From positions 171,579-235,578 of the forward strand of contig JALVVR010000048.1 of the NCBI GenBank assembly GCA_027023305.1: DNA of 64,000 nt, read 5' to 3'. Shown one piece after another: positions 1 to 64,000 of the stretch. Source of the stretch: Campylobacterales bacterium. GTDB lineage: Bacteria > Campylobacterota > Campylobacteria > Campylobacterales > QNZT01. Below the pieces are notes generated by a model, which had not been told where the DNA came from, ran no database searches, and saw nothing but the letters and a program-made list of their open reading frames with translations. Numbering within the stretch: position 1 is the stretch's first letter; each line of letters begins with the position of its first letter. Position numbers and translations under genes: made by a program.

Positions 1-910
1 GTTTTTTAACATATACAGATTTATATGTATTTACCTTCCATATTACATGATCTATTTTAGCTAAGTTCATAAATACACTATCAGATAAATTTGATAATTC
101 TGTTAATGATTTACTAGTTAAATGATGTAAATCATGAATCTCACTGTTATAATCATTTGTATTTAAATGTATAGTATTTATTGTGCCATCTATTTCTTTG
201 AACTCACTATGTGTATTTTTTATACTTTCCTGGATAGATTTTACAGTTTTTTCTATATCTGTAGCTACATAAGCAGTTTTATTTGCTAGATTTTTAACTT
301 CGCTTGCGACAACAGCAAATCCTTTTCCTGCATCTCCAGCACTTGCTGCTTCAACTGATGCATTTAGTGATAGGATATTTATCTGCATAACTACTTCATT
401 AATTTGAGCTATAAATTTCTCTATATTTACAGCTTTTTTTGATAAGTCATCTATAACTGAAGCTACGCTATGTGATTTAGAAAGTAACTTGTCCAAGTTT
501 GTTACTATTGCTTCTATATCATTAAAAGCTTTTTTAAAGTTATTATCAACATCTGAAGATAGTTTTAAACTGTCTTTAGCTTTAGCTGTAGATTCAGCTA
601 TATTTGATTGAATATCAATTAATGAATAAGCAAGATTTTCATTTTCAAACCCATATAATTCTAAAAGGTCTTTATACTGTAATTTAAAATCATCAGTTTT
701 TTTCTCTTTATTATTCTCTTTTTCTTCACTTAACTTCCACTTCAAACTCTCAATCTCGTCATCTTTAAGCTTTATTTGCTCTTTATATTTATTAAGTTCA
801 TCTTCTAAGAGTTTAATTGTTGACTCTTTTTTAGCTAAGTTTTCTTCAAACTCTAAACTTTTATCTTCAACAACTTCATTATCAGTGCTTGATTTAAAAA
901 TTGATAACAT
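1..910 (-). CDS. Cytoplasmic methyl-accepting chemotaxis protein with CZB domain (TlpD-like), 3' end outside window
   Basis: The ATG at 910 follows a GGGG-containing ribosome site, and the frame stays open to the window edge (303 codons seen). There is no membrane segment. The first ~110 residues are charged and coiled-coil-like. The signalling tip is recognisable by INILSLNASVEAASAGDAGK and GFAVVASEVKNLANKTA. The last visible part, around residues 285-300, carries the chemoreceptor zinc-binding motif (H plus IDHVIWKVNTY). This order (coiled coil, signalling domain, C-terminal CZB) matches soluble receptors such as H. pylori TlpD, which sense oxidative or energy stress. The ligand is not visible. 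It is co-directional with the nuo operon but separated from it by a hairpin. Confidence 0.88.
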   Translation of the reverse strand, partial: MLSIFKSSTDNEVVEDKSLEFEENLAKKESTIKLLEDELNKYKEQIKLKDDEIESLKWKLSEEKENNKEKKTDDFKLQYKDLLELYGFENENLAYSLIDIQSNIAESTAKAKDSLKLSSDVDNNFKKAFNDIEAIVTNLDKLLSKSHSVASVIDDLSKKAVNIEKFIAQINEVVMQINILSLNASVEAASAGDAGKGFAVVASEVKNLANKTAYVATDIEKTVKSIQESIKNTHSEFKEIDGTINTIHLNTNDYNSEIHDLHHLTSKSLTELSNLSDSVFMNLAKIDHVIWKVNTYKSVYVKK

Positions 911-987
911 ATTTACCCCTATATTGTATTTACAAAAGTAAATCGACAGTTCTTAAAATTATTTTAGTAATTTTGAAATAATTTGTA

Positions 988-1011
988 GATTTTAGGAGGT
1001 TTCCTAAAATC
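988..1011 (-). terminator. Hairpin overlapping the nuoN stop codon, candidate end of the nuo operon
   Basis: A perfect 10-bp inverted repeat (GATTTTAGGA / TCCTAAAATC) with a 4-nt loop covers the TAG stop of nuoN at 1004-1006. No clean U run follows on the minus strand, so it is either an imperfect intrinsic terminator or a 3'-end stabilising hairpin between nuoN and the chemoreceptor gene. Confidence 0.5.
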
Positions 1012-2494
1012 CACTCATTTTCACATATTCAGTGATTATTTTTAGCATTGGATTAGCCATAAATATAGCGAACAATGTTCCAGCAGCTGCAACACCTAAA
1101 ACAACTTTTAGTGAAGCAGAAGAGTTTTTAAGATAAATAGTTCCATCATTTGAGATTGGATCTTTTAAAAACATATAAACTACAAGTTTTAAGTAGTAGT
1201 AAACAGATATAGCACTATTTAATGCCATAATAAGTGCTAAACCAACAAATCCTGCATCAACAGCAGCACTCATGATATATAATTTTCCCCAAAACAGAGA
1301 AAAAGGAGGAACTCCTGCAAGACTTAACATAAACATACCCATAATAACTGCATTTACAGGCATTATAGCAATCATACCAGAAAACTTTTCATAAGGATGA
1401 TCAAATCTAGTTCCAGCCCAACCTTTTGATTTATGACGAGAAACCCAAAGCATAGTAAATGCTCCAAGGTTTGTAAAAGTAAATAGTACCCAGTATAAAA
1501 ACAGAGCAGAATTTGCTTGAGTTGTTCCTATAAGTATAGCACTCATAGCAAAACCAGCATGACTTATAGAACTATAAGCAAGCATTCTTTTAACACTTTG
1601 TTGAACAAGCGCCATTATATTTGTCAAAGTCATAGTTAATACTGCTACTAGATAAAGTACATCTTGTACCCAAACTACATTTGCATGAATCAAAAACTCA
1701 AACATTCTCATAGCAACTACAAATCCAGCTATTTTAGGAACAATTGACATATACCCAGCTAGTGCTGCACTAGCTCCTTCATAAACATCTGGTGTCCAAG
1801 TATGAAAAGGAACCATTGATAGTTTAAATCCAAAAGCTGCTATCATAAAAACTACACCCGTAAGTACAAAAGGAAGTCCAGCAAATCCTTTACTTCCCAC
1901 TACCTCTGCCATTTTGTGTATTTCTAAACTTCCAGTTGCATAGTAAAACATAACTGCTGCAAACACATAAAGTCCAGAGGCTAAAGCACCCATTGTAAAA
2001 TATTTTATAGCAGCTTCTATACTTCTGCTTCTGTTATGCATAGCAATCATAGTGTAAAGTGCTAAAGATGAAGTTTCAAGTCCTATAAATATCATAATCA
2101 GGTTATCACTACTTACCATAAACTCAAAACCACCTATCATAAAAAGAAAAAGTGCAAAAAACTCTGGATATGCAAACTCATGAAATCTTTTAGTTGTAAG
2201 TGCTAGAAGTATAAATAGTGCTGAAGCTATCAAAACTATTGCTTCCCCAAGCTTTGCTATACCGTCAATTAGTATAACATCAAAAAACCCCCTACTATCT
2301 CCACTATATCCAAAAACTGCACCTAAGCTTAAAAGTATAAAAAGCTCACTCATCATTACATAAAAGCTCTTATTCAACTTATCATTTGTCAAGTCTATTA
2401 CTAAGATTACTAAACCACCTACAATAGCAAGTATCATAGGTACTAGTGAAACAAAGTTTAAGCTTCCCATATCTATGTTTATTGGCTGTATCAT
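1004..2494 (-). CDS. nuoN: NADH-quinone oxidoreductase subunit N (complex I)
   Basis: 496-residue antiporter-like membrane subunit of the complex I proton-pumping arm (ND2 family). It is almost entirely hydrophobic, with about 14 predicted membrane segments. Family marks include the [19 protein letters not shown] segment near residue 225-245, with the conserved lysine and the HTW, and [10 protein letters not shown] near residue 310. It is the last gene of the nuo operon; its start overlaps the nuoM stop by 4 nt (translational coupling). The length is normal for the family. Confidence 0.97.
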
Positions 2495-4020
2495 TTTGTA
2501 GCCTCCCCTATAGTGTTTACTTTTTTAAGAAAATCTCTAGTCTCTTGAACTTGAGCTTTTTTATACATATTTACTATCATATTTTTTACGGTGCTATCCA
2601 TAGGATGAAGTACTGGTTTTGGATAAATACCAAGATAAATAACTATTGCAACCAAAGGTATAAGTGCTGTTAACTCTTTTGCATCGAGGTCTTTTAGTTT
2701 TTCATTTGCCTTGTTTGTAAGAGGACCAAAAAATGATTTTTTATAAAGTGTTAGCATATAAACAGCACCAATAATAATACCAGTTCCAGCAAGTGCAGTC
2801 ATCATTGGGGAAACTTTATAAAATCCCATCAATGATAAAAACTCACCAACAAATCCAATAGTAAGTGGAAGTCCAACTGCAGCCATCATCATAATACCAA
2901 ATATAGTTGCATAGTATGGCATAACAGAAGCCAGTCCTCCAAACTCACTCATAAGCTTAGTATGTCTTCTATCATATATAACCCCAACAAGCATAAACAG
3001 TGCACCACTAACAACACCATGACTTATCATCAAAAACAAACTACCAGCTATACCCTCAGCATTCAGTGCAAAAGTACCAAGTACTATAACACCCATATGA
3101 GAAACTGAACTATATGCAATAACTTGCTTCATATCTTTTTGAGCATAAGCGACCATCGCAGTATAAATTATCATGATAATTGCAACAGTAGCTATCGGAG
3201 TTACAAAGTGAACACTCGCATCAGGAAACATTGGAAGTGAAAATCTGACAAATCCATAAGTACCCATTTTTAGTAGTACTGCTGCTAGTATAACCGAACC
3301 AATAGTTGGTGCTTGTCCGTGAGCATAAGGTAACCAAGTATGAAATGGGAACATAGGAACTTTAATAGCAAAACCAACAAAAAATGCACCAAATAACCAC
3401 AACTGAGTTTCAAATGGTATCTTCATAGCCTGCCATGCTGGGATTGAAAAACTCCAAACTCCATGAATTTCATGATAAAGATGAGCCATATATAAAATAC
3501 CAACAAGCATTATCAAAGAACCTGCAAATGTATATAAGAAAAATTTAACAGCTGCATAAACTCTTAGATTTCCTCCCCAAGCACCTATAATATATAACAT
3601 AGGAACAAGTGAAAATTCCCAAAATACATAAAATAGCATAACATCAAGAGCAGAGAAAACACCAACCATTGTCATCTCTAAAAATAGTAAAGTGATAATA
3701 AGATTTTTTAAATCTTTTGTAATACTAAGTCCTATTATCGCTATCATACTCATAAAAGTACTAAGTATTATAAGAAAAAGACTTATTCCATCTATTCCAA
3801 TCGCATAATTTATACCAAACTCACTAATAAGTGGTATATTTTGTACAAATTGAAAACCTGGATTTGAGGCATCATACCCTATCCAAAGTCCTAAAGAGAA
3901 AACAAACTCTACAGCAGTAACTGCTATACCATAAGCTCTAATACCTTCTTTTTCTATCAAAAAACCCAATACAGCTGCAACTGCTGGGAAAAAAATCAAA
4001 AGTGTTAATATTGAATCCAT
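2491..4020 (-). CDS. nuoM: NADH-quinone oxidoreductase subunit M (complex I)
   Basis: 509-residue antiporter-like membrane subunit (ND4 family), forming one of the three proton channels of complex I. Conserved features are [19 protein letters not shown] around residue 220, the lysine of [13 protein letters not shown], and [14 protein letters not shown] around residue 300. It lies 11 bp downstream of nuoL, overlaps nuoN by 4 nt, and has a normal length. Confidence 0.97.
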
Positions 4021-4031
4021 CCATTTTCTCC

Positions 4032-5918
4032 TTACATACCTGGTTTATAAAATACTACAAACATAAGTAGCACTACTAAACCAACTACCATCCATTTTAA
4101 GTTTTTAGATAAATTACCACTCTGCATAGCAGTTGATTTACCACCTAATTTATAGATAATAGCTGCTATACCATCAACTGAGGCATCTACTATCTTCATA
4201 TCTATCTTTTCCCAAGCTATTTTAGAAAGTTCATAGTATGGTTTAGTAATAACTTTCTCATAAAACTGTGGAATATAATACTGATTAAGTAAAAGAGAGT
4301 GAATAGGAGTTCCCTCAAATAAATCTTTAAGCTTATTATTTCTAAATTTCAACACTGCAAATACTATACCACCAAGAGCTATTCCCAAAGTTACAACAAG
4401 TAAGAAAAGGAAAGTTCCTGTACTTACTTCTGGCTCGTATTCTGGTAAAAACTCTGTAACAAAATGAACAAAACTATGTTCAAAAAATCCAGCTATAGTA
4501 GCCAAGATTGCAAGTGGTGCCATAGCAGCAATCGCAAACCATTTTGCTTCATGAGGATGAGCACCTATCTCTTTATATCTAGGTTTTCCAGTAAACACTA
4601 TCATGACAAGTCTAAAACTATAAAATGCAGTCATACCAGCACCTAACCATAACATTGCCCAAAGTACATAGTGATGTGAACTAAAAGCAGTCTCTAAAAT
4701 CTTATCTTTTGAGAAGAATCCAGCAAATGGATAAATACCAGCAAGTGCCAAAGATGCTACTGTCATGATAATCATAGTCCACTTCATCTCTTTTCCAAGT
4801 GCACCCATTTTTTTGATATTTAACTCATCATGCATCGCATGCATAACATTACCTGCACCTAAAAATAAAACTGATTTAAAGAAAGCATGAGTCATCAAAT
4901 GAAATAGTGCTATCCAATAAGCTCCAAGTCCTCCAGCAACAAACATATATCCAAGTTGTGAAAGAGTTGAGTAAGCGATTATTTTTTTCAAGTCATTGTT
5001 TACCAAAGCCATAGAAGCTGCAAATACTGCAACAAAAGCTCCTACCATAGCTATAATAAATCCAATCTCCGGAATAGTTTGATATATAGGAAAACTTCTA
5101 ACAACTAGATAAACTCCAGCTGTTACCATTGTAGCTGCATGAATCAAAGCAGAAACTGGAGTTGGACCCTCCATAGCATCAGCTAGCCAAGTATGTAGTG
5201 GAAATTGAGCCGATTTTCCCATAGCACCAATAAATAAAAATATACCAATAAGTACAACTGTTGAATGAGATAAACTACCAACATGAGCAAATACGACATC
5301 ATAATCTAAACTTCCAAGATTCCAGTAAATTAAAAAGATACCAATAAGCATACCAAGGTCTGCTATTCTGTTCATGATAAATGCTTCATTTGCTGCCCAT
5401 GATGGAGATATAGCTGGGTAAACCTCTCTCGGTAAATCCTCTTTGTGATACCAAAATCCAATAAGCAACCAAGAACAAACACCAACACCTTCCCAACCTA
5501 TAAAAAGTCCTAAGAAATTATCACTCATAACAAGTATCATCATGGAGAAAACAAAAGCTGATAAATAACTAAAAAATCTGTTAAAACTCTTATCATGCTC
5601 CATATAGTAGTTTGAGTAAATATGAACTAAAGCAGAAACTGTTGTAACTGTTACCATCATGATAACAGAAGCCTGATCAACTACAAATCCAAAGTCAAGA
5701 TGAAAGTTTCCTGCACTAATCCAGTTAAAAAGTTTTGATTTTACTATATGCTCACCATCTACATAAAAAAGCAATCTCATAGATGCAAACCAAGATAAAG
5801 CTAAAAGAGATGATGTTACTACTCCAACAAAAAGTTTCTTAGGTGTTGTAGCAAACAAAGCTGCAAAAAGTGAACCAACTATTGGTGCAAAAAGTGCTAT
5901 ATATAAATATTTTTCCAT
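4032..5918 (-). CDS. nuoL: NADH-quinone oxidoreductase subunit L (complex I)
   Basis: 628-residue distal antiporter-like subunit (ND5 family). It shows GWEGVGVCSWLLIGFWY near residue 140, FPLHTWLADAMEGPTPVSAL near residue 245, and AYSTLSQLGYMFVAGG near residue 315. The hydrophobic C-terminal extension, with the lateral helix and an anchoring final membrane segment (WMVVGLVVLLMFVVF), is present. It lies directly after nuoK with a 2-nt gap. Confidence 0.97.
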   Translation of the reverse strand: MEKYLYIALFAPIVGSLFAALFATTPKKLFVGVVTSSLLALSWFASMRLLFYVDGEHIVKSKLFNWISAGNFHLDFGFVVDQASVIMMVTVTTVSALVHIYSNYYMEHDKSFNRFFSYLSAFVFSMMILVMSDNFLGLFIGWEGVGVCSWLLIGFWYHKEDLPREVYPAISPSWAANEAFIMNRIADLGMLIGIFLIYWNLGSLDYDVVFAHVGSLSHSTVVLIGIFLFIGAMGKSAQFPLHTWLADAMEGPTPVSALIHAATMVTAGVYLVVRSFPIYQTIPEIGFIIAMVGAFVAVFAASMALVNNDLKKIIAYSTLSQLGYMFVAGGLGAYWIALFHLMTHAFFKSVLFLGAGNVMHAMHDELNIKKMGALGKEMKWTMIIMTVASLALAGIYPFAGFFSKDKILETAFSSHHYVLWAMLWLGAGMTAFYSFRLVMIVFTGKPRYKEIGAHPHEAKWFAIAAMAPLAILATIAGFFEHSFVHFVTEFLPEYEPEVSTGTFLFLLVVTLGIALGGIVFAVLKFRNNKLKDLFEGTPIHSLLLNQYYIPQFYEKVITKPYYELSKIAWEKIDMKIVDASVDGIAAIIYKLGGKSTAMQSGNLSKNLKWMVVGLVVLLMFVVFYKPGM

Positions 5919-5920
5919 GC

Positions 5921-6223
5921 CTATCCTTTCATCTCTTGAAGTGAATCTAAATCAATAGTTCCATTTCTTTTATACCATAAAACTAAAAGTCCAAGTCCAA
6001 CTGCAACTTCACTAGCTGCAACTGCTATGATAAAAAATGAAAACATTTGACCTGTTAAATCGTGATAATACTTTGATATTGCAGCAAAAGCTATATTTAC
6101 TGCATTTAGTAAAATCTCAGTTGAAAAAAACAGTAAAAGAAGATTTTTTCTTCTTATTACACCAATCAAACCTATTACAAACAGTATTGCTGCCAATACC
6201 AAATAATGAGTTAATGTTATCAT
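5921..6223 (-). CDS. nuoK: NADH-quinone oxidoreductase subunit K (complex I)
   Basis: 100-residue protein with three membrane helices (ND4L family). It carries the conserved membrane glutamates in STEILLNAVNIAF and AASEVAVGLGLLV, part of the central acidic/basic proton path. Its start overlaps the nuoJ stop by 4 nt. The length is exactly that of the family. Confidence 0.96.
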   Translation of the reverse strand: MITLTHYLVLAAILFVIGLIGVIRRKNLLLLFFSTEILLNAVNIAFAAISKYYHDLTGQMFSFFIIAVAASEVAVGLGLLVLWYKRNGTIDLDSLQEMKG

Positions 6224-6804
6224 TTGTTATCCTTTATATCAAACTCTTCAGCTTCTATTTTTTTCTCAGCATTTATATCAAGAGTTATACTTTCATCCAT
6301 TTTTTTACCAACAAGTATAATACCAGCTATCATAGCTACTAGTAACATTACAGCTGCTAATTCAAACTGAGCCAAATACTTTGTAAATAAAACTATACCA
6401 ACTGCTTGAGGATTGTTTGTTCCAAAAAGAATATTTTGATTTAGTGGTGCATCAAGATTTAACAAACTCGGTACAAATGGAGCAGAGATTATACAAAGAA
6501 GTAAAATACCACTTGCCACCCAAAGGATATTTGTTATAAGTGGTGTATCAATACTCTCTTTAACATCTTTTGTTGTATCAAAAAACATCATTCCAAAAGC
6601 ATATATCGCCATAACAGCACCTGTATAAACTATGATTTGAACTACACCCAAAAAGTCTGCATCAAGCAGAAAGAAAAATCCAGATATAAGTATCATACCA
6701 GCTGCCAATGCACTCATCGCATAGAGTGCATTTTTACTCAATACCACGATAAGAAATAATCCTATCGTTAGAGCCGAAAATAAATAAAATGCTATTGCTT
6801 CCAT
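6220..6804 (-). CDS. nuoJ: NADH-quinone oxidoreductase subunit J (complex I)
   Basis: 194-residue membrane subunit (ND6 family) with five hydrophobic segments. The conserved third-helix signature FLGVVQIIVYTGAVMAIYAF is near residue 50-70. I chose the ATG at 6804, because an AGGA ribosome site lies 6 nt upstream; an in-frame TTG two codons earlier (6810) overlaps that site. It follows nuoI by 9 nt and overlaps nuoK. Confidence 0.95.
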   Translation of the reverse strand: MEAIAFYLFSALTIGLFLIVVLSKNALYAMSALAAGMILISGFFFLLDADFLGVVQIIVYTGAVMAIYAFGMMFFDTTKDVKESIDTPLITNILWVASGILLLCIISAPFVPSLLNLDAPLNQNILFGTNNPQAVGIVLFTKYLAQFELAAVMLLVAMIAGIILVGKKMDESITLDINAEKKIEAEEFDIKDNK

Positions 6805-6813
6805 ACTCAATCC

Positions 6814-7434
6814 TTAATATGCCAGAGGCGTTTTTTTGATGTTTTCATCTGCATTTGGACTAACACTACCAAATCCAGCAAATTCTTTTTGCTTACCAGC
6901 ACGAAATTGATCCATAGGAGTTACAAGCTCAGCCATAGTTGTAAAGTGTGCTCTTTGCTCACTTACATGCTCATAATCTTGACCATGTGTAATAGCAAGT
7001 TCTGGACAAACTTCAGCACAATATCCACAATAAATACATCTTCCAAGATTTATCGTATAACTATTAACTACTTTTCTACCCTTAGAACCATACTTTGTAC
7101 CAATCTCTATACAATTTGCTATACAAATCTTTTCACAAAGTCCACAACCTATACATCTTTGATTTCCACTCTCCATCAACCTTTTTATCTGATGCAAAGC
7201 TCTATATCTTGGACTAATAGGTAACTTTTCTAAAGGATATTGTATTGTATGGATATTAAATTTAAGCATTTCACGAAACACTATCCATAATCCTACAAAA
7301 AGTTCTCCACTTAGAGTTCTTTTCAGTACTTGAGAAAACTTCTCTTTCCAACCAACAGGATTTGAACTTCCCTCAACATACATATAATCAACTGATATAT
7401 CTCTGTTTTTATAATCTTTAAAATCTATCATCAT
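6814..7434 (-). CDS. nuoI: NADH-quinone oxidoreductase subunit I, 2x[4Fe-4S] (complex I)
   Basis: 206-residue ferredoxin-like subunit carrying clusters N6a and N6b, which pass electrons from NuoG towards NuoB. Two cluster motifs are visible: CIGCGLCEKICIANC and CIYCGYCAEVCPE. The first has Ile where the usual motif has Pro after the fourth cysteine. A basic N-terminal part of ~85 residues contains the amphipathic membrane-associating region. Two adjacent ATGs (7434, 7431) follow an AGGAG site, so the exact start is uncertain by one codon. Confidence 0.96.
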   Translation of the reverse strand: MMIDFKDYKNRDISVDYMYVEGSSNPVGWKEKFSQVLKRTLSGELFVGLWIVFREMLKFNIHTIQYPLEKLPISPRYRALHQIKRLMESGNQRCIGCGLCEKICIANCIEIGTKYGSKGRKVVNSYTINLGRCIYCGYCAEVCPELAITHGQDYEHVSEQRAHFTTMAELVTPMDQFRAGKQKEFAGFGSVSPNADENIKKTPLAY

Positions 7435-7441
7435 CCCTCTC

Positions 7442-8395
7442 CTATATAAGAACTATACCAGTTATAAGTATATTTACAACTGCTAACGGCATAAGCACTT
7501 TCCAACATAACCACATCAACTGATCTGGTCTAACATGAGGCCAAGCTGCTCTAACCCATAAAAATAAAAATATCAAAATAGCAACTTTTATGATGATAGC
7601 AAGTCCACCAGGAATAAACCACATATCATTATATCCACCAAGAAAAACTAAAGCTGCAACAAAAGCAACTGTAAACATATTTGCATACTCACCTATTGCA
7701 AAAAGTCCCCATCTCATACCACTATATTCAGTAGCATAACCAGTAACAATCTCGGCTTCATGCTCTAGTAAGTCAAACGGTGTTCTGTTTGTCTCTGCAT
7801 ATCCAGCTATCAAGTATAAAACAAAAGCAACTGGTTGAGCAAAAACTATCCATCCATGAGTTGTTTGATAATTGTTTATATCTATCAAAGACAAACTTCC
7901 AACCATCATAAGAGGAGCTATAAGTGAAAGTCCTGTTACAACTTCAAAAGATAACATTTGAACTACTGTTCTTGCTGCACCCAAAATTGACCACTTATTA
8001 TCAGATGCCATACCAGCAAGTAGTGGTGCATACATACCAACTGCCATAACACCAACAACAAATAATATCCCTATATTTACATCTGCAACTATAATACCAG
8101 GCAAAAATGGAACTGCACTCATAGCTATAAAAGCAGTTGCTGCAGCTATAACAGGTGCTATTCTAAATATAGGTTTTATAGCATTTTGAGGAATTATATC
8201 CTCTTTTGTAAAAAGCTTTATACCATCAGCTGCAACTTGCAAAACTCCATAAGGACCAACATGCATAGGTCCTAGTCTTCTTTGCATAAATGCTAAAACC
8301 TTTCTTTCAAAATATGTTGTAATACCAGCAAGAGCTGAAAATACAGTAAGTATTACAACTACTTTTACCAGTGTCCACAATATGTATGAATCCAT
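7442..8395 (-). CDS. nuoH: NADH-quinone oxidoreductase subunit H (complex I)
   Basis: 317-residue membrane subunit (ND1 family) that forms the quinone-site entrance and docks the peripheral arm. The family motifs RRLGPMHVGPYGVLQ (residues ~40-55), the glutamate-rich loop EHEAEIVTGYATEYSGMRWG (~205-225) and LFLWVRAAWPHVRPDQLM near the C-terminus are all present, with eight membrane helices. It lies 1 nt after nuoG-1. Confidence 0.97.
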   Translation of the reverse strand: MDSYILWTLVKVVVILTVFSALAGITTYFERKVLAFMQRRLGPMHVGPYGVLQVAADGIKLFTKEDIIPQNAIKPIFRIAPVIAAATAFIAMSAVPFLPGIIVADVNIGILFVVGVMAVGMYAPLLAGMASDNKWSILGAARTVVQMLSFEVVTGLSLIAPLMMVGSLSLIDINNYQTTHGWIVFAQPVAFVLYLIAGYAETNRTPFDLLEHEAEIVTGYATEYSGMRWGLFAIGEYANMFTVAFVAALVFLGGYNDMWFIPGGLAIIIKVAILIFLFLWVRAAWPHVRPDQLMWLCWKVLMPLAVVNILITGIVLI

Positions 8396-8396
8396 C

Positions 8397-10655
8397 TTAT
8401 ACCCCTTCTACTTTTATTTTAGCAAATCTATATCCACTTTCAAATATAGCTTTTGTATCAATGTTTTTATCAAAAGTTGGAAGATATCCTATCTCTCCAC
8501 TAAGTTGCTTATCAACTTTAACTTCAAGTTCAAGTTCTCCAACTTTTACTCGGCTTCCCTCTTCTAAACCTTTATCACTACTTACATAAAATCCACCATT
8601 TGTTTTTAACTGTTTAGCCATATTTGTAAATGGACTAAACTGATTTATAGGATTTGATAAATAAACAACATCATCTCCAAAATCCTCTACATCATTAGCA
8701 CTCTCTACATCATCACTAGCTTCACACTCACTTATACCAAGTAGATAACCTCTATGCTCGACTCCACCATTATCATAATAGTTAGGTAGTTCATCAAAAT
8801 CTCTAGCTTCATAGCCTTTACTCTCTGGTAACTCTTTAGTATAAAGTGCTGTGTACTCTTTTTCTACTCCAAGTGCTGATGCTACTTGATTTAATGTATA
8901 ACCTTTATAACCAACTGCTGCATTTGTAAGAACAACTCTTTTATCTATGTTTGTAAATGTCCCCTCTTGTTGGTTTAAAGCTGGCATATCAAGATCACCA
9001 TCACCAAGAGCTGATATTTTTATATCTCCATCTTCATTATATCCAACTACTTTACTTCCAGCTTCTTCATCTAACTCACAAATATTTGCAACTCCAAGTG
9101 TGTTTGTTGAAGTTGGGATAATAGTTACTGTTACATCTAAAAGTCTATCGATTAATCCTACTATCTTAGCTAAATTTTCACTTCTTGGATGAGTATAACA
9201 ATCACTTCCAACTACTAAAGTAAACTTGTCTTTTTTAGCAAGCATTTTTGTAATCTTAGCTTCAAAATCTTCTGGAAGATTTACTAGTGAACTATCATAC
9301 TCAACACTTGGAACATCTGTTTCTAAACTTTTTCCTAAGAACTCTAAGATAAAAGCTAGAGTATGCTCTTCACTTCCTACCTTGTTTTGTACTGCCATGA
9401 AGTTTTTAGCAAATGTAGGAACAACTGTGTCTCCAACTGGATGAAAGTAAAGTCCAGCACCCTTGTTCATAGTTAAAGCATTATTTACAGCAAATCCAAC
9501 ATTTGGTGCATCTCTTCTTATATCACTTCCAACTACTACCACAAAGTTTGACTCTTTTATATCTTTTAAACTTCCACTATAAAGACTTTTTCCACTTGTA
9601 GAACTATATGCTTCTAAAAACTTTTGATAAGCCAATGCATCATTATTTACAAGTTTGTAACCTTTAGCTTCTTTTAGTTTTTGAAGCATTAAAGCCTCTT
9701 CATTCGTAATATATGAGTTAAATTTGATACTGTCTGCTTCACTCATAAACTCAAGCACTTTGTTAAATGCAGCTTCATCTTGTCCTGTAACTCTATTTTG
9801 AAAGTCATATCCAAATCTAGCAGCCCCATTAAGAGTTGCAAAATGATGTTCATTTGTTACTCTTAAAATCTCACCATTTTTCACTTCATAGTTGATTAAA
9901 GAACAGTCACTTGAGTGAGGATTTGATGCTGGAACTTTTACTAGCTCCCAAGCATTTGATTTGTATTGGAAATCTTTACTTATCAAAGCACCAACAGGAC
10001 AAACACTTATACACTCACCACAATCTTGGCACTCTAAGCTATCATCTTCATTTACAGTTCCGATTATAGATTTTTGAAGTTTGTTCCACATAGCATAGCT
10101 ATCTTTTGGCATAGTAGCTTTTAACTCTTTATCAAGTGGTTCTCCACCTCTAGGAACAGTTTTAAGTACAGAATCACCTATCATATCTTTACAAACAGTT
10201 ACACACTTTTCACAAACTATACAAAGTCCTGCATCGTACTTCATAAGTCCCCAATCTTTTATAGGTCTAAAAGTATCTTTTGTAGCATATTTTTGTTCAT
10301 GTACTCTCATGTAAAGTGTATAGTTTTGAAGTTCGCACTCTCCACTTTGGTCACAAACACCACATTGAAGAGGATGATTTACATCATATACACTCATGAT
10401 AGATTCTCTCTCTTGTTCTATCTCTTCATTTGAAGTTGTTATAACCATTCCGTCCTTTGCTTTGGCATTACAAGAGTAAACTCTCTTACCATCAGCTTCT
10501 ACTAGACACAACCTACAAGCTAAAGTTGGAGAACATCCTGTAAGATAGCAAAGAGCTGGTATAAATATATCATTTCTCCTTGCTATATTTAGGATAAATT
10601 CACCCTCAGTAGCTTCGCAAACTTTTCCGTTTATCTCTACATTGATTTTACTCAT
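8397..10655 (-). CDS. nuoG: NADH-quinone oxidoreductase subunit G, copy 1 (extra [4Fe-4S] ligands)
   Basis: 752-residue iron-sulfur subunit of the peripheral arm. In order it has a [2Fe-2S] ferredoxin domain (C36, C47, C50, C62), a His-Cys3 cluster (H94, C98, C101, C107), then two complete CxxCxxCxxxC sets (C145-C155 and C209-C219, the latter CQDCGECISVCPVGAL), and a degenerate molybdopterin-type domain to the end. Ordinary NuoG has only four cysteines for N4 in that stretch, so this copy can hold one additional [4Fe-4S] cluster, as [FeFe]-hydrogenase and formate dehydrogenase relatives do. N7-type ligands are missing. It overlaps nuoG copy 2 by 4 nt. The last ~200 residues are clearly paralogous between the two copies. 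Confidence 0.93.
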   Translation of the reverse strand: MSKINVEINGKVCEATEGEFILNIARRNDIFIPALCYLTGCSPTLACRLCLVEADGKRVYSCNAKAKDGMVITTSNEEIEQERESIMSVYDVNHPLQCGVCDQSGECELQNYTLYMRVHEQKYATKDTFRPIKDWGLMKYDAGLCIVCEKCVTVCKDMIGDSVLKTVPRGGEPLDKELKATMPKDSYAMWNKLQKSIIGTVNEDDSLECQDCGECISVCPVGALISKDFQYKSNAWELVKVPASNPHSSDCSLINYEVKNGEILRVTNEHHFATLNGAARFGYDFQNRVTGQDEAAFNKVLEFMSEADSIKFNSYITNEEALMLQKLKEAKGYKLVNNDALAYQKFLEAYSSTSGKSLYSGSLKDIKESNFVVVVGSDIRRDAPNVGFAVNNALTMNKGAGLYFHPVGDTVVPTFAKNFMAVQNKVGSEEHTLAFILEFLGKSLETDVPSVEYDSSLVNLPEDFEAKITKMLAKKDKFTLVVGSDCYTHPRSENLAKIVGLIDRLLDVTVTIIPTSTNTLGVANICELDEEAGSKVVGYNEDGDIKISALGDGDLDMPALNQQEGTFTNIDKRVVLTNAAVGYKGYTLNQVASALGVEKEYTALYTKELPESKGYEARDFDELPNYYDNGGVEHRGYLLGISECEASDDVESANDVEDFGDDVVYLSNPINQFSPFTNMAKQLKTNGGFYVSSDKGLEEGSRVKVGELELEVKVDKQLSGEIGYLPTFDKNIDTKAIFESGYRFAKIKVEGV

Positions 10656-12892
10656 GACTCACCTTGCCCTACTTTTATTTTATTATACCTATAAATTCCC
10701 CACAACTTTTGTCCTTCAAAATTCATATCAAAGTTTGGTAAAATTCCGATAGTTCCTTTTAAGTTTTCATCTACTCTAAACTCTTTACAAACTTTTAATC
10801 CATCTATTTCAAAGTTTATCGTATCTCCATCTTTAATCTTAGCTGCAACTGCAAACTGAGCTGAACCAACTACTCTTCCATCTTTTGGAAGGTGTTCACA
10901 GATGTTAGAGAAAACATTTTTTTGTGAGTTAGGATTACAACTATATATAACTACACCATCATAACTATCTATCTCACTAACTTCATCCAGCTTAATCCTT
11001 GCAGTGACTTTTTTAGTTTCTAAGTCATAACCTCTGATCTCTTCACCTGCATTTGTAAAAACATTTGGTAAGTGATCAAAATCTTCACTTTTGAAGCCTT
11101 TATCAGTTGGTAACTCTTTTGTGTAATCAATAGTGTATTTTTGATTTACTCCTAACTCATTTGCTATATCATTTAGACAAAATCCATCAAATTTTACAGC
11201 AGGATTTGTAGGAACTACTTTTTTGTTTATGTTTGTAAATGTTCCCTCTTGTTGATTAAGAGCTGGAATATTTACATCTCCACCATCTTCAAGAGCACTT
11301 AGAACAAAATCTCCAACTTGATTATATCCGATAGAGTAACTTCCCTCTTTATCATCAAGATCACATATCAAACTAACACCAAGAGTGTTTACAAGTGGTG
11401 GGATTATTATCACATGAAAATCACTATATTTTTCAATCAATCCTAAAATCTTAGCTATATTTTTAGCATTTGGATGAGCATAGAGATCATTTCCTACCAC
11501 AAACGAAAGAGATTTTTTTCTTTTTAAATCTTTTGCAAACTTTTCTATCTCTTCTTCACCTACATTACTCTCAGCACTTAGGTATCCATCATCTAACTCT
11601 TCTAAAAATTCCTTAGCACCTTTTACCAACTTTTTATTTTCACCGATGATAGCTTTTGCCAAAAGAGCTATAACACCTTCTTCACTTCCTACTTCGTATT
11701 TGATATGAGTAGATGCTATCCCCTCCAATGCTTTATCTTCTATTGGATGACAATAATAATAAGTTGCACGATGCTTTTTAACTGCATCATTTATCCTAAA
11801 CTTCATGCTAGACATATCATCAGCTATTTTAGTCCCCAAAGTTACTATAAAATCACTATTTTTAACTTTATCACTAAGTCCATGATACAAAGTATCTCCA
11901 GTTATAGAAGAAAATGCCTTTAAAAAGTTTTGATAATTTTTAGCTTCTGGATTTATCAGTTTATATCCATATTTTTCTTTCAGTTTTTGAAGAATTAAAG
12001 CTTCTTCATTTGTAATAAGAGAGGTAAACTTGATAGTATCGGCTTTTTTAAAATTTTCTACACATTTTGTCAAATCTTCTTTTGTATTTTCACCTCTGTT
12101 TTCATAGTCATAACCATATCTACAAATACCACTTATACTATCAAACTCATACTCACTTCTAACTCTGTATATAGTATCTCTTTTTACCTCATAGTAAATC
12201 AAACTTGCTAGTGGTGAGTGGATACATGAAGCTGGAATTCTTTTTTGCTCCCAAGCATTTGTTTTATAGTTAAAATCTTTATCACTCAAAGCTCCAACAG
12301 GACAAACAGCTGCACATTCTCCCCAATCTACATTTTTATCATCAGGTTTTGTGTTTATAATAGTTGAGTTATAACCACCAGCTTTTACTTTTAAAGCACC
12401 ATCCCCTACTATTTCGTTTGAAACTCTTACACATCTCTCACAAAGTATGCAAAGATATGGATCATAAGTGATATTTCCCCAGTCTTGAACTTCTCTTTTT
12501 TGCTCTTTTGCACTAAAGTTTTGGCTGACTACTCCCATCTCCATAGTTTTACCTTGAAGATCACACTCTCCACTTTTTGGACAAGCTCCACACTGCAAAG
12601 GGTGATTTACATCATACATTTTCAAGATATTTTGTCTTTGTTTGTAAAGTTCATCACTATTTGTAGTAACTTTTATACCCTCGAGAGCTTTTTCTTGACA
12701 TGAAAGGATATTTCCTTCCATACCTTCAACCTCTACAATACAAACTCTACAACTTGAAATAGGCTTTACTTTTGAAAGGTAGCACATAGTTGGGATGTAC
12801 ATACCATTTCTTCTAGCAGCTTGAAGTATGCTATCACCCTTGTGGGCAACTACCTCTTTTCCATCTATATTAAGTTTTATTGTTTCACTCAT
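10652..12892 (-). CDS. nuoG: NADH-quinone oxidoreductase subunit G, copy 2 (canonical N4 ligands)
   Basis: 746-residue paralogue of the following gene. The [2Fe-2S] ligands C37, C48, C51, C65 and the His-Cys3 cluster H97, C101, C104, C110 are present. The next block reads CILCERCVRVS and GECAAVCPVGAL: C148, C151, C154 and C197 make one N4-type cluster, with C193 spare, and the second set found in copy 1 is absent. The degenerate molybdopterin domain follows and shares LNQQEGTFTNI and a KELP segment with copy 1. The two copies probably occupy different positions or states in the peripheral arm; which one contacts the NuoF-like protein is not visible. It lies 1 nt after the nuoF-like gene. Confidence 0.92.
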   Translation of the reverse strand: MSETIKLNIDGKEVVAHKGDSILQAARRNGMYIPTMCYLSKVKPISSCRVCIVEVEGMEGNILSCQEKALEGIKVTTNSDELYKQRQNILKMYDVNHPLQCGACPKSGECDLQGKTMEMGVVSQNFSAKEQKREVQDWGNITYDPYLCILCERCVRVSNEIVGDGALKVKAGGYNSTIINTKPDDKNVDWGECAAVCPVGALSDKDFNYKTNAWEQKRIPASCIHSPLASLIYYEVKRDTIYRVRSEYEFDSISGICRYGYDYENRGENTKEDLTKCVENFKKADTIKFTSLITNEEALILQKLKEKYGYKLINPEAKNYQNFLKAFSSITGDTLYHGLSDKVKNSDFIVTLGTKIADDMSSMKFRINDAVKKHRATYYYCHPIEDKALEGIASTHIKYEVGSEEGVIALLAKAIIGENKKLVKGAKEFLEELDDGYLSAESNVGEEEIEKFAKDLKRKKSLSFVVGNDLYAHPNAKNIAKILGLIEKYSDFHVIIIPPLVNTLGVSLICDLDDKEGSYSIGYNQVGDFVLSALEDGGDVNIPALNQQEGTFTNINKKVVPTNPAVKFDGFCLNDIANELGVNQKYTIDYTKELPTDKGFKSEDFDHLPNVFTNAGEEIRGYDLETKKVTARIKLDEVSEIDSYDGVVIYSCNPNSQKNVFSNICEHLPKDGRVVGSAQFAVAAKIKDGDTINFEIDGLKVCKEFRVDENLKGTIGILPNFDMNFEGQKLWGIYRYNKIKVGQGES

Positions 12893-12893
12893 A

Positions 12894-14894
12894 CTACACC
12901 GCCACCATTGCTATATAATAACATCTCATACATCTACTAGCTTCATCAACTGCTTGCTCATTTGTAAATCCAAAGTTTACCTCTTCTTGTGTAAACTTTC
13001 TACTCTCAGCTGGAAGTTTTTCGCTTACCTCTCTTGGAAGTCCTTTTATCCATCCCGTTACTTCTTCTTTTTTGTTATAAACTTTTAGTTTTGATAAGTG
13101 ATCTTCCATGATTTCTTCATCAGTTAAAGTAAGCTTATCACTATGCACATATCTACTCATGACAGAAGCTGCTCTTTTTGCTTGACCAACTGCATTTACG
13201 ATAGTCATAGGACCATATTCACAGTCTCCTGCAGCAAAGATACCTTTTCTACTTGTTTGATAAGTTTTACCATCAGTTTTCAAAGTTCTCCAACTTGTCA
13301 TTTCTAATTCCCATTCTTCAGGAAGATAGCTCAAATCTGCATCTTGACTAACTGCAGGGATAAGATAATCACACTCTATCTCAAAATCAGCACCCTCTAT
13401 TTTAACAAGTTGAGCTCTTCCCCCATCAGGATCAGGAACTAACTCAAATCTGTTTACTTTTAACTTTGTAAGTTTATCATTTTCATCAAATATCTCTTCA
13501 ATAGCAGAGTGAAATATAAACTCAACACCCTCTTCTACTGCTTCATGATACTCTTCCCATGAAGTATTTCTTACAATTGTTTTTTCATCTCTACGATAAA
13601 GCATGATGACTTTTTTGGCCCCTGCTCTTATAGAACATCTAACAACATCCATAGAAGTAAATCCACCACCAACACAAACAACTGTTTTTCCACTCAAATC
13701 AACTGGTTCACAAAGATTCCATTTTACAGATAGGTTTATATCATCCAAAAACTGTATAGCTGGCCAATATCCTTCTATCTCTGGTCTTTCATTTGTTGCT
13801 CTTACTTTTTTACTTATTCTAGTTCCACTAGCAAGTAATACTGCATCATAACTCTCTTCAAACTCTCTGAGCATATCAGCCGTAACTTTAGTATTTAGTA
13901 TAAATTCTACTCCATCCAATGCTCCAACAGCTTCTATATCTTTACTATAAGCATCATAAGGCATCCTATACTCTGGAACTCCAACTGCAACCTCTCCACC
14001 TAAAACTGGTAACTCATCATAAACATCACAAGCAACACCATCAAGAGCCAAATAATAAGCTCCTGCAAGTCCAGCAGGTCCTGCTCCAACAATCGCTACT
14101 TTTTTACCATTCAAAGGTTTTTGAGGATATGGATAGTTAAAATCAAGTCCATGATCACTCTCATAATCAGCACCTATTCTCTTAAGTTCCATGATAGACA
14201 CTGCTTCATCCAAATTTGCTCTTCTACAAGCATCTTCACAAGGATGAGGACAAACCCTACCACAAGTATGAGCTAGAGGCATTGTTTGTTTTGTAGCTTT
14301 TAAACTATCTATAAACTGTAAATCTCTAACACCCTCTATATAAGCTGGTATATCAACATGATCTGGACATGCATCTGAACAAGGAGCTGTTATTTTTGCT
14401 ATATAGTTTATATCTTCGTTACTATAATCTTTTGAAGCTTTTTTAGTCTTTATAAGTTCATCTACATCATCTTTGAAGTAATTTAAAATATCTAAAAGAG
14501 GTTTTGGAACTGTTCTTCCTATCTCACACTTTGAAGTTTTCATCATAGTATCACTTATCTCTTTTAAGTGTTCTACATCATCAGTTGTTCCAGCACCTCT
14601 TGCTATCTTGTCGAAAAGATCATAAAGTATTCTACCACCCCATCTTCCAGGAGCACATCTTCCACAAGCTTCACTATATTCTTGATATTGAGCTGCATAC
14701 ATAGTACCTGCTTTTATGACATCAACATCTTCACTAAAAACAACTAATCCATCCCATCCGATGAAAATCTTACTGTTTTTATTTCCATCATAAGTAGAAG
14801 GTACTTTAAAAGCACTCTCACTCCACTCCTCTACTGGCTTACCACGGTTATCTATAAACTCGTCTTGCCAAGTGGAGAAAAGGACTTTACTCAA
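12894..14894 (-). CDS. NuoF-position flavoprotein: NuoF C-terminal-like domain fused to a GltD-like FAD/NAD(P) module
   Basis: 666 residues at the place of nuoF. Residues ~45-150 resemble the C-terminal N3-cluster region of NuoF: C77, C80 and C123 sit at canonical spacing, but the third ligand is Gly83 (CGRCAPGR). The NuoF Rossmann/FMN/NADH domain is missing. Residues ~165-245 are a GltD-type iron-sulfur region (C172, C176, C211, C215, C219, C223; CGRVCPHPCEDAC). Residues ~262-640 form two dinucleotide folds: FAD (VAIVGAGPAGLAGAY) and NAD(P)H (VVCVGGGFTSMD), then GIFAAGDCEYGPMTIVNAVG. It probably feeds electrons from NAD(P)H or a ferredoxin/flavodoxin into complex I; the donor is inference. 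It overlaps the nuoE-like gene by 4 nt. Confidence 0.85.
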   Translation of the reverse strand: MSKVLFSTWQDEFIDNRGKPVEEWSESAFKVPSTYDGNKNSKIFIGWDGLVVFSEDVDVIKAGTMYAAQYQEYSEACGRCAPGRWGGRILYDLFDKIARGAGTTDDVEHLKEISDTMMKTSKCEIGRTVPKPLLDILNYFKDDVDELIKTKKASKDYSNEDINYIAKITAPCSDACPDHVDIPAYIEGVRDLQFIDSLKATKQTMPLAHTCGRVCPHPCEDACRRANLDEAVSIMELKRIGADYESDHGLDFNYPYPQKPLNGKKVAIVGAGPAGLAGAYYLALDGVACDVYDELPVLGGEVAVGVPEYRMPYDAYSKDIEAVGALDGVEFILNTKVTADMLREFEESYDAVLLASGTRISKKVRATNERPEIEGYWPAIQFLDDINLSVKWNLCEPVDLSGKTVVCVGGGFTSMDVVRCSIRAGAKKVIMLYRRDEKTIVRNTSWEEYHEAVEEGVEFIFHSAIEEIFDENDKLTKLKVNRFELVPDPDGGRAQLVKIEGADFEIECDYLIPAVSQDADLSYLPEEWELEMTSWRTLKTDGKTYQTSRKGIFAAGDCEYGPMTIVNAVGQAKRAASVMSRYVHSDKLTLTDEEIMEDHLSKLKVYNKKEEVTGWIKGLPREVSEKLPAESRKFTQEEVNFGFTNEQAVDEASRCMRCYYIAMVAV

Positions 14895-15127
14895 GATGCT
14901 TTCCTTTTAACAACAAGACTCCAATCAACCTCGTTGAATTTCAAAGAGTTTCTTACTTCATGACCGGCTTCACTCATAATATCAAAGCTCTTTTGTATAG
15001 GAGAAAAGTCACCTATCTCAAACAAAAATATACAAACTTCATTTGGTTTTATATCTTTTTCCATAATCTCTAACATTCTGTTATAAAGTTTCTCTTCTTT
15101 ATGTTTTCTTAAATCATATCTTTGCAT
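14891..15127 (-). CDS. Small NuoE-position protein (HP1264/Cj1575c-like)
   Basis: 78 residues between nuoD and the nuoF-like gene, at the place of nuoE. It has no cysteine, so it cannot carry the N1a [2Fe-2S] cluster of true NuoE (~160 residues). Only a short thioredoxin-fold-like core (KPNEVCIFLFEIGDF has the one exception, a single Cys at about residue 32) is apparent, which is still too few ligands for a cluster. Campylobacter and Helicobacter have a protein of the same size at this position. It is presumably a structural or adaptor piece for the unusual electron-input module. Confidence 0.8.
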   Translation of the reverse strand: MQRYDLRKHKEEKLYNRMLEIMEKDIKPNEVCIFLFEIGDFSPIQKSFDIMSEAGHEVRNSLKFNEVDWSLVVKRKAS

Positions 15128-15136
15128 ATTTTTTCC

Positions 15137-16369
15137 TTATCTATCGATCTCGCCAAATACGATATTTAAGTTACCTATAATAGTAACAACATCAGCTATA
15201 TAAGTTCCTACTAGCATCTCTTGTAAAACACTTGTATGCCAAAAACTAGGAGCTCTTAGTTTTATTCTATGTGGATACGGCTCACCTTGAGAATTTATAT
15301 AGAATCCAAGTTCACCTTTTGGAGACTCAGTTGCCACATAAACTTCACCTACTGGTGGTCTCATGCCTTGTGTAACAAGTACAAAGTGCTGCATCAAAGC
15401 AAAGTTATCAGTCATTAATGACTCTTTTGGTGCTGAAATATACTCAGGAACTTTAGCCATAAGCTGAGGCTGAGTTTTTTTATACATTGGAATTAATTGC
15501 TCTATAATCTTGATAGATTGTCTCATCTCTTGCATATAAAGCTTATACCTTCCGTAACTATCATTTGTATCACTAACAGGTACTTGAAACTCCAACTCAT
15601 CATAAAGTTCATAAGGCTCTTCTTTTCTTATATCCCAAGCAACTCCACTACCTCTAAGAGTTGCACCAGTGCATCCCCAACTAATAGCATTTTCTGCACT
15701 CAACACACCAACATGCTCTAGTCTCATTTTCCAAATTCTATTTTGGTCTAGTAAACCTTCATAATCTTCTATATCCTTAGGAAATCTTGTTATAAATGCC
15801 CTAAGTTTTTCTATCCATCCAGGAGCTAAGTCTAGTGGAACTCCACCAATTCTAACTGCACTATGAGTAAGTCTTGCACCACAATAATCCTCCATCAAGT
15901 CCATAGCAAATTCTCTTTCTCTAAAACAATAAAGGAATATACTCATTGCTCCTACATCAAGTGCATGAGTTGCTAACCAAAAAAGGTGTGAGATTATTCT
16001 GTTTAACTCTAAAAGCATAGTTCTTATAACTTTTGCTCTTCTTGGAACTTTTTCTTCTATCCCTAAAAGTCTCTCAACTGCTAGGGCATATCCATAGTTG
16101 TTTGAAGTAGCTGCTATATAATCCATCCTATCTGTTGTAGGTAAAAACTCATTATATATCATGTTCTCAGCCATCTTCTCCATACCACGATGAAGATAAC
16201 CAACATCAGGAGTAGCTTTTACAACCTGTTCACCATCAAGTTCAAGTATAAGTCTAAGCTGACCATGAGCTGAAGGGTGTTGAGGTCCGAAGTTTACTAT
16301 CATAGTATTATCTTCTCTCTCAAAAGCCAAGTTTTCATAAAAAGGTTTTAATCTATTTCTTGTTTGCAT
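15137..16369 (-). CDS. nuoD: NADH-quinone oxidoreductase subunit D (complex I)
   Basis: 410-residue 49-kDa-type subunit that lines the quinone pocket together with NuoB. The signature [20 protein letters not shown] is near residue 28-47, with [11 protein letters not shown] (~75-86), [15 protein letters not shown] and the C-terminal [12 protein letters not shown] all visible. It is separate from NuoC, as usual outside enterobacteria. It starts 2 nt after nuoC. Confidence 0.97.
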
Positions 16370-16371
16370 GG

Positions 16372-17175
16372 CTACTTCCTATCTGATAATATTTTTTGAT
16401 TTTTCTTACTAAACTTAGTAATAAGTGGTACTCCACCCTCTTCTTGGAACTCTTCAAAGTTTGCATCAACTTCTTTTGGATTAGCTCCTCTTGCAACTTC
16501 TTTACCTATTCTTGCAAAATGCTCAGTATCTTTTGGATCTATTCTTTTAGTATCTCTTATTTCTGGTCCAACTACTTCTCTATGCTCTTTTCCAAAGATA
16601 GTATCTATCTCGTACCATTGAGCATCTTCATCACCTTGAAGTGGATAAGATTTTCTAAGTGGATGACCAGTCCAATCATCAGGCATAAGAATTCTTTTTA
16701 AGTTAGGATGTCCATTTGATACTATTCCTAGCATATCATACATCTCTCTTTCAGCCCAATCAGCACTTTTATATATATCATATAAACTATCTATTGCTTG
16801 ATTTTCTTTGATAGAGTATTTTACTCTTAATCTTTTTCTTTTATCCATAGATAAAAATTGATAAAAAACTTCCAACTCTCCACTCTTAGCTAAAAAGTCA
16901 TTTGCACTCATCTCACTTAACTGAGTATAAGTCAATTTCTCTTTTAAAAGTTTAGCAACAGTTACTATATCATGTCTGTTTTCAAGTATGATAACTAACT
17001 GACCTTTTTGTATATAAGCTTCTTTTACCTTAGCTTTTTTACTAATAACTGCTAAATCTTTACTAAATACCTCATCACTCTCTACTTCCTCTTTTGGAAC
17101 TTGAGGAGCAACAAAAAATCTATCTTTATAGTAAACCTTTGCTTGTGCATTACTTTTATCTTGATAAGTTCTCAT
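16372..17175 (-). CDS. nuoC: NADH-quinone oxidoreductase subunit C (complex I)
   Basis: 267-residue 30-kDa-type subunit of the peripheral arm. The conserved signature [20 protein letters not shown] followed by [20 protein letters not shown] lies around residues 137-180. The N-terminal ~80 residues and the C-terminal ~60 residues extend beyond the core and look poorly conserved. Its start codon overlaps the nuoB stop by 1 nt. Confidence 0.95.
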
Positions 17176-17684
17176 TACACCAACCTCTTAGTTTTTGCTT
17201 TTTGAAAAGCTGATTGTTTTCTTATTTTCTTTTGTAGCATCATGACTGCATATTGCAAAGTCTCAGGTCTAGGTGCACATCCAGGGAGATATATATCAAC
17301 CGGTATTATCCTATCAACACCTTGAACAGTTGCATAAGTATTAAACATTCCACCTGTATTTGCACAACTTCCCATGCTGATAACCCATTTTGGCTCTGTC
17401 ATCTGATCATATAATCTTCTGATAAATTGAGCATGTTTTTTTGTTAGGGTTCCAGCAACTACCATAACATCTGCTTGTCTAGGACTAGCTCTAAAAATAG
17501 TACCAAATCTATCAAAGTCATAACGACTTGCTCCCGAAGCCATCATCTCGATAGCACAACAAGCTAAACCATAAGTCAAAGCCCACAAAGAGTTACTTCT
17601 ACCCCACTGAACAAGTTTATCAACCGTAGTTAGAGCTACTGGTAGCCCACTATCTGCCATATAATTTACTTTATGCTGTGCCAT
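17175..17684 (-). CDS. nuoB: NADH-quinone oxidoreductase subunit B, cluster N2 (complex I)
   Basis: 169-residue subunit carrying cluster N2, the last electron carrier before quinone. The adjacent cysteine pair is in [12 protein letters not shown], with further ligands in GSCANTGG and PGCAPRPE. I chose the ATG at 17684, because GGAG lies about 8 nt upstream; the longer frame from 17705 (seven more residues) would swallow that ribosome site. The start lies inside the nuoA 3' end (19-nt overlap). Confidence 0.97.
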
Positions 17685-18055
17685 TCTAATGCTCCTTTTT
17701 TCCATGCATATACAAAACCAATTGTTAACAATACTATAAATATAACCATCTCAGCAAAACCAAACATACCAAGAACTTTAAAATCAATAGCCCATGGAAA
17801 CATAAATATAATCTCTACATCAAACAATATAAATAAAAGTGCAAACAGATAAAACTGTGCTGACATAGTATTTGGCTGTTTAGAAACCTCAGGTCCACAC
17901 TCATAAACACTAAGCTTCAACTTCTCATTGTCAAGTCTTGCTAACTTTCTACTTACAAATCTTGAGATATTTGTAGTAGCAGTAAAAGCTATAAATGTCA
18001 AAACAAAAAAGACAAATGCCCCAAAATATGGATGATTAACTACTGTATGTTCCAT
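17666..18055 (-). CDS. nuoA: NADH-quinone oxidoreductase subunit A (complex I)
   Basis: 129-residue membrane subunit (ND3 family), first gene of the operon. Three hydrophobic helices are seen, with the conserved loop [11 protein letters not shown] containing the ND3-type cysteine, and [13 protein letters not shown]. An AGGAAG ribosome site precedes the ATG. The ~140 bp upstream to the AAA+ gene must hold the operon promoter; several AT-rich candidate -10 boxes exist and I cannot choose among them. Confidence 0.96.
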
Positions 18056-18196
18056 ACTCTTCCTTTTTTTTAAATTTTATTACTCAAATATTACTTTTTA
18101 TAATATTTCACCGTATCTATAATTCTACATTAAAAATCTTAATAATGCTTCACAATTTTAACACAAATTTGAAGTTACTTTTTGTAACACTCACTT

Positions 18197-20005
18197 TTAA
18201 AACTCAAATCCCATCTTCTTCTCCTCTCCGAAAGTACCTTTTATCTCTCTTTGTATCTCTTCTAAAAAGTCCTTGTTTTCAAAGGTTGGTTCATCTTTTA
18301 TAGCCACTTTTATAGCTGTATTTTTAACTACAACACTTATCTGTCCTCCACTAAGATTTGCTTTTGCTAACTCTTCTATATTTACTGTTTTACTATCAAG
18401 TGCTACTTTTGGTAACATTTTAGCCCATAGCTTTACTCGCTGTTCAAGGTTTGGTTTTGAGAACTCTATCTTATAATCAAACCGTCTTGAAAATGCACTA
18501 TCCAAAGTCTCTAAAAGGTTTGTAGTTGCTATCAAAATCCCACTAAACTTCTCTATCTGCTCTAAAAAGATATTTTGCATCTGATTATGCATCTTATCAC
18601 TTCCACTTCCTCCAGTCGTTCTACTACTTAAAAACTGATCAGCTTCATTTAAAAGTAGTACTGGATGAGACTTACTCTTTTTTGTAAGGTCATTGTATGT
18701 GTCAAAAATCTTTCTTACATTTTTCTCACTCTCTCCCACATACATAGAAAGAATCTTTGAACAATCAAAACTTAAAACCTTTCTTTTCAAATTTTTTGCC
18801 AAGGAGTATGCAGTCATAGTCTTTCCAGTCCCTGGAGGTCCATAAAAAAGTAACTTGGCATCTACATTTGAGTTTGTTTTTATACCCCACTCTTTAAGCC
18901 TTTTTGCTACTTTTTTATCTACTTGTTTAAGAACTCCTTTTAAAAGCTCATCAGTTTTTGGATGAAGCACTACATCTTTTAAAGTAGTCTTGGGTGTAAC
19001 AAGCTCAAATATCTCTTGCTCTTTTATAAGTGTATCGATTGTTATCTTCTCACTCTTTTTAAGCTTATTTGGATGCATGATAGTTTGTAAAATTTCCTCT
19101 TCGATAAAAAAGCTTCTACTAACCCCACCAAAAGCTGTAAGCATCTCATCATAATCGATAATCTCTTTTTCTATCAAAGTAGATCCCTCTTCTAAAAGAC
19201 TTCTGTTTTTTATCTTGTCATAGTCATTTTCACTTATCAAGTTTATAAGATTATTCATCTCTCTTAAAGAATCTATCTCACTAGAATACTCCTCTTTTAA
19301 AAGTACCAAAAATATAATCTGCTCTTTTTGCTTTAACTCATACTTTGAAAATAGCTCCTCAACAGTAAGCTTGTTTTTTGTACTTGTAACTCTTTCATTG
19401 ATTCTAGTTTCAAGTAGTTTAAGCCTATTTTTTAGTCTATCAATACTAAGTGAGTTATCAGGATAGTTTTCTCTTATATTAGCTATCTTTTGGTAAATCT
19501 CTATACGAGAAAACTGGTCTCTTAGATACTCCAAGTGGTCACTGTAAGCAGTAGATTCAGGAAGCTCAACCTCTAAAGTCCCCTCCTCTAAAAGCTTTTG
19601 AAAACTTGGACTTAAAGTAACAGAAGAGTTTATAAGCTCTAAAGTAGATACATCTATACTCTTTGATTCAAAAAGACTACTGATACTAAGCCAACCAAGA
19701 TGTAAAAGATTTTTCACCATAGGAAGCTTCTGCACATAGTTATACTCTCCATTATCTGGATAAATCTCATTTAAAACCATATATACTAAACTCTCACTAG
19801 AGCCCTCGATATGCTTTTTTACTATATTTTGCAAAATCTCAGCTTCATCTTTTGAACATTTTAGATGAGAGTAAATTTTTGCTTTTGTTATATCTTTTAC
19901 TTTTATAAAGTCTATTAGGTATTCCAAATTTATTTCCTTGACTAAAAATATCTTCAATGACAGCTTCATCTGTTCATTGCTAGATATTATTACATTAGTT
20001 TTCAT
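18197..20005 (-). CDS. AAA+ ATPase of unknown role
   Basis: 602 residues. The first ~340 are helical, charged and unassigned. The AAA+ module begins near residue 340: Walker A FYGPPGTGKTMTAYS (~388), Walker B VLLLNEADQFL (~452), sensor IATTNLLETLD and arginine finger FSRRFDYKIEF (~508), then a helical lid. The Walker B has Asn-Glu-Ala-Asp where classical AAA proteins have Asp-Glu; this NEAD form occurs in a family of bacterial AAA proteins without assigned function. It is monocistronic between nuoA and the MFS gene, and its target is not visible. Confidence 0.75.
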   Translation of the reverse strand: MKTNVIISSNEQMKLSLKIFLVKEINLEYLIDFIKVKDITKAKIYSHLKCSKDEAEILQNIVKKHIEGSSESLVYMVLNEIYPDNGEYNYVQKLPMVKNLLHLGWLSISSLFESKSIDVSTLELINSSVTLSPSFQKLLEEGTLEVELPESTAYSDHLEYLRDQFSRIEIYQKIANIRENYPDNSLSIDRLKNRLKLLETRINERVTSTKNKLTVEELFSKYELKQKEQIIFLVLLKEEYSSEIDSLREMNNLINLISENDYDKIKNRSLLEEGSTLIEKEIIDYDEMLTAFGGVSRSFFIEEEILQTIMHPNKLKKSEKITIDTLIKEQEIFELVTPKTTLKDVVLHPKTDELLKGVLKQVDKKVAKRLKEWGIKTNSNVDAKLLFYGPPGTGKTMTAYSLAKNLKRKVLSFDCSKILSMYVGESEKNVRKIFDTYNDLTKKSKSHPVLLLNEADQFLSSRTTGGSGSDKMHNQMQNIFLEQIEKFSGILIATTNLLETLDSAFSRRFDYKIEFSKPNLEQRVKLWAKMLPKVALDSKTVNIEELAKANLSGGQISVVVKNTAIKVAIKDEPTFENKDFLEEIQREIKGTFGEEKKMGFEF

Positions 20006-20079
20006 ATTTCAAAGAATTATTATATGATTATTAACTTATTGGGAGTAAAATCGGACAATTTTTATATCAAAGGATAATC

Positions 20080-21408
20080 ATGAAACACATAGTGAAAAAA
20101 GTTTTACCCCTTTCACTTATAGTTGCCCTAAGATTTTTTGGGCTTTTTATCGTACTATCAGTTTTATCACAATATGCAAAAGACATAGATGGTGGAACTG
20201 CATTTTTAGCTGGTCTTGCAATTGGTGGATATGCACTTACTCAAGCAGTGCTACAAGTACCATTTGGTGTCATGAGTGACAAGTTTGGCAGAAAAAAGAC
20301 TCTGCTTTTTGGACTTTTACTCTTTGCTTTTGGTTCAATCGTAGCAGCAGAGGCTACAAATATATATATGCTTTTACTAGGTAGATTTTTACAAGGAGCT
20401 GGAGCAATAGGAAGTGTTGTAACAGCTATGATCGCTGACCAAGTAAGAGAAGATGAAAGAGCTCACTCAATGGCAGTGATGGGAATGGTTATAGCTATGA
20501 GTTTTGCAGCAGCTATGATTATAGGACCTTTGTTAGCAGGTGCATATAGTGTTGCTTCTCTTTTTTGGCTAACTGCCATCCTTGCAATCTCAGCTTTAGT
20601 GATACTCTTTACTGCAGTTCCTGAACCTCCAAAAATAGTTCACCACTACTCAGAAGAGGAAGCAAAGATAAAAGAAGTTTTCAAAGATAAAGATTTAGTT
20701 AGAATGTACATAACTTTTCTTTTCCATAGTTCAACTATGGCGATAGCATTTTTTATAATCCCGATTTTACTAAAAAACAAGTTTCATATGGAAACTGTTG
20801 AGTACTGGAAAGTATATCTTCCAGCTGTAATCTTTGGAATCTTAGCTATGGCACCTGCAGCGATACTTGGAGAGAAGTACGGAAAAGGTAAAGAGATATT
20901 TTTAGCTTCTATTGGATTTATAATAGCCTCTTTTTTACTGATGGGATTTACATCTAGCTTTTTTCTTTTTGCAGTTGGAGCAACATTTTTCTTTATAGGA
21001 TTTAACATGTTTGAGCCACTTCTACAAAGCTTTGTAAGTAAGTTCGCAAAAGTTCACCAAAAAGGAGCAGCATTAGGAGTTGCAAATACTTTTTCTTATG
21101 TAGGTATATTTTTAGGTGGAGCAATAGGTGGTTGGCTATATGGAGTCGTCGGAGAAAAAGGTTTAGCTATAGCTGTAACCATTTTATCTATATTTTGGAT
21201 AGCTTGGATAATTGGCATGAGAAATCCAGCTCTAAGAGCTAACCTTTTCTTATCAACTGATGAGTATGACGACTCAAAACTTCCAGCCTTAAAAACTATA
21301 AAAGGTATAAATGATTTTTATACAAACCATACTGAAAACTTGATAGTTATCAAATATGAAGATGGTGTTATCAGTGAAGATGAGATAAAAGAGGTATTAC
21401 GGGCTTAA
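20080..21408 (+). CDS. MFS transporter with C-terminal soluble tail
   Basis: 442 residues with twelve predicted membrane helices. The loop 2-3 motif GVMSDKFGRKKTLLFG (residues ~66-82) marks the major facilitator superfamily, and the DQVREDERAHSMAVMGM stretch suits the drug/H+ antiporter branch. After the last helix (~residue 390) come ~50 soluble residues ending in EDGVISEDEIKEVLRA, a small alpha/beta tail not usual for the family. An AAAGGA ribosome site precedes the ATG. Substrate unknown. Confidence 0.85.
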   Translation: MKHIVKKVLPLSLIVALRFFGLFIVLSVLSQYAKDIDGGTAFLAGLAIGGYALTQAVLQVPFGVMSDKFGRKKTLLFGLLLFAFGSIVAAEATNIYMLLLGRFLQGAGAIGSVVTAMIADQVREDERAHSMAVMGMVIAMSFAAAMIIGPLLAGAYSVASLFWLTAILAISALVILFTAVPEPPKIVHHYSEEEAKIKEVFKDKDLVRMYITFLFHSSTMAIAFFIIPILLKNKFHMETVEYWKVYLPAVIFGILAMAPAAILGEKYGKGKEIFLASIGFIIASFLLMGFTSSFFLFAVGATFFFIGFNMFEPLLQSFVSKFAKVHQKGAALGVANTFSYVGIFLGGAIGGWLYGVVGEKGLAIAVTILSIFWIAWIIGMRNPALRANLFLSTDEYDDSKLPALKTIKGINDFYTNHTENLIVIKYEDGVISEDEIKEVLRA

Positions 21409-21411
21409 CGA

Positions 21412-21458
21412 CATTATTCTTATCATTTCATGATATTATTAAGTCATTATTCTTATCA
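21412..21458 (+). promoter_or_regulatory. 14-bp direct repeat before speA
   Basis: CATTATTCTTATCA occurs at 21412-21425 and again at 21445-21458, 33 bp start to start (about three helical turns), between the MFS stop and the speA ribosome site. The layout would suit tandem binding by one regulator on one DNA face; no regulator is identified. Confidence 0.4.
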
Positions 21459-21470
21459 CAAGGAAAAACT

Positions 21471-23285
21471 TTGCAAAGATATGGACTTGATTTTTGGAGT
21501 GATGATAACTTTTTTATAAAAGATGGGGTAGTTAAACTCAACTACCTCTCATCACCATCTCTTTATAAGATAGTTTCTAACATACGAAAAGATGGACTAA
21601 AAGGTCCTCTTCTTTTAAGATTTCCTCATCTTATAAAAAAACAAATTGACAAAATTTTTTCTGAATTTAGTCGAGCTTTTAGTGAGCTTGATTATAGTGG
21701 AAAATTTAATGCAGTTTATCCTCTAAAAGTCAACCAAAATCCAAACCTTTTAAACTCTATTTTAGAAGCTTCAACCTCTTATGAGTATGGGCTAGAAGCT
21801 GGAAGTAAGGCTGAGCTTTTGATAGCTATGGGAAGTATAAAAGACAACTCCCCTATCACTGTAAATGGCTTTAAAGATAAAGAACTTATCTCTTTAGGAT
21901 TTTTATCTGCAAGTATTGGACAAAATATCACTCTAACAATAGAGGGCATAAATGAACTAGAAACCATTATAAAAATGTCAAAAGATTATAAAATCCTACC
22001 AAAAATAGGGCTTAGAGTAAGACTTCACTCTTTGGGTGAGGGACTTTGGGCAAAAAGTGGTGGAATAAACTCAAAATTTGGACTGAGTGCAACTGAACTT
22101 ATAACAGCAATAGAGCTTTTAAAAAAGCATAACCTACTAGAAAACTTTACCATGATACACTTTCATATAGGTAGTCAAATCACCTCCATATCTCCACTAA
22201 AAAAGGCTTTAAGAGAGGTAGGAAATATCTATGGTGATCTTATCAAAATGGGAGCAAAAAATCTAAACACTATAAACTTAGGAGGAGGACTTGCAGTTGA
22301 ATATGGACAAAGCTCAAAATCAAAAGTTGCAAACTACTCTTTAAATGAGTATGCAAATGATATAGTCTTTATGCTTCAAACTATTTCTAAAGATAAAAGA
22401 GTAAAAGAACCAAATATCATGATAGAATCAGGCAGATATATAACAGCTTCTCATGCAGTGCTTGTAGCTCCAGTTTATGAGCTTTTCTCTCATGATTATC
22501 AAGAGAGCTTACTAAATCTAAAGTCTAAAAACCCTCCACTAGTTGATGAACTAAAGGAGCTTTATGATTTTATAGAGCCATCAAATGCTTTAGAGTTTTT
22601 ACATGACAGCCTTGATCATTTAAACTCACTTTTAACTCTTTTTGATTTAGGTTATATTGATTTACAAGATAGATCAAACAGTGAGATTTTAACTCACCTC
22701 ATCATCCAAAAAGCTATCCTCTTACTTGATAATACAAACTCTAATGAGCTTTTAAAACTAGAAAATCAAATCCAAGAAAAGTACTTAGTAAACTTCTCTA
22801 TCTTTCAAAGTATGCCAGATTTTTGGGGACTTAGACAAAATTTTCCAGTTATGCCACTAACAAAACTAGACAAAAAGCCAACCAGAAGTGCTTCTTTGTG
22901 GGATATAACTTGTGATAGTGATGGAGAAATGAGTTTTGATGAAAACAACCCACTTTATCTTCATGATATAGATATAAAAAAGGAGGATTACTTTTTGGGT
23001 TTTTTTCTAGTTGGTGCTTATCAAGAAGTACTTGGCATGAAACACAATCTTTTTGAAAAACCAACCGAAGTTACTGTAAATATAGATAAAAATTCTTATA
23101 GATTAGAAAATCTAATCCCTGCAAACAGTATTTATGATACATTAAACTCTTTGGGATATGATGTCAAAAATCTTGAAAACAGACTAAAAAAAAGTATCAA
23201 AAATAGTAAAGATTTTAAAAAACTAGATGAACTTTTAAAAGATAATTCATATCTAAGAACATTTATAAATCAGGATGATAGATGA
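21471..23285 (+). CDS. speA: Biosynthetic arginine decarboxylase
   Basis: 604 residues. It converts arginine to agmatine with pyridoxal phosphate as first step to putrescine/spermidine (alanine-racemase-fold type III decarboxylase). The PLP lysine is in FNAVYPLKVNQN (~residue 86). Other marks are TMIHFHIGSQ, TINLGGGLAVEYG and, near residue 475, the acidic WDITCDSDGE loop containing the catalytic cysteine. The start is TTG at 21471, with AAGGAA 6 nt upstream; the N-terminal YGLDFWSDDNFFIKDG aligns with SpeA starts. It overlaps cysE by 4 nt. Confidence 0.95.
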   Translation: MQRYGLDFWSDDNFFIKDGVVKLNYLSSPSLYKIVSNIRKDGLKGPLLLRFPHLIKKQIDKIFSEFSRAFSELDYSGKFNAVYPLKVNQNPNLLNSILEASTSYEYGLEAGSKAELLIAMGSIKDNSPITVNGFKDKELISLGFLSASIGQNITLTIEGINELETIIKMSKDYKILPKIGLRVRLHSLGEGLWAKSGGINSKFGLSATELITAIELLKKHNLLENFTMIHFHIGSQITSISPLKKALREVGNIYGDLIKMGAKNLNTINLGGGLAVEYGQSSKSKVANYSLNEYANDIVFMLQTISKDKRVKEPNIMIESGRYITASHAVLVAPVYELFSHDYQESLLNLKSKNPPLVDELKELYDFIEPSNALEFLHDSLDHLNSLLTLFDLGYIDLQDRSNSEILTHLIIQKAILLLDNTNSNELLKLENQIQEKYLVNFSIFQSMPDFWGLRQNFPVMPLTKLDKKPTRSASLWDITCDSDGEMSFDENNPLYLHDIDIKKEDYFLGFFLVGAYQEVLGMKHNLFEKPTEVTVNIDKNSYRLENLIPANSIYDTLNSLGYDVKNLENRLKKSIKNSKDFKKLDELLKDNSYLRTFINQDDR

Positions 23286-23995
23286 AGCAAACACTATGGC
23301 AACAAATAAAAGAAGATCTTCTAACCCCATGGAGAAATGACCCTGCAATAGAGTCAAAAATAGAACTTTTTACAAACTACCCAGGAGTTTGGGCTATCAT
23401 TCACTATCGTATAGCAAGCAGACTTTACAAAAAAGGATGGATAAGATTATCCAGATTTTTGATGGGATTAACTCAATTTGTTACAAATGTTGATATACAT
23501 CCATGTGCAACTATCGGAAGAAGAGTTTTTATAGATCATGCCTTTGGAGTTGTGATAGGAGAAACAACCGTTATAGAAGATGATGTACTTATCTATCAAG
23601 GAGTTACACTTGGTGGAGTAAATCTTGATAAAGGTATAAAAAGACATCCTACTATCAAACAAGGTGCAGTTATAGGCGGTGGAGCTAAAGTCTTAGGAGA
23701 TATAACCATAGGAAAAAACTCTAGGATAGGAGCAAACTCTGTAGTAGTAAAAGATGTTCCAGACGAATCAACAGCAGTAGGAATCCCAGCTCGTATAGTT
23801 ACAAAAGGAAAAGATAAATCCCAACTAAGCCACAACAAGCTTCCAGATATAAATCAACAACTTTTTATCTACCTAACAAAAAGGATAGAAAGCTTAGAAC
23901 AAGCTATCATGACTCACACAGAAAAAGAGCTTCCTAAAAAAGATGAAGAGTTAGAAAATATTTATCAAGAGTTTATTAACTCTATCAAAAACTAA
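23282..23995 (+). CDS. cysE: Serine O-acetyltransferase
   Basis: 237 residues. It acetylates serine from acetyl-CoA, the first committed step of cysteine synthesis. An N-terminal helical domain is followed by left-handed beta-helix hexapeptide repeats from ~residue 75: DIHPCATIGRRVFIDHAFG, VIGETTVIEDDVLIYQGVTL, GAVIGGGAKVLGDITIG. The catalytic histidine is in FIDHAFGVVIGET. The C-terminal ~45 residues are a charged helix. It is translationally coupled to speA; its 3' end overlaps the convergent frdB-like gene by 11 bp. Confidence 0.94.
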   Translation: MKQTLWQQIKEDLLTPWRNDPAIESKIELFTNYPGVWAIIHYRIASRLYKKGWIRLSRFLMGLTQFVTNVDIHPCATIGRRVFIDHAFGVVIGETTVIEDDVLIYQGVTLGGVNLDKGIKRHPTIKQGAVIGGGAKVLGDITIGKNSRIGANSVVVKDVPDESTAVGIPARIVTKGKDKSQLSHNKLPDINQQLFIYLTKRIESLEQAIMTHTEKELPKKDEELENIYQEFINSIKN

Positions 23996-24695
23996 GTCCA
24001 AAATCTAAGTTTTGACCAAAGTTTGGATCTATATAGCCATACTTTGCACTTTTTGCTCTTAAGTTCATAATATCCATCTTTGGATCTATATTTTGAGGAC
24101 AAACTGCACTACATTCTCCACAAAGAGTACAATCCCAAATACCATTTTGTTGAACTAAATCTATCTTTTGCTTTTCATCTTCACATCTTTTATCATTCGT
24201 ATATCTTAAAACTCTAGTTAAGGTAAAAGGTCCTAAAAACTCTTTATTGACTTCTAAAACAGGACAAGAACTAAAGCAAGAGTTACAAAGGATACAATCA
24301 CTCTGTCTCTCTATCAACTTCTCATCCTCTTTTGTTTGTTTAACTATTTTTTGCTCTTCTAAAAAAGCTCTAGTTTTTACCAAAGTCATAAAACTAGCAT
24401 CAGCCTCAACAACCAAATCTTTTATGATAGGAAGCTTTGAAAGTGGTGTTATAACATCTCCATCTTGCAACTTATATCCACAAGAAAGCTTCTCTCTACC
24501 ATTTACCCTAACTGCACAACTTCCACAAACTTCACTTCTACATCCACTGTCAAATGTCAAAGTTTGATCTATATTTATCTTTATAAAGCTTAAAGCTTCT
24601 AAAAGTATAGGACTCTCTAGTGGTATCTCATACTCAACTTCAACTTTAGGCTCAGGTTTTCTATATGTACAATATCTTTGAACTATTATTTTCAT
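23985..24695 (-). CDS. Succinate dehydrogenase/fumarate reductase iron-sulfur subunit
   Basis: 236 residues. The N-terminal plant-type ferredoxin domain holds the [2Fe-2S] ligands (GCRSEVCGSCAVRVNG and a later Cys in KLSCGY). The C-terminal domain holds two motifs for the [4Fe-4S] and [3Fe-4S] clusters: CILCNSCFSSCPV and CTLCGECSAVCPQN. The order and length are normal for FrdB/SdhB. It overlaps the flavoprotein gene by 4 nt. No gene for a membrane anchor (SdhC/D, FrdC/D or SdhE type) is adjacent, so the electron partner is unresolved. Confidence 0.9.
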   Translation of the reverse strand: MKIIVQRYCTYRKPEPKVEVEYEIPLESPILLEALSFIKINIDQTLTFDSGCRSEVCGSCAVRVNGREKLSCGYKLQDGDVITPLSKLPIIKDLVVEADASFMTLVKTRAFLEEQKIVKQTKEDEKLIERQSDCILCNSCFSSCPVLEVNKEFLGPFTLTRVLRYTNDKRCEDEKQKIDLVQQNGIWDCTLCGECSAVCPQNIDPKMDIMNLRAKSAKYGYIDPNFGQNLDFGLSF

Positions 24696-26179
24696 GATAA
24701 TCTCCCTAAAGCTTGATTTACTATCTCTTTAGACAAAACAAGAGAGTTTTTAAACTTCAAAAAGTCAACTAAAGTATTATTATAAGTTTTACTTTTATCT
24801 ATAATCCCTAACTTTGGCAACTCTTCTAAAAACTTCATAACACCCAAAAGATTTTCTTTCTCTCTTTTTATACCCACTTTAAAGTAAAGTATTTCTCCTA
24901 ACTCATCTCTTTTTTTATAAAAGTTATCATGACAATCAAACTCAAAAATCTCATCTATATAACTCTTAACACTCTCAATAGTTGAACATTCTACTAAGCT
25001 TTTATCTTTAGCATATAAAGCTGAGTTTTCACCAACTATCATCCCAAAAGCCACTATTTCCAAAAGTGAATTTCCACCAAGTCTATTTGCTCCGTGAACC
25101 CTTGCATCACTACACTCTCCAACTGCAAAAAGTCCCTTAACATCACTCATTAGATTTTCATCAACTTCGATACCTCCCATAGAGTAGTGAGCAACTGGTT
25201 TGATAGGTATAAGCTCATCTATGGGATCAATATTTTCATAAAACATTGCTAGTTTTCTCTCTTGAGGTAGATTTTCATCTATAAACTTCTCTCCAAGATC
25301 TCTTATATCCAAAAAGACTTGATTTCCTCTCTCTATCTGCTCCCAAATAGCAAGGCTCACTTTATCTCGAGGCAAAAGCTCATCTACAAATTTCTCTCCA
25401 TCCTGATTTAAAAGTTTACCACCTGCCCCTCTAGCACTCTCACTTATAAGTACTGAAGAATTTTTAAGTCCTGTTGGATGAAACTGTATGAAATCCAGAT
25501 TAGAAACTTTAACCCCTTGTTTGATACAAAGAGCTATCGCATCCCCAGTTGAAGAGTACATATTTGTAGTATATGAGTGATAAATCCCTGCATAGCCTCC
25601 AGTTGCCAACACAACACTTTTAGCAAAAACCTCTTTTAACTCTCCACTCCTTATATCTAAAAATACTGCTCCTCCAACAACACCTTCATATATAATAAGT
25701 TCAACTAAATAATGCTCATATAAAAAATCTACCTCCTCTTTAAGGCAATTATCATATAGAGTTTGAAGTATTTTTAGCCCTGTATAATCTTGCGAATAAC
25801 AAGCTCTGTTATACTTTGTTCCACCTAACTTTCTTTGAGCTATATTCCCCTCATCATCCCTACTAAAAACAACACCTATACTATCTAACCACTCGATAGC
25901 TTTAGGAGCATTTTCACACATCTTTGTAACCATCTTTTCATCTGCTAAATCATGAGATGCTTTTAAAGTATCTTCTATATGTTTTTCTATACTATCTCCA
26001 TCAGAGGAACTTAAAACTGCATTTATCCCACCTTGAGCCATAGATGTTTGGGATCTTGTAGGATAACTTTCACTCACTACTAAAACTTTAGCCCCACTCT
26101 TTTTTGCCCAAATTGCAGAGGTTAAACCAGCCCCACCAGAGCCTATAACAAGAGTATCCACTTTTATACTTTTATCCAT
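24692..26179 (-). CDS. Succinate dehydrogenase/fumarate reductase flavoprotein subunit, short form
   Basis: 495 residues; FrdA/SdhA are usually ~570-660. FAD-binding GSGGAGLTSAIWAKKSG opens the protein, and SMAQGGINAVL (covalent FAD region, but with Ser-Met before Ala-Gln-Gly rather than a His in the usual position), FIQFHPTGL, LPRDKVSLAI and KPVAHYSMGGI with VHGANRLGGNSLLE complete the active site. The C-terminal helical domain is shortened and the terminal RGAHxR segment is absent. No signal peptide. It pairs with the downstream iron-sulfur gene. Alternative: a soluble fumarate reductase using a thiol or other donor. Confidence 0.86.
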   Translation of the reverse strand: MDKSIKVDTLVIGSGGAGLTSAIWAKKSGAKVLVVSESYPTRSQTSMAQGGINAVLSSSDGDSIEKHIEDTLKASHDLADEKMVTKMCENAPKAIEWLDSIGVVFSRDDEGNIAQRKLGGTKYNRACYSQDYTGLKILQTLYDNCLKEEVDFLYEHYLVELIIYEGVVGGAVFLDIRSGELKEVFAKSVVLATGGYAGIYHSYTTNMYSSTGDAIALCIKQGVKVSNLDFIQFHPTGLKNSSVLISESARGAGGKLLNQDGEKFVDELLPRDKVSLAIWEQIERGNQVFLDIRDLGEKFIDENLPQERKLAMFYENIDPIDELIPIKPVAHYSMGGIEVDENLMSDVKGLFAVGECSDARVHGANRLGGNSLLEIVAFGMIVGENSALYAKDKSLVECSTIESVKSYIDEIFEFDCHDNFYKKRDELGEILYFKVGIKREKENLLGVMKFLEELPKLGIIDKSKTYNNTLVDFLKFKNSLVLSKEIVNQALGRLS

Positions 26180-26240
26180 ATTTATCTCTCATAATCTTTT
26201 TTGTTATACTATCATGATAGATTTATATTAGGAGAAATAC

Positions 26241-26834
26241 TTGAAAATTTTATCACAACCTATGGGGGCATATCAAACAAATTGCTACATAGTTTCTAAA
26301 AATAACAAAGAGCTAATAATAGACCCAGGAATGGGTGCAACATCTTTGGTTTTAGAGCATGTAAAAAATCCAATTGCTATTTTGAACACTCATGGACATT
26401 TTGACCATATTTGGAGTAACAAAGAGTTAAAAGATAAGTTAAATATACCTATATACTGCCCAAAAGATGACTGTTTTATGCTTGAAAATGACCCATTTTC
26501 ACAAGGCACTCCAAAAAGCAAAGCTGATGTTATGCCAAATGGAGATGTAGAGTTTAAGATAGATGACTTTGAAGTAAAGTTCATTCACTTTGCAGGACAT
26601 ACTCCAGGATGCTCAGTCATAGAGATAGAAGATAGTTGGTTTAGTGGAGATTTTATATTTGAAAACTCAATAGGTAGAGTTGATTTTCCCTACTCTTCAC
26701 CAGAGGATATGAAAAAAAGTATAAACAAGTTTTTAAAAATAGATTATGATAAAAAAGTTTATACTGGTCATGGAAATCCAACTAGTATAAAAGTTGAACA
26801 ATCAAGAATAGGAGCTTGGCTAAATTATATATAG
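26241..26834 (+). CDS. MBL-fold metallohydrolase (glyoxalase II-like)
   Basis: 197 residues. The zinc-binding signature THGHFDHIW is near residue 50-58, with further metal ligands in FIHFAGHTPGCS, FSGDFIFENSIGR and the final TGHGNP. The size and order match the small glyoxalase II-like (YcbL-type) hydrolases, which act on thioesters such as S-lactoylglutathione analogues. The start is TTG at 26241, with AGGAGA 6 nt upstream. Monocistronic; physiological substrate unknown. Confidence 0.88.
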   Translation: MKILSQPMGAYQTNCYIVSKNNKELIIDPGMGATSLVLEHVKNPIAILNTHGHFDHIWSNKELKDKLNIPIYCPKDDCFMLENDPFSQGTPKSKADVMPNGDVEFKIDDFEVKFIHFAGHTPGCSVIEIEDSWFSGDFIFENSIGRVDFPYSSPEDMKKSINKFLKIDYDKKVYTGHGNPTSIKVEQSRIGAWLNYI

Positions 26835-26838
26835 AAAG

Positions 26839-26914
26839 TGGTGGCTTGAGACAGAATCGAACTGCCGACACGGTGATTTTCAGTCACCTGCTCTACCGAC
26901 TGAGCTATCAAGCC
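26839..26914 (-). tRNA. tRNA-Phe (GAA)
   Basis: On the minus strand the acceptor arm GGCTTGA pairs with TCAAGCC. The D loop AGCTCAGTCGGTAGAGC is canonical. The anticodon stem GGTGA/TCACC holds the loop CTGAAAA (anticodon GAA), and the T loop is TTCGATT. A 3' ACCA is encoded. 76 nt. Confidence 0.97.
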
Positions 26915-26967
26915 ATTTGTAATTGAGTTGAGATTATACATAAAGAAGATAAAATTTAGCTTAAGAT

Positions 26968-27000
26968 TAAGACAATTTGAAAAAAATCCAAATTATCTTA
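26968..27000 (-). terminator. Hairpin between the HDOD gene and tRNA-Phe
   Basis: A 12-bp inverted repeat (TAAGATAATTTG / CAAATTGTCTTA on the minus strand, one wobble) with a 9-nt loop starts 11 nt after the HDOD stop codon. There is no strong U run behind it. Candidate terminator or processing site. Confidence 0.5.
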
Positions 27001-27010
27001 TATCAATATA

Positions 27011-27832
27011 CTATACAGATTCTGTTTGAAAGTGATTTTCGTAAACTTCATTAAATTTATCTTTATCTAAAGAGTACTTTTCAACTATGCTAAGAGCTAT
27101 ATTTAAACTCTCTTCTCTATCAAAAGATATAGTAGTGATCAGTGATTTTACAGCTTCAAGTGATGCAGAATATGCTCTTACATCTTCATCAGCTAAATCA
27201 GGGCTATTTAAGTATTTTAGTGAGTTAAACATTTTAGGGTCAAAGTTCCAATCTTCTAAAATAAGTGCTGAAACTTCTTCATTTGTTATACCAAAAACAT
27301 TATCTTCTAACTCTTTAAGCTCACTTAGATTTTTACATTTTAAAACTGCTGATTTAAACTCATCAGCCTTGTTATGTTCTATAACTATACTAGCTAAAAC
27401 TATTTTTCCAATTTCCATCAAAAAAGATGTCAAACTAAGTACATCTAAAGACTTTTTTTTACCTCTATACCATTTAGATATAAAAGCATTTTGTTCTTGA
27501 GTGATTTTCGAAAAACTGTTTGTATCTAGTCCATAAGGCGATAGGTCTAAGTCAGGTTTTTTTTGTAAAAATGAGCTAAATGCAAACCCTTTTACCGTCT
27601 CCATTCCAAAAATAGAAACAGCTTGAGCTACACTTTTTATCTCTCTACTAAAGCCATAAAGTGGAGAATTTGCAGCTTTTAATATATTTGCTGTTGTCAT
27701 AGGGTCACCTTCAATAACTTTTGCAAGTTCCATAACTGAACCATCAGGGTCATTACAAACAGCCATGATTTTGTTTACAGTATCATCTAGTGGTGGGAAA
27801 GCACCCACTTTTTCCAATATCTTATCTTTCAT
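27011..27832 (-). CDS. HDOD-domain signalling protein
   Basis: 273 residues. It is a single HDOD (HD-related output) domain filling most of the chain: FPPLDDTVNKIMAVCNDPDG, then VIEGDPMTTANILKAANSPL and SVAQAVSIFGMETVKGFAFS. HDOD domains lack the metal His-Asp pair of true HD phosphohydrolases, as here. They act in stress and signalling networks, often beside chemotaxis or second-messenger genes, but no such neighbour is present. Monocistronic; function unknown. Confidence 0.85.
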   Translation of the reverse strand: MKDKILEKVGAFPPLDDTVNKIMAVCNDPDGSVMELAKVIEGDPMTTANILKAANSPLYGFSREIKSVAQAVSIFGMETVKGFAFSSFLQKKPDLDLSPYGLDTNSFSKITQEQNAFISKWYRGKKKSLDVLSLTSFLMEIGKIVLASIVIEHNKADEFKSAVLKCKNLSELKELEDNVFGITNEEVSALILEDWNFDPKMFNSLKYLNSPDLADEDVRAYSASLEAVKSLITTISFDREESLNIALSIVEKYSLDKDKFNEVYENHFQTESV

Positions 27833-27902
27833 CTAGAACACCTTTTATTTTAAGTATGAAACTATATCGGCAAAAGTGAGTTTTATTTTAGTAAAAATTA
27901 TA

Positions 27903-29594
27903 CTAAAATTCTGTTTTCAGTACACCACCTTGACTAGCATTTGTTACAAGTAGTCTGTATTGTTTTAACCAGCTACCTTTTAACTCTTTTTGTTTTGGTT
28001 CAAACACATCTCTCCTCTTTTGTATCTCTTCATCACTAAGCTCAACACTTAAAGAGTAGTTATCTATATCTATGTTGATAATATCTCCATCTTTAAGTAG
28101 GCCTATCACTCCACCCTCAGCAGCTTCAGGCGAAACATGACCTATACTAGCTCCATGAGTTGCACCACTAAATCTACCATCAGTTAGTAAAGCAACTTTA
28201 TCTCCAAGTCCCATACCCATGATAAGGCTTGTAGGAGCTAACATCTCTTGCATACCTGGACCTCCTTTTGGTCCTTCATATCTTATAACAACCACATCTC
28301 CAGCTTTAACTTTTCCACCAACAATTCCTCTCAAAGCTTCATCTTGTGAGTCAAAACAAACAGCTTTCCCACTAAACTTTCTCATGCTAGGAATCACACC
28401 TGCACTTTTGATAACAGCACCCTCACGAGCCAAGTTTCCATAAAGGATAGCAAGTCCTCCAACTTCTGAGTAAGGATTGTCTATGGTATGGATTATATTT
28501 GTATCTTTTATCTCACAACTTTCTATTCTCTCACCTATACTCTCTCCCTCAATGGTCAAGTTATCAGTAGCTAAAATATTTCCTCTTTTGTTAAGCTCTT
28601 TCATAACAGCACTAACTCCACCAGCTTTGTTTATATCTTCCATATGAACTGTACTTAGAGATGGAGATATTTTTGCTATGTGAGAAACTTTTTTACTCAT
28701 CTCATTGATGTTTTCAAGATTAAAATTAACTCCAGCTTCTTTTGCAATAGCTAACATATGAAGTACGGTATTTGAGCTTCCACCCATCGCCATATCCACG
28801 GCAAAGGCATTGTGAACTGCTTTATCATTTAGGATATTTCTTATTTTAAACTTCTCTGTGAGTTCTTCACTTTTTGCTATTTCGCAAACTCTTCTAGCAG
28901 CTTTTCTTAAAAGCTCTTCTCTCTCAGGAGTCAAAGCCAAAATAGTTCCATTTCCTTTAAGTGCTATACCCATAGCTTCCATCAAAGTATTCATACTATT
29001 TGCTGTAAACATACCAGAACAACTTCCTCCACTAGGACATGCTGCACACTCTATTTGAGTTAGTTTTTCCTCATCTATCTCTCCACTCTCAAACTGTCCA
29101 ACAGCTTCAAAAGCAGTAGCTAAATCTATACTAGTTCCATCTTTTAAAGCTCCAGCTTTCATAGGTCCACCACTTACAAAAACAGTAGGAACATTTACTC
29201 TTAAAGCCCCCATTATCATACCTGGAGTTATCTTGTCGCAGTTTGGTATAGCTATCATGGCATCTAATTTATGAGCATTCATGACTGTTTCTATTGAGTT
29301 TGCGATAATCTCACGACTTGGCAAACTATAAAGCATACCATCATGTCCCATCGCTATACCATCATCTACACCTATAGTGTTAAACTCAAACGGAACACAA
29401 TCATTTTTTCTAATCTCATCTTTGATAATCTCACTATATTTGTTTAAGAAAAAGTGCCCTGGAATAATCTCAATAAAAGAGTTTGCAACTCCGATAAATG
29501 GTTTGTCAAAATCTTCATCTTTAAGTCCAGTTGCTCTAAGCAAGCTTCTATGTGGTGCTCTTTGATAGCCTTTTTTTACTATATCACTTCTCAT
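27903..29594 (-). CDS. ilvD: Dihydroxy-acid dehydratase
   Basis: 563 residues. It dehydrates 2,3-dihydroxy-isovalerate and 2,3-dihydroxy-3-methylvalerate in valine/isoleucine synthesis, using an iron-sulfur cluster. Cluster ligands are seen in [12 protein letters not shown] and [20 protein letters not shown]. The C-terminal catalytic part shows [14 protein letters not shown] and [20 protein letters not shown]. The length is normal. It stands alone, without other ilv genes. Confidence 0.97.
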
Positions 29595-29667
29595 CAGTAA
29601 ATCCTTAATAATAAATTTAGCCTACTATAACAAAAAATTAAGTAAAGTTTTATTATAATCTCACCCA

Positions 29668-30468
29668 ATGAATATAAAAGCAAAGAAAAGATTTGGACAA
29701 AACTTCCTTAAAGATGAGTCCATAAAACAAAAAATCATCCAAGCGATGCCCAATGATAGTCTAAAAATTATCGAGATTGGACCTGGCTTAGGTGATTTGA
29801 CAAAAAAGTTGTTAGAAAAAGATAAAGATATAACAGCTTTTGAAATTGACTTAGAGTTGTGTGATTATTTGCAAGACTCTTTAAAAAGTGAGATAAACAA
29901 AGGGCAACTTAGTTTAGTTTGTAAAGATGTATTAGAGTGTTGGGATGATTCCTTACACAGTGAAGACTATCATCTTATAGCAAATCTACCATACTATGTT
30001 GCTACAAATATAATCTTAAAAGCACTTGGTGACAGCAAGTGTAGAAGCATGCTTGTCATGATACAAAAAGAGGTGGCTTTGAAGTTCTCTGCGAAAGTAG
30101 GGGATAAAGAGTTTTCATCTTTGGGTATTTTGGCTAGTTTAGTTGGAGAAAGTGAGTTACTATTTGATGTAGGAGGAGAGTGTTTTGATCCTCCACCAAA
30201 AGTAACCTCTTCTATTTTGAGGATAGAAAAGACAAAAGATTATATTTGTAATGAACTTTTTAAAGATGAAAAAGAGTTTGAGAGTTTTAAAAAGTTTTTA
30301 AAAACTGCTTTTGTGGCTCCAAGAAAAATCTTAGCAAAAAATCTACAAAGTAGGTATGATAAAAAAAAGATAAAAGAGTTTTTTGAGAAAAACAATTTAT
30401 CTCCTACTTTAAGACCTCACCAACTTTCAGTTAAGGAATATCACCTATTATTTCAAATAATAGGATAA
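29668..30468 (+). CDS. rsmA: 16S rRNA dimethyladenosine transferase
   Basis: 266 residues. It dimethylates the two adjacent adenines in the 3' hairpin of 16S rRNA (KsgA). SAM motif IEIGPGLGDLTKKLLEK (~35-52), catalytic NLPYYVATNII (~105-116) and the N-terminal KKRFGQNFLKDE are characteristic. It is the first gene of a five-gene plus-strand run (rsmA-rnj-kpsF-rsu-type-rarA) devoted to RNA maturation plus KDO synthesis; rnj begins 3 nt later. Confidence 0.97.
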   Translation: MNIKAKKRFGQNFLKDESIKQKIIQAMPNDSLKIIEIGPGLGDLTKKLLEKDKDITAFEIDLELCDYLQDSLKSEINKGQLSLVCKDVLECWDDSLHSEDYHLIANLPYYVATNIILKALGDSKCRSMLVMIQKEVALKFSAKVGDKEFSSLGILASLVGESELLFDVGGECFDPPPKVTSSILRIEKTKDYICNELFKDEKEFESFKKFLKTAFVAPRKILAKNLQSRYDKKKIKEFFEKNNLSPTLRPHQLSVKEYHLLFQIIG

Positions 30469-30471
30469 ACA

Positions 30472-32385
30472 ATGGCAGAAGAAAACAAACCAAAAGAGCA
30501 GGGAAGTAAACCTGCACAAAACAAGCAAGAAAATCAAAATAGCCAAGCAAAGAATGGCAATCAACCAAATCAAAACAGACCCAAAAAGAACAATAACAGA
30601 AGAAATAAATTTTCTGCAAAACTTGGAAACCAACAGTGGGAACTTGATATAAAAGATGCTATAAATGCAAACAAACAAGTAAGACAAAGAGCCTTACAAA
30701 GTTACAACAAAATGAACCAAAACAATCCTCATAAGATAAAGATAACTCCACTTGGAGGTCTAGGTGAAATTGGTGGAAACTTCATGGTTATGGAGACAAA
30801 TACAAGTGCTATCATTATAGATATTGGGATGAGTTTCCCAAGTGAAGATATGCATGGAGTTGATATACTTATTCCTGATTTTTCATATATCAAAAAGGTA
30901 AAAGATAAAATAGAAGGTATAGTGATAACACATGCTCATGAAGACCATATTGGAGCAGTAGCATACTTTTTTAAACAGTTTAAGTTTCCTATATATGCAA
31001 CTCCTTTACCTTTAGGAATGTTAGCAAACAAATTTGATGAACACGGACTTAAAAAAGAAAAAAGTTACTTTAAACCTGTACAAAAAAGAAAGACTTATAA
31101 GATAGGAGATTTTGAAGTAGAGTGGATGCACATAACTCACTCTGTTATTGATGCTTCATCTCTAGCTATCACAACTGATGCTGGAACTATTATTCATACT
31201 GGAGATTTTAAGATAGACCATACTCCAATAGACGGATATCCTACTGATTTGCATAGATTTGCTTACTATGGAGAAAAAGGGGTGCTTTGTCTTTTAAGTG
31301 ATAGTACAAACTCTTATAAAGCTGGTATTACAAAAAGTGAGAGTACTGTTGGACCTACATTTGATAACATTTTTTCAAAAGCAAAGGGCAGAGTTATCAT
31401 GTCAACTTTCTCTTCAAATATACATAGAGTTTACCAAGCTATAGAGCATGGAATCAAATATAACAGAAAAGTATGTGTTATAGGTAGAAGTATGGAGAGA
31501 AATCTTGATATTGCTATGGAGTTAGGATATATAAATCTTGATAGAAGAATCTTTATAGACCCTCATGAAGTAAGTAGATATAACGACAAAGATGTACTTA
31601 TCGTTACAACAGGAAGTCAAGGTGAAACTATGAGTGCACTTTATCGTATGGCGATAGATGAACATAGACACATCAAGATAAAACCAAGTGACCAAATAAT
31701 AATCTCAGCAAAAGCAATACCAGGAAATGAAGCAAGTGTTTCAAGAGTACTAAATTTTTTGATAAAAGCTGGTGCAAAAGTTGCATATCAAGACTTTAGT
31801 GAGATTCATGTAAGTGGACATGCTGCACAAGAGGAACAAAAACTTATGTTAAGACTTATAAAACCTAAGTTTTTCTTACCAGTTCATGGAGAGTATAACC
31901 ATATCCATAAACACAAACAAACAGCAGTAGCTTGTGGAGTAAATCCTAAAAATATACTTCTTATGAGTGATGGCGACCAAGTAGAAGTATGTGCAAAATT
32001 CATCAAAAAAGTAGGCTCAGTAAAAACTGGTAAAACTTACATAGATAACCAAATCAACAGAAAGATAGAGAATGATGTCATAGAAGATAGACAAAATCTA
32101 GCAGAATCTGGAGTTATCATGATAGTAGCACAGATAGAAAAAGACAGTAAAAAACTCTTTTCAAACCCAGTTGTTAGAAGTTATGGTATAGTTCCTGATA
32201 AAGATGACAAAACTTTCTCTAAAGAGATGGAAGACTTAATAGATCAGTTTTTGATAAACTGTAAACCTGAACTTTTTGACAATAAAAGAGAACTTGAAAA
32301 AGCTATGAGACAAATTATAAGAAAACATGTTTTCAGAAAGCTAAAAAAATATCCAACTATAGTTCCAACTGTATTTTTGATGTAG
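30472..32385 (+). CDS. rnj: Ribonuclease J
   Basis: 637 residues. It is a beta-CASP/metallo-beta-lactamase 5' exonuclease and endonuclease, central to mRNA decay in bacteria of this group. Zinc site ITHAHEDHIGAV (~152-163), GDFKIDH, the beta-CASP part around HRVYQAIEHG and the late PVHGEYNHIHKHKQ are present. The first ~85 residues are a low-complexity Asn/Gln/Lys-rich extension, as in H. pylori RNase J, probably disordered and involved in RNA or partner contacts (H. pylori RNase J pairs with RhpA helicase). Confidence 0.95.
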   Translation: MAEENKPKEQGSKPAQNKQENQNSQAKNGNQPNQNRPKKNNNRRNKFSAKLGNQQWELDIKDAINANKQVRQRALQSYNKMNQNNPHKIKITPLGGLGEIGGNFMVMETNTSAIIIDIGMSFPSEDMHGVDILIPDFSYIKKVKDKIEGIVITHAHEDHIGAVAYFFKQFKFPIYATPLPLGMLANKFDEHGLKKEKSYFKPVQKRKTYKIGDFEVEWMHITHSVIDASSLAITTDAGTIIHTGDFKIDHTPIDGYPTDLHRFAYYGEKGVLCLLSDSTNSYKAGITKSESTVGPTFDNIFSKAKGRVIMSTFSSNIHRVYQAIEHGIKYNRKVCVIGRSMERNLDIAMELGYINLDRRIFIDPHEVSRYNDKDVLIVTTGSQGETMSALYRMAIDEHRHIKIKPSDQIIISAKAIPGNEASVSRVLNFLIKAGAKVAYQDFSEIHVSGHAAQEEQKLMLRLIKPKFFLPVHGEYNHIHKHKQTAVACGVNPKNILLMSDGDQVEVCAKFIKKVGSVKTGKTYIDNQINRKIENDVIEDRQNLAESGVIMIVAQIEKDSKKLFSNPVVRSYGIVPDKDDKTFSKEMEDLIDQFLINCKPELFDNKRELEKAMRQIIRKHVFRKLKKYPTIVPTVFLM

Positions 32386-32392
32386 GTTAGAG

Positions 32393-33352
32393 ATGAATTT
32401 TAAAGCTATACTCAAAGAGGTTTTACAAACAGAAGCAGATGAGTTAATCTCTGCTTCAAACAACTTTGATGGAGATATAGACAAAATAGTAGAAATCATC
32501 TACAACACAAAAGGAAAACTCATAGTTACAGGAGTTGGTAAAAGTGGACTTGTAGGGAGTAAAATAGCTGCTACACTAGCTAGTACTGGTACAAGTAGTT
32601 TCTTCTTACATCCAACGGAAGCTATGCACGGTGATCTTGGTATGATAAGCAAAGGAGACTCTGTTTTAGCTATAAGTTTTTCAGGAGAGAGTGAAGAGCT
32701 TGTCAAGATAATCCCTCATATAAAAAGATTTGACATACCACTTATCGGTATGGCTAGAAGTAAAGAGAGTACTCTAGGTAAAAACTCTGATAAATTTTTA
32801 AGTATAGATGTAAAAAAAGAGGCTTGTCCTTTAGGAGTAGCTCCTACAAGTTCTACAACTTTAACTATGGCTTTAGGTGATGCCTTGGCCGTTTGTTTGA
32901 TGAAAAAAAGAGGATTTAAAAAAGAAGATTTTGCCTCTTTTCATCCAGGTGGAAGCTTAGGAAAACAACTTTTTGTAAAATTAAGTGATATCATGCAAAC
33001 TTCAAATCTCCCAATAGTTGACAAATCAACAACCCTAAAAGATGCTATATCTATCATGAGTGAGGGAAGACTTGGAAATGTTTTAATATCAAATGAAAAC
33101 AAACTAGTAGGTGTTTTAAGTGATGGAGACCTAAGAAGAGGTATGATGAGAGATGACTTTTCTCTTGATGCAAATATCTTAGAGTATGCAACTTTGTCTC
33201 CAAAATGTATAGATGATGAAACTTTACTAGCAAGTGATGCTTTAAAGATTATAGAACAAAACAAAGTACAACTCTTAGTAATAACAGATAAACAAAAAAA
33301 TATAAAAGGTGTGGTTCATATCCATACTTTAGTAGAAATGGGGATAAAATGA
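32393..33352 (+). CDS. kpsF: Arabinose-5-phosphate isomerase (SIS + 2 CBS)
   Basis: 319 residues. It interconverts ribulose-5-phosphate and arabinose-5-phosphate for KDO synthesis (lipopolysaccharide or capsule). The SIS domain (residues ~35-185) shows IVTGVGKSGLVGSKIAATLA and SFSGESEEL; the family motif HPGGSLGK follows. Two CBS domains fill residues ~205-319 (MSEGRLGNVLI...GDLRRGM, QNKVQLLVITD). The following gene overlaps it by 4 nt. Confidence 0.93.
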   Translation: MNFKAILKEVLQTEADELISASNNFDGDIDKIVEIIYNTKGKLIVTGVGKSGLVGSKIAATLASTGTSSFFLHPTEAMHGDLGMISKGDSVLAISFSGESEELVKIIPHIKRFDIPLIGMARSKESTLGKNSDKFLSIDVKKEACPLGVAPTSSTTLTMALGDALAVCLMKKRGFKKEDFASFHPGGSLGKQLFVKLSDIMQTSNLPIVDKSTTLKDAISIMSEGRLGNVLISNENKLVGVLSDGDLRRGMMRDDFSLDANILEYATLSPKCIDDETLLASDALKIIEQNKVQLLVITDKQKNIKGVVHIHTLVEMGIK

Positions 33353-34128
33353 GCCAAGAAGAAGATGGAATAAGACTAAACAAGTTCCTTTCACACAACA
33401 CAAGACACAGCAGAAGAGAAGCAGATGAACTTATCAAAAATGGAAATGTCAAGATAAAAGGAAAAGTAATAACCGACCTTGCTACAAAGGTAAAAAGAGG
33501 TGATAAAGTTTTTCTAAGAGGAAGTTTTGTACATAGAAAAAATGAATTTACAGTTCTAGTTTACAACAAACAAAAGGGTGAACTTGTAACTAAAAAAGAT
33601 GATAGAGGAAGAAAGACTATCTTTGATAACTTATCAAAAAGATATCACCACTACTTACCAGTAGGAAGACTTGACTTTGCTAGTGAAGGACTTATACTTT
33701 TAACAGACTCACCAAGTGTTGCATCAGCTTTGATGGAGAGTTCTTTAGAGAGAGTTTATTACCTAAAGATAAAAGGAAAACTCACAGCAGGTATGGAAGA
33801 AGGTATGAAAAATGGACTTTATGCCGAAGATGCAACAGCTGGAGCTCATGAAAAAAGTGAGATAAAATCTATGGAATTTGCTCCTTTTTTATGGTACAAA
33901 GTCCAAAAAGAAGATAAAGGCTTTACAAAACTAAAAGTAGCCATAAGAGAGGGTAAAAACAGAGAACTAAGAAGATTTTTTGCCTACTATGGAAGTGAAG
34001 TGATGGATCTTAAAAGAGTAGAGTTTGGAGGGATAAGCCTTGATATTGCTCCTGGTAAAAAAAGATTTTTAACAAAAACAGAGTATCACTCTTTGCATAC
34101 TTTTTTACAAGGGTTAGATAAAAAGTGA
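33349..34128 (+). CDS. Pseudouridine synthase, RsuA/RluB/E/F family
   Basis: 259 residues. An N-terminal S4 RNA-binding domain (IRLNKFLSHNTRHSRREADE) is followed by the catalytic domain with GRLDFASEGLILLTD, whose Asp is the nucleophile, and EGKNRELRRFFAYYG. The architecture with the S4 domain resembles RluB (23S rRNA), but RsuA and RluF share it, so the target uridine is not assigned. The start overlaps the kpsF stop. Confidence 0.9.
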   Translation: MSQEEDGIRLNKFLSHNTRHSRREADELIKNGNVKIKGKVITDLATKVKRGDKVFLRGSFVHRKNEFTVLVYNKQKGELVTKKDDRGRKTIFDNLSKRYHHYLPVGRLDFASEGLILLTDSPSVASALMESSLERVYYLKIKGKLTAGMEEGMKNGLYAEDATAGAHEKSEIKSMEFAPFLWYKVQKEDKGFTKLKVAIREGKNRELRRFFAYYGSEVMDLKRVEFGGISLDIAPGKKRFLTKTEYHSLHTFLQGLDKK

Positions 34129-35309
34129 TTCAAAACCTAGCCCAAACTCTCAGACCTAAAAAACTTGATGATGTCATAGGGCAAACTCATATATTAGCAG
34201 AAGACAAGCCACTTTATAAACTGATAAAAAAAGGCTCACTTCCTCACTCATTTTTTTATGGTCCAGCAGGATGTGGAAAAACTACAGTAGCTAAGATAAT
34301 AGCAAATGAGCTTGGAAGTGATTTTTACTTTTTAGATGCTACTAGTATCAAAGTAGAAGAGATAAGAAAGATACTTAAAACTCATAAAAACTCACTCATA
34401 AAACCAACTATCTTTATCGACGAAGTGCATAGACTCTCAAAAACTCAACAAGAAGTACTCCTACTTCCTATGGAGAGCAATGAAGCTCTAATCCTTGGAG
34501 CAAGTACAGAAAATCCTTACTTTACACTAACCTCAGGGATAAGAAGTCGAAGTATGCTTTTTGAGTTTAAAGCTATCAAAAAAGAGGAGTTTGAAAAACT
34601 TTTTGTGAGGGTAGAAAAAGAGTTTAGCATAGAGATAAACAAAGAAGCAAGAGAGTATCTAGTAGATAGTAGTGCAGGAGATGTAAGAGCTCTTCTAAAT
34701 CTTTTAGAGTTTGGTTTAAAAGCTGATGAGAGTTTAGATATAAAAACTTTAAAAGAGCTTAGACCACAGGCTTTAAAAGATGGAGTTAGCTCCTCTGATA
34801 CTCACTACAACTTAGCCTCTGCACTTATAAAAAGTCTTAGAGGAAGTGATATAGATGCTTCACTTTACTATCTAGCAAGACTTATAGATGGTGGAGAGAG
34901 TGCTGATTTTATAGCTAGAAGATTAGTTATATTTTCAAGTGAAGATATAGGAAATGCCAACCCTCATGCTCTAAACTTAGCAACTTCAACCCTGACTGCA
35001 GTAAAAAATATAGGCTATCCAGAAGCTAGGATAATCTTAGCTCAATGTACAGTTTACTTAGCTTCATCTCCAAAATCAAACTCATCTTACAAAGCTATAA
35101 ATCAAGCACTAGATTATGTAAAAAACAATCCACCTTTAACAGTTCCAAATCACTTAAAAAGCCCACCATCTTCTGAGTACCTATATCCTCATGACTTTGG
35201 TGGATATGTGGGACAAAAGTATTTAGAAAAAGATTTGAGTTTTTATGAAAGTTTTGGTGTAGGATTTGAAAAAACTCTTAGTGAGTGGATTGAGAAGATA
35301 AAGAAGTAG
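34125..35309 (+). CDS. rarA: Replication-associated recombination protein A (MgsA/RarA)
   Basis: 394 residues. It is a AAA+ clamp-loader-like ATPase that acts at stalled replication forks. Walker A FYGPAGCGKTTVAKIIANEL (~45), Walker B IFIDEVHRLSKTQQ (~104), sensor GASTENPYFTLTSGIRSR and, in the C-terminal tetramerisation domain, RLVIFSSEDIGNANPHAL are typical. It starts at a GTG (34125) overlapping the preceding stop. It is convergent with yajQ. Confidence 0.95.
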   Translation: MIQNLAQTLRPKKLDDVIGQTHILAEDKPLYKLIKKGSLPHSFFYGPAGCGKTTVAKIIANELGSDFYFLDATSIKVEEIRKILKTHKNSLIKPTIFIDEVHRLSKTQQEVLLLPMESNEALILGASTENPYFTLTSGIRSRSMLFEFKAIKKEEFEKLFVRVEKEFSIEINKEAREYLVDSSAGDVRALLNLLEFGLKADESLDIKTLKELRPQALKDGVSSSDTHYNLASALIKSLRGSDIDASLYYLARLIDGGESADFIARRLVIFSSEDIGNANPHALNLATSTLTAVKNIGYPEARIILAQCTVYLASSPKSNSSYKAINQALDYVKNNPPLTVPNHLKSPPSSEYLYPHDFGGYVGQKYLEKDLSFYESFGVGFEKTLSEWIEKIKK

Positions 35310-35324
35310 AAAAAACTCTACTTC
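35303..35324. terminator. Hairpin shared by the convergent rarA and yajQ stop codons
   Basis: GAAGTAG and CTACTTC form a 7-bp stem with an 8-nt A-rich loop. Each arm contains one TAG stop (rarA on plus, yajQ on minus). The A run in the loop gives no U tract after the stem, so bidirectional termination is plausible, not proven. Confidence 0.4.
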
Positions 35325-35815
35325 ATGTTGATAAAAGAGATAGCAACCTCCAAATCCATCTCACGAACTAGTTTCATAACAGCTTGAAGTTCATCTATGG
35401 ATTTGCTTTTTATTCTTATCTCATCACCTTGGATTTGGGCATTTACTTTTAGTTTTTTGCTTTTTATCTCTTTTACTATCTTTTTTGAATCCTCTTTTGT
35501 TAGTACATCTCTGATAGTAAGAACAAGTTTAGTGTTTCCACCACCTACTTGCTCTCTTGAGTGTTCATTTACTGCTTTTGAACTGATACCTCTTTTTATA
35601 ATCTTTGCGACAACTATGTCCATCATAGCTTCTGCTTTGTTATCAGTTGTAGTAGTTAGAGTTATAGTTTTTGCTTGTTCATTGTAGTCTATATCAGCCT
35701 TTAAACCTTTAAAGTCATACCTACTAGCTACCTCTTTTTTTGCTTGCTCAATTGCATTTTTCATCTCTTGTTTATCAATCTCAGCAGTTATATCTAAACT
35801 ATGCTCTTTTGCCAT
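35318..35815 (-). CDS. yajQ: YajQ family nucleotide-binding protein
   Basis: 165 residues, the full length of the family. Start MAKEHSLDITAEIDKQEMKN and the segment ASRYDFKGLKADIDYN are typical of YajQ/DUF520, two ferredoxin-like halves that bind nucleotides; in Xanthomonas a homologue binds cyclic di-GMP. Role in this group unknown. It lies 4 nt after accC in the same direction, so it may be read from the accBC transcript. Confidence 0.92.
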   Translation of the reverse strand: MAKEHSLDITAEIDKQEMKNAIEQAKKEVASRYDFKGLKADIDYNEQAKTITLTTTTDNKAEAMMDIVVAKIIKRGISSKAVNEHSREQVGGGNTKLVLTIRDVLTKEDSKKIVKEIKSKKLKVNAQIQGDEIRIKSKSIDELQAVMKLVREMDLEVAISFINMK

Positions 35816-35819
35816 CTTT

Positions 35820-37145
35820 TTATCCTAGATAGTTTGTATCGTAGTTGTTTTCTATAAAGTCAGGGTTTTCCATCATCTTAGAGTGAAAATCAATAACAGT
35901 TTTTATACCCTCTACTTCAAACTCTCTTAAAGCTTCTTTCATCTTTTCTATTGCTCTATCTCTATCTTCTGCCCAAACTATAAGCTTTCCTATCATGGAG
36001 TCATAGTACTGAGGAACTGTATAACCACAGTATGCATGAGAGTCAACTCTTACATTTCTTCCACCAGGGATTATCCATTGTGTTATCTTCCCAGGACTTG
36101 GAAGAAATTTTACTGGGTCTTCAGCAGTTATCCTGCACTCGATAGAATGCCCACTAAAGTTTATACTCTCTTGTGAAAAAAGTTCTTCTCCCTCAGCAAC
36201 TTTTATCATCCACTCTATGATATCAACTCCACTTACCATCTCACTTACTGGATGTTCAACTTGAAGTCTTGTGTTCATCTCCATAAAGTAAAAATCCCCA
36301 TGCTTATCTACTAAAAACTCGAAAGTTCCTGCATTTTCATATCCGATATATTTTGTAGCATTTACTGCTGCTTCATGTATAGCTTTTCTTTTCTCAGGAG
36401 TCAAAACCATAGCTGGAGACTCTTCTATAAGTTTTTGATGTCTTCTTTGAAGTGAACAGTCTCTTTCACCTAGATGAATTACATTTCCATGAGCATCTGC
36501 TAATACTTGAACTTCTACATGACGAGGATTTTCGATAAACTTTTCCATATACATCGTACCATCACCAAAAGCTGTTAGGGCTTCATTTGATGCTGAAAGA
36601 AAAGCATTTTCTACTTCTGCTTCACAGTCTATCTTTCTCATACCTCTTCCACCACCACCAGCAGAAGCTTTTACTATAACAGGGTAACCCATCTCATTTG
36701 CTAGTTTTATAGCTTCCTCTGGAGTATCTATAGCTCCATCACTTCCTGGAACTACTGGAACTTTAGCTTTTTTCATAACCTCTTTTGCTTTTGATTTATC
36801 ACTCATAAGTTGCATAACTTCAACAGATGGTCCTATAAACTTGATATTGTGATGTTTACATATCTCAACAAAATCTTGATTTTCACTCAAAAATCCATAT
36901 CCTGGAAATATAGCATCACACTCAGTCATCTCAGCTGCACTTATGATAGCTGGGATATTTAAGTAACTTGTATCACTTCTATCTTTTCCGATACAAACAG
37001 TCATATCTGCATACTTTAGATAAAGAGCATCTTTGTCAGCTTGAGAATAAACAGCAACAGCTTCTTTTCCCATCTCTTTTATAGTTCTTATCGCTCTTAG
37101 GGCTATCTCACCTCTGTTTGCGATAAGGATTCTTTTTATTGACAT
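35820..37145 (-). CDS. accC: Acetyl-CoA carboxylase, biotin carboxylase subunit
   Basis: 441 residues. It carboxylates the biotin of AccB using ATP and bicarbonate, the first step of fatty-acid synthesis. ATP-grasp marks: IVKASAGGGGRGMRKID (~158-174), GERDCSLQRRHQKLIEE (~232), EFLVDKHGDFYFMEMNTRLQ (~275) and the catalytic RLQVEHPVSEM. The length is normal. Its ATG overlaps the accB stop by 1 nt. Confidence 0.96.
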   Translation of the reverse strand: MSIKRILIANRGEIALRAIRTIKEMGKEAVAVYSQADKDALYLKYADMTVCIGKDRSDTSYLNIPAIISAAEMTECDAIFPGYGFLSENQDFVEICKHHNIKFIGPSVEVMQLMSDKSKAKEVMKKAKVPVVPGSDGAIDTPEEAIKLANEMGYPVIVKASAGGGGRGMRKIDCEAEVENAFLSASNEALTAFGDGTMYMEKFIENPRHVEVQVLADAHGNVIHLGERDCSLQRRHQKLIEESPAMVLTPEKRKAIHEAAVNATKYIGYENAGTFEFLVDKHGDFYFMEMNTRLQVEHPVSEMVSGVDIIEWMIKVAEGEELFSQESINFSGHSIECRITAEDPVKFLPSPGKITQWIIPGGRNVRVDSHAYCGYTVPQYYDSMIGKLIVWAEDRDRAIEKMKEALREFEVEGIKTVIDFHSKMMENPDFIENNYDTNYLG

Positions 37146-37603
37146 TATTTTTTCTCCACTAAAAACAGAGGTGTATCAAACTCAACAGGTTGTCCATCTT
37201 CAACCAAAATCTCTAAAATAGTACAATCAAACTCAGACTCTATCTCATTCATGATTTTCATAGCTTCTACGATACCTACAGCTTGTCCTTTGTTTATACT
37301 ATCTCCAACTTTTGCAAAGTCAGGTGCTCCTGGGCTTGGTGCTTTATAAAATGTCCCAACCATAGGAGAGTTTATAGTAAGTCCTGAAGGTACTGGTGTT
37401 GGTGCACTCTCACTTGCTTGTTCAACAACTGGTGCTGCTACAGAAACTGGTACTGGAGCTTGTGCCACTACTGGAGCAGATGCAACAACTGTTGCCTCTT
37501 TTGAAAGCGATATACTGAAATCCTTCTTCTCTATCTTTAACTTTGCAACATCGCTTTCATCAAATATTTGTATTATCTCTTTTATATCTTTTTGATTCAT
37601 CAT
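37145..37603 (-). CDS. accB: Acetyl-CoA carboxylase, biotin carboxyl carrier protein
   Basis: 152 residues. A short N-terminal helix domain is followed by an Ala/Pro/Val-rich linker (residues ~37-72) and the biotinyl domain with the target lysine in VEAMKIMNEIE (~residue 116). The thumb segment GTFYKAPSPGAPDF typical of acetyl-CoA carboxylase is present. Two ATGs stand side by side at 37603 and 37600 behind AGGAGAG, so the start is uncertain by one codon. Confidence 0.96.
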   Translation of the reverse strand: MMNQKDIKEIIQIFDESDVAKLKIEKKDFSISLSKEATVVASAPVVAQAPVPVSVAAPVVEQASESAPTPVPSGLTINSPMVGTFYKAPSPGAPDFAKVGDSINKGQAVGIVEAMKIMNEIESEFDCTILEILVEDGQPVEFDTPLFLVEKK

Positions 37604-37667
37604 CTCTCCTAAATTTTTTTAGTATATTTTTAGTATATTAGCCTAATTTATATAAAAAGGGATTTAT

Positions 37668-38228
37668 ATGGGACTAAAAGCTGATAAATGGATAAGAGAA
37701 ATGTCACTAGAACACAAGATGATAGAGCCATTTTGTGAAGAGCAAGTTGGTAGTGGTGTTGTGAGCTATGGAGTTAGTAGCTATGGATATGATATAAGAG
37801 TTGGTAGAGAGTTTAAAATCTTTACAAATGTAAACTCAACAGTAGTTGATCCAAAAAACTTTGATGAAGCAAATGTTATAGATATCCAAACTGATGTAGC
37901 GATAGTTCCACCAAACTCTTTTGCCTTAGCTAGAACTGTTGAGTACTTTAAAATGCCAAAAAATGTTTTAGCGATTTGTTTAGGAAAAAGTACCTATGCA
38001 AGATGTGGAATTATTGTAAATGTTACTCCATTTGAACCTGGGTTTGAAGGGCATATCACTATCGAGATAAGCAACACAACTCCTCTTCCTGCAAAAATCT
38101 ATGCAAACGAGGGGATAGCTCAAGTTCTTTTCTTAGAAGGCGATGAGCCTTGTGAAGTAAACTATGCCGATAAAAAAGGTAAATACCAAAATCAAACAGG
38201 TATAACCCTGCCAAGAATTTTAAAGTAA
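37668..38228 (+). CDS. dcd: dCTP deaminase
   Basis: 186 residues. It deaminates dCTP to dUTP for thymidylate supply. The family signature is [15 protein letters not shown] (~35-49), with [12 protein letters not shown] and the catalytic glutamate region [18 protein letters not shown]. It is the 186-189-residue monofunctional form. AAGGGA lies before the ATG. The promoter is likely within the AT-rich 64 bp shared with accB on the other strand. Confidence 0.95.
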
Positions 38229-38232
38229 TCTC

Positions 38233-39561
38233 ATGACAAGAAATCAACTCTTAGAAGTAGCAAACTTTTTAAAGCAACACAAAAAGATAAACACTATCTA
38301 TAGAGTTGAAGATACTATTTTAAAAGTAGAGTTTGGAAAAAATGAAGCTATCTTTTTTGACTTAAAAAAAGGAGATAGTTATGCCTTTTTGAAGAGTAGT
38401 TATAAAGTTTTAAAGCGATACTCTGCACCATTTGACATAGTTTTGAAAAAACGATTTTCAAATGCCCTTATAGAAAAGATAGAAGTTGAAGATGGAAATA
38501 GGATTTTAAAGTTTCATACCAAAAAAAGCTCAGGCTACAAAGAGCATAAAACTATCCTACAACTAGAGTTTACTGGAAGAAATACAAATGCCATAATCAC
38601 AGATGAAAACAAAATTATCCTAGAAGCCCTTCGACATATAGATAGCTTCACTTCAACTAGGGAGGTAAAAGTAGGAGCTACTCTAAAAGATATACCACCA
38701 AGAGAGTTTAAATCAAAAGATGAAACGATAGAGGATTGTGAGCAGTTTTTAAAAGATGAGTATCTAAAAAGAGAGGAGATAAAACTAAAGGTTATAAAGA
38801 CTCAAAAAGCCTCACAAGTAACCAAAAAGATAAAAAAGTTTCAATCCCTTTTAAAATCTATCCCCTCACCCCAAGAGATAGAACAAAAGATGCAAAAAGC
38901 TTACAGTGATGCAGATATAGTCATGGCAAATCTTCAAAATATCAAATCTTACGAAAAAGAGTTCACTCTTGTAAACTTTGAGGGGAAAGAGGTTTTGATA
39001 ACTCTTCCAAAAGAGGCAAAAAGTGCAACTCATGCAAGTGAGCTTTTATACAAAATGGCTAAAAAACTAAAACAAAAACTAAAAAACTCCCACATAGAAA
39101 GAGAAAACCTAATCTCTAAAATAGAGTTTTATGAATCCTTAAAAGAGATGATAGAAAATGCAAAAAGCTTAGATGAAATAAATCTATATATTCCAAAAGC
39201 GAAAAAAAATGAAAAGCGAAAAAAAATAGATTCTAATATAGAGATTTTTTTCTATCAAGACTACAAAATCCTAGTTGGAAAAAACCAAAAAGGCAACATA
39301 AAACTACTAAAAGAAGCAAATGCTAGTGACTTTTGGCTTCATGTAAAAGATATACCCTCAAGTCATGTTATAATCAAAAATAGTAAAAAATCTCTAAATT
39401 TAGATATAATAGAGTTTGGAGCAAAACTTTGTGTAAACTTGACAAAGCTAAACAAGGGCAACTATTTGGTTGATTACACACAAAGGAGAAATGTAAAAGT
39501 AAGAGAAGGAGCTAATGTTAACTATGTTGATTATAAAACGATAGCTATAGTCAAAGAGTAA
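38233..39561 (+). CDS. NFACT protein, RqcH-like (ribosome-associated quality control)
   Basis: 442 residues. The NFACT-N domain has the conserved FTGRNTNAIITDENKI (~117-132). A basic helical middle (~200-345) forms the coiled-coil M region, and NFACT-R ends the protein with DFWLHVKDIPSSHVIIKN (~370-387). Bacterial RqcH binds the 50S subunit with peptidyl-tRNA and adds alanine tails to stalled chains; older databases call it fibronectin-binding protein. It lies 4 nt after dcd. A second, truncated copy of its 3' end is found at 43965-44059, on the far side of a run of accessory genes. Confidence 0.88.
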   Translation: MTRNQLLEVANFLKQHKKINTIYRVEDTILKVEFGKNEAIFFDLKKGDSYAFLKSSYKVLKRYSAPFDIVLKKRFSNALIEKIEVEDGNRILKFHTKKSSGYKEHKTILQLEFTGRNTNAIITDENKIILEALRHIDSFTSTREVKVGATLKDIPPREFKSKDETIEDCEQFLKDEYLKREEIKLKVIKTQKASQVTKKIKKFQSLLKSIPSPQEIEQKMQKAYSDADIVMANLQNIKSYEKEFTLVNFEGKEVLITLPKEAKSATHASELLYKMAKKLKQKLKNSHIERENLISKIEFYESLKEMIENAKSLDEINLYIPKAKKNEKRKKIDSNIEIFFYQDYKILVGKNQKGNIKLLKEANASDFWLHVKDIPSSHVIIKNSKKSLNLDIIEFGAKLCVNLTKLNKGNYLVDYTQRRNVKVREGANVNYVDYKTIAIVKE

Positions 39562-39584
39562 CAAAATATCCAAAGAGGTTTGTC

Positions 39585-41468
39585 ATGATAAAAGAAATTT
39601 TTACAAAGAGTCTAAAATCTTTCCAGCGATTTCCACTAGCTATGACTTCATCTTTGCTTGCTACTGCTATTATACTTTATTTTATACAATTTCATATAAA
39701 AGACTTTACTGGTATAAATTTGATTTTAGTAAAACTTGTACTTGTATTTTCTCTTGGATTTTTTGTTTTTACTGCTTTGAAACTTTTAAGATATAGTTTT
39801 GATAGTAAAATTTACAAGATACTTTTTGGAATTGTAGTTACAGGACTTGTTTCTTACTACTTTTTTCTACCAGATATAAACCGATGGCATAGTGTAAATC
39901 TTCAAAAACACTTCTTTTTGTTAGTTGCATCATTTGTAGCTATATTATGGACTCCATTTTTAAAATCAAATTTAAGTGATGAGGATTATTGGGACTATGC
40001 AAAAAAGATAATATTTGCATTTTTTATAGCTGGTTTTTTTACTTTTGTACTTATAGCTGGAGTAAATGTTGCTCTTTTTTCTATAGAAGCACTATTTGAC
40101 TTTAGAATAACTGGTGAGCATATTGGGATGATAAATATATTTATAATAGGTGTCTTTTCAACTTCTTACTTTCTTTCCCAAATTCCAAAAGAACCTCTAT
40201 CATCAAATAATTTAGAAAAAACTTCCACGATAGAGAGATTTTTTACAAGATATATCCTTACTCCTCTCTCCATAGTTTATTTTATCATTCTTTATGTATA
40301 TACTGCAAAAGTTTTGATTAGTATGGATTGGCCAAAAGGTATTTTAGCTTGGCTTATAGTTGCATTTTCATTAGTGGCGATTTTAACCTATCTTTTTTGG
40401 ACTCCATTTTTATCTAAAGAAAAGAGTAGATGGAGAAAAATCGTATGGCTTGGGATACTTTTACAAACAGGTATGCTTTTTACAGCAATCATTATGAGAA
40501 TAAATGCTTACTCTTGGACAATAAATCGATATATGGTATTTGTTTTGGGTATCTGGTTAGCTGGAGTTTCTATCTATTTTCTATTTTTCAAAAAAGCGAA
40601 GATAAAGTGGCTTTTTATCTCCTTAACTATAATCTTAGCCATATCTCAAATAGGAGCATTATCTGCTTATAGTATTAGTAAACATGCACAAACAAAAAGA
40701 CTACTAAATGCAGTAAAAACCTACAAAAACTTAAAAGCTACTAAGCAACCTGTATCTTTAAAACTAAAGTATAATATCTCAAGCATAACAGAGTATCTAT
40801 ACAACCACTTTGGCTTAAAATCACTAAAAAACATCTATCCAAATATAGTAGCCGAGTTTAAAAGCTTAAAAGAAAAAGAGAAAAAGATAAGAAAAGAGCT
40901 AGAAAAAAAGGATTTAGAGTTTGAGTGGGAGGTTTTAAACAAAAGGCTAGATGAGTTATATGGTGGCAGACCACAGAGATTTCCAAACTTTGCAACTAAT
41001 GAGTTAGGATTTAGATTTGTTTACCAGTGGGATTATAAAAACCAAGAGCTAAAAGAAAAGGAGCCTACATTTTATCAGTATGCAATCATAAAATCAAAAA
41101 AACAAATCCTAGCAGAAGATATACAAGAGTTTAACTACCTAGTTAGACTTGACTATATTTCAGATTCACCAAAAGAGATATATATAAAAAATCTTGATAC
41201 TTATATCTTTGTAAAAGATGGGCTTTTAAAAATCAAAAGAAAAGATGAAGAGGTGGTTTTTAAACTATTTGAACTAGTAAAAAATCTCTCTAAAAAGTAT
41301 GATACCATAAAAGAAGACTTAAAGCCTTCTGAGCTAACACTTCAAAAAAATACCAAATCACTCAAAGTAAGAGTTGAGTTTGATAACATCAGGGTCTTTA
41401 TCAGCAAAAAAAGAAAAAATATCTTCTTAAATGCAATACTGCTTTTTGAGGTAAAGCATGACAAGTAG
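39585..41468 (+). CDS. DUF4153-like polytopic membrane protein
   Basis: 627 residues. Residues ~15-365 contain about ten hydrophobic segments (for example YFIQFHIKDF, FFVFTALKLL, GFFTFVLIAGVNVALF, ILAWLIVAFSLVAILTYLFW). From ~370 to the end it is soluble, highly charged and rich in Lys/Glu helices. The membrane part resembles proteins annotated DUF4153; function is unknown. It is the first gene after the NFACT stop and the first inside the segment bounded by the two NFACT 3' ends. Confidence 0.65.
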   Translation: MIKEIFTKSLKSFQRFPLAMTSSLLATAIILYFIQFHIKDFTGINLILVKLVLVFSLGFFVFTALKLLRYSFDSKIYKILFGIVVTGLVSYYFFLPDINRWHSVNLQKHFFLLVASFVAILWTPFLKSNLSDEDYWDYAKKIIFAFFIAGFFTFVLIAGVNVALFSIEALFDFRITGEHIGMINIFIIGVFSTSYFLSQIPKEPLSSNNLEKTSTIERFFTRYILTPLSIVYFIILYVYTAKVLISMDWPKGILAWLIVAFSLVAILTYLFWTPFLSKEKSRWRKIVWLGILLQTGMLFTAIIMRINAYSWTINRYMVFVLGIWLAGVSIYFLFFKKAKIKWLFISLTIILAISQIGALSAYSISKHAQTKRLLNAVKTYKNLKATKQPVSLKLKYNISSITEYLYNHFGLKSLKNIYPNIVAEFKSLKEKEKKIRKELEKKDLEFEWEVLNKRLDELYGGRPQRFPNFATNELGFRFVYQWDYKNQELKEKEPTFYQYAIIKSKKQILAEDIQEFNYLVRLDYISDSPKEIYIKNLDTYIFVKDGLLKIKRKDEEVVFKLFELVKNLSKKYDTIKEDLKPSELTLQKNTKSLKVRVEFDNIRVFISKKRKNIFLNAILLFEVKHDK

Positions 41469-41511
41469 TACTTTAAATATTGGATATTAGTGAAAAAGGT
41501 AAATATAAAAT

Positions 41512-41835
41512 ATGGTTAGATTACTTGGTATTTTATTTATATCTTTATCGATATTTTTATATTTTAAACTTAACAGCAAAATATATAGAGTCAATACTAT
41601 TTTTGATATATCCCTAAGTAGTTTAAGGGTTCTTTCTTGGAGTGAAAACTGGAGTTTAAATGGAGATGGTGAGATAGTAGCCACCTTAGAGATAACTAAG
41701 GAAGACTACAATAAATTAGCTCCAATAGACAAAAATGTTATAATAAAGATGCATAAACCTAGCGAAGATAAGGTTTTGATAAAATATAAAGACAAAAGTA
41801 GATTTTATCTTTATGGGTATTATAGTACTAAATGA
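41512..41835 (+). CDS. Small protein with N-terminal membrane segment, unknown
   Basis: 107 residues. Residues 3-18 (RLLGILFISLSIFLYF) form one hydrophobic segment or uncleaved signal; the rest is soluble with a beta-rich, Lys/Glu look. No family recognised. The ribosome site (AAAGG) is 12 nt upstream, somewhat far. It overlaps the next gene by 4 nt (ATGA), so it heads a packed small-gene operon that runs to 43968. Confidence 0.55.
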   Translation: MVRLLGILFISLSIFLYFKLNSKIYRVNTIFDISLSSLRVLSWSENWSLNGDGEIVATLEITKEDYNKLAPIDKNVIIKMHKPSEDKVLIKYKDKSRFYLYGYYSTK

Positions 41836-42197
41836 AATACAAAAACATAAACTCAGCAATCCACAACTTTGGGCATAGCTTTTTTAGTTTAATCAATTAT
41901 ATTGAAGATAGTTATATAATCGATGAGTTAGGTAAAATTCATAAAAAAGGGTATGATATAAAAATAGATTGGTTAAATATAGAGTTTGAACCAAAACAGA
42001 TGTTAAATAGCAAAATTGAAAAAAGCATAATCTATTATGCTAATATTTTAGAAAATTTTTTGTTAAAACAAGATGTTTTGCTACAAAAGATTACCACTTT
42101 ATATTTTGTTTGGAATAGTGAAGAGAATGATAAATATATGAAAGCAACTGATGATAGAGGTAAAAGTTATAAGATTAAAATTGCAAATACTCTTTAA
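41832..42197 (+). CDS. Hypothetical protein of the small-gene array
   Basis: 121 residues, soluble. It begins with INSAIHNFGHSFFSLINYIE and contains a long amphipathic helix around residues 60-85. The length and composition resemble immunity proteins of polymorphic-toxin loci, but I do not recognise the family. Translation is coupled to the previous gene by ATGA overlap. Codon use is markedly A/T-rich. Confidence 0.5.
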   Translation: MKYKNINSAIHNFGHSFFSLINYIEDSYIIDELGKIHKKGYDIKIDWLNIEFEPKQMLNSKIEKSIIYYANILENFLLKQDVLLQKITTLYFVWNSEENDKYMKATDDRGKSYKIKIANTL

Positions 42198-42205
42198 GAG
42201 CAATT

Positions 42206-42568
42206 ATGATTAGTTTAGATGAAATTTTTAACAAATATGAGGGTGTCTTAAAAAGCAAAGGCATATCATATGTAGATGAACCACATAGAACAATTATTGC
42301 TATTTATAGTGTGCAAGGCATTTTAGATAATGGCAGATTTGAGTATCTATTTGAAAGTAAGTTTAACGATGGAATGTCCATAGAGGTTTTTTATAAAAGT
42401 TACGAAAATATTGGGCTAGATAAAATGGTAAAACTTTTAGCAAAAGCCTATGGGAAAAGAGATAATTTAAAAGAATTAGGATTGCTAAATGAAGATATGT
42501 TTAAACTAAGCGATGAGGTTTGGCAAAAGTTAGAAGAGTTTACAACAAAAAATAGAATATTATGCTAA
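42206..42568 (+). CDS. DUF4375/DMP19-like small protein
   Basis: 120 residues, soluble, acidic. The stretch IYSVQGILDNGRFEYLFESK followed by an Asp-rich helix and IGLDKMVKLLAKAYG resembles the DUF4375 (DMP19-like) fold, where a NGGF-Q-F motif is followed by a helix pair; here it reads DNGRFEYLF. Members often sit in immunity or addiction arrays. The match is by pattern only. It overlaps the following gene by 7 nt. Confidence 0.5.
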   Translation: MISLDEIFNKYEGVLKSKGISYVDEPHRTIIAIYSVQGILDNGRFEYLFESKFNDGMSIEVFYKSYENIGLDKMVKLLAKAYGKRDNLKELGLLNEDMFKLSDEVWQKLEEFTTKNRILC

Positions 42569-42930
42569 AGATAGAACAAGAGATTTTAGCTCTATTTGAA
42601 AAAATATTTCCAAAATTAATAGAGGTAATACAAACTTCTATAAAACAAGCACAAAAAGTAGAAAGAGAGTTTACTGGTGTTGGGACTTTTGTTTCTTTTT
42701 TCTATGAAAATACTGATATGTTCAGCAATAAAATTTTAAAAAGTAAAAGATATAACTCTGTGATTATCAAATCAAAAGAGTTAGAACACGACTGCCCTGT
42801 TGATATTGTTTTTGGTAAAAATGGGCTTATTGATTATATCGAACTTTCAATGGGGATAAGGGAGAAAAAATACCCTAAAGAGTATGAGATTTGTTATAAT
42901 GAGCCTAATGTTATTGCTGACAAAGGTTGA
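42562..42930 (+). CDS. Hypothetical protein of the small-gene array, immunity-like
   Basis: 122 residues, soluble. An N-terminal helix is followed by VEREFTGVGTFVSFFYEN, then CPVDIVFGKNGLIDYIELSM and a C-terminal acidic tail. A pattern of TGVG-F-F, then a hydrophobic strand and a DGLIDYLE-like strand is common to small immunity-type proteins, but no named family is claimed. It lies 3 nt before the EF-Tu-like gene. Confidence 0.5.
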   Translation: MLKIEQEILALFEKIFPKLIEVIQTSIKQAQKVEREFTGVGTFVSFFYENTDMFSNKILKSKRYNSVIIKSKELEHDCPVDIVFGKNGLIDYIELSMGIREKKYPKEYEICYNEPNVIADKG

Positions 42931-42933
42931 AAA

Positions 42934-43260
42934 ATGAAAAATAGTATTTCTGTCAAAGCAAAACTTTGTTTGCTACCAACAAGTAATGGCGGAAGAAGCA
43001 ACCCTATATTTGGACCAGGTAGTTATAGACCTAATCATAATTTTGGCAAAATTGAAAATAGATTTATGTATATAGGATTTATAGAGATGTCAAAAGAATT
43101 TTATCTTAAGCCAGGAGAGTGTGCTGAGGTCAGGGTAGATTTTTTAAAGAGATGGCCTGAACTTGTTAAAAAACTAACTCTTGGTAGAAAGTGGTATATA
43201 CAAGAGGGTGCAAAAGTTGTAGGTATAGCAACTGTTTTGGAGATTTTGGATGATATATAA
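42934..43260 (+). CDS. Stand-alone EF-Tu domain III-like protein
   Basis: 108 residues. It reads like the third (beta-barrel) domain of elongation factor Tu alone: KAKLCLLPTSNGGRSNPIF, SYRPNHNFG, then LKPGECAEVRVDFL and GRKWYIQEGAKVVGIATVLE, in the same order and spacing as GGR-TPF, YRPQFYF, MPGD and REGGRTVGAGVV in EF-Tu. There is no GTPase domain, so it is no translation factor. Possible roles are a decoy for toxins that bind EF-Tu, or binding of EF-Ts or aminoacyl-tRNA. It sits in the array of immunity-like genes. The fold assignment is firm; the role is inference. Confidence 0.72.
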   Translation: MKNSISVKAKLCLLPTSNGGRSNPIFGPGSYRPNHNFGKIENRFMYIGFIEMSKEFYLKPGECAEVRVDFLKRWPELVKKLTLGRKWYIQEGAKVVGIATVLEILDDI

Positions 43261-43486
43261 AACCCTATTTGAAACAAGCGATTATTGGCAAGATTTGATA
43301 ATTTCTAAAAGTTTTACATTTTTATTCATGGTAGCTATTACTATTTTGCTTATTTTTTTGTATATCAGAGAGATTAAAAAGTTTTCTATGACTTTAGAGC
43401 AAAAGATAAAGTTTGGGTTTGTGGTTGTTGCTTTTTTCTACTGGGACTTTATAGATTTATCCAGAGATAGAGTATCAAAACAGTAA
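43250..43486 (+). CDS. Small membrane protein, unknown
   Basis: 78 residues with one or two hydrophobic segments (FTFLFMVAITILLIFLYI at ~24-41 and FGFVVVAFFYWDFIDL at ~55-70). It overlaps the EF-Tu-like gene by 11 nt and precedes a secreted-protein gene by 17 nt. No family recognised. Confidence 0.45.
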   Translation: MIYKTLFETSDYWQDLIISKSFTFLFMVAITILLIFLYIREIKKFSMTLEQKIKFGFVVVAFFYWDFIDLSRDRVSKQ

Positions 43487-43503
43487 ACCATCAGGAGAAA
43501 AAA

Positions 43504-43968
43504 ATGAAAAATAAAATTCTAATTATACTTTTTTTAGTTTCAACTACACTATTTGCTGGATTTGGTTATAACAGTATTTATGATGTCAATATCTATGATA
43601 TTAATACAGGGTTGTATTATAAATCGATAACAAAAAAACCTAAAGACTCTGGATTTAGTATTATCAAGTCCTCCCAAAATATGTTTACTTGTAATATAAA
43701 TATTTATAACCCTAAAACCAAAAAATCTGTAACTATATTTAAAGACAATAGTAAAAATATCATAGATTTTTTGTTTGAAATGAAATTTAAGAAAGATAGC
43801 ATAGTGTACTTTAATATAAATAACAACATCAAAAATAATAATAATATCCAAAATAGACAGATAAAAGATAAGCTATTGATTTCAACCTACGATAGAGGTA
43901 AACAAGAGACTACCTTATGGAGTTGTAAAAAAAATGGTAGATTTAAGATAGAGAGTTATGATTGGTAA
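43504..43968 (+). CDS. Small exported protein, unknown
   Basis: 154 residues with a typical signal peptide (KNKILIILFLVSTTLFAGFG, cleavage near residue 18). The mature part is Asn/Lys/Tyr-rich and beta-like, with two cysteines (near residues 61 and 144) that could form a disulfide. AGGAG precedes the ATG. The stop codon lies exactly at the junction with the truncated NFACT copy (GATTGGTAA, then the repeat), so its C-terminus may have been set by the recombination event. Confidence 0.5.
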   Translation: MKNKILIILFLVSTTLFAGFGYNSIYDVNIYDINTGLYYKSITKKPKDSGFSIIKSSQNMFTCNINIYNPKTKKSVTIFKDNSKNIIDFLFEMKFKKDSIVYFNINNNIKNNNNIQNRQIKDKLLISTYDRGKQETTLWSCKKNGRFKIESYDW

Positions 43969-44059
43969 AAAATCTCTAAATTTTGATATAATCGAATTTG
44001 GAGTAAAATTTTGTGTCAACTATGTTGATTATAAGACGATAGGAGTTTTAAAGGACTAA
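43965..44059 (+). pseudogene. Truncated, diverged second copy of the NFACT gene 3' end
   Basis: 43965-44020 matches 39383-39438 at 50 of 56 positions. The match then resumes at 39523 with TATGTTGATTATAA, so 84 bp (28 codons, in frame) are missing, bounded by a short GT-AAC microrepeat. It encodes KKSLNFDIIEFGVKFCV then NYVDYKTIGVLKD and a stop. It has no start codon. The AAGGA just before its stop is the ribosome site of the next gene, which suggests that the ancestral order was NFACT followed directly by that gene. Confidence 0.85.
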
Positions 44060-44062
44060 AAA

Positions 44063-44395
44063 ATGGCCGTATCAGCACTTGGAAATATAATCTTTGTCAA
44101 CCAAAATATGCAAATTGCTGCAACTAAGCAGTTAGATTTTCAAGGTAGAGTAGATTTTCAAAACCTAGTAGCTGCTGCAACCGTAAATGACAAAGAAAAA
44201 GAGATTGAAGACTTAGCAGATTTAAACGAAGATGTCATGATAAAAGAAGATTTGGAACACAATAAACAAAATAGTGATACAAGTAGTGGAGAAAAAGAAG
44301 AAGAGGAAAAAGCAGTTATAAATATGGCTAAAAAAAACAAGTCAGATATAGATGAGGATGACGGACTTCCTCACCTATTAGATATAAGAGTTTAG
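44063..44395 (+). CDS. Conserved-looking small acidic protein, unknown
   Basis: 110 residues. It begins with SALGNIIFVNQNMQIAATKQ and a LDFQGRVDFQNL segment, then becomes strongly acidic and low-complexity (Glu/Asp/Lys, probably disordered), ending in GLPHLLDIRV. I have the impression that Campylobacterota carry similar short proteins near this place, but no function is known. Its ribosome site lies inside the NFACT remnant. It is convergent with the SulP gene. Confidence 0.6.
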   Translation: MAVSALGNIIFVNQNMQIAATKQLDFQGRVDFQNLVAAATVNDKEKEIEDLADLNEDVMIKEDLEHNKQNSDTSSGEKEEEEKAVINMAKKNKSDIDEDDGLPHLLDIRV

Positions 44396-44406
44396 TTAAA
44401 ACTTCT

Positions 44407-45987
44407 CTAAATATTTGCTGCAACTTTATAAGTTGGGTCATTTTCTTCATAAGAACAGTATGGACCTGCATCTTTTAAAAGATTTTTACAATCCTTACTC
44501 AGATATCTTAGTTGTAAAGTTTTACCATTTTGTTTATACTTTTTAGTTATAGCATCTATCGCTTCAACTCCACTTATATCCATAACTCTTGCATTTTTAA
44601 AATCTATGATGATATTTTTTGGATCATTTTCTATATCGAATAGTTCGTTAAAAGATGCAACAGAACCAAAAAACAAAGGTCCTTCTAACTCATATACTTT
44701 TGTATCTTTACCCTCATCATGAGTCCTTACATAAACTCTTGCATGTTGCCAAGCAAAAACAAGTGCTGAGATAATAATCCCAGCGATAACAGCAACTGCT
44801 AAATCAAAAAATACTGTGATAATAGTAACAACCACCAACACAAAAGCATCAGCTTTTGGCATATATTTAAGCCTACTTACACTACTAAACTCAAAAGTTC
44901 CGATACTTACCATAAACATTATCCCAACCAAAACAGCAACAGGTATAGTACCTATCAAAGCACTTAAAGAGATGACAAAAAGTATCAAAAGAACTGAAGC
45001 TGTAAAACTTGAAAGCCTTCCTAATCCTCCAGAAGTGAAGTTTATAACACTTTGCCCTATCATAGCACAACCTGCCATTCCTCCAAAAAGACCAGCTGTT
45101 GTGTTTGCACATCCAAGAGCAACTGCCTCTTTATTCCCACTACCTCTACTTCCACTCATCTCATCAAGTACTGAAAGAGTTAGCAAAGACTCAATAAGTC
45201 CTACAAGTGCTACTATGATAGAGTAAGGAAGTATCATCTTAAAGCTCTCCCAAGTAAAAAGATTAGAATCTGGCATAACAAAGTGAGGTAACCCTCCACT
45301 AATGTCAGCTAAACTAGTAACTGTTTTTGTATCTATTTTTAAAAAGTAAACTCCAGCTGTTATAGTAACTATCGCTATAAGTCCAGCAGGAATTGCCTTA
45401 GTGATTTTTGGTAAAAAATACATAATAGCCATAGTTAAACCTATGATAATATACATCTCAGAGTTTTGAGTAAATGAAGCTACAATCATCTCCCATGTGG
45501 AGTTAATACCACTTAAATCTTTTGGTTTTAAAAATTTAAGTTGAGCTAAAGCTATCACAATAGCAAGTCCATTTACAAATCCAAAAAGAGCTGGTTGAGG
45601 AACAAGTCTGATAAACTTAGCAAACCTAAAAGCACCGACTAAAATCTGCCAAATCCCAGCAAGTATAGAAGTCAAAAGTATGTAGTGAAGTATCATGACA
45701 CTAAGCTCTTCACCACTAAGGTTTGGGTACATTTGCTTTACTGCAAGTCCAAGTCCAACAAATACTACTGCCACACTACCAGTAGCACCACTTATCATCC
45801 CAGGTTTTCCACCAAAAAGTGAAGTAATAAGTCCTATAATAAAAGCTGCATAAAGCCCAACAAGTGGACTAACTCCAGCTATAAAACTAAAAGCTATCGC
45901 TTCTGGTACAAGTGCAACTGCAACAACCATACCTGATAAAATGTCATTTTTTATATTTTGAGCTGAATAATTTTTTAAAGTAATCAA
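44407..45987 (-). CDS. SulP family anion transporter with STAS domain
   Basis: 526 residues. Multiple membrane helices carry the SulP marks VPEAIAFSFIAGVSPLVGLY (~29-48) and GKPGMISGATGSVAVVFVG; the other helices include LLTLSVLDEMSG. A short STAS domain occupies residues ~425-500 (NIIIDFKNARVMDISGVEAI). The substrate could be sulfate or bicarbonate. The chain length is at the short end for the family. It lies 75 bp after rtcB. Confidence 0.9.
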   Translation of the reverse strand: MITLKNYSAQNIKNDILSGMVVAVALVPEAIAFSFIAGVSPLVGLYAAFIIGLITSLFGGKPGMISGATGSVAVVFVGLGLAVKQMYPNLSGEELSVMILHYILLTSILAGIWQILVGAFRFAKFIRLVPQPALFGFVNGLAIVIALAQLKFLKPKDLSGINSTWEMIVASFTQNSEMYIIIGLTMAIMYFLPKITKAIPAGLIAIVTITAGVYFLKIDTKTVTSLADISGGLPHFVMPDSNLFTWESFKMILPYSIIVALVGLIESLLTLSVLDEMSGSRGSGNKEAVALGCANTTAGLFGGMAGCAMIGQSVINFTSGGLGRLSSFTASVLLILFVISLSALIGTIPVAVLVGIMFMVSIGTFEFSSVSRLKYMPKADAFVLVVVTIITVFFDLAVAVIAGIIISALVFAWQHARVYVRTHDEGKDTKVYELEGPLFFGSVASFNELFDIENDPKNIIIDFKNARVMDISGVEAIDAITKKYKQNGKTLQLRYLSKDCKNLLKDAGPYCSYEENDPTYKVAANI

Positions 45988-46062
45988 AACTAAAATCCTT
46001 ATGTTTAAAAGTTGTGGGATTTTAGCTAAGTATTCTAAAAAGTGCGATTCTATACTCTTTAG

Positions 46063-47394
46063 CTAATATTTACTATTATCCTTAACATTAATCAACACCT
46101 TAATATGCTCTTCAACCTCTACCAAATCATCTTGTAACCTCATCACTTCATAAATATCTTTATAAGCAAAAGGTGACTCATCTAAAGTATTTTCATCTAC
46201 TGTTCCTTTGATGCCTTGCATTGAGTTTTCAAACTTTTCTAGCGAGATATTTGCCTTAGCCTTTTTACGACTCATAACTCGTCCTGCTCCATGAGATGAT
46301 GAAGATAGAGAGTCTTCACACCCCTTTCCAATCACTACAAAAGAACCATCTCTCATGTTGCCAGGGATTACACCTCTCATACCCTTTTTAGCATGAGTTG
46401 CTCCTTTTCTATGTATCCACTCTCCTCTATCTTCATCATACTCTGCATGATTGTGATTTTTGTTTATAAACCTAGTTTCATCATCATACTTAAACTCAAA
46501 TGAACCACCAAATGCTTCATTTAAAATATCATGAATAACAAAAATCATCCTCTTTCTGTTTTCCAAAGCAAACTCTAATGCAAAGTTTTGGTCTTTGATA
46601 TACTCTTTTCCAAGCTCTGAGTTAACATCAAGAGGTAAAATCTCTTTGATATTATCTACTTTAGCTTTTTTAAGAAGTGCTAACTTTTGCTTAGAAGTGA
46701 ACTTTTTAAGAGCTTTTTCAAACCCCTCTGGATTTTTCTCTTTAAAAACTCTGTTTCGCTCCTTAAAATCAGTAACTAAAGCTTCTAACTTTCCTTCACT
46801 AGGATTTTTAAGCTCATAAGCTTTGCTCATATAATAAGTTGCTATCTTATGCCCAAAACCTCGACTACCTGAGTGAATAACAATCCAAGCCCTCTCATCA
46901 GCTCCATACCCTATCTCTATAAAGTGATTTCCTCCTCCAAGAGTTCCTATCTGTTTTAATCCCGTAGAGTTTAAAACATGCTCAGCAAACTCTGTTTTAG
47001 GAAGCTCAATAGAGAGTGATTGATTATTTTTATGTTTTTTAAATCCAAGAGGTATTCTCTTTATGATTTGCTCATATATAAAATCTGCCTTACTCTCTAT
47101 CTGCTCTTTTGTATAGTCACTCTTATAAGCACACATACCACACCCTATATCAAATCCTACAAACTGAGGTACAATCATATCCTTAGCTGAACATACCCCA
47201 CCAATAGGCATAGTATAACCAGCATGAGAATCAGGCATCAAAGCCCCATAAGTTACATAAGGCTCTGCTAAAACATTGTAAAACTGATTTATAGTTATAT
47301 CATCCAAAAGTTCTGCATATATTTTATATGGTGTATTGGTTTGTTGAAACTTTTTGTGGTCAATCTCATTAAATCCATACTCTTTCAAGTTCAT
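46063..47394 (-). CDS. rtcB: RNA-splicing ligase RtcB, full-length copy
   Basis: 443 residues. It is a GTP/Mn2+-dependent ligase joining 2',3'-cyclic phosphate to 5'-OH ends. Active-site elements: GFDIGCGMCAYKS (metal cysteine), GTLGGGNHFIEIG, VIHSGSRGFGHKIA, the HNHAEYD loop, and SSSHGAGRVMSRKKA with the guanylylated histidine. An AAAGGAG site precedes the ATG. A 15-bp site, nearly identical to that in the rtcB2-regulator intergenic region, lies 46 nt upstream, so it has its own promoter although it is co-directional with the rtcB2-prfH operon. Confidence 0.95.
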   Translation of the reverse strand: MNLKEYGFNEIDHKKFQQTNTPYKIYAELLDDITINQFYNVLAEPYVTYGALMPDSHAGYTMPIGGVCSAKDMIVPQFVGFDIGCGMCAYKSDYTKEQIESKADFIYEQIIKRIPLGFKKHKNNQSLSIELPKTEFAEHVLNSTGLKQIGTLGGGNHFIEIGYGADERAWIVIHSGSRGFGHKIATYYMSKAYELKNPSEGKLEALVTDFKERNRVFKEKNPEGFEKALKKFTSKQKLALLKKAKVDNIKEILPLDVNSELGKEYIKDQNFALEFALENRKRMIFVIHDILNEAFGGSFEFKYDDETRFINKNHNHAEYDEDRGEWIHRKGATHAKKGMRGVIPGNMRDGSFVVIGKGCEDSLSSSSHGAGRVMSRKKAKANISLEKFENSMQGIKGTVDENTLDESPFAYKDIYEVMRLQDDLVEVEEHIKVLINVKDNSKY

Positions 47395-47440
47395 TTTTTC
47401 TCCTTTTTATATTGTTAAGAGTATCTTAGTAAGTTTTTTG

Positions 47441-47455
47441 GACATATAGTGACCG
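47441..47455 (-). promoter_or_regulatory. Shared 15-bp site upstream of rtcB
   Basis: CGGTCACTATATGTC on the minus strand, separated from the rtcB ATG by 46 nt. It differs by one base from the site before the rtcB2 leader ORF, at identical spacing. Its TATAT core could overlap the -10 element, so it may be an operator or an activator-promoter element for the WYL-type regulator encoded at 49990. Confidence 0.6.
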
Positions 47456-47474
47456 AAAGTTATTTATTTTTGAT

Positions 47475-48188
47475 TTAGCACTTTTTAACATCTCTTTTTT
47501 TAGGAAGTTTTTTAAAACTATAACAGTCAAATCCCTTACCTTGAGCTAAAATCTTATCATCTATCTGCTCTAATTCTGTATCTTCTCTTTGTGCTCCTAA
47601 ATACATACTAAGTTTTTGAAAAGCTTCCATAGGTGGCACTATTTTAGCAAACCTGTACTTTTTTAGCTGAGGATGAAGAATTGTTTTTATCATTTCTTTT
47701 ATAGTATCATTTTTCACACACTTTGATGACTCAACAACAAAATAAGCTACATCATACAATTCAAAAATCTTTTTATACTCCCAAAACTTTTCACTAAAGT
47801 ACTCTTTAGCTATATTTGTTATAGAGTGTTTTTTACCAAATAAACCAAATTTATAACCTATGTTTTCTAACATTATTTCTTTCGTTGAAGATATATGCTC
47901 TTTTAGATAAATCTCAAATGACTCTAAATCATAAAAATACTCATCTCTTTCACTACCCTCTATCTCTACATGAATAAAAGGATAAATCTCACCACAAAAG
48001 CCTACAACATCAAAAAACAACCATATCTTAAACCACTTTTGCTTTTTAAAGATAGAGAAAGACAAAGGCTCTCCCCATCTACAATCTTCTTGTACTACTT
48101 TAGTTACTCTTTCAAACCTTAATTTTTCATCTATTCCATAAGCTATGCCTATATCATAGTAGTCTTGGAATTTTGAGATTATTTTCAT
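47475..48188 (-). CDS. Uncharacterised protein coupled to prfH
   Basis: 237 residues, soluble. It opens with KIISKFQDYYDIGIAYGIDE and contains a GFCGEIYPFI strand and many aromatic residues. I have the impression of a scattered family in bacteria and phages with the same start, without known function. No catalytic motif can be named. Its ATG overlaps the prfH stop by 4 nt, making it the third gene of the rtcB2-prfH operon and a likely partner in RNA repair or translation rescue. An 80-bp gap with the shared site separates it from rtcB. Confidence 0.65.
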   Translation of the reverse strand: MKIISKFQDYYDIGIAYGIDEKLRFERVTKVVQEDCRWGEPLSFSIFKKQKWFKIWLFFDVVGFCGEIYPFIHVEIEGSERDEYFYDLESFEIYLKEHISSTKEIMLENIGYKFGLFGKKHSITNIAKEYFSEKFWEYKKIFELYDVAYFVVESSKCVKNDTIKEMIKTILHPQLKKYRFAKIVPPMEAFQKLSMYLGAQREDTELEQIDDKILAQGKGFDCYSFKKLPKKRDVKKC

Positions 48189-48781
48189 GTCAAAACCTCC
48201 TTAAAATCCTCTCCTTCAAATACTTTTATACTTTTACCTCTCTCTATCTGTTTCCCTTCTTTCCAATACTTAGTTTTCAAAGCACTAATATTTTCTTGTT
48301 CTTTTAACTCTATCTTTTGCATAAGTCTCTCTAAAGCTATCTTTTTGTTTAGATGCTGACTTCTTTCATCATAACTTATAGCTTCAACTCCCAAAGGTTC
48401 ATAGATAGCTCTTACTCCTGAACAAGTAGTATTTACATGTTGTCCACCTTTTTTAGGGCTTTTCATAGTTTGATATATCACATTTTTTGTGTCTACTATT
48501 AATTGCTTTTGACTTTCAACAATATTCAGTGAAAAATACCAATTTTTTCTTTTATGTTTTGGTCTAAAGGGACTTTGACATCTCCAAAGATATGTTCCTT
48601 CAAGTGCCAAAAGTCCCTCATCACTGCTTTCTAAAAGTATAGATTTATATCCATCTTCACATCTTGCATACTCTAGTTTAACTATTTCAAAAGTATATCT
48701 ATCTTCTAACCAATCTAAAAAGTAAAACAATGCTCTGCATACCTCTTCAACACTATTTCCACTACTTATAGATACTAACAT
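48185..48781 (-). CDS. prfH: Peptide chain release factor H homologue
   Basis: 198 residues. It is a class I release factor relative with only the ribosome-binding catalytic domain; the peptidyl-hydrolysis motif reads GGQHVNTTCSGVRAIYEPLG (~residue 120), with ERSQHLNKKIALERL after it. The codon-recognition domain of RF1/RF2 is lacking. PrfH is known to release peptides from ribosomes whose 16S decoding region was cut, so that the partner RtcB can reseal the rRNA. Its gene lies 3 nt after rtcB2. Confidence 0.93.
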   Translation of the reverse strand: MLVSISSGNSVEEVCRALFYFLDWLEDRYTFEIVKLEYARCEDGYKSILLESSDEGLLALEGTYLWRCQSPFRPKHKRKNWYFSLNIVESQKQLIVDTKNVIYQTMKSPKKGGQHVNTTCSGVRAIYEPLGVEAISYDERSQHLNKKIALERLMQKIELKEQENISALKTKYWKEGKQIERGKSIKVFEGEDFKEVLT

Positions 48782-48784
48782 CTG

Positions 48785-49843
48785 CTACTCCTTATAAGTA
48801 AGTATTGGACAAAAAGTTGCTACTACTTTTACCAATCCTGCATCTACTAAGTCATTTATGACAATATCTATATTTTTATATGCTTGAGGTGCTTCTTCAT
48901 AAAGTAGTTTACTATCTTGGCACAACACACGAGAACCAATACTTGTACGAGTCAAGTCTGCTTTGGTATAGTGGTTTTTTAGTTTTGCTTCTGCTGAGCT
49001 TCTTTCCCATTTTCTTCCAGCTCCATGAGCTAAAGAGTAGTTAGACTTTTGTGTATGCTCTGTTGGAACAACTAGGTAACTCAAACTTCCTCTGCTACCT
49101 GCTATGATAACTGCACCCTTATCAGTAGGAGTTGCTCCTTTTCTGTGTAGCCATCCATATTTTGTTTTAAGTATGCTGTTATGTGCTGTATCACTTACTG
49201 TGCTGATAGAGGTTTCAACTTTTATGGCTTTTAGTAATCTTCTAGCTATCTCTTGTCGACTTTGTTTAGCAAACTCTATTGCCTTGTCATGATTTACTAG
49301 ATAATCTTCTGCCTCTTTTTGACTTAACCCTTCAGAAGGATTGTACTTTCCTGCAACTTTGTCAAAAATTATCTGCCCAAAATTACGAGAACCACTGTGT
49401 ATCAAAAGATACATTGACTCTTTTTTACATCTTAATCTTTCAAAAAGTGTTGTATTTACTACCTCATTTACTAAGTGTAGTTCTGCAAAGTGATTTCCTT
49501 TGCCTATGCTTCCTAAGTGATAACCTAGATATGGAGTATCAATATCAACATCATCTAAACTATCTATCTTTGAAAGATACTTAGCAAATCTCTCTACTTT
49601 TATCTTTTTTGGTTTTAGTGGTACTTCAAAAAGGCTCATACCACAACCTATATCCCCAGCTATCAAGTGTGGATAAACTCTATCACTAAGAACTGCCATT
49701 CCATTTGGTACAACACCAACACTAAGATCAGGCAGTCCTACTACTTTTTTTACACCTTTAAATCGTGTAATCTTTTTTAATGCCTCAACACTTCTTATAT
49801 CTATCCAATTTTTCTGTGAAGTGATAATTGTTAAATTGTCCAT
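48785..49843 (-). CDS. rtcB2: RtcB2-type RNA ligase paired with PrfH
   Basis: 352 residues, shorter than rtcB. Active-site elements: AGDIGCGMSLFEV, GKGNHFAELH, LLIHSGSRNFGQ, a HNSILKTKYGWLHRKGATP loop and YSLAHGAGRKWERS with the guanylylated histidine. The shortened form belongs to the PrfH-linked clade. Its ribosome site (AGGAAAG) and start lie inside a translated-looking leader ORF (49785-49904), so its translation may depend on the leader. The transcript probably covers rtcB2-prfH-237-residue gene. Confidence 0.92.
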   Translation of the reverse strand: MDNLTIITSQKNWIDIRSVEALKKITRFKGVKKVVGLPDLSVGVVPNGMAVLSDRVYPHLIAGDIGCGMSLFEVPLKPKKIKVERFAKYLSKIDSLDDVDIDTPYLGYHLGSIGKGNHFAELHLVNEVVNTTLFERLRCKKESMYLLIHSGSRNFGQIIFDKVAGKYNPSEGLSQKEAEDYLVNHDKAIEFAKQSRQEIARRLLKAIKVETSISTVSDTAHNSILKTKYGWLHRKGATPTDKGAVIIAGSRGSLSYLVVPTEHTQKSNYSLAHGAGRKWERSSAEAKLKNHYTKADLTRTSIGSRVLCQDSKLLYEEAPQAYKNIDIVINDLVDAGLVKVVATFCPILTYKE

Positions 49844-49904
49844 TATCTTTCCTATTATATTTTTGTTTTATTTGTCTGTTTGTTTTTGTTTTTGTTTGTC
49901 TCAT
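49785..49904 (-). CDS. Leader ORF (39 codons) overlapping the rtcB2 start
   Basis: The ATG at 49904 has a near-perfect AAGGAG site, better than that of rtcB2. The encoded peptide begins MRQTKTKTNRQIKQKYNRK. Of the first 19 codons, 4 are AAA, 3 CAA and 3 ACA, in an almost C/A-only tract. It ends 59 nt inside rtcB2 in another frame, so a ribosome on it must pass over the rtcB2 ribosome site. It could be a regulatory leader peptide sensing loss of A-ending-codon decoding tRNAs. A longer upstream frame from 49997 lacks a ribosome site. Confidence 0.5.
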   Translation of the reverse strand: MRQTKTKTNRQIKQKYNRKDNGQFNNYHFTEKLDRYKKC

Positions 49905-49950
49905 GTTTGACTCCTTATTTTTTGATAAAAAAATGTTACAATAAGTTGAT

Positions 49951-49965
49951 GACATATAGTGTCCG
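49951..49965. promoter_or_regulatory. Shared 15-bp site between rtcB2 and the WYL regulator
   Basis: CGGACACTATATGTC on the minus strand, with an inverted-repeat core (GACA-N5-TGTC). It lies 46 nt before the leader ORF ATG on one side and 24 nt before the regulator ATG on the other. With the copy upstream of rtcB it is the best candidate binding site for the regulator. Confidence 0.6.
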
Positions 49966-49989
49966 TTAAAAAATTTGGGAGTTTTTATC

Positions 49990-50901
49990 ATGAACAAAAG
50001 GTCAAGCCTATACCGAACTTTAGAAATCTTAAAACTCTTAAATGATGGTAAAAAACTCTGTGTTACAAGGTTAGCCGAGGAGTATGAGATAAGTGATAGG
50101 ACTATAAGAAGAGATTTCGAACTTATACGAGAACTTTTTGGAGATTTTATGAGTAAAGATGGAGAGTGTTATCAAGGGTATAAAAAAGTGCTTTTAGATG
50201 AAGTGCTAAATGCCACTGATTTGATGACATTAGCAAATATCGTAAATCTTTTTGATGTAACACAAAAGAAAAGCCTTATCTCAGATAAGACAAAAGCTCT
50301 TATAGATAAGTCTATGAGTGTATATGACTTTAAATCTCGCCCTTTTGAGAGAGTGGAAAATCTAGAAATAGTTAAAAACTTGGAACATGCTATAAAATTT
50401 AGATTAACGATAAAAATACAGTACAAAACAGAGAGACAAAATACTCAAACACTTTTTAACCCCTATAAAATAGTGTTTTTAAATGAAAACTTTTATCTAA
50501 TAGGGATAAAAGCTTCTAATAATGCAGTAGAGTATAGAAGAATCACCATGATTGAAAGTGTAAAGTTTACAAAAAAACAGTTTTTTATAGATAGTAATGT
50601 AGAAAACTTTCTAAAAAAGATACAAACACCTTGGGCAACTTTTGGTAAAGAAGAGATAGTTGTAAAACTTAGAGTAACAGTACCTATAAGAAGATACTTT
50701 TTAAAAAAGAAGTACTTACCTTCTCAAAAGATAGTACATACTTTTGAAAACGGAGATATAGAAGTTCACTATACTATTACAAATTATAGAGAAGTTGAAG
50801 AGTTGATTATCAAGTGGTTACCTCATCTAAGGATAATAGCCCCTAAAAATTTACAAAAAATGATAAAACGAAGTCTAAAACAAAAACTGAGTGCACTTTG
50901 A
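49990..50901 (+). CDS. HTH/WYL-domain transcriptional regulator of the RNA-repair locus
   Basis: 303 residues from the ATG at 49990 (GGGAG lies 8 nt upstream; an in-frame TTG five codons earlier overlaps it). An N-terminal DeoR-like winged helix (RTLEILKLLNDGKKL, then EEYEISDRTIRRDFELIREL) is followed by a WYL domain (~residues 130-205; NENFYLIGIKASNNAVEYRR with FYLIG in the WYLVG position). WYL domains sense nucleic acid or nucleotides and often control defence and repair genes. It is divergent from rtcB2. E. coli uses the CARF-sigma54 protein RtcR for this role, so regulation here is of another type. The target is inference. Confidence 0.85.
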   Translation: MNKRSSLYRTLEILKLLNDGKKLCVTRLAEEYEISDRTIRRDFELIRELFGDFMSKDGECYQGYKKVLLDEVLNATDLMTLANIVNLFDVTQKKSLISDKTKALIDKSMSVYDFKSRPFERVENLEIVKNLEHAIKFRLTIKIQYKTERQNTQTLFNPYKIVFLNENFYLIGIKASNNAVEYRRITMIESVKFTKKQFFIDSNVENFLKKIQTPWATFGKEEIVVKLRVTVPIRRYFLKKKYLPSQKIVHTFENGDIEVHYTITNYREVEELIIKWLPHLRIIAPKNLQKMIKRSLKQKLSAL

Positions 50902-50930
50902 TTTTTTAACAAACCTTATAGTGAGTAATC

Positions 50931-50940
50931 TCCCCCCCCT
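50931..50940. repeat. C8 (G8 on minus) homopolymer in a convergent intergenic region
   Basis: Eight consecutive C bases between the WYL regulator and mscL, 7 nt beyond the mscL stop on its strand. It is the longest G/C homopolymer I notice in this AT-rich window. Such tracts vary in length in Campylobacterota, but here no reading frame depends on it. Confidence 0.6.
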
Positions 50941-50945
50941 ATAAT

Positions 50946-51377
50946 TTATACAGCTGAGTTGTTACAGTATCCACATACTTTTGCTTCAACTGGTATTTTC
51001 ATAGCACACTCTGAACAAGTTTTTTCTGTAGGTGCTGCCTCTGGCTCTGCTTTTTTCATATTGTTATATGCTTTGATAAACATAAACATTACAAAACCTA
51101 GTATAACAAATGAGATAACATCAGTTATAAATAAACCATATTTTATAGCAGGTGCTCCAGCTTTTTCAAGTAGTTTTAAAGAGGCATACTCTTTTCCATC
51201 CAATGCAACAAACAGGTTACTAAAGTCAACATTACCAAGTAACTTACCAACTGGTGGCATTATGATATTTGCAACAAGTGATTTTACAACAGTTGCAAAT
51301 GCTGCACCGAAGATAAATCCTACAGCCATATCAACCATATTTCCTTTGATTAAAAACTCTCTAAACTCTTTAAACAT
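50946..51377 (-). CDS. mscL: Large-conductance mechanosensitive channel with C-terminal zinc ribbon
   Basis: 143 residues from the ATG at 51377 (AAGGAT 7 nt upstream; a longer in-frame start at 51410 has no site). The N-terminal FKEFREFLIKGNMVDMAVGF with FGAAFATVVKSLV forms the pore helix, and a second helix lies at FVILGFVMFMFIKAYN. The C-terminal bundle is replaced or followed by a zinc-ribbon pair, CSECAMKI and CGYC. It releases solutes on hypo-osmotic shock. Confidence 0.93.
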   Translation of the reverse strand: MFKEFREFLIKGNMVDMAVGFIFGAAFATVVKSLVANIIMPPVGKLLGNVDFSNLFVALDGKEYASLKLLEKAGAPAIKYGLFITDVISFVILGFVMFMFIKAYNNMKKAEPEAAPTEKTCSECAMKIPVEAKVCGYCNNSAV

Positions 51378-51449
51378 GATGTATCCTTTTATAGTATTTT
51401 TTGATATCACAACTAATCAAACCAAAAAATAGTGAATTAAAAGTAGAAA

Positions 51450-52706
51450 TTAAACTCCCATCAAAGCCACTATCAAAACAGGTGAAGTGATAACAAGCCC
51501 TACTTTCATGTACTCTACCCAACCTATTTTTACTCCCTTTTTTTCTAAAACATGAAGCCACAAAAGAGTTGCAAGTGAACCAATAGGAGTCATCTTTGGT
51601 CCTAAATTTGCACCTAAAATATTTGCATAAGCTAAAGTTTCATGACCGACATATCCTATCTTATCTATTGCTAAATCCATTATCATGATTGTAGGCATAT
51701 TATTCATAACTGCACTAATAATTGCAGATAAAAATCCAGTTGCAACTATGGTTGTCTTTTCTCCGTATTGTGAAAAATACTTTATCCAACTAGCCACCTC
51801 ATCAGTAAAACCTACATTTTTAAGTCCATAAACTACTATATAAAGCCCTATACTAAACCAAACTACTTGCCATGGAGCTGATTTTATAGTTTGAAAAGGT
51901 TTTACTGCTTTGTATTTTGTAGCTATGGCTAAAAAAACTAAAGCCCCTCCAAGAGCAAAAAGTGATATAGGAAGATGATATATATCTCCTATAAAGTAGC
52001 CTATCATCATAAGTAGTAAAAAAGCCCAACTTAGTTTAAAAAGAGTTTGATTTTTGATAACTGTCCTTGCTTCTGGCAAGAGTTTTACATCTACTTTTAG
52101 AGGTATATCTTTTCTAAAATATATCCACAAAACTATGATAGAAGCAACTATACTAAGCAAGTTTGGTAAAAACATTTGCTTTGCATACTCAAAAAAACCT
52201 ATATGAAAGTAGTCTGCTGTAACTATATTTGTAAGATTTGATATAACAAGTGGATTTGAAGCACTATCTCCGATAAATCCTCCAGCCATCAAAAAAGCAA
52301 AGATTGGCAGTGGTTTCATTTTTAAGTACTTCATCTTTGCTAAAAGTATAGGAGTTAGTATCAAAGCTGCTCCATCATTTGCAAAAAGTGCTGACACAAA
52401 AGCTCCAAGTAGTAGGATATAAATAAACATTTTATTACCACTTCCACCACTTAACTTTGCCATTTTGATAGCTGACCACTCAAAAAAACCTATCTCATCA
52501 AGCACCATTGAGAGTATGATAATCCCTATAAAAGCCAAAGTCGCATCCCAAACTATCTTTGTTACAATCACCACATCATTAAAACTAACTACTCCCAAAG
52601 CTAAAGCTATGATAGCCCCTATAACTGCAGTAGTTCCTATCTGTAAGCCTTTTGGTTGCCAGATGATAAAAATCAAAGTTACTAAAAAAACTGAAAAAGC
52701 AAGCAT
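51450..52706 (-). CDS. arsB: ArsB-like arsenite/anion efflux permease
   Basis: 418 residues. About eleven membrane helices of the ion-transporter (ArsB/NhaD) superfamily. ArsB-like signatures: VWDATLAFIGIIILSMVLDE, ALFANDGAALILTPI (~110-125) and DSASNPLVISNLTNIV. I chose the ATG at 52706 with GGAG 6 nt upstream; a frame from TTG 52718 overlaps this site. An inverted repeat TATATCA-N7-TGATATA starts 30 bp upstream. It is divergent from tetR and is not next to arsR/arsC, which lie 9 kb away. Confidence 0.88.
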   Translation of the reverse strand: MLAFSVFLVTLIFIIWQPKGLQIGTTAVIGAIIALALGVVSFNDVVIVTKIVWDATLAFIGIIILSMVLDEIGFFEWSAIKMAKLSGGSGNKMFIYILLLGAFVSALFANDGAALILTPILLAKMKYLKMKPLPIFAFLMAGGFIGDSASNPLVISNLTNIVTADYFHIGFFEYAKQMFLPNLLSIVASIIVLWIYFRKDIPLKVDVKLLPEARTVIKNQTLFKLSWAFLLLMMIGYFIGDIYHLPISLFALGGALVFLAIATKYKAVKPFQTIKSAPWQVVWFSIGLYIVVYGLKNVGFTDEVASWIKYFSQYGEKTTIVATGFLSAIISAVMNNMPTIMIMDLAIDKIGYVGHETLAYANILGANLGPKMTPIGSLATLLWLHVLEKKGVKIGWVEYMKVGLVITSPVLIVALMGV

Positions 52707-52736
52707 CATTATCTCCAAAGAATAAATATCTATGAT

Positions 52737-52757
52737 TATATCATATGTCTTGATATA
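52737..52757. promoter_or_regulatory. Candidate ArsR-type operator before arsB
   Basis: TATATCA and TGATATA, a perfect 7-bp inverted repeat with a 7-nt spacer, 30 bp upstream of the arsB start. The same half-sites with an 8-nt spacer form the centre of the palindrome before arsR. The spacer difference weakens the link somewhat. Confidence 0.5.
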
Positions 52758-52760
52758 AGC

Positions 52761-52789
52761 TTGACAAAAATATTTTTTTATATTATAAT
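52761..52789 (+). promoter_or_regulatory. Sigma-70-type promoter of the tetR efflux operon
   Basis: TTGACA (52761-52766) and TATAAT (52784-52789), both consensus, with an exact 17-bp spacer. The initiation point would fall within the palindrome that follows, so a bound repressor would block it. Confidence 0.85.
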
Positions 52790-52790
52790 C

Positions 52791-52810
52791 CTAACCAACT
52801 AGTTAGTTAG
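52791..52810. promoter_or_regulatory. TetR operator palindrome
   Basis: 20-bp palindrome CTAACCAACTAGTTAGTTAG with a single mismatched pair, directly after the -10 box and 8 bp before the tetR ATG. This is the expected place for autorepression by the following TetR gene. Confidence 0.8.
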
Positions 52811-52818
52811 GAAAAGAT

Positions 52819-53433
52819 ATGACAAAAAAAGAGTTGATTTTGCATGAAGCAAAAAAGATGTTTGCAGAAAAAGGGTATGCTGCTACCATCATGAATGATT
52901 TAGCAAAAGAGGCAAATGTAAATAAAGCTACTATTTATTATCACTACATAGATAAAGCAACTTTGTATGAAACTCTTTTTGTAGAAGGTGTTAAAAAGAT
53001 AGCAGATGAAACGATAGAAAAAAGCTCACATCCAAAAGAGCCTCATAAAAAGTTAGCTGAGTATATAAAAGCTTATGCTATGAGGCTTAAAAAGTGCAGG
53101 TATTTGACAAGCATACTTTTAAGAGAACTTGCTAGTGGTGGAGATTCTATGCCAAAAACAGTTTTAGAACAACTTTTTCGCACCACAAAAAGATTAACAA
53201 ATATAATAGAAGAGTGTACACATAAATCACATACAATTTGCCAAGAACCTATGCTAATACAACTTTTGATTGTCTCAACACTCTCTACTTTTATCACAAC
53301 TGAACCTATCAGGAAGAGAGTAAAAGAGGAGATAGACTTTACAGCAAATACTTTACCATCTCTGAGTATAGAAGAAGTTGCTAACAAATTAGCTTTTATG
53401 ATTACTAAAAACTTACAAGGGGAGAAAATATGA
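52819..53433 (+). CDS. TetR family repressor of the RND efflux operon
   Basis: 204 residues. The N-terminal HTH is typical: MFAEKGYAATIMNDLAKEAN and VNKATIYYHYIDKATLYETL. The C-terminal helical ligand domain is unassigned. First gene of tetR-tolC-mfp-RND; its stop overlaps the next gene by 4 nt, so repressor and pump share one transcript. The inducer is unknown. Confidence 0.92.
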   Translation: MTKKELILHEAKKMFAEKGYAATIMNDLAKEANVNKATIYYHYIDKATLYETLFVEGVKKIADETIEKSSHPKEPHKKLAEYIKAYAMRLKKCRYLTSILLRELASGGDSMPKTVLEQLFRTTKRLTNIIEECTHKSHTICQEPMLIQLLIVSTLSTFITTEPIRKRVKEEIDFTANTLPSLSIEEVANKLAFMITKNLQGEKI

Positions 53434-54698
53434 AAAAACTGATACTTTTAAGTGTAGCTTGTATAGGTTTACAAGCTACAACTTTATCTGAACTTTTTAC
53501 AGCACTAAAACAAAATCCAACTACAACTTTGGATAACTTAAGTGTTAAAAATGCTCAAATAGGGCAATACTTGGTAACTGCAAAACTCTTACCAAAGATT
53601 GATTTGATAGGAAGTTATGAGCATTTTAACTCTGCGACCAATCTTTTGCCAGTTACCCCAAAAGAGTCGGCTACTTTTAAAAATCCAAAAATTCCACAAC
53701 CATTTGGACAAGATATAGCAAGGATTGGAGTAACTTTTTCGATGCCACTTTTTGTAAAATCTCTATATACAACAAAAGAAAAGCTAGAGTATTTAAAACT
53801 TTCAGCTAAGGCTAGAAAAAAGTTAAACTTTATCCAAAAAGAGGCCATGATAGTAGGGGCAAATAGTTCTTGGAAATATCTTTTAAATCTAAAAAAAGCT
53901 CTAAAAGCTAAAAGAAAGTCTATCAAAAAAAGTAAAACTACAATCTCGCTTGGAGTTAAAGAGGGAAGATTTCCAGAGTCTGCACTTTACAAGATAGATG
54001 AAGCATTAAATCAGATTGAGATAAGTACAAATGATATAGATATGAAGATAGAGGAAGTTAAAAATACAATTTTTGAGTTAACTGGCATAGAACTAAAAAA
54101 ACCAGTTACTATCACTAAAGTGGCTAATATAAAATATAACAATTTTCTAGCTCTTGAGCCATTAAAACAAAAACAAAGAGCTGATAAGCTTGGTATAAAA
54201 GCAGCTAAAGAGAAACTATATCCATCATTTAAGATACAGGGAAAATATATCTATAATCAAACGGACTCTTATAACAATGATAAAGAGATTGACAAGGATT
54301 ACAGCTCTATAGGTGTTTATATGCAAGCACCAATATTTGATGATACAATACTAACAAATATAGAAAAAGCGAAGGTTGATTATCAAAAATCATATGCAAA
54401 AACTAAAAAGATAGAGTTATCTCTAAGAGCTAAAGCAAAAAATCTAAAAACAACTCTACCACTACTAGAAAAATCTACAACTTTTGCAAAAAAATCAGTA
54501 CAAAACCAACAAAAACTACTAAAAATTGCAAAAGTTGCTTACAAAGCCCAAAGGATGACACAAGAAGAGTACTTAAGATATGAGGATGCACTCTCATCTG
54601 CAAAAGCAAATCTCTATCTTTTAGAGTCAAAACAACTTCAAACCATATCTAACTTAGCAGTTTTATATGGAAATAATTTAAAAAGGATACTAAAATGA
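53430..54698 (+). CDS. Outer membrane efflux protein (TolC family)
   Basis: 422 residues. A signal peptide (KKLILLSVACIGLQATTLSE) precedes two OEP repeats rich in long coiled helices (for example ~165-210 and ~315-405). It ends with the helix QTISNLAVLYGNNLKRILK. It forms the outer-membrane channel of the tripartite pump with the next two products. 4-nt overlaps on both sides. Confidence 0.88.
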   Translation: MKKLILLSVACIGLQATTLSELFTALKQNPTTTLDNLSVKNAQIGQYLVTAKLLPKIDLIGSYEHFNSATNLLPVTPKESATFKNPKIPQPFGQDIARIGVTFSMPLFVKSLYTTKEKLEYLKLSAKARKKLNFIQKEAMIVGANSSWKYLLNLKKALKAKRKSIKKSKTTISLGVKEGRFPESALYKIDEALNQIEISTNDIDMKIEEVKNTIFELTGIELKKPVTITKVANIKYNNFLALEPLKQKQRADKLGIKAAKEKLYPSFKIQGKYIYNQTDSYNNDKEIDKDYSSIGVYMQAPIFDDTILTNIEKAKVDYQKSYAKTKKIELSLRAKAKNLKTTLPLLEKSTTFAKKSVQNQQKLLKIAKVAYKAQRMTQEEYLRYEDALSSAKANLYLLESKQLQTISNLAVLYGNNLKRILK

Positions 54699-55690
54699 AA
54701 AAAAGAATACTTATAATAGTCGCTGTTTTAATCTTAGTTGCTCTAGGAGTTAGAGCTATAAAACATAAAAAAGCTAGTGAGTCAAAAACTCCAGTAGCTA
54801 AAAGATATGAAGTGGTTGTAAAAAGTTTTACTCCAAAACTAAAAGATACAGTTCTTACACTTCCATACCTTGCCATAGCTCAAAATGAAAAAGATGTAAC
54901 TCTTTCATCTAAAATTCCTGGAAGAGTTCTTTTGATAAAAAAAGGGGGAACTAAAGTAAAAAAGGGGGAACTTATAGCAAAAGTTGATACTACTGATTTA
55001 GAAGCAAGCATCGCTTCACTAAAAGTATCTTTATCAAATCTTTTACAAACTCACAAAAGGACAAAAGAGTTATACAAAGTTCAAGGTGCTTCCATAGAAC
55101 AACTTCAAAGTGAAGAGAGTAAAATCTCCTCTTTAAAAGCGAAGTTAAAAGCCGTGGAAAACAACTTAAGCTATGCAAAGATTCTTTCACCAACAGATGG
55201 TGTAGTAGCTAAAACATTTTTAAATATTGGTAGTACTACAATGCCAGGAAAACCTATCATAAGTGTTAGTGCAAATAGTGGTTATTCGCTAATGGTAAGA
55301 ACTCCAAGTTCTATCAACCCAAAAGGTATTATCTTAGAGAATAGGGCATACAAATTATATCCACTAAACTCCACATTCCATGGACTTTTTGAATATAAAG
55401 CATATATAAATACTCCTATGACAAGTGGAGAGAGGATAGAAGTTAGTGTTATCGTTTTTAATAAAAAGGCTTTAAAACTTCCATTTGATACTATTTTGAA
55501 TAAAGATGGAAAAAGTTATGTTCTTCTTATAAAAGATCATAAAGTAGTTCCAACCAAGGTAGATATAATCCAAAGTGGAGAAGAAGGAGCAGTTATAGAA
55601 GAAAACTTAAAAGGACAAAAGCTAGTTCTTGCCAAACCTGATGTTATGCTAAAACTTTTAAGTGGTGCAAGTATGAGAGTAGAGGAGTAA
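54695..55690 (+). CDS. Periplasmic membrane fusion protein of the RND pump
   Basis: 331 residues. An N-terminal membrane segment (ILIIVAVLILVALGV) is followed by the lipoyl-like half VTLSSKIPGRVLLIKKGGTK with KVKKGELIAKVDTTDLEA, a short helical hairpin (~105-150) and the matching half YAKILSPTDGVVAKTFLNIG. It lies between the TolC-type gene and the RND gene, linking the inner and outer membrane parts. Confidence 0.9.
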   Translation: MKKRILIIVAVLILVALGVRAIKHKKASESKTPVAKRYEVVVKSFTPKLKDTVLTLPYLAIAQNEKDVTLSSKIPGRVLLIKKGGTKVKKGELIAKVDTTDLEASIASLKVSLSNLLQTHKRTKELYKVQGASIEQLQSEESKISSLKAKLKAVENNLSYAKILSPTDGVVAKTFLNIGSTTMPGKPIISVSANSGYSLMVRTPSSINPKGIILENRAYKLYPLNSTFHGLFEYKAYINTPMTSGERIEVSVIVFNKKALKLPFDTILNKDGKSYVLLIKDHKVVPTKVDIIQSGEEGAVIEENLKGQKLVLAKPDVMLKLLSGASMRVEE

Positions 55691-55693
55691 ATC

Positions 55694-58600
55694 ATGTTTG
55701 ATTATTTTTACAAACGACCCTATTTTCTTTATTCTCTCATAGTTGGTTTTTTTGTGATGGGTATCATAGGGCTTATAACCCTGCCAAAAAATCTTTTTCC
55801 TGATGCAAATAGACCCCAAGTGGTTGTTATCACAAAAATCCCAGGAGCTACTGCAAAAGTAGTTGCAAGTTCTGTTTCTAAACCGATAGAAGAGGAAGTT
55901 TCAAGACTAGGTCTTGTTAGAGATGTAAGTAGTGTAAATGTTGCTAACTTTTCTATTGTAAAAGCTGAGTTTGAGTACACAAAAGGTTTAAATGCTGCTG
56001 CAGTTGATGTGGCAAATGCACTAAGTATTGCAAAAGCAAAACTACCACCAAATGCAAATCCAGCTATCTACACAGTAGGGGATTTTACACTGCCTGTTGA
56101 TATACTATCTTTAAGTGCAAAAAATAAAAATATCTCCATAGAAGATATAAGAAAAATTTCTCAAAGTTTCATAAAACCATATCTTTTAAGTAACCCTTCT
56201 ATCGGAAATGTAGAAGTTTTTGGAGGATATCAAAGCTCTATAAATATCGAAGTAGATCCTTTTAAGGCAAAAAAATATGGAGTGGATTTTGATAAAATAG
56301 CAAAAGCCATCATGTCACTAAATCGTGATATACCGATAGGATTTGTAAAAGGAGATGGAGATTTTTACACAATATCTTACTATGGTGAAAAAGATAATAT
56401 AGAAAAGTTAAAACAGTTAAATGTTTTACCAAATGTTAAACTTAGTGATATAGCTGATGTTAAGTGGAGTTATAAAAAAAGAACTAGTGGTTATCTAGGA
56501 AATGGTAAAGAAGCTATCGCATTAGCAATCCAGAGAGCTCCTGGTGGTTCAGTACTAAGTGTATCAAATGCTGCAAGAGCCCAGATGAAAGTTTTAGCAA
56601 AAAAATATCCAAATATAGAGTTTGAAATAAGTGATACTCAAAGAGATCTTATCCAAACTGCAAATACAAATATGCTTGAAGCCTTAAGAGATGCTATCGT
56701 TTATACTTTGATAGTGTTGCTATTTTTCCTTGGAAACTTTAGAGCTATCTTTGCTGCTGCTGTTTCTATTCCTATGGTTTTCTTTGCAACTATCGCCATT
56801 ATTTGGTTAACTGGTGGAGAGTTAAACATAGTAATATATACGGCTATTATTTTAGCTCTTGGTATGCTAACAGATGATGCAGTTGTAGTGCTTGAAAATA
56901 TAGAAAGGCATCTTGAAGAGAGTGAAGACTTACAAACAGCAGTTATAAATGGTACAAAAGAGGTTATTTCTCCTGTATTTGCAGGAACTACTGCAACTAT
57001 TGCTATTATGTTTCCATTAATGTTTGTTGGAGATTTTCCACAACATATCTTTAGACCACTTATAGAAACTCTTATTATCGCACTTTTGGTGAGTTACTTT
57101 TTATCTATCACATTTATACCAAAGCTTTCAGTCTGGCTTTATAGAAATGGTACAGGTAAGACAAAAATAGAAAAAATGTTTGAATCACTATACCAAAATA
57201 CAGTAGGAAGACTTGTTAATCCATATCTTGGAGTTTTAAAGTTTTCAAATGGAAAATTTTGGGCTTTGAGAAGAATGTTTTTGACAATGCTTGTAGTTGG
57301 AACACTAATCTTGAGTTTAAAAAATATCATGCCAGTTATAGGAAAAGATGTTATGCCTCCGATGGATACAGGTATCATAAAAGCTCAAATAGCATTTAGT
57401 TCAAATGAGAGTGTAGATAGTGCTGAGAAAAAGTTAAAACCATTTTTAAAATGGCTTCATGAACAAAAATGGGCAAAAATGAGTTCAGTTGCTTTTGGTG
57501 GAGAGGCTGGAGTTTTATCTTTAGGTAGTGGAAACCTACCTAGTGAAGCAACTATCACTATAAATGCAGTAAATAGATTTGAAAGGAAAGCAAGTTTATG
57601 GCAACTTGAGGATAAAATTAGAGATCAGTTAGCAAAACTAAATGGAGTAAAAAAACTTGATGTTTATGACTTTGGAGCAACAGCTCTTTCAACAATCAAA
57701 GCTCCACTTGACATGAGGGTAAAATCTACAAATCTAACAAACCTACCAACGAAAGCAAAAGAGATAGCAAAAGATATTCAAAACTTAAAAGGGCTTACAT
57801 CTATCTCTACAAGTTGGGATAAAGATTTTAGTGAGTATGAACTAAAGATAGATAAAAATAAAGCCCTAAGTTATGGTGTCACACCTTTTCAAATAGTGAT
57901 GCAAATTCCACTAAAAGGGCAAATCGTAGCTCTTGCATCAGATTTAGAGAGTATGAATATGCAACCAGTTAGATTTTATCTAAAAGGAAAATTTGCAAAA
58001 AATATCCAAACTCTAAGACTACTTCCAATAAAAACAAAAGTTGGAGATGTACCGTTAGAGACTTTTGCAAAATTTGAAAAGCATTTGACATATTCTAAAA
58101 TAGAACGAGATAAAATGCTTTATAGTATAGATGTAAATGGTTATCGTGCAAAAAGACCAGTAACTCATATAACCGAAGATGCAAACAAAATACTAAAAAC
58201 CGTAAATAAAGATGGCATAATAGTTTCTCAAGAGGGAGATATAGCTCAACTAAATGACAGTTTCAAAAGGATGATAAAAGCTATAGGGCTGGGGATAATA
58301 ATCCTTGTCATGACACTTGTTGTTATCTACAAATCAGTGCGACTTGCACTTATCATGATAGTAGTTTTACCACTTTCCATGATAGGAGCTTCTTGGGGAA
58401 TGTTGCTTTTTGACAAACCTAGTTGTATGCCGAGTATGGTTGGAGTGCTTTTGCTTTTTGGTATCATCATCAAAAATGCTGTACTTTTGATAGACTTTTA
58501 TAAAGAGTATGAAAAAGAAGGGAAAACTCCTTTTGATGCAGCATTGGAGAGTGTAAGAGTTAGATTTCGTCCTGTTATGATGACTGCTTTTGGTACGATT

Positions 58601-58792
58601 GCTGGTATGATACCTATCGCACTTGAACAAGCTGTAGGATTAGAGAGATTATCTCCTTTAGCAGATGTTGCCGTAGGTGGACTTATAGTTGGAACACTTT
58701 TGACTTTGATATATGTACCACTTTATGCTTATATCACAGATCCAAGAAATAAAAAAACAAATCCTCTTCATGAGATAGAAGAAGCTTTATAA
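55694..58792 (+). CDS. RND multidrug efflux transporter (HAE1 type)
   Basis: 1032 residues, proton-driven inner-membrane pump. The duplicated layout of twelve helices with two large periplasmic loops is visible. Helix 4 carries LGMLTDDAVVVLENIERH with the Asp-Asp pair of the drug/hydrophobic-compound branch rather than the CzcA-type signature. The C-terminal repeat reads FGIIIKNAVLLIDFYKEYEK. The substrate is not predictable. Confidence 0.93.
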   Translation: MFDYFYKRPYFLYSLIVGFFVMGIIGLITLPKNLFPDANRPQVVVITKIPGATAKVVASSVSKPIEEEVSRLGLVRDVSSVNVANFSIVKAEFEYTKGLNAAAVDVANALSIAKAKLPPNANPAIYTVGDFTLPVDILSLSAKNKNISIEDIRKISQSFIKPYLLSNPSIGNVEVFGGYQSSINIEVDPFKAKKYGVDFDKIAKAIMSLNRDIPIGFVKGDGDFYTISYYGEKDNIEKLKQLNVLPNVKLSDIADVKWSYKKRTSGYLGNGKEAIALAIQRAPGGSVLSVSNAARAQMKVLAKKYPNIEFEISDTQRDLIQTANTNMLEALRDAIVYTLIVLLFFLGNFRAIFAAAVSIPMVFFATIAIIWLTGGELNIVIYTAIILALGMLTDDAVVVLENIERHLEESEDLQTAVINGTKEVISPVFAGTTATIAIMFPLMFVGDFPQHIFRPLIETLIIALLVSYFLSITFIPKLSVWLYRNGTGKTKIEKMFESLYQNTVGRLVNPYLGVLKFSNGKFWALRRMFLTMLVVGTLILSLKNIMPVIGKDVMPPMDTGIIKAQIAFSSNESVDSAEKKLKPFLKWLHEQKWAKMSSVAFGGEAGVLSLGSGNLPSEATITINAVNRFERKASLWQLEDKIRDQLAKLNGVKKLDVYDFGATALSTIKAPLDMRVKSTNLTNLPTKAKEIAKDIQNLKGLTSISTSWDKDFSEYELKIDKNKALSYGVTPFQIVMQIPLKGQIVALASDLESMNMQPVRFYLKGKFAKNIQTLRLLPIKTKVGDVPLETFAKFEKHLTYSKIERDKMLYSIDVNGYRAKRPVTHITEDANKILKTVNKDGIIVSQEGDIAQLNDSFKRMIKAIGLGIIILVMTLVVIYKSVRLALIMIVVLPLSMIGASWGMLLFDKPSCMPSMVGVLLLFGIIIKNAVLLIDFYKEYEKEGKTPFDAALESVRVRFRPVMMTAFGTIAGMIPIALEQAVGLERLSPLADVAVGGLIVGTLLTLIYVPLYAYITDPRNKKTNPLHEIEEAL

Positions 58793-58808
58793 TAAAGTTT
58801 CATCTTTG

Positions 58809-58853
58809 AAGCACTCTGTAAGAAGAGTGCTTTGATGATGGAATTTTCCATCA
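58809..58853 (+). terminator. Two consecutive hairpins after the RND gene
   Basis: AAGCACTC/GAGTGCTT (58809-58832, 8-nt loop) is followed at once by TGATGGAA/TTCCATCA (58836-58853, 2-nt loop). There is no strong U run. They may end or attenuate the pump transcript, or set a processing site before the next gene. Confidence 0.5.
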
Positions 58854-58879
58854 AAAATTATATTAACAGGAGAAAAAAA

Positions 58880-59245
58880 ATGGCGAAAGTACCAACACCG
58901 GAACAAGTAGAATCTATGATGGTAGAAAAGATGGGAGAATTACCTGAGAGTTTAAATAGTGCAAAAGCAATGGATCCTAGATTTTTAGTAGAACAAGCGA
59001 TGAGCAGTAAGTTTAGTGTTCAAGATGAGAACAACCCGTTTGACCCTAAAACTTCTATGCTTTTAGCTCTTGCAGTAGCTTTAACTAAAGGTAGTGAGGA
59101 ATGTATGAGAGAACAGACAAAGATGCTTAAAAAGATGGGAGTTACAAAAGAGGAGTTATCATTTCTTGTAAGGATAGTAAAACACTCAAACTCAAGCTCT
59201 TTGATGGGAAATGCAAAAAGTATATTTGATACATTTTTGAGTTAG
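58880..59245 (+). CDS. AhpD/carboxymuconolactone-decarboxylase-like protein lacking the CxxC pair
   Basis: 121 residues from the ATG at 58880 (AGGAG 7 nt upstream; a longer frame from 58832 runs through the hairpins). The segment LALAVALTKGSEECMREQTK with a following GVTKEEL helix matches the AhpD-like core, where a Cys-x-x-Cys pair normally reduces peroxiredoxin; here the first Cys is Ser (GSEEC). Redox catalysis by the usual mechanism is therefore unlikely. The next gene follows after 4 nt. Confidence 0.7.
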   Translation: MAKVPTPEQVESMMVEKMGELPESLNSAKAMDPRFLVEQAMSSKFSVQDENNPFDPKTSMLLALAVALTKGSEECMREQTKMLKKMGVTKEELSFLVRIVKHSNSSSLMGNAKSIFDTFLS

Positions 59246-59249
59246 AGTT

Positions 59250-59552
59250 TTGGAAAATAGTGTTTGTAAAGAGATGAAAGAGGGAGAAGTTTTAAATGCA
59301 ACTTCCTCCTTCCCACTCCATTATGTAGTTATTTATGGTAACAAAATCGATAGTGCAAAGCTATCCAAAAGAGTTAGCTGTGCTATCAAACATTTACCTA
59401 TAAGGATAAAGTTTTCTTTTGTTTATGATAGTTTAAAAGCAGTTGAAAAAGGTATATCAAAAGACCCAACAATGATAGTTGATAATGAGATATTTATAGA
59501 GGGATTAATCCAATCAGAAGAAATCACAAAGAGATTTGAGAAACTATGTTAA
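59250..59552 (+). CDS. Small thioredoxin-fold-like protein
   Basis: 100 residues in a TTG-started frame; an internal ATG at 59274 is an alternative and the start is unsure. The PLHYVVIYGNKIDSAKLSKR strand-helix, a later DPTMIVDNEIFIEG and a final helix suit a small thioredoxin-like fold, with the cis-Pro position in DPTMIVD. The CxxC active site is absent; a single Cys at residue 43 (SCAIK) remains. It overlaps the next gene by 7 nt. Confidence 0.55.
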   Translation: MENSVCKEMKEGEVLNATSSFPLHYVVIYGNKIDSAKLSKRVSCAIKHLPIRIKFSFVYDSLKAVEKGISKDPTMIVDNEIFIEGLIQSEEITKRFEKLC

Positions 59553-60127
59553 AAAAACTCACAAATAGAAAAAATCGTTTTATCATAAATGAAAAGATAG
59601 CTTTTATGATACTACCTTTAGTTTTACTACCTATACTTTTTGAACTCTTTTTAAATCATATAAACCCTGCCTTGTTTATAAGTTATCATGATGAAGTTTT
59701 GATAGCAAATATTATCTATATAGTTGTAACAAGATTTGCTATTTTGGATAGTGCAGTTTATATATTTAGTCGCTCAACCTTTCATATACATCTAGCTTTG
59801 ATGCAGATAGTTTTACTATATCTTGAAATAACTGTTATAACCATAATCTTCTATGCGATTTTATTTAATATTTTAGATGTCTTTTCACTCTTTCACTTGA
59901 GTGCAAATCTCTTATCTCAAAACTTACAAGCAATCCATGAGCATAGTTTTATAACTTCAATCTATATCTCAACTGTAACATTTACAACTCTAGGTTCAGG
60001 AGACTGGATACCTCAAACACTTCCTGCTATGGTTGCAGTTGTTTCAGAGGTAGTTTTAGGAGTAGTTCAAGGTGGGGTTTTTGTAGCAATACTAATATAT
60101 GCACATCAAAATAAAGAGATTAAGTGA
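59546..60127 (+). CDS. K+-channel-like membrane protein
   Basis: 193 residues with about five hydrophobic segments. Near residue 145 the pore signature reads STVTFTTLGSGDWIPQT, in place of the usual TTVGYGD, and a final transmembrane helix follows, as in two-helix (Ion_trans_2) channels. Selectivity for K+ is not certain, given Leu-Gly-Ser-Gly-Asp. It is in the same transcription run as the preceding redox-like genes and convergent with the TSUP gene. Confidence 0.7.
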   Translation: MLKKLTNRKNRFIINEKIAFMILPLVLLPILFELFLNHINPALFISYHDEVLIANIIYIVVTRFAILDSAVYIFSRSTFHIHLALMQIVLLYLEITVITIIFYAILFNILDVFSLFHLSANLLSQNLQAIHEHSFITSIYISTVTFTTLGSGDWIPQTLPAMVAVVSEVVLGVVQGGVFVAILIYAHQNKEIK

Positions 60128-60178
60128 TAGCGATGTATGAGTTTATAATATAATTATTGCCTACTAATAATATACAGC

Positions 60179-60931
60179 TTATACTCCTAAAAGTTTATAT
60201 ATCATTTTTATAGCAAGTAACAGTAAAACTACAGCTATAAGTTTTTTAACCTGCTTTGGTGTTAAACGATAATGCATGATAAAATCACCTACATATCCAC
60301 CAATAATAGCAGCAACTGTTACAACACTAAGCATCACCCAATCCATCTTTACAAAAGATAGATAAGTGGCAAATGCTCCAAGTGTAGAAAAAGGGATAAC
60401 AAAACTTATCGCATATGCAGCTTTTTTTGCATCAAACCCAAGCAAAATAAGTAGTGGCATGATAAGTGAACCACCACCAACTCCAATAGTCCCAGAAATC
60501 AATCCAACCACTGCACCGATAACATACAACACCCAAGCTTTATTATATACTACTTTTTGTTCTCGATTGCTAAAAATCAATAGTAGTGAGCTTATGAGTA
60601 AAAAAGCAACAAGCATCCACTCTACTATCTCTTTTTGTACATATTGACTCATCCATGCCCCAATAGGGGTTGCAATCATTATAGAGATAATAAGTGGGAT
60701 AGCAAACTTGACATCTAAAACTCCACGAAAGAAGTTCATAAATGAAGCAGTGATTGTAGAAGCAGAGTTGATAAAAAGTCCAGTGGCTTTTGCCAAGTTT
60801 ATAGGTACTCCCATCATAGAAAAGATAGGTACAAGCCCGATAGCCGAACCAACTCCACCCATAGAAAATAAAGTTGAAAGAGCTAATGTTAAAAAGAAAT
60901 AAATACTATAATGAATAAATTCTGTACTCAA
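60179..60931 (-). CDS. TSUP (TauE/SafE) family exporter
   Basis: 250 residues with eight membrane helices. Repeated signatures GGVGSAIGLVPIFSMMGVP (N-terminal) and GTIGVGGGSLIMPLLILLGF (~150-170) are typical. The family moves sulfite, organosulfonates or sulfur compounds. It lies 13 nt after a pair of rhodanese genes in the same direction, which supports sulfur handling. Confidence 0.87.
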   Translation of the reverse strand: MSTEFIHYSIYFFLTLALSTLFSMGGVGSAIGLVPIFSMMGVPINLAKATGLFINSASTITASFMNFFRGVLDVKFAIPLIISIMIATPIGAWMSQYVQKEIVEWMLVAFLLISSLLLIFSNREQKVVYNKAWVLYVIGAVVGLISGTIGVGGGSLIMPLLILLGFDAKKAAYAISFVIPFSTLGAFATYLSFVKMDWVMLSVVTVAAIIGGYVGDFIMHYRLTPKQVKKLIAVVLLLLAIKMIYKLLGV

Positions 60932-60944
60932 AATAAACTACTTT

Positions 60945-61307
60945 TTAGATTTTAATTTTTTTAGACATACCACCTTTTAGAGTTTCCATAAGCCCTAAAA
61001 GTCCACCTACAAGATATTTTACTTCAAAACCTTGTAAAGCAAGCCAAGTTCTTGTCATATTTGAGCGATTTGTATTTGGACAAGCAACTACGATAAGCTT
61101 ATCTTTTGGTAACTCATCAAGTCTATTAGGTAGTTCATTTGCTGGGATTTTTAAACCAAAATTTAGTTGCCATACTTTTGTTTCCATAGGAACACGGATA
61201 TCAACAAGTTCACATTTACCTTCATTGTATAACTCAATAAACTCATCTATCTCTATTCTCATGTTTTTCATTTCACTAGGAATTACATTTTTTATAAACT
61301 CTTGCAT
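60945..61307 (-). CDS. Rhodanese-like protein
   Basis: 120 residues, one rhodanese domain. Start IDEFIELYNEGKCELVDIRV and the active loop IVVACPNTNRSNMTRTWLA with the catalytic Cys (~residue 74) are present. It would accept or donate sulfane sulfur. Tandem with its paralogue (3-nt gap) and upstream of the TSUP exporter. Confidence 0.85.
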   Translation of the reverse strand: MQEFIKNVIPSEMKNMRIEIDEFIELYNEGKCELVDIRVPMETKVWQLNFGLKIPANELPNRLDELPKDKLIVVACPNTNRSNMTRTWLALQGFEVKYLVGGLLGLMETLKGGMSKKIKI

Positions 61308-61310
61308 CTT

Positions 61311-61706
61311 TTATCCTTTGATTTTTTTCATATAGTTTTTTGCTTTATCACCTCTTAGGTAATCCACCATACCAAGCATACCATCAGTTAAATATCTTGC
61401 ATTATAGCCTTTGAGTTTTAGATATAACCTTGCGATCTCTGCTCTATCATAATGAGGACACATTGTTATGACAGTCTTGTTTTTATCTATTTCCGAGAGT
61501 CTATCTGGTAGTTCATTAAGTGGTATATGATCTCCAAAGCCTATATGCCAAGCTTCATACTCTTCATTAAATCGTATGTCAATCACTTGAGCCTCACCTT
61601 TTTCATAAAGTTCAAAAAGCTTTGGCAACTGTATCTTCATATCTTTTCTCTCTTGATAATCAAAAGATTTTAAATATTTGTCAAATATTTCTATTTCAAA
61701 TTGCAT
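61311..61706 (-). CDS. Rhodanese-like protein
   Basis: 131 residues, paralogue of the following gene. PKLFELYEKGEAQVIDIRFN opens the domain; the catalytic Cys is in VITMCPHYDRAEIARLYLK (~residue 88). Its C-terminus carries a Lys-rich tail. It is divergent from arsR across a 32-bp palindrome, and may thus be under ArsR control together with the downstream two genes. Confidence 0.85.
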   Translation of the reverse strand: MQFEIEIFDKYLKSFDYQERKDMKIQLPKLFELYEKGEAQVIDIRFNEEYEAWHIGFGDHIPLNELPDRLSEIDKNKTVITMCPHYDRAEIARLYLKLKGYNARYLTDGMLGMVDYLRGDKAKNYMKKIKG

Positions 61707-61765
61707 AAAGAAGTCCTTTTTATATTAAAGTAGGTTATATTATATATAAAATGTATTAATAGTAA

Positions 61766-61797
61766 ATTAATATATCAATATATATTGATATATTAAT
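61766..61797. promoter_or_regulatory. Perfect 32-bp palindrome between the rhodanese and arsR genes
   Basis: Perfect over 32 bp, with inner half-sites TATATCA and TGATATA separated by ATATATAT. It lies 45 bp before the arsR ATG and 59 bp before the rhodanese start. ArsR/SmtB-family repressors bind such AT-rich palindromes. It probably regulates both directions. Confidence 0.75.
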
Positions 61798-61842
61798 AAT
61801 TATTTAGTTACTATTCTTAAGATAACAAAATAAAGGTAAATT

Positions 61843-62151
61843 ATGGAAGTTTTTTTAAAGTCTATCTCAGCTTTAAATGATGAAACAAGAATTTTGATTT
61901 TGAGATTTTTAGATGAATATGGAGAGTGTTGTGTTTGTGATTTGCAAAATTCACTGGGGATGATACAATCTCGTCTATCAAGACATTTAAAGATACTAAA
62001 AGATGCTGGTTTTTTGAAAGTGCAGAGAAAAGGAACTTGGGCATATTATAGTATAAGAAGCCCACTTGATAGATTTAGGAGAGAGGCTCTACAAGAGATA
62101 AAACACTTAGAGATAAACTTACCAAGTTTAAAAAAAGGTTGTGAGATATGA
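61843..62151 (+). CDS. arsR: ArsR family metalloregulator
   Basis: 102 residues. Winged HTH with LNDETRILILRFL, the metal-binding helix ECCVCDLQNSLGM (Cys pair as in the ELCVCDL motif of ArsR) and the recognition helix QSRLSRHLKILKDAGFL. A third thiol (KKGCEI) is at the C-terminus. As(III) or Sb(III) binding would release it from DNA. Its stop overlaps arsC by 4 nt. Confidence 0.93.
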   Translation: MEVFLKSISALNDETRILILRFLDEYGECCVCDLQNSLGMIQSRLSRHLKILKDAGFLKVQRKGTWAYYSIRSPLDRFRREALQEIKHLEINLPSLKKGCEI

Positions 62152-62807
62152 AAAAAGTTTTAGTTATGTGTACTGGTAACAGTTGCAGAAGTATTATAGG
62201 TGAGGCTTTGATAAATAGTTTTCTTGATGGAGTGGAAGCTAAAAGTTGTGGAGTAAATCCAAGTGGAAGAGTAAATCCAAATGCAAAAAAAATTTTGGAA
62301 GAAAATGGATGTTGGGATGATAGTTATCACTCAAAACATCTTGATAGTGTAATAAATGAGGATTTTGACTTAGTTGTTACAGTATGTGACCATGCAAAAG
62401 AGAGTTGTCCTATGTTTCCGAAGCCTATCAAAAAGATTCATGTAGGTTTTACTGATCCAGATGGAAAAGAATATGAAGAGTTTGAAAAGACTTTTAAAAA
62501 GATAAAAGAGGTACTTTTACCAAAAATAAAAAAGGAGTTCACTATGAGTATAGAAAAAAAGGTTAGTAAAGTAGATAATGGTGTAAAGATAAACTTTTTA
62601 GGTGCTGTTGAAAAAAATACAGTTTTAACAATGGTTCAAAACTGTTCTACTGGAAAGTGTGAGTGTATGAGTGATGATACAAAAGCTAAAATCAAAGATA
62701 TGAAAGTTAATGGTGAAGATGGAGATGTTAAACTATCTTTAGAAGGTAATGTTTCAGTTGATGAGATAAAAGAGGCTCTATCTCGGTCAAAAGTTATAAA
62801 TAAATAG
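62148..62807 (+). CDS. arsC: Arsenate reductase (LMW phosphatase type) fused to a Cys-containing C-terminal domain
   Basis: 219 residues; the usual thioredoxin-coupled ArsC is ~130-140. The P-loop VMCTGNSCRSIIGEAL holds Cys8 and the later VVTVCDHAKESCP holds the two redox cysteines. The last 87 residues form a separate domain with QNCSTGKCECMSDDTK, of unknown family. An AAGGAG site 6 nt before the in-frame ATG at 62544 suggests that this domain was, or still is, also translated alone. The product would be reduced by the thioredoxin system encoded just downstream. Confidence 0.9.
   Translation: MKKVLVMCTGNSCRSIIGEALINSFLDGVEAKSCGVNPSGRVNPNAKKILEENGCWDDSYHSKHLDSVINEDFDLVVTVCDHAKESCPMFPKPIKKIHVGFTDPDGKEYEEFEKTFKKIKEVLLPKIKKEFTMSIEKKVSKVDNGVKINFLGAVEKNTVLTMVQNCSTGKCECMSDDTKAKIKDMKVNGEDGDVKLSLEGNVSVDEIKEALSRSKVINK
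62544..62807 (+). CDS. Possible internal start: separate C-terminal domain of the arsC fusion
   Basis: ATG at 62544 with AAGGAG at 62532-62537, both inside the arsC frame. It would give an 87-residue protein (SIEKKVSKVDNGVKINFLG start, CSTGKCEC motif). Either a relic of a once separate gene that fused to arsC by loss of a stop, or a second product. The sequence cannot tell which. Confidence 0.4.
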   Translation: MSIEKKVSKVDNGVKINFLGAVEKNTVLTMVQNCSTGKCECMSDDTKAKIKDMKVNGEDGDVKLSLEGNVSVDEIKEALSRSKVINK

Positions 62808-62811
62808 TTTT

Positions 62812-63519
62812 ATGCAAGAGTTACTTATTTCTTATATCCAAGCTCATGGAACTTTGGCTATATTTGCTTCACTTATAATAGGAGCTTTAACTAGTGTTGC
62901 TCCTTGCTCTATTGTTACTTTGCCACTTTTAGTTGGAAGTGCTGTTGCCTTGAGTGAGGATTTGGAAGGTAAGCAAAAAAGAGTTTTTATATATAAATTT
63001 TCTCTACTTTTTGTAGTGGGGATTGTTATCAGTTTCTCTTTATTGATGCTTTTAGTTTCAAAATTAGGGTTTATGTTAAGTATCGCTCCAAGTTGGGCAT
63101 ATATCTTGGCTTCACTAGCCACTTTTTTAGTAGTTGCCTATTCTTTAGGATGGATTGGGAGTATCGATAAAGATAAAATTGCAAAAAAGTTTATCAAGTT
63201 TAGACTATATGGTGCGATTTTAATAGGGTTGATATTTGGGATTGTTAGTTCACCTTGTGCTACTGCTCCTTTAGCTACTATTATCATGGTTGCTGAGCAG
63301 AGTGGATGGCTATATTCATACCTTTTAGTTTTGGCTTTTGCTTTAGGACATGCAAGTCTGCTTTTGTTAGCAGGTGTTTCAGTAGGCTTTGCTCAAAGCA
63401 TAGTTTCAAACAAAGTTTTGACTAGTATTGGTAAGTTTGTAAATATTTTGTTTACTACGATTTTAGTTGGTATAGGATTTTATTTTCTATATAAAGCTTA
63501 TGTAAATTTTGGATTTTAA
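62812..63519 (+). CDS. CcdA/DsbD-like membrane thiol transporter
   Basis: 235 residues with six hydrophobic segments. The two CcdA-type Pro-Cys marks are SVAPCSIVTLPLLVG and VSSPCATAPLATI. CcdA/DsbD cores move reducing equivalents across the inner membrane. Sits between arsC and an exported thioredoxin, which are its natural partners. Confidence 0.88.
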   Translation: MQELLISYIQAHGTLAIFASLIIGALTSVAPCSIVTLPLLVGSAVALSEDLEGKQKRVFIYKFSLLFVVGIVISFSLLMLLVSKLGFMLSIAPSWAYILASLATFLVVAYSLGWIGSIDKDKIAKKFIKFRLYGAILIGLIFGIVSSPCATAPLATIIMVAEQSGWLYSYLLVLAFALGHASLLLLAGVSVGFAQSIVSNKVLTSIGKFVNILFTTILVGIGFYFLYKAYVNFGF

Positions 63520-63528
63520 GGAGAGTTT

Positions 63529-63918
63529 GTGAAAAAAGTATTTTTAGTTTTAGGATTAGTTGGAGTTTTAACTCTTAGTGCAAATGAGGGTATGTTAAAA
63601 TCTACTGCTTATAAGATAGTAAAAACAGAGTTTGCAAAACATAAACCTATGATGATAGAGTTTGGGGCTGAGAGTTGCAGAATGTGTCAAAAAATGGGAA
63701 AAGTTTTATACAGCATAAAAAGTAAATTTCCAAAAGCAAATATCTTTTTTGTAAATATCTACAAAGATCAAAGTGTTATGCAAAAGTATAAAATAAGGAT
63801 GATTCCTACTCAGATTTTCTTTGATAAAGATGGCAAAGAGATACAAAAACATATAGGAGTTTTTAGTGAAGATGAGTTGGTAGAGAAATTGAAAAAGTTA
63901 GGAATTATAAATGAGTGA
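63529..63918 (+). CDS. Exported thioredoxin-like protein
   Basis: 129 residues. A signal peptide (KKVFLVLGLVGVLTLSANE) is followed by the thioredoxin fold with active site ESCRMCQKMG (CxxC = CRMC) and the cis-Pro segment IRMIPTQIFFDKDG. The start is GTG at 63529, with AAGGAGA 6 nt upstream. It probably receives electrons from the adjacent CcdA-like protein in the periplasm. It overlaps the next gene by 8 nt. Confidence 0.88.
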   Translation: MKKVFLVLGLVGVLTLSANEGMLKSTAYKIVKTEFAKHKPMMIEFGAESCRMCQKMGKVLYSIKSKFPKANIFFVNIYKDQSVMQKYKIRMIPTQIFFDKDGKEIQKHIGVFSEDELVEKLKKLGIINE

Positions 63919-64000
63919 ACATCACCATCATCATGAAGTTAGTGGAAAAAATCTTTTTATCACGATAGTTTTAAACATAATAATCACAGTCGCTCAAATA
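63911..64000 (+). CDS. Cation diffusion facilitator (partial, 3' end outside window)
   Basis: First 30 codons only. It begins MSEHHHHHEVSGKNLFITIV and enters the first membrane helix (LNIIITVAQI), as CDF (CzcD-type) zinc/cadmium exporters do, with a His-rich N-terminus. It overlaps the thioredoxin gene, so it belongs to the ars operon region. Confidence 0.72.
   Translation, partial: MSEHHHHHEVSGKNLFITIVLNIIITVAQI

Follow-up and report, generated by a model that had tools for sequence, protein, structure and literature searches.

Two RNA ligase genes of a Campylobacterales bacterium stand in separate transcripts preceded by the same short site, next to a divergent gene for a WYL regulator. 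Does that regulator control both transcripts, and if so, does it switch them on or off? The window, by which we mean the whole stretch of 64,000 nucleotides that was analysed, carries an operon consisting of a leader ORF, rtcB2, prfH and a gene for a 237-aa protein of unassigned function, with the first site lying between this operon and the wyl gene on the opposite strand (Table 1). The PrfH-linked ligase is named RtcB2 in the literature (PMC9223846), and the pair belongs to the RtcB2-PrfH ribosome-repair module: PrfH adjoins the PrfH-type RtcB here, and the two are adjacent in 12 loci. The gene for the 237-aa protein is kept in four related loci, and in three of them it is the first gene behind the wyl-divergent operator. 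The protein has strongly conserved ends (MKIISKFQDYYDIGIAYG...KGFDCYSFKKMPKK) and is kin to the phage family phrog_4243; a sequence search gave no convincing PDB relative, and its structure model (pLDDT 39) is too poor for use. The locus is not an RtcR/sigma54 Rtc operon, as RtcR (PF06956) and RtcA (PF01137) are both absent from this genome by profile search.

Table 1. Features of the window and RNAs at related loci (positions in the window unless a locus is named).
Feature	Position	Strand	Basis
WYL regulator, DeoR-type HTH + WYL + WCX, 303 aa	49990..50901	+	PF08220, PF13280, PF25583 over cut-off
Operator 1, GGACACTATATGTCA, GGACA-CTATA-TGTCA	49950..49964	-	pattern scans, motif recurrence in relatives
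-10 TACAAT, divergent wyl promoter	49937..49942	+	same position in relatives
-10 TAACAT, leader/rtcB2-prfH transcript	49933..49938	-	11 nt after operator 1; offset-11 peak in relatives
Leader ORF, 39 codons, A-rich, strong Shine-Dalgarno	49785..49904	-	overlaps rtcB2 start in another frame
RtcB, PrfH-linked type (RtcB2), 352 aa	48785..49843	-	PRK09588 408 bits and TIGR03073 361 bits, over cut-off; PF01139
PrfH, release factor H	48185..48781	-	TIGR03072 145 bits, best match (cut-off 167); PF00472
237-aa protein, function unassigned	47475..48188	-	phrog_4243, E 2.8e-13
Operator 2, GGTCACTATATGTCC, GGTCA-CTATA-TGTCC, upstream of long rtcB	47440..47454	-	pattern scans, motif recurrence in relatives
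-10 TAAGAT, long-rtcB promoter	47423..47428	-	11 nt after operator 2
Second, long RtcB, 443 aa	46063..47394	-	PF01139 281 bits
YrlA/tRNA-like RNA	L051:7964-8430; L061:176-640; L063:5434-5826		
YrlA/tRNA-like RNA	L074:10730-11000; L083:9330-9600; L120, 1500 down to about 1050	- (L120)	
tRNA-Ser(GCU) gene, own candidate WYL operator + TATAAT	L063:2790-2932		

An earlier note on this DNA had described one 15-bp site, each copy followed by exactly 46 nt to a start codon, and had taken the identical spacing to indicate a promoter-operator common to both transcripts and belonging to the divergent WYL regulator. Both 15-mers are present on the minus strand (49965-49951 and 47455-47441), at 46 nt from the leader ATG (49904) and the long-rtcB ATG (47394). 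Moved by one base, they become near-palindromes, each one base short of a perfect GGACA-N5-TGTCC. The full-genome count that the note had set as a check was performed as a pattern search, like all our genome-wide counts: GGACACTATATGTCC with at most one mismatch has two matches in the 1.82-Mb assembly, both of which are the window sites. One perfect-armed site elsewhere, GGACAAAATATGTCC at C11:38921, falls within a coding sequence, and no good -10 was found at the correct position there; the credible sites of this genome are the two in the window. The window statistics taken alone are modest, with 0.96 matches expected within three mismatches, and on that figure one could argue for a chance likeness of two AT-rich intergenic stretches. 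The whole-genome scan and the recurrence of the site at orthologous promoters rule this out, and we give it practically no credence; the site is certain because of the comparative evidence.

The comparison was made with relatives of the regulator at 44 loci on named contigs of Campylobacterota (Sulfurovum, Arcobacter, Nitratifractor, Sulfurospirillum, Sulfurimonas and others) and with 399 genomes of the order. The two sets overlap (L051, for instance, is the same genome as G391) and include near-duplicate loci (L058/L059, L074/L083), hence the counts are not independent. The relatives carry the site in the interval that separates wyl from the repair operon and also, as an independent occurrence, upstream of the second rtcB. 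Counted from the palindrome, it stands 45 nt before the ATG at both window sites, 44-48 nt before the ATG at 16 promoters of the long rtcB, and 43-46 nt before the leader ATG at 12 loci with the PrfH-linked rtcB. By contrast, TANNNT occurs exactly 11 nt after the operator in 37/37 target promoters of a hand alignment, which share the code GGACANNATAYGWCM-N11-TANNNT in the direction of the transcript. Therefore the invariant is the distance from operator to -10, and the 46 nt of the earlier note is a by-product that we discard as a conserved quantity. Nor are the spacers quite as unlike as it had held: in each, a weak -10 occupies the same position and a strong Shine-Dalgarno sequence precedes the ATG.

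The same distance emerged from an unbiased scan, in which a matrix trained only on wyl-upstream 15-mers was run over all loci and TATAAT-like hexamers were counted at each offset from the site: offset 11 gave 26 hexamers, against 1.2 expected. At the loci of distant WYL paralogues, where the motif is altered (AGACAAAATATGTCT), the count at offset 11 was 20, against 1.3 expected. The operator is also oriented; across the 37 promoters GGACA and ATA are near-invariant and the proximal arm YGWCM is looser. Its TGTC lies 16 nt from the -10, equal to the distance in the PafBC consensus tTGTCRgtg-8nt-TannnT (PMC5656591). No sigma70 -35/-10 pair was found at either window promoter, where the -10s are weak, while many relatives have a consensus TATAAT. 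The operator stands where a -35 would be, with the rigid spacing to the -10 that PafBC and DriD promoters also have; this points to activation, where the earlier note had left the sense of the operator unspecified. On the regulator side, operator 1 not only takes the place of the -35 in the promoter of the prfH operon but also lies just 3' of the wyl -10, which ends 7 nt before it; in the wyl transcript the operator spans roughly +2 to +16. The two -10 boxes overlap by 2 bp. At the wyl starts of relatives the motif is TGACATATTTTGTCC, directly after a TATAAT/TACAAT box. A sigma54 promoter (GG-N10-GC) was also considered and ruled out, since the site reads GG-N10-TC and RtcR is missing.

That the operators belong to the divergent WYL regulator, as the earlier note had proposed, is supported by the position of the site in relatives and by the co-occurrence of regulator and RtcB. 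The regulator was found in 10/399 genomes and RtcB (at the Pfam cut-off) likewise in 10, nine of which are common to both (Fisher 1.5e-16, phylogeny ignored). Both exceptions fit: the RtcB of G271 is an ordinary full-length one that lacks the motif, and G014 is without RtcB and keeps the operator before an ncRNA-slipin transcript. Allowing up to one mismatch, we counted the composite promoter 23 times in the 10 regulator-bearing genomes and twice in 12 that lack the regulator. Could the sites be promoter elements of some other regulator or sigma factor, with wyl a mere neighbour? Binding by this WYL protein is something that we infer, and the genome encodes a second WYL protein, 28% identical. 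However, site and regulator co-occur across genera, and the distant paralogue loci combine altered AGACA-N5-TGTCT arms with the same N11-TATAAT, as expected if the regulator co-evolves with its site. We therefore regard a different factor as very unlikely.

The domains and the fold matches place the regulator among the WYL-domain regulators with DeoR-type HTH, WYL and WCX. In a fold search with its AlphaFold model (pLDDT 83), DriD came first (E 6e-16), followed by PafBC on RNA polymerase, and the CapW and BrxR structures ranked below them. Since all matches are about 15% identical to the regulator, they support the class and not the ligand. Repression is the main rival to activation, because WYL repressors exist and sigma70 promoters of Campylobacterota often have no clear -35, so that a repressor over the core promoter could give the same geometry. 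The WYL protein would then sit over the -35 region at each repair promoter and over the start of wyl itself until a ligand released it, in the style of BrxR and CapW, which are themselves among the fold matches (7qfz and 7tb6). The operators do overlap core promoters in all directions, the consensus -10s of many relatives may do without an activator, and in Anabaena the RHH protein TrcR represses rtcB, slipin and trn (PMC10272220). Yet repressor sites need no exact spacing to a -10, and N11 holds in 37/37 promoters as well as in the distant paralogues; moreover the site is oriented, its spacing matches that of PafBC, and the nearest folds are those of DriD and PafBC. We consider repression rather improbable. 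From site position, spacing and fold we infer, with good confidence, that the regulator activates an RNA-repair regulon in the manner of DriD and PafBC; it is a likely member of the WYL activators.

In the activation model, the WYL regulator would activate two transcripts, one carrying the leader, rtcB2, prfH and the 237-aa gene, the other the long rtcB. The WYL domain would bind a damage signal, most likely broken RNA, and the signal-bound dimer would occupy GGACA-N5-TGTCM in place of the -35 box, bringing the housekeeping RNA polymerase to the -10 exactly 11 nt downstream, like PafBC and DriD. RNA fragments are suspected as the WYL ligand from the content of the regulon. At the wyl border, switching on repair would turn wyl down, because the operator lies just past the wyl -10 and both -10s overlap; the regulator thus probably also limits its own promoter.

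What else the promoter may control can be read from the relatives. There it precedes an RNA of about 300-450 nt made of YrlA/tRNA-like modules, with a Band_7/slipin protein encoded behind it; the genome of the window itself yielded no slipin orthologue. The modules have Rfam tRNA matches, and with 42.6 bits (E 3.4e-8) against RF02553 (YrlA), below the gathering score of 69, the RNA resembles YrlA modules while falling outside the membership of that family. Its 5' hairpin (GTGCAAAGGnAGTT) and its 3' part (AGAGCTTATCT) are both conserved, and the slipin gene comes next. The tRNA-Ser(GCU) gene of L063, having its own candidate operator, is apparently a damage-inducible spare tRNA. The composite promoter also stands before the 237-aa gene in relatives and, in the more distant G354, upstream of a cca-like gene (133 nt away) and at 45 nt from a gene that is ClpP-like by inspection only. 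One scan of viral contigs returned no relative of the regulator.

Several other loci carry variations on this arrangement. The composite promoter at L125 (G172:C67:89731) stands before a tRNA-like RNA whose acceptor and T arm resemble those of selenocysteine tRNA (E 0.05), and before a protein, 431 aa or longer, that weakly matches a prokaryotic RING finger. At L055:1-250 and L056 (about 4880-5028), what the wyl-divergent promoter makes instead of a leader ORF is a short RNA containing a long hairpin (GTAGGTGTGACCATGTCACAC...GTGCGACATGGTCGCACCTAC), with a folding energy of -36 to -39 kcal/mol over 120 nt. The distant WYL paralogues of L086-L094 have many AGACAAAATATGTCT-N11-TATAAT promoters, including some before genes resembling ClpX, ClpA and RecD2 and also before wyl itself, the latter of which might conceivably mean positive autoregulation. 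To judge from these promoters, the same code serves a further regulon here, larger than the first.

The wyl-divergent transcripts share a further trait. In 15/15 examined (the window, L051, L053, L054, L058-L060, L063, L068, L069, L072-L075 and L083), the transcript begins with a strong Shine-Dalgarno sequence and an A-rich ORF of 25-54 codons (A 58%). This ORF stays open past the start of the first gene in all 15, the gene lying in the +1 frame relative to the leader in 14. Before the gene start there are no stops in the leader frame (15/15), whereas both other frames have them (30/30). The peptide sequence is not conserved. The leader ORF is probably translated. A programmed frameshift from leader into rtcB2 is ruled out, as the gene frame has stops inside the leader in 15/15.

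Control of bacterial RNA repair is known so far from RtcR/sigma54, plus TrcR in Anabaena, and a WYL factor would be the third. No WYL-controlled rtcB regulon was found in the titles, abstracts and passages covered by our literature search, and an earlier mention at the level of gene neighbourhoods may exist. A promoter code of this precision makes the regulon readable from sequence; one switch would link ribosome repair by PrfH/RtcB2, a second RtcB, the YrlA/tRNA-like RNA, slipin and a spare tRNA. More tentatively, and with considerable doubt, we propose that the regulator is a direct sensor of broken RNA in the form of tRNA or rRNA fragments, as the RNA counterpart of the ssDNA-sensing PafBC/DriD, and that it runs a complete translation-repair regulon of two RNA ligases, PrfH, the YrlA/tRNA-like RNA with slipin, and the spare tRNA. 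The leader ORF might then form a second layer, in which the state of the ribosome gates ligase synthesis. Whether WYL domains act as RNA-damage sensors is a question that this regulon makes directly testable.

Parts of this arrangement are known from other bacteria. PrfH and a PrfH-type RtcB also share one operon in the RtcB2-PrfH module of E. coli ATCC25922 (PMC9223846); the second RtcB, the 237-aa protein, the leader ORF and the dedicated WYL regulator set the present locus apart. The Salmonella rsr-yrlBA-rtcBA operon (PMC7790460) is likewise an inducible RNA-repair regulon with RtcB and a divergent regulator, and its Y-RNA has a counterpart in the Y-RNA-like RNA of relatives of the window. 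Its regulator RtcR is a CARF/sigma54 AAA+ activator, whereas here the system is of the WYL/sigma70 type, RtcR and RtcA are lacking, PrfH is present and slipin occurs in relatives. In the Anabaena TrcR regulon (PMC10272220), one regulator similarly governs its own gene together with rtcB, a gene for a slipin and a tRNA array, but TrcR is one of the ribbon-helix-helix repressors, acts close to the -10 and is unrelated to the WYL regulator. In mycobacteria, PafBC uses a TGTC 16 nt upstream of the -10 to replace the -35 (PMC5656591), contacting the -26 position and inserting between sigma domain 4 and promoter DNA (PMC11804915); SiwR, which shares this geometry, uses the -26 element too (PMC10693628). 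PafBC is a heterodimer that reads one half-site and answers DNA damage in Actinobacteria, in contrast to the single WYL gene and two-armed site described here. The best fold match, DriD of Caulobacter crescentus (PMC12340889; PDB 8tp8, 9pfq), has a homologous HTH-WYL-WCX architecture and a pseudo-palindromic site that overlaps the -35 at a bidirectional promoter shared with the regulator gene, its spacing to the -10 being fixed. DriD differs in its 20-bp site (15 bp here), in being about 15% identical to our regulator, in answering ssDNA to drive DNA-damage genes, and in reportedly lacking self-regulation. The promoter geometry of PafBC and DriD would extend to another phylum.
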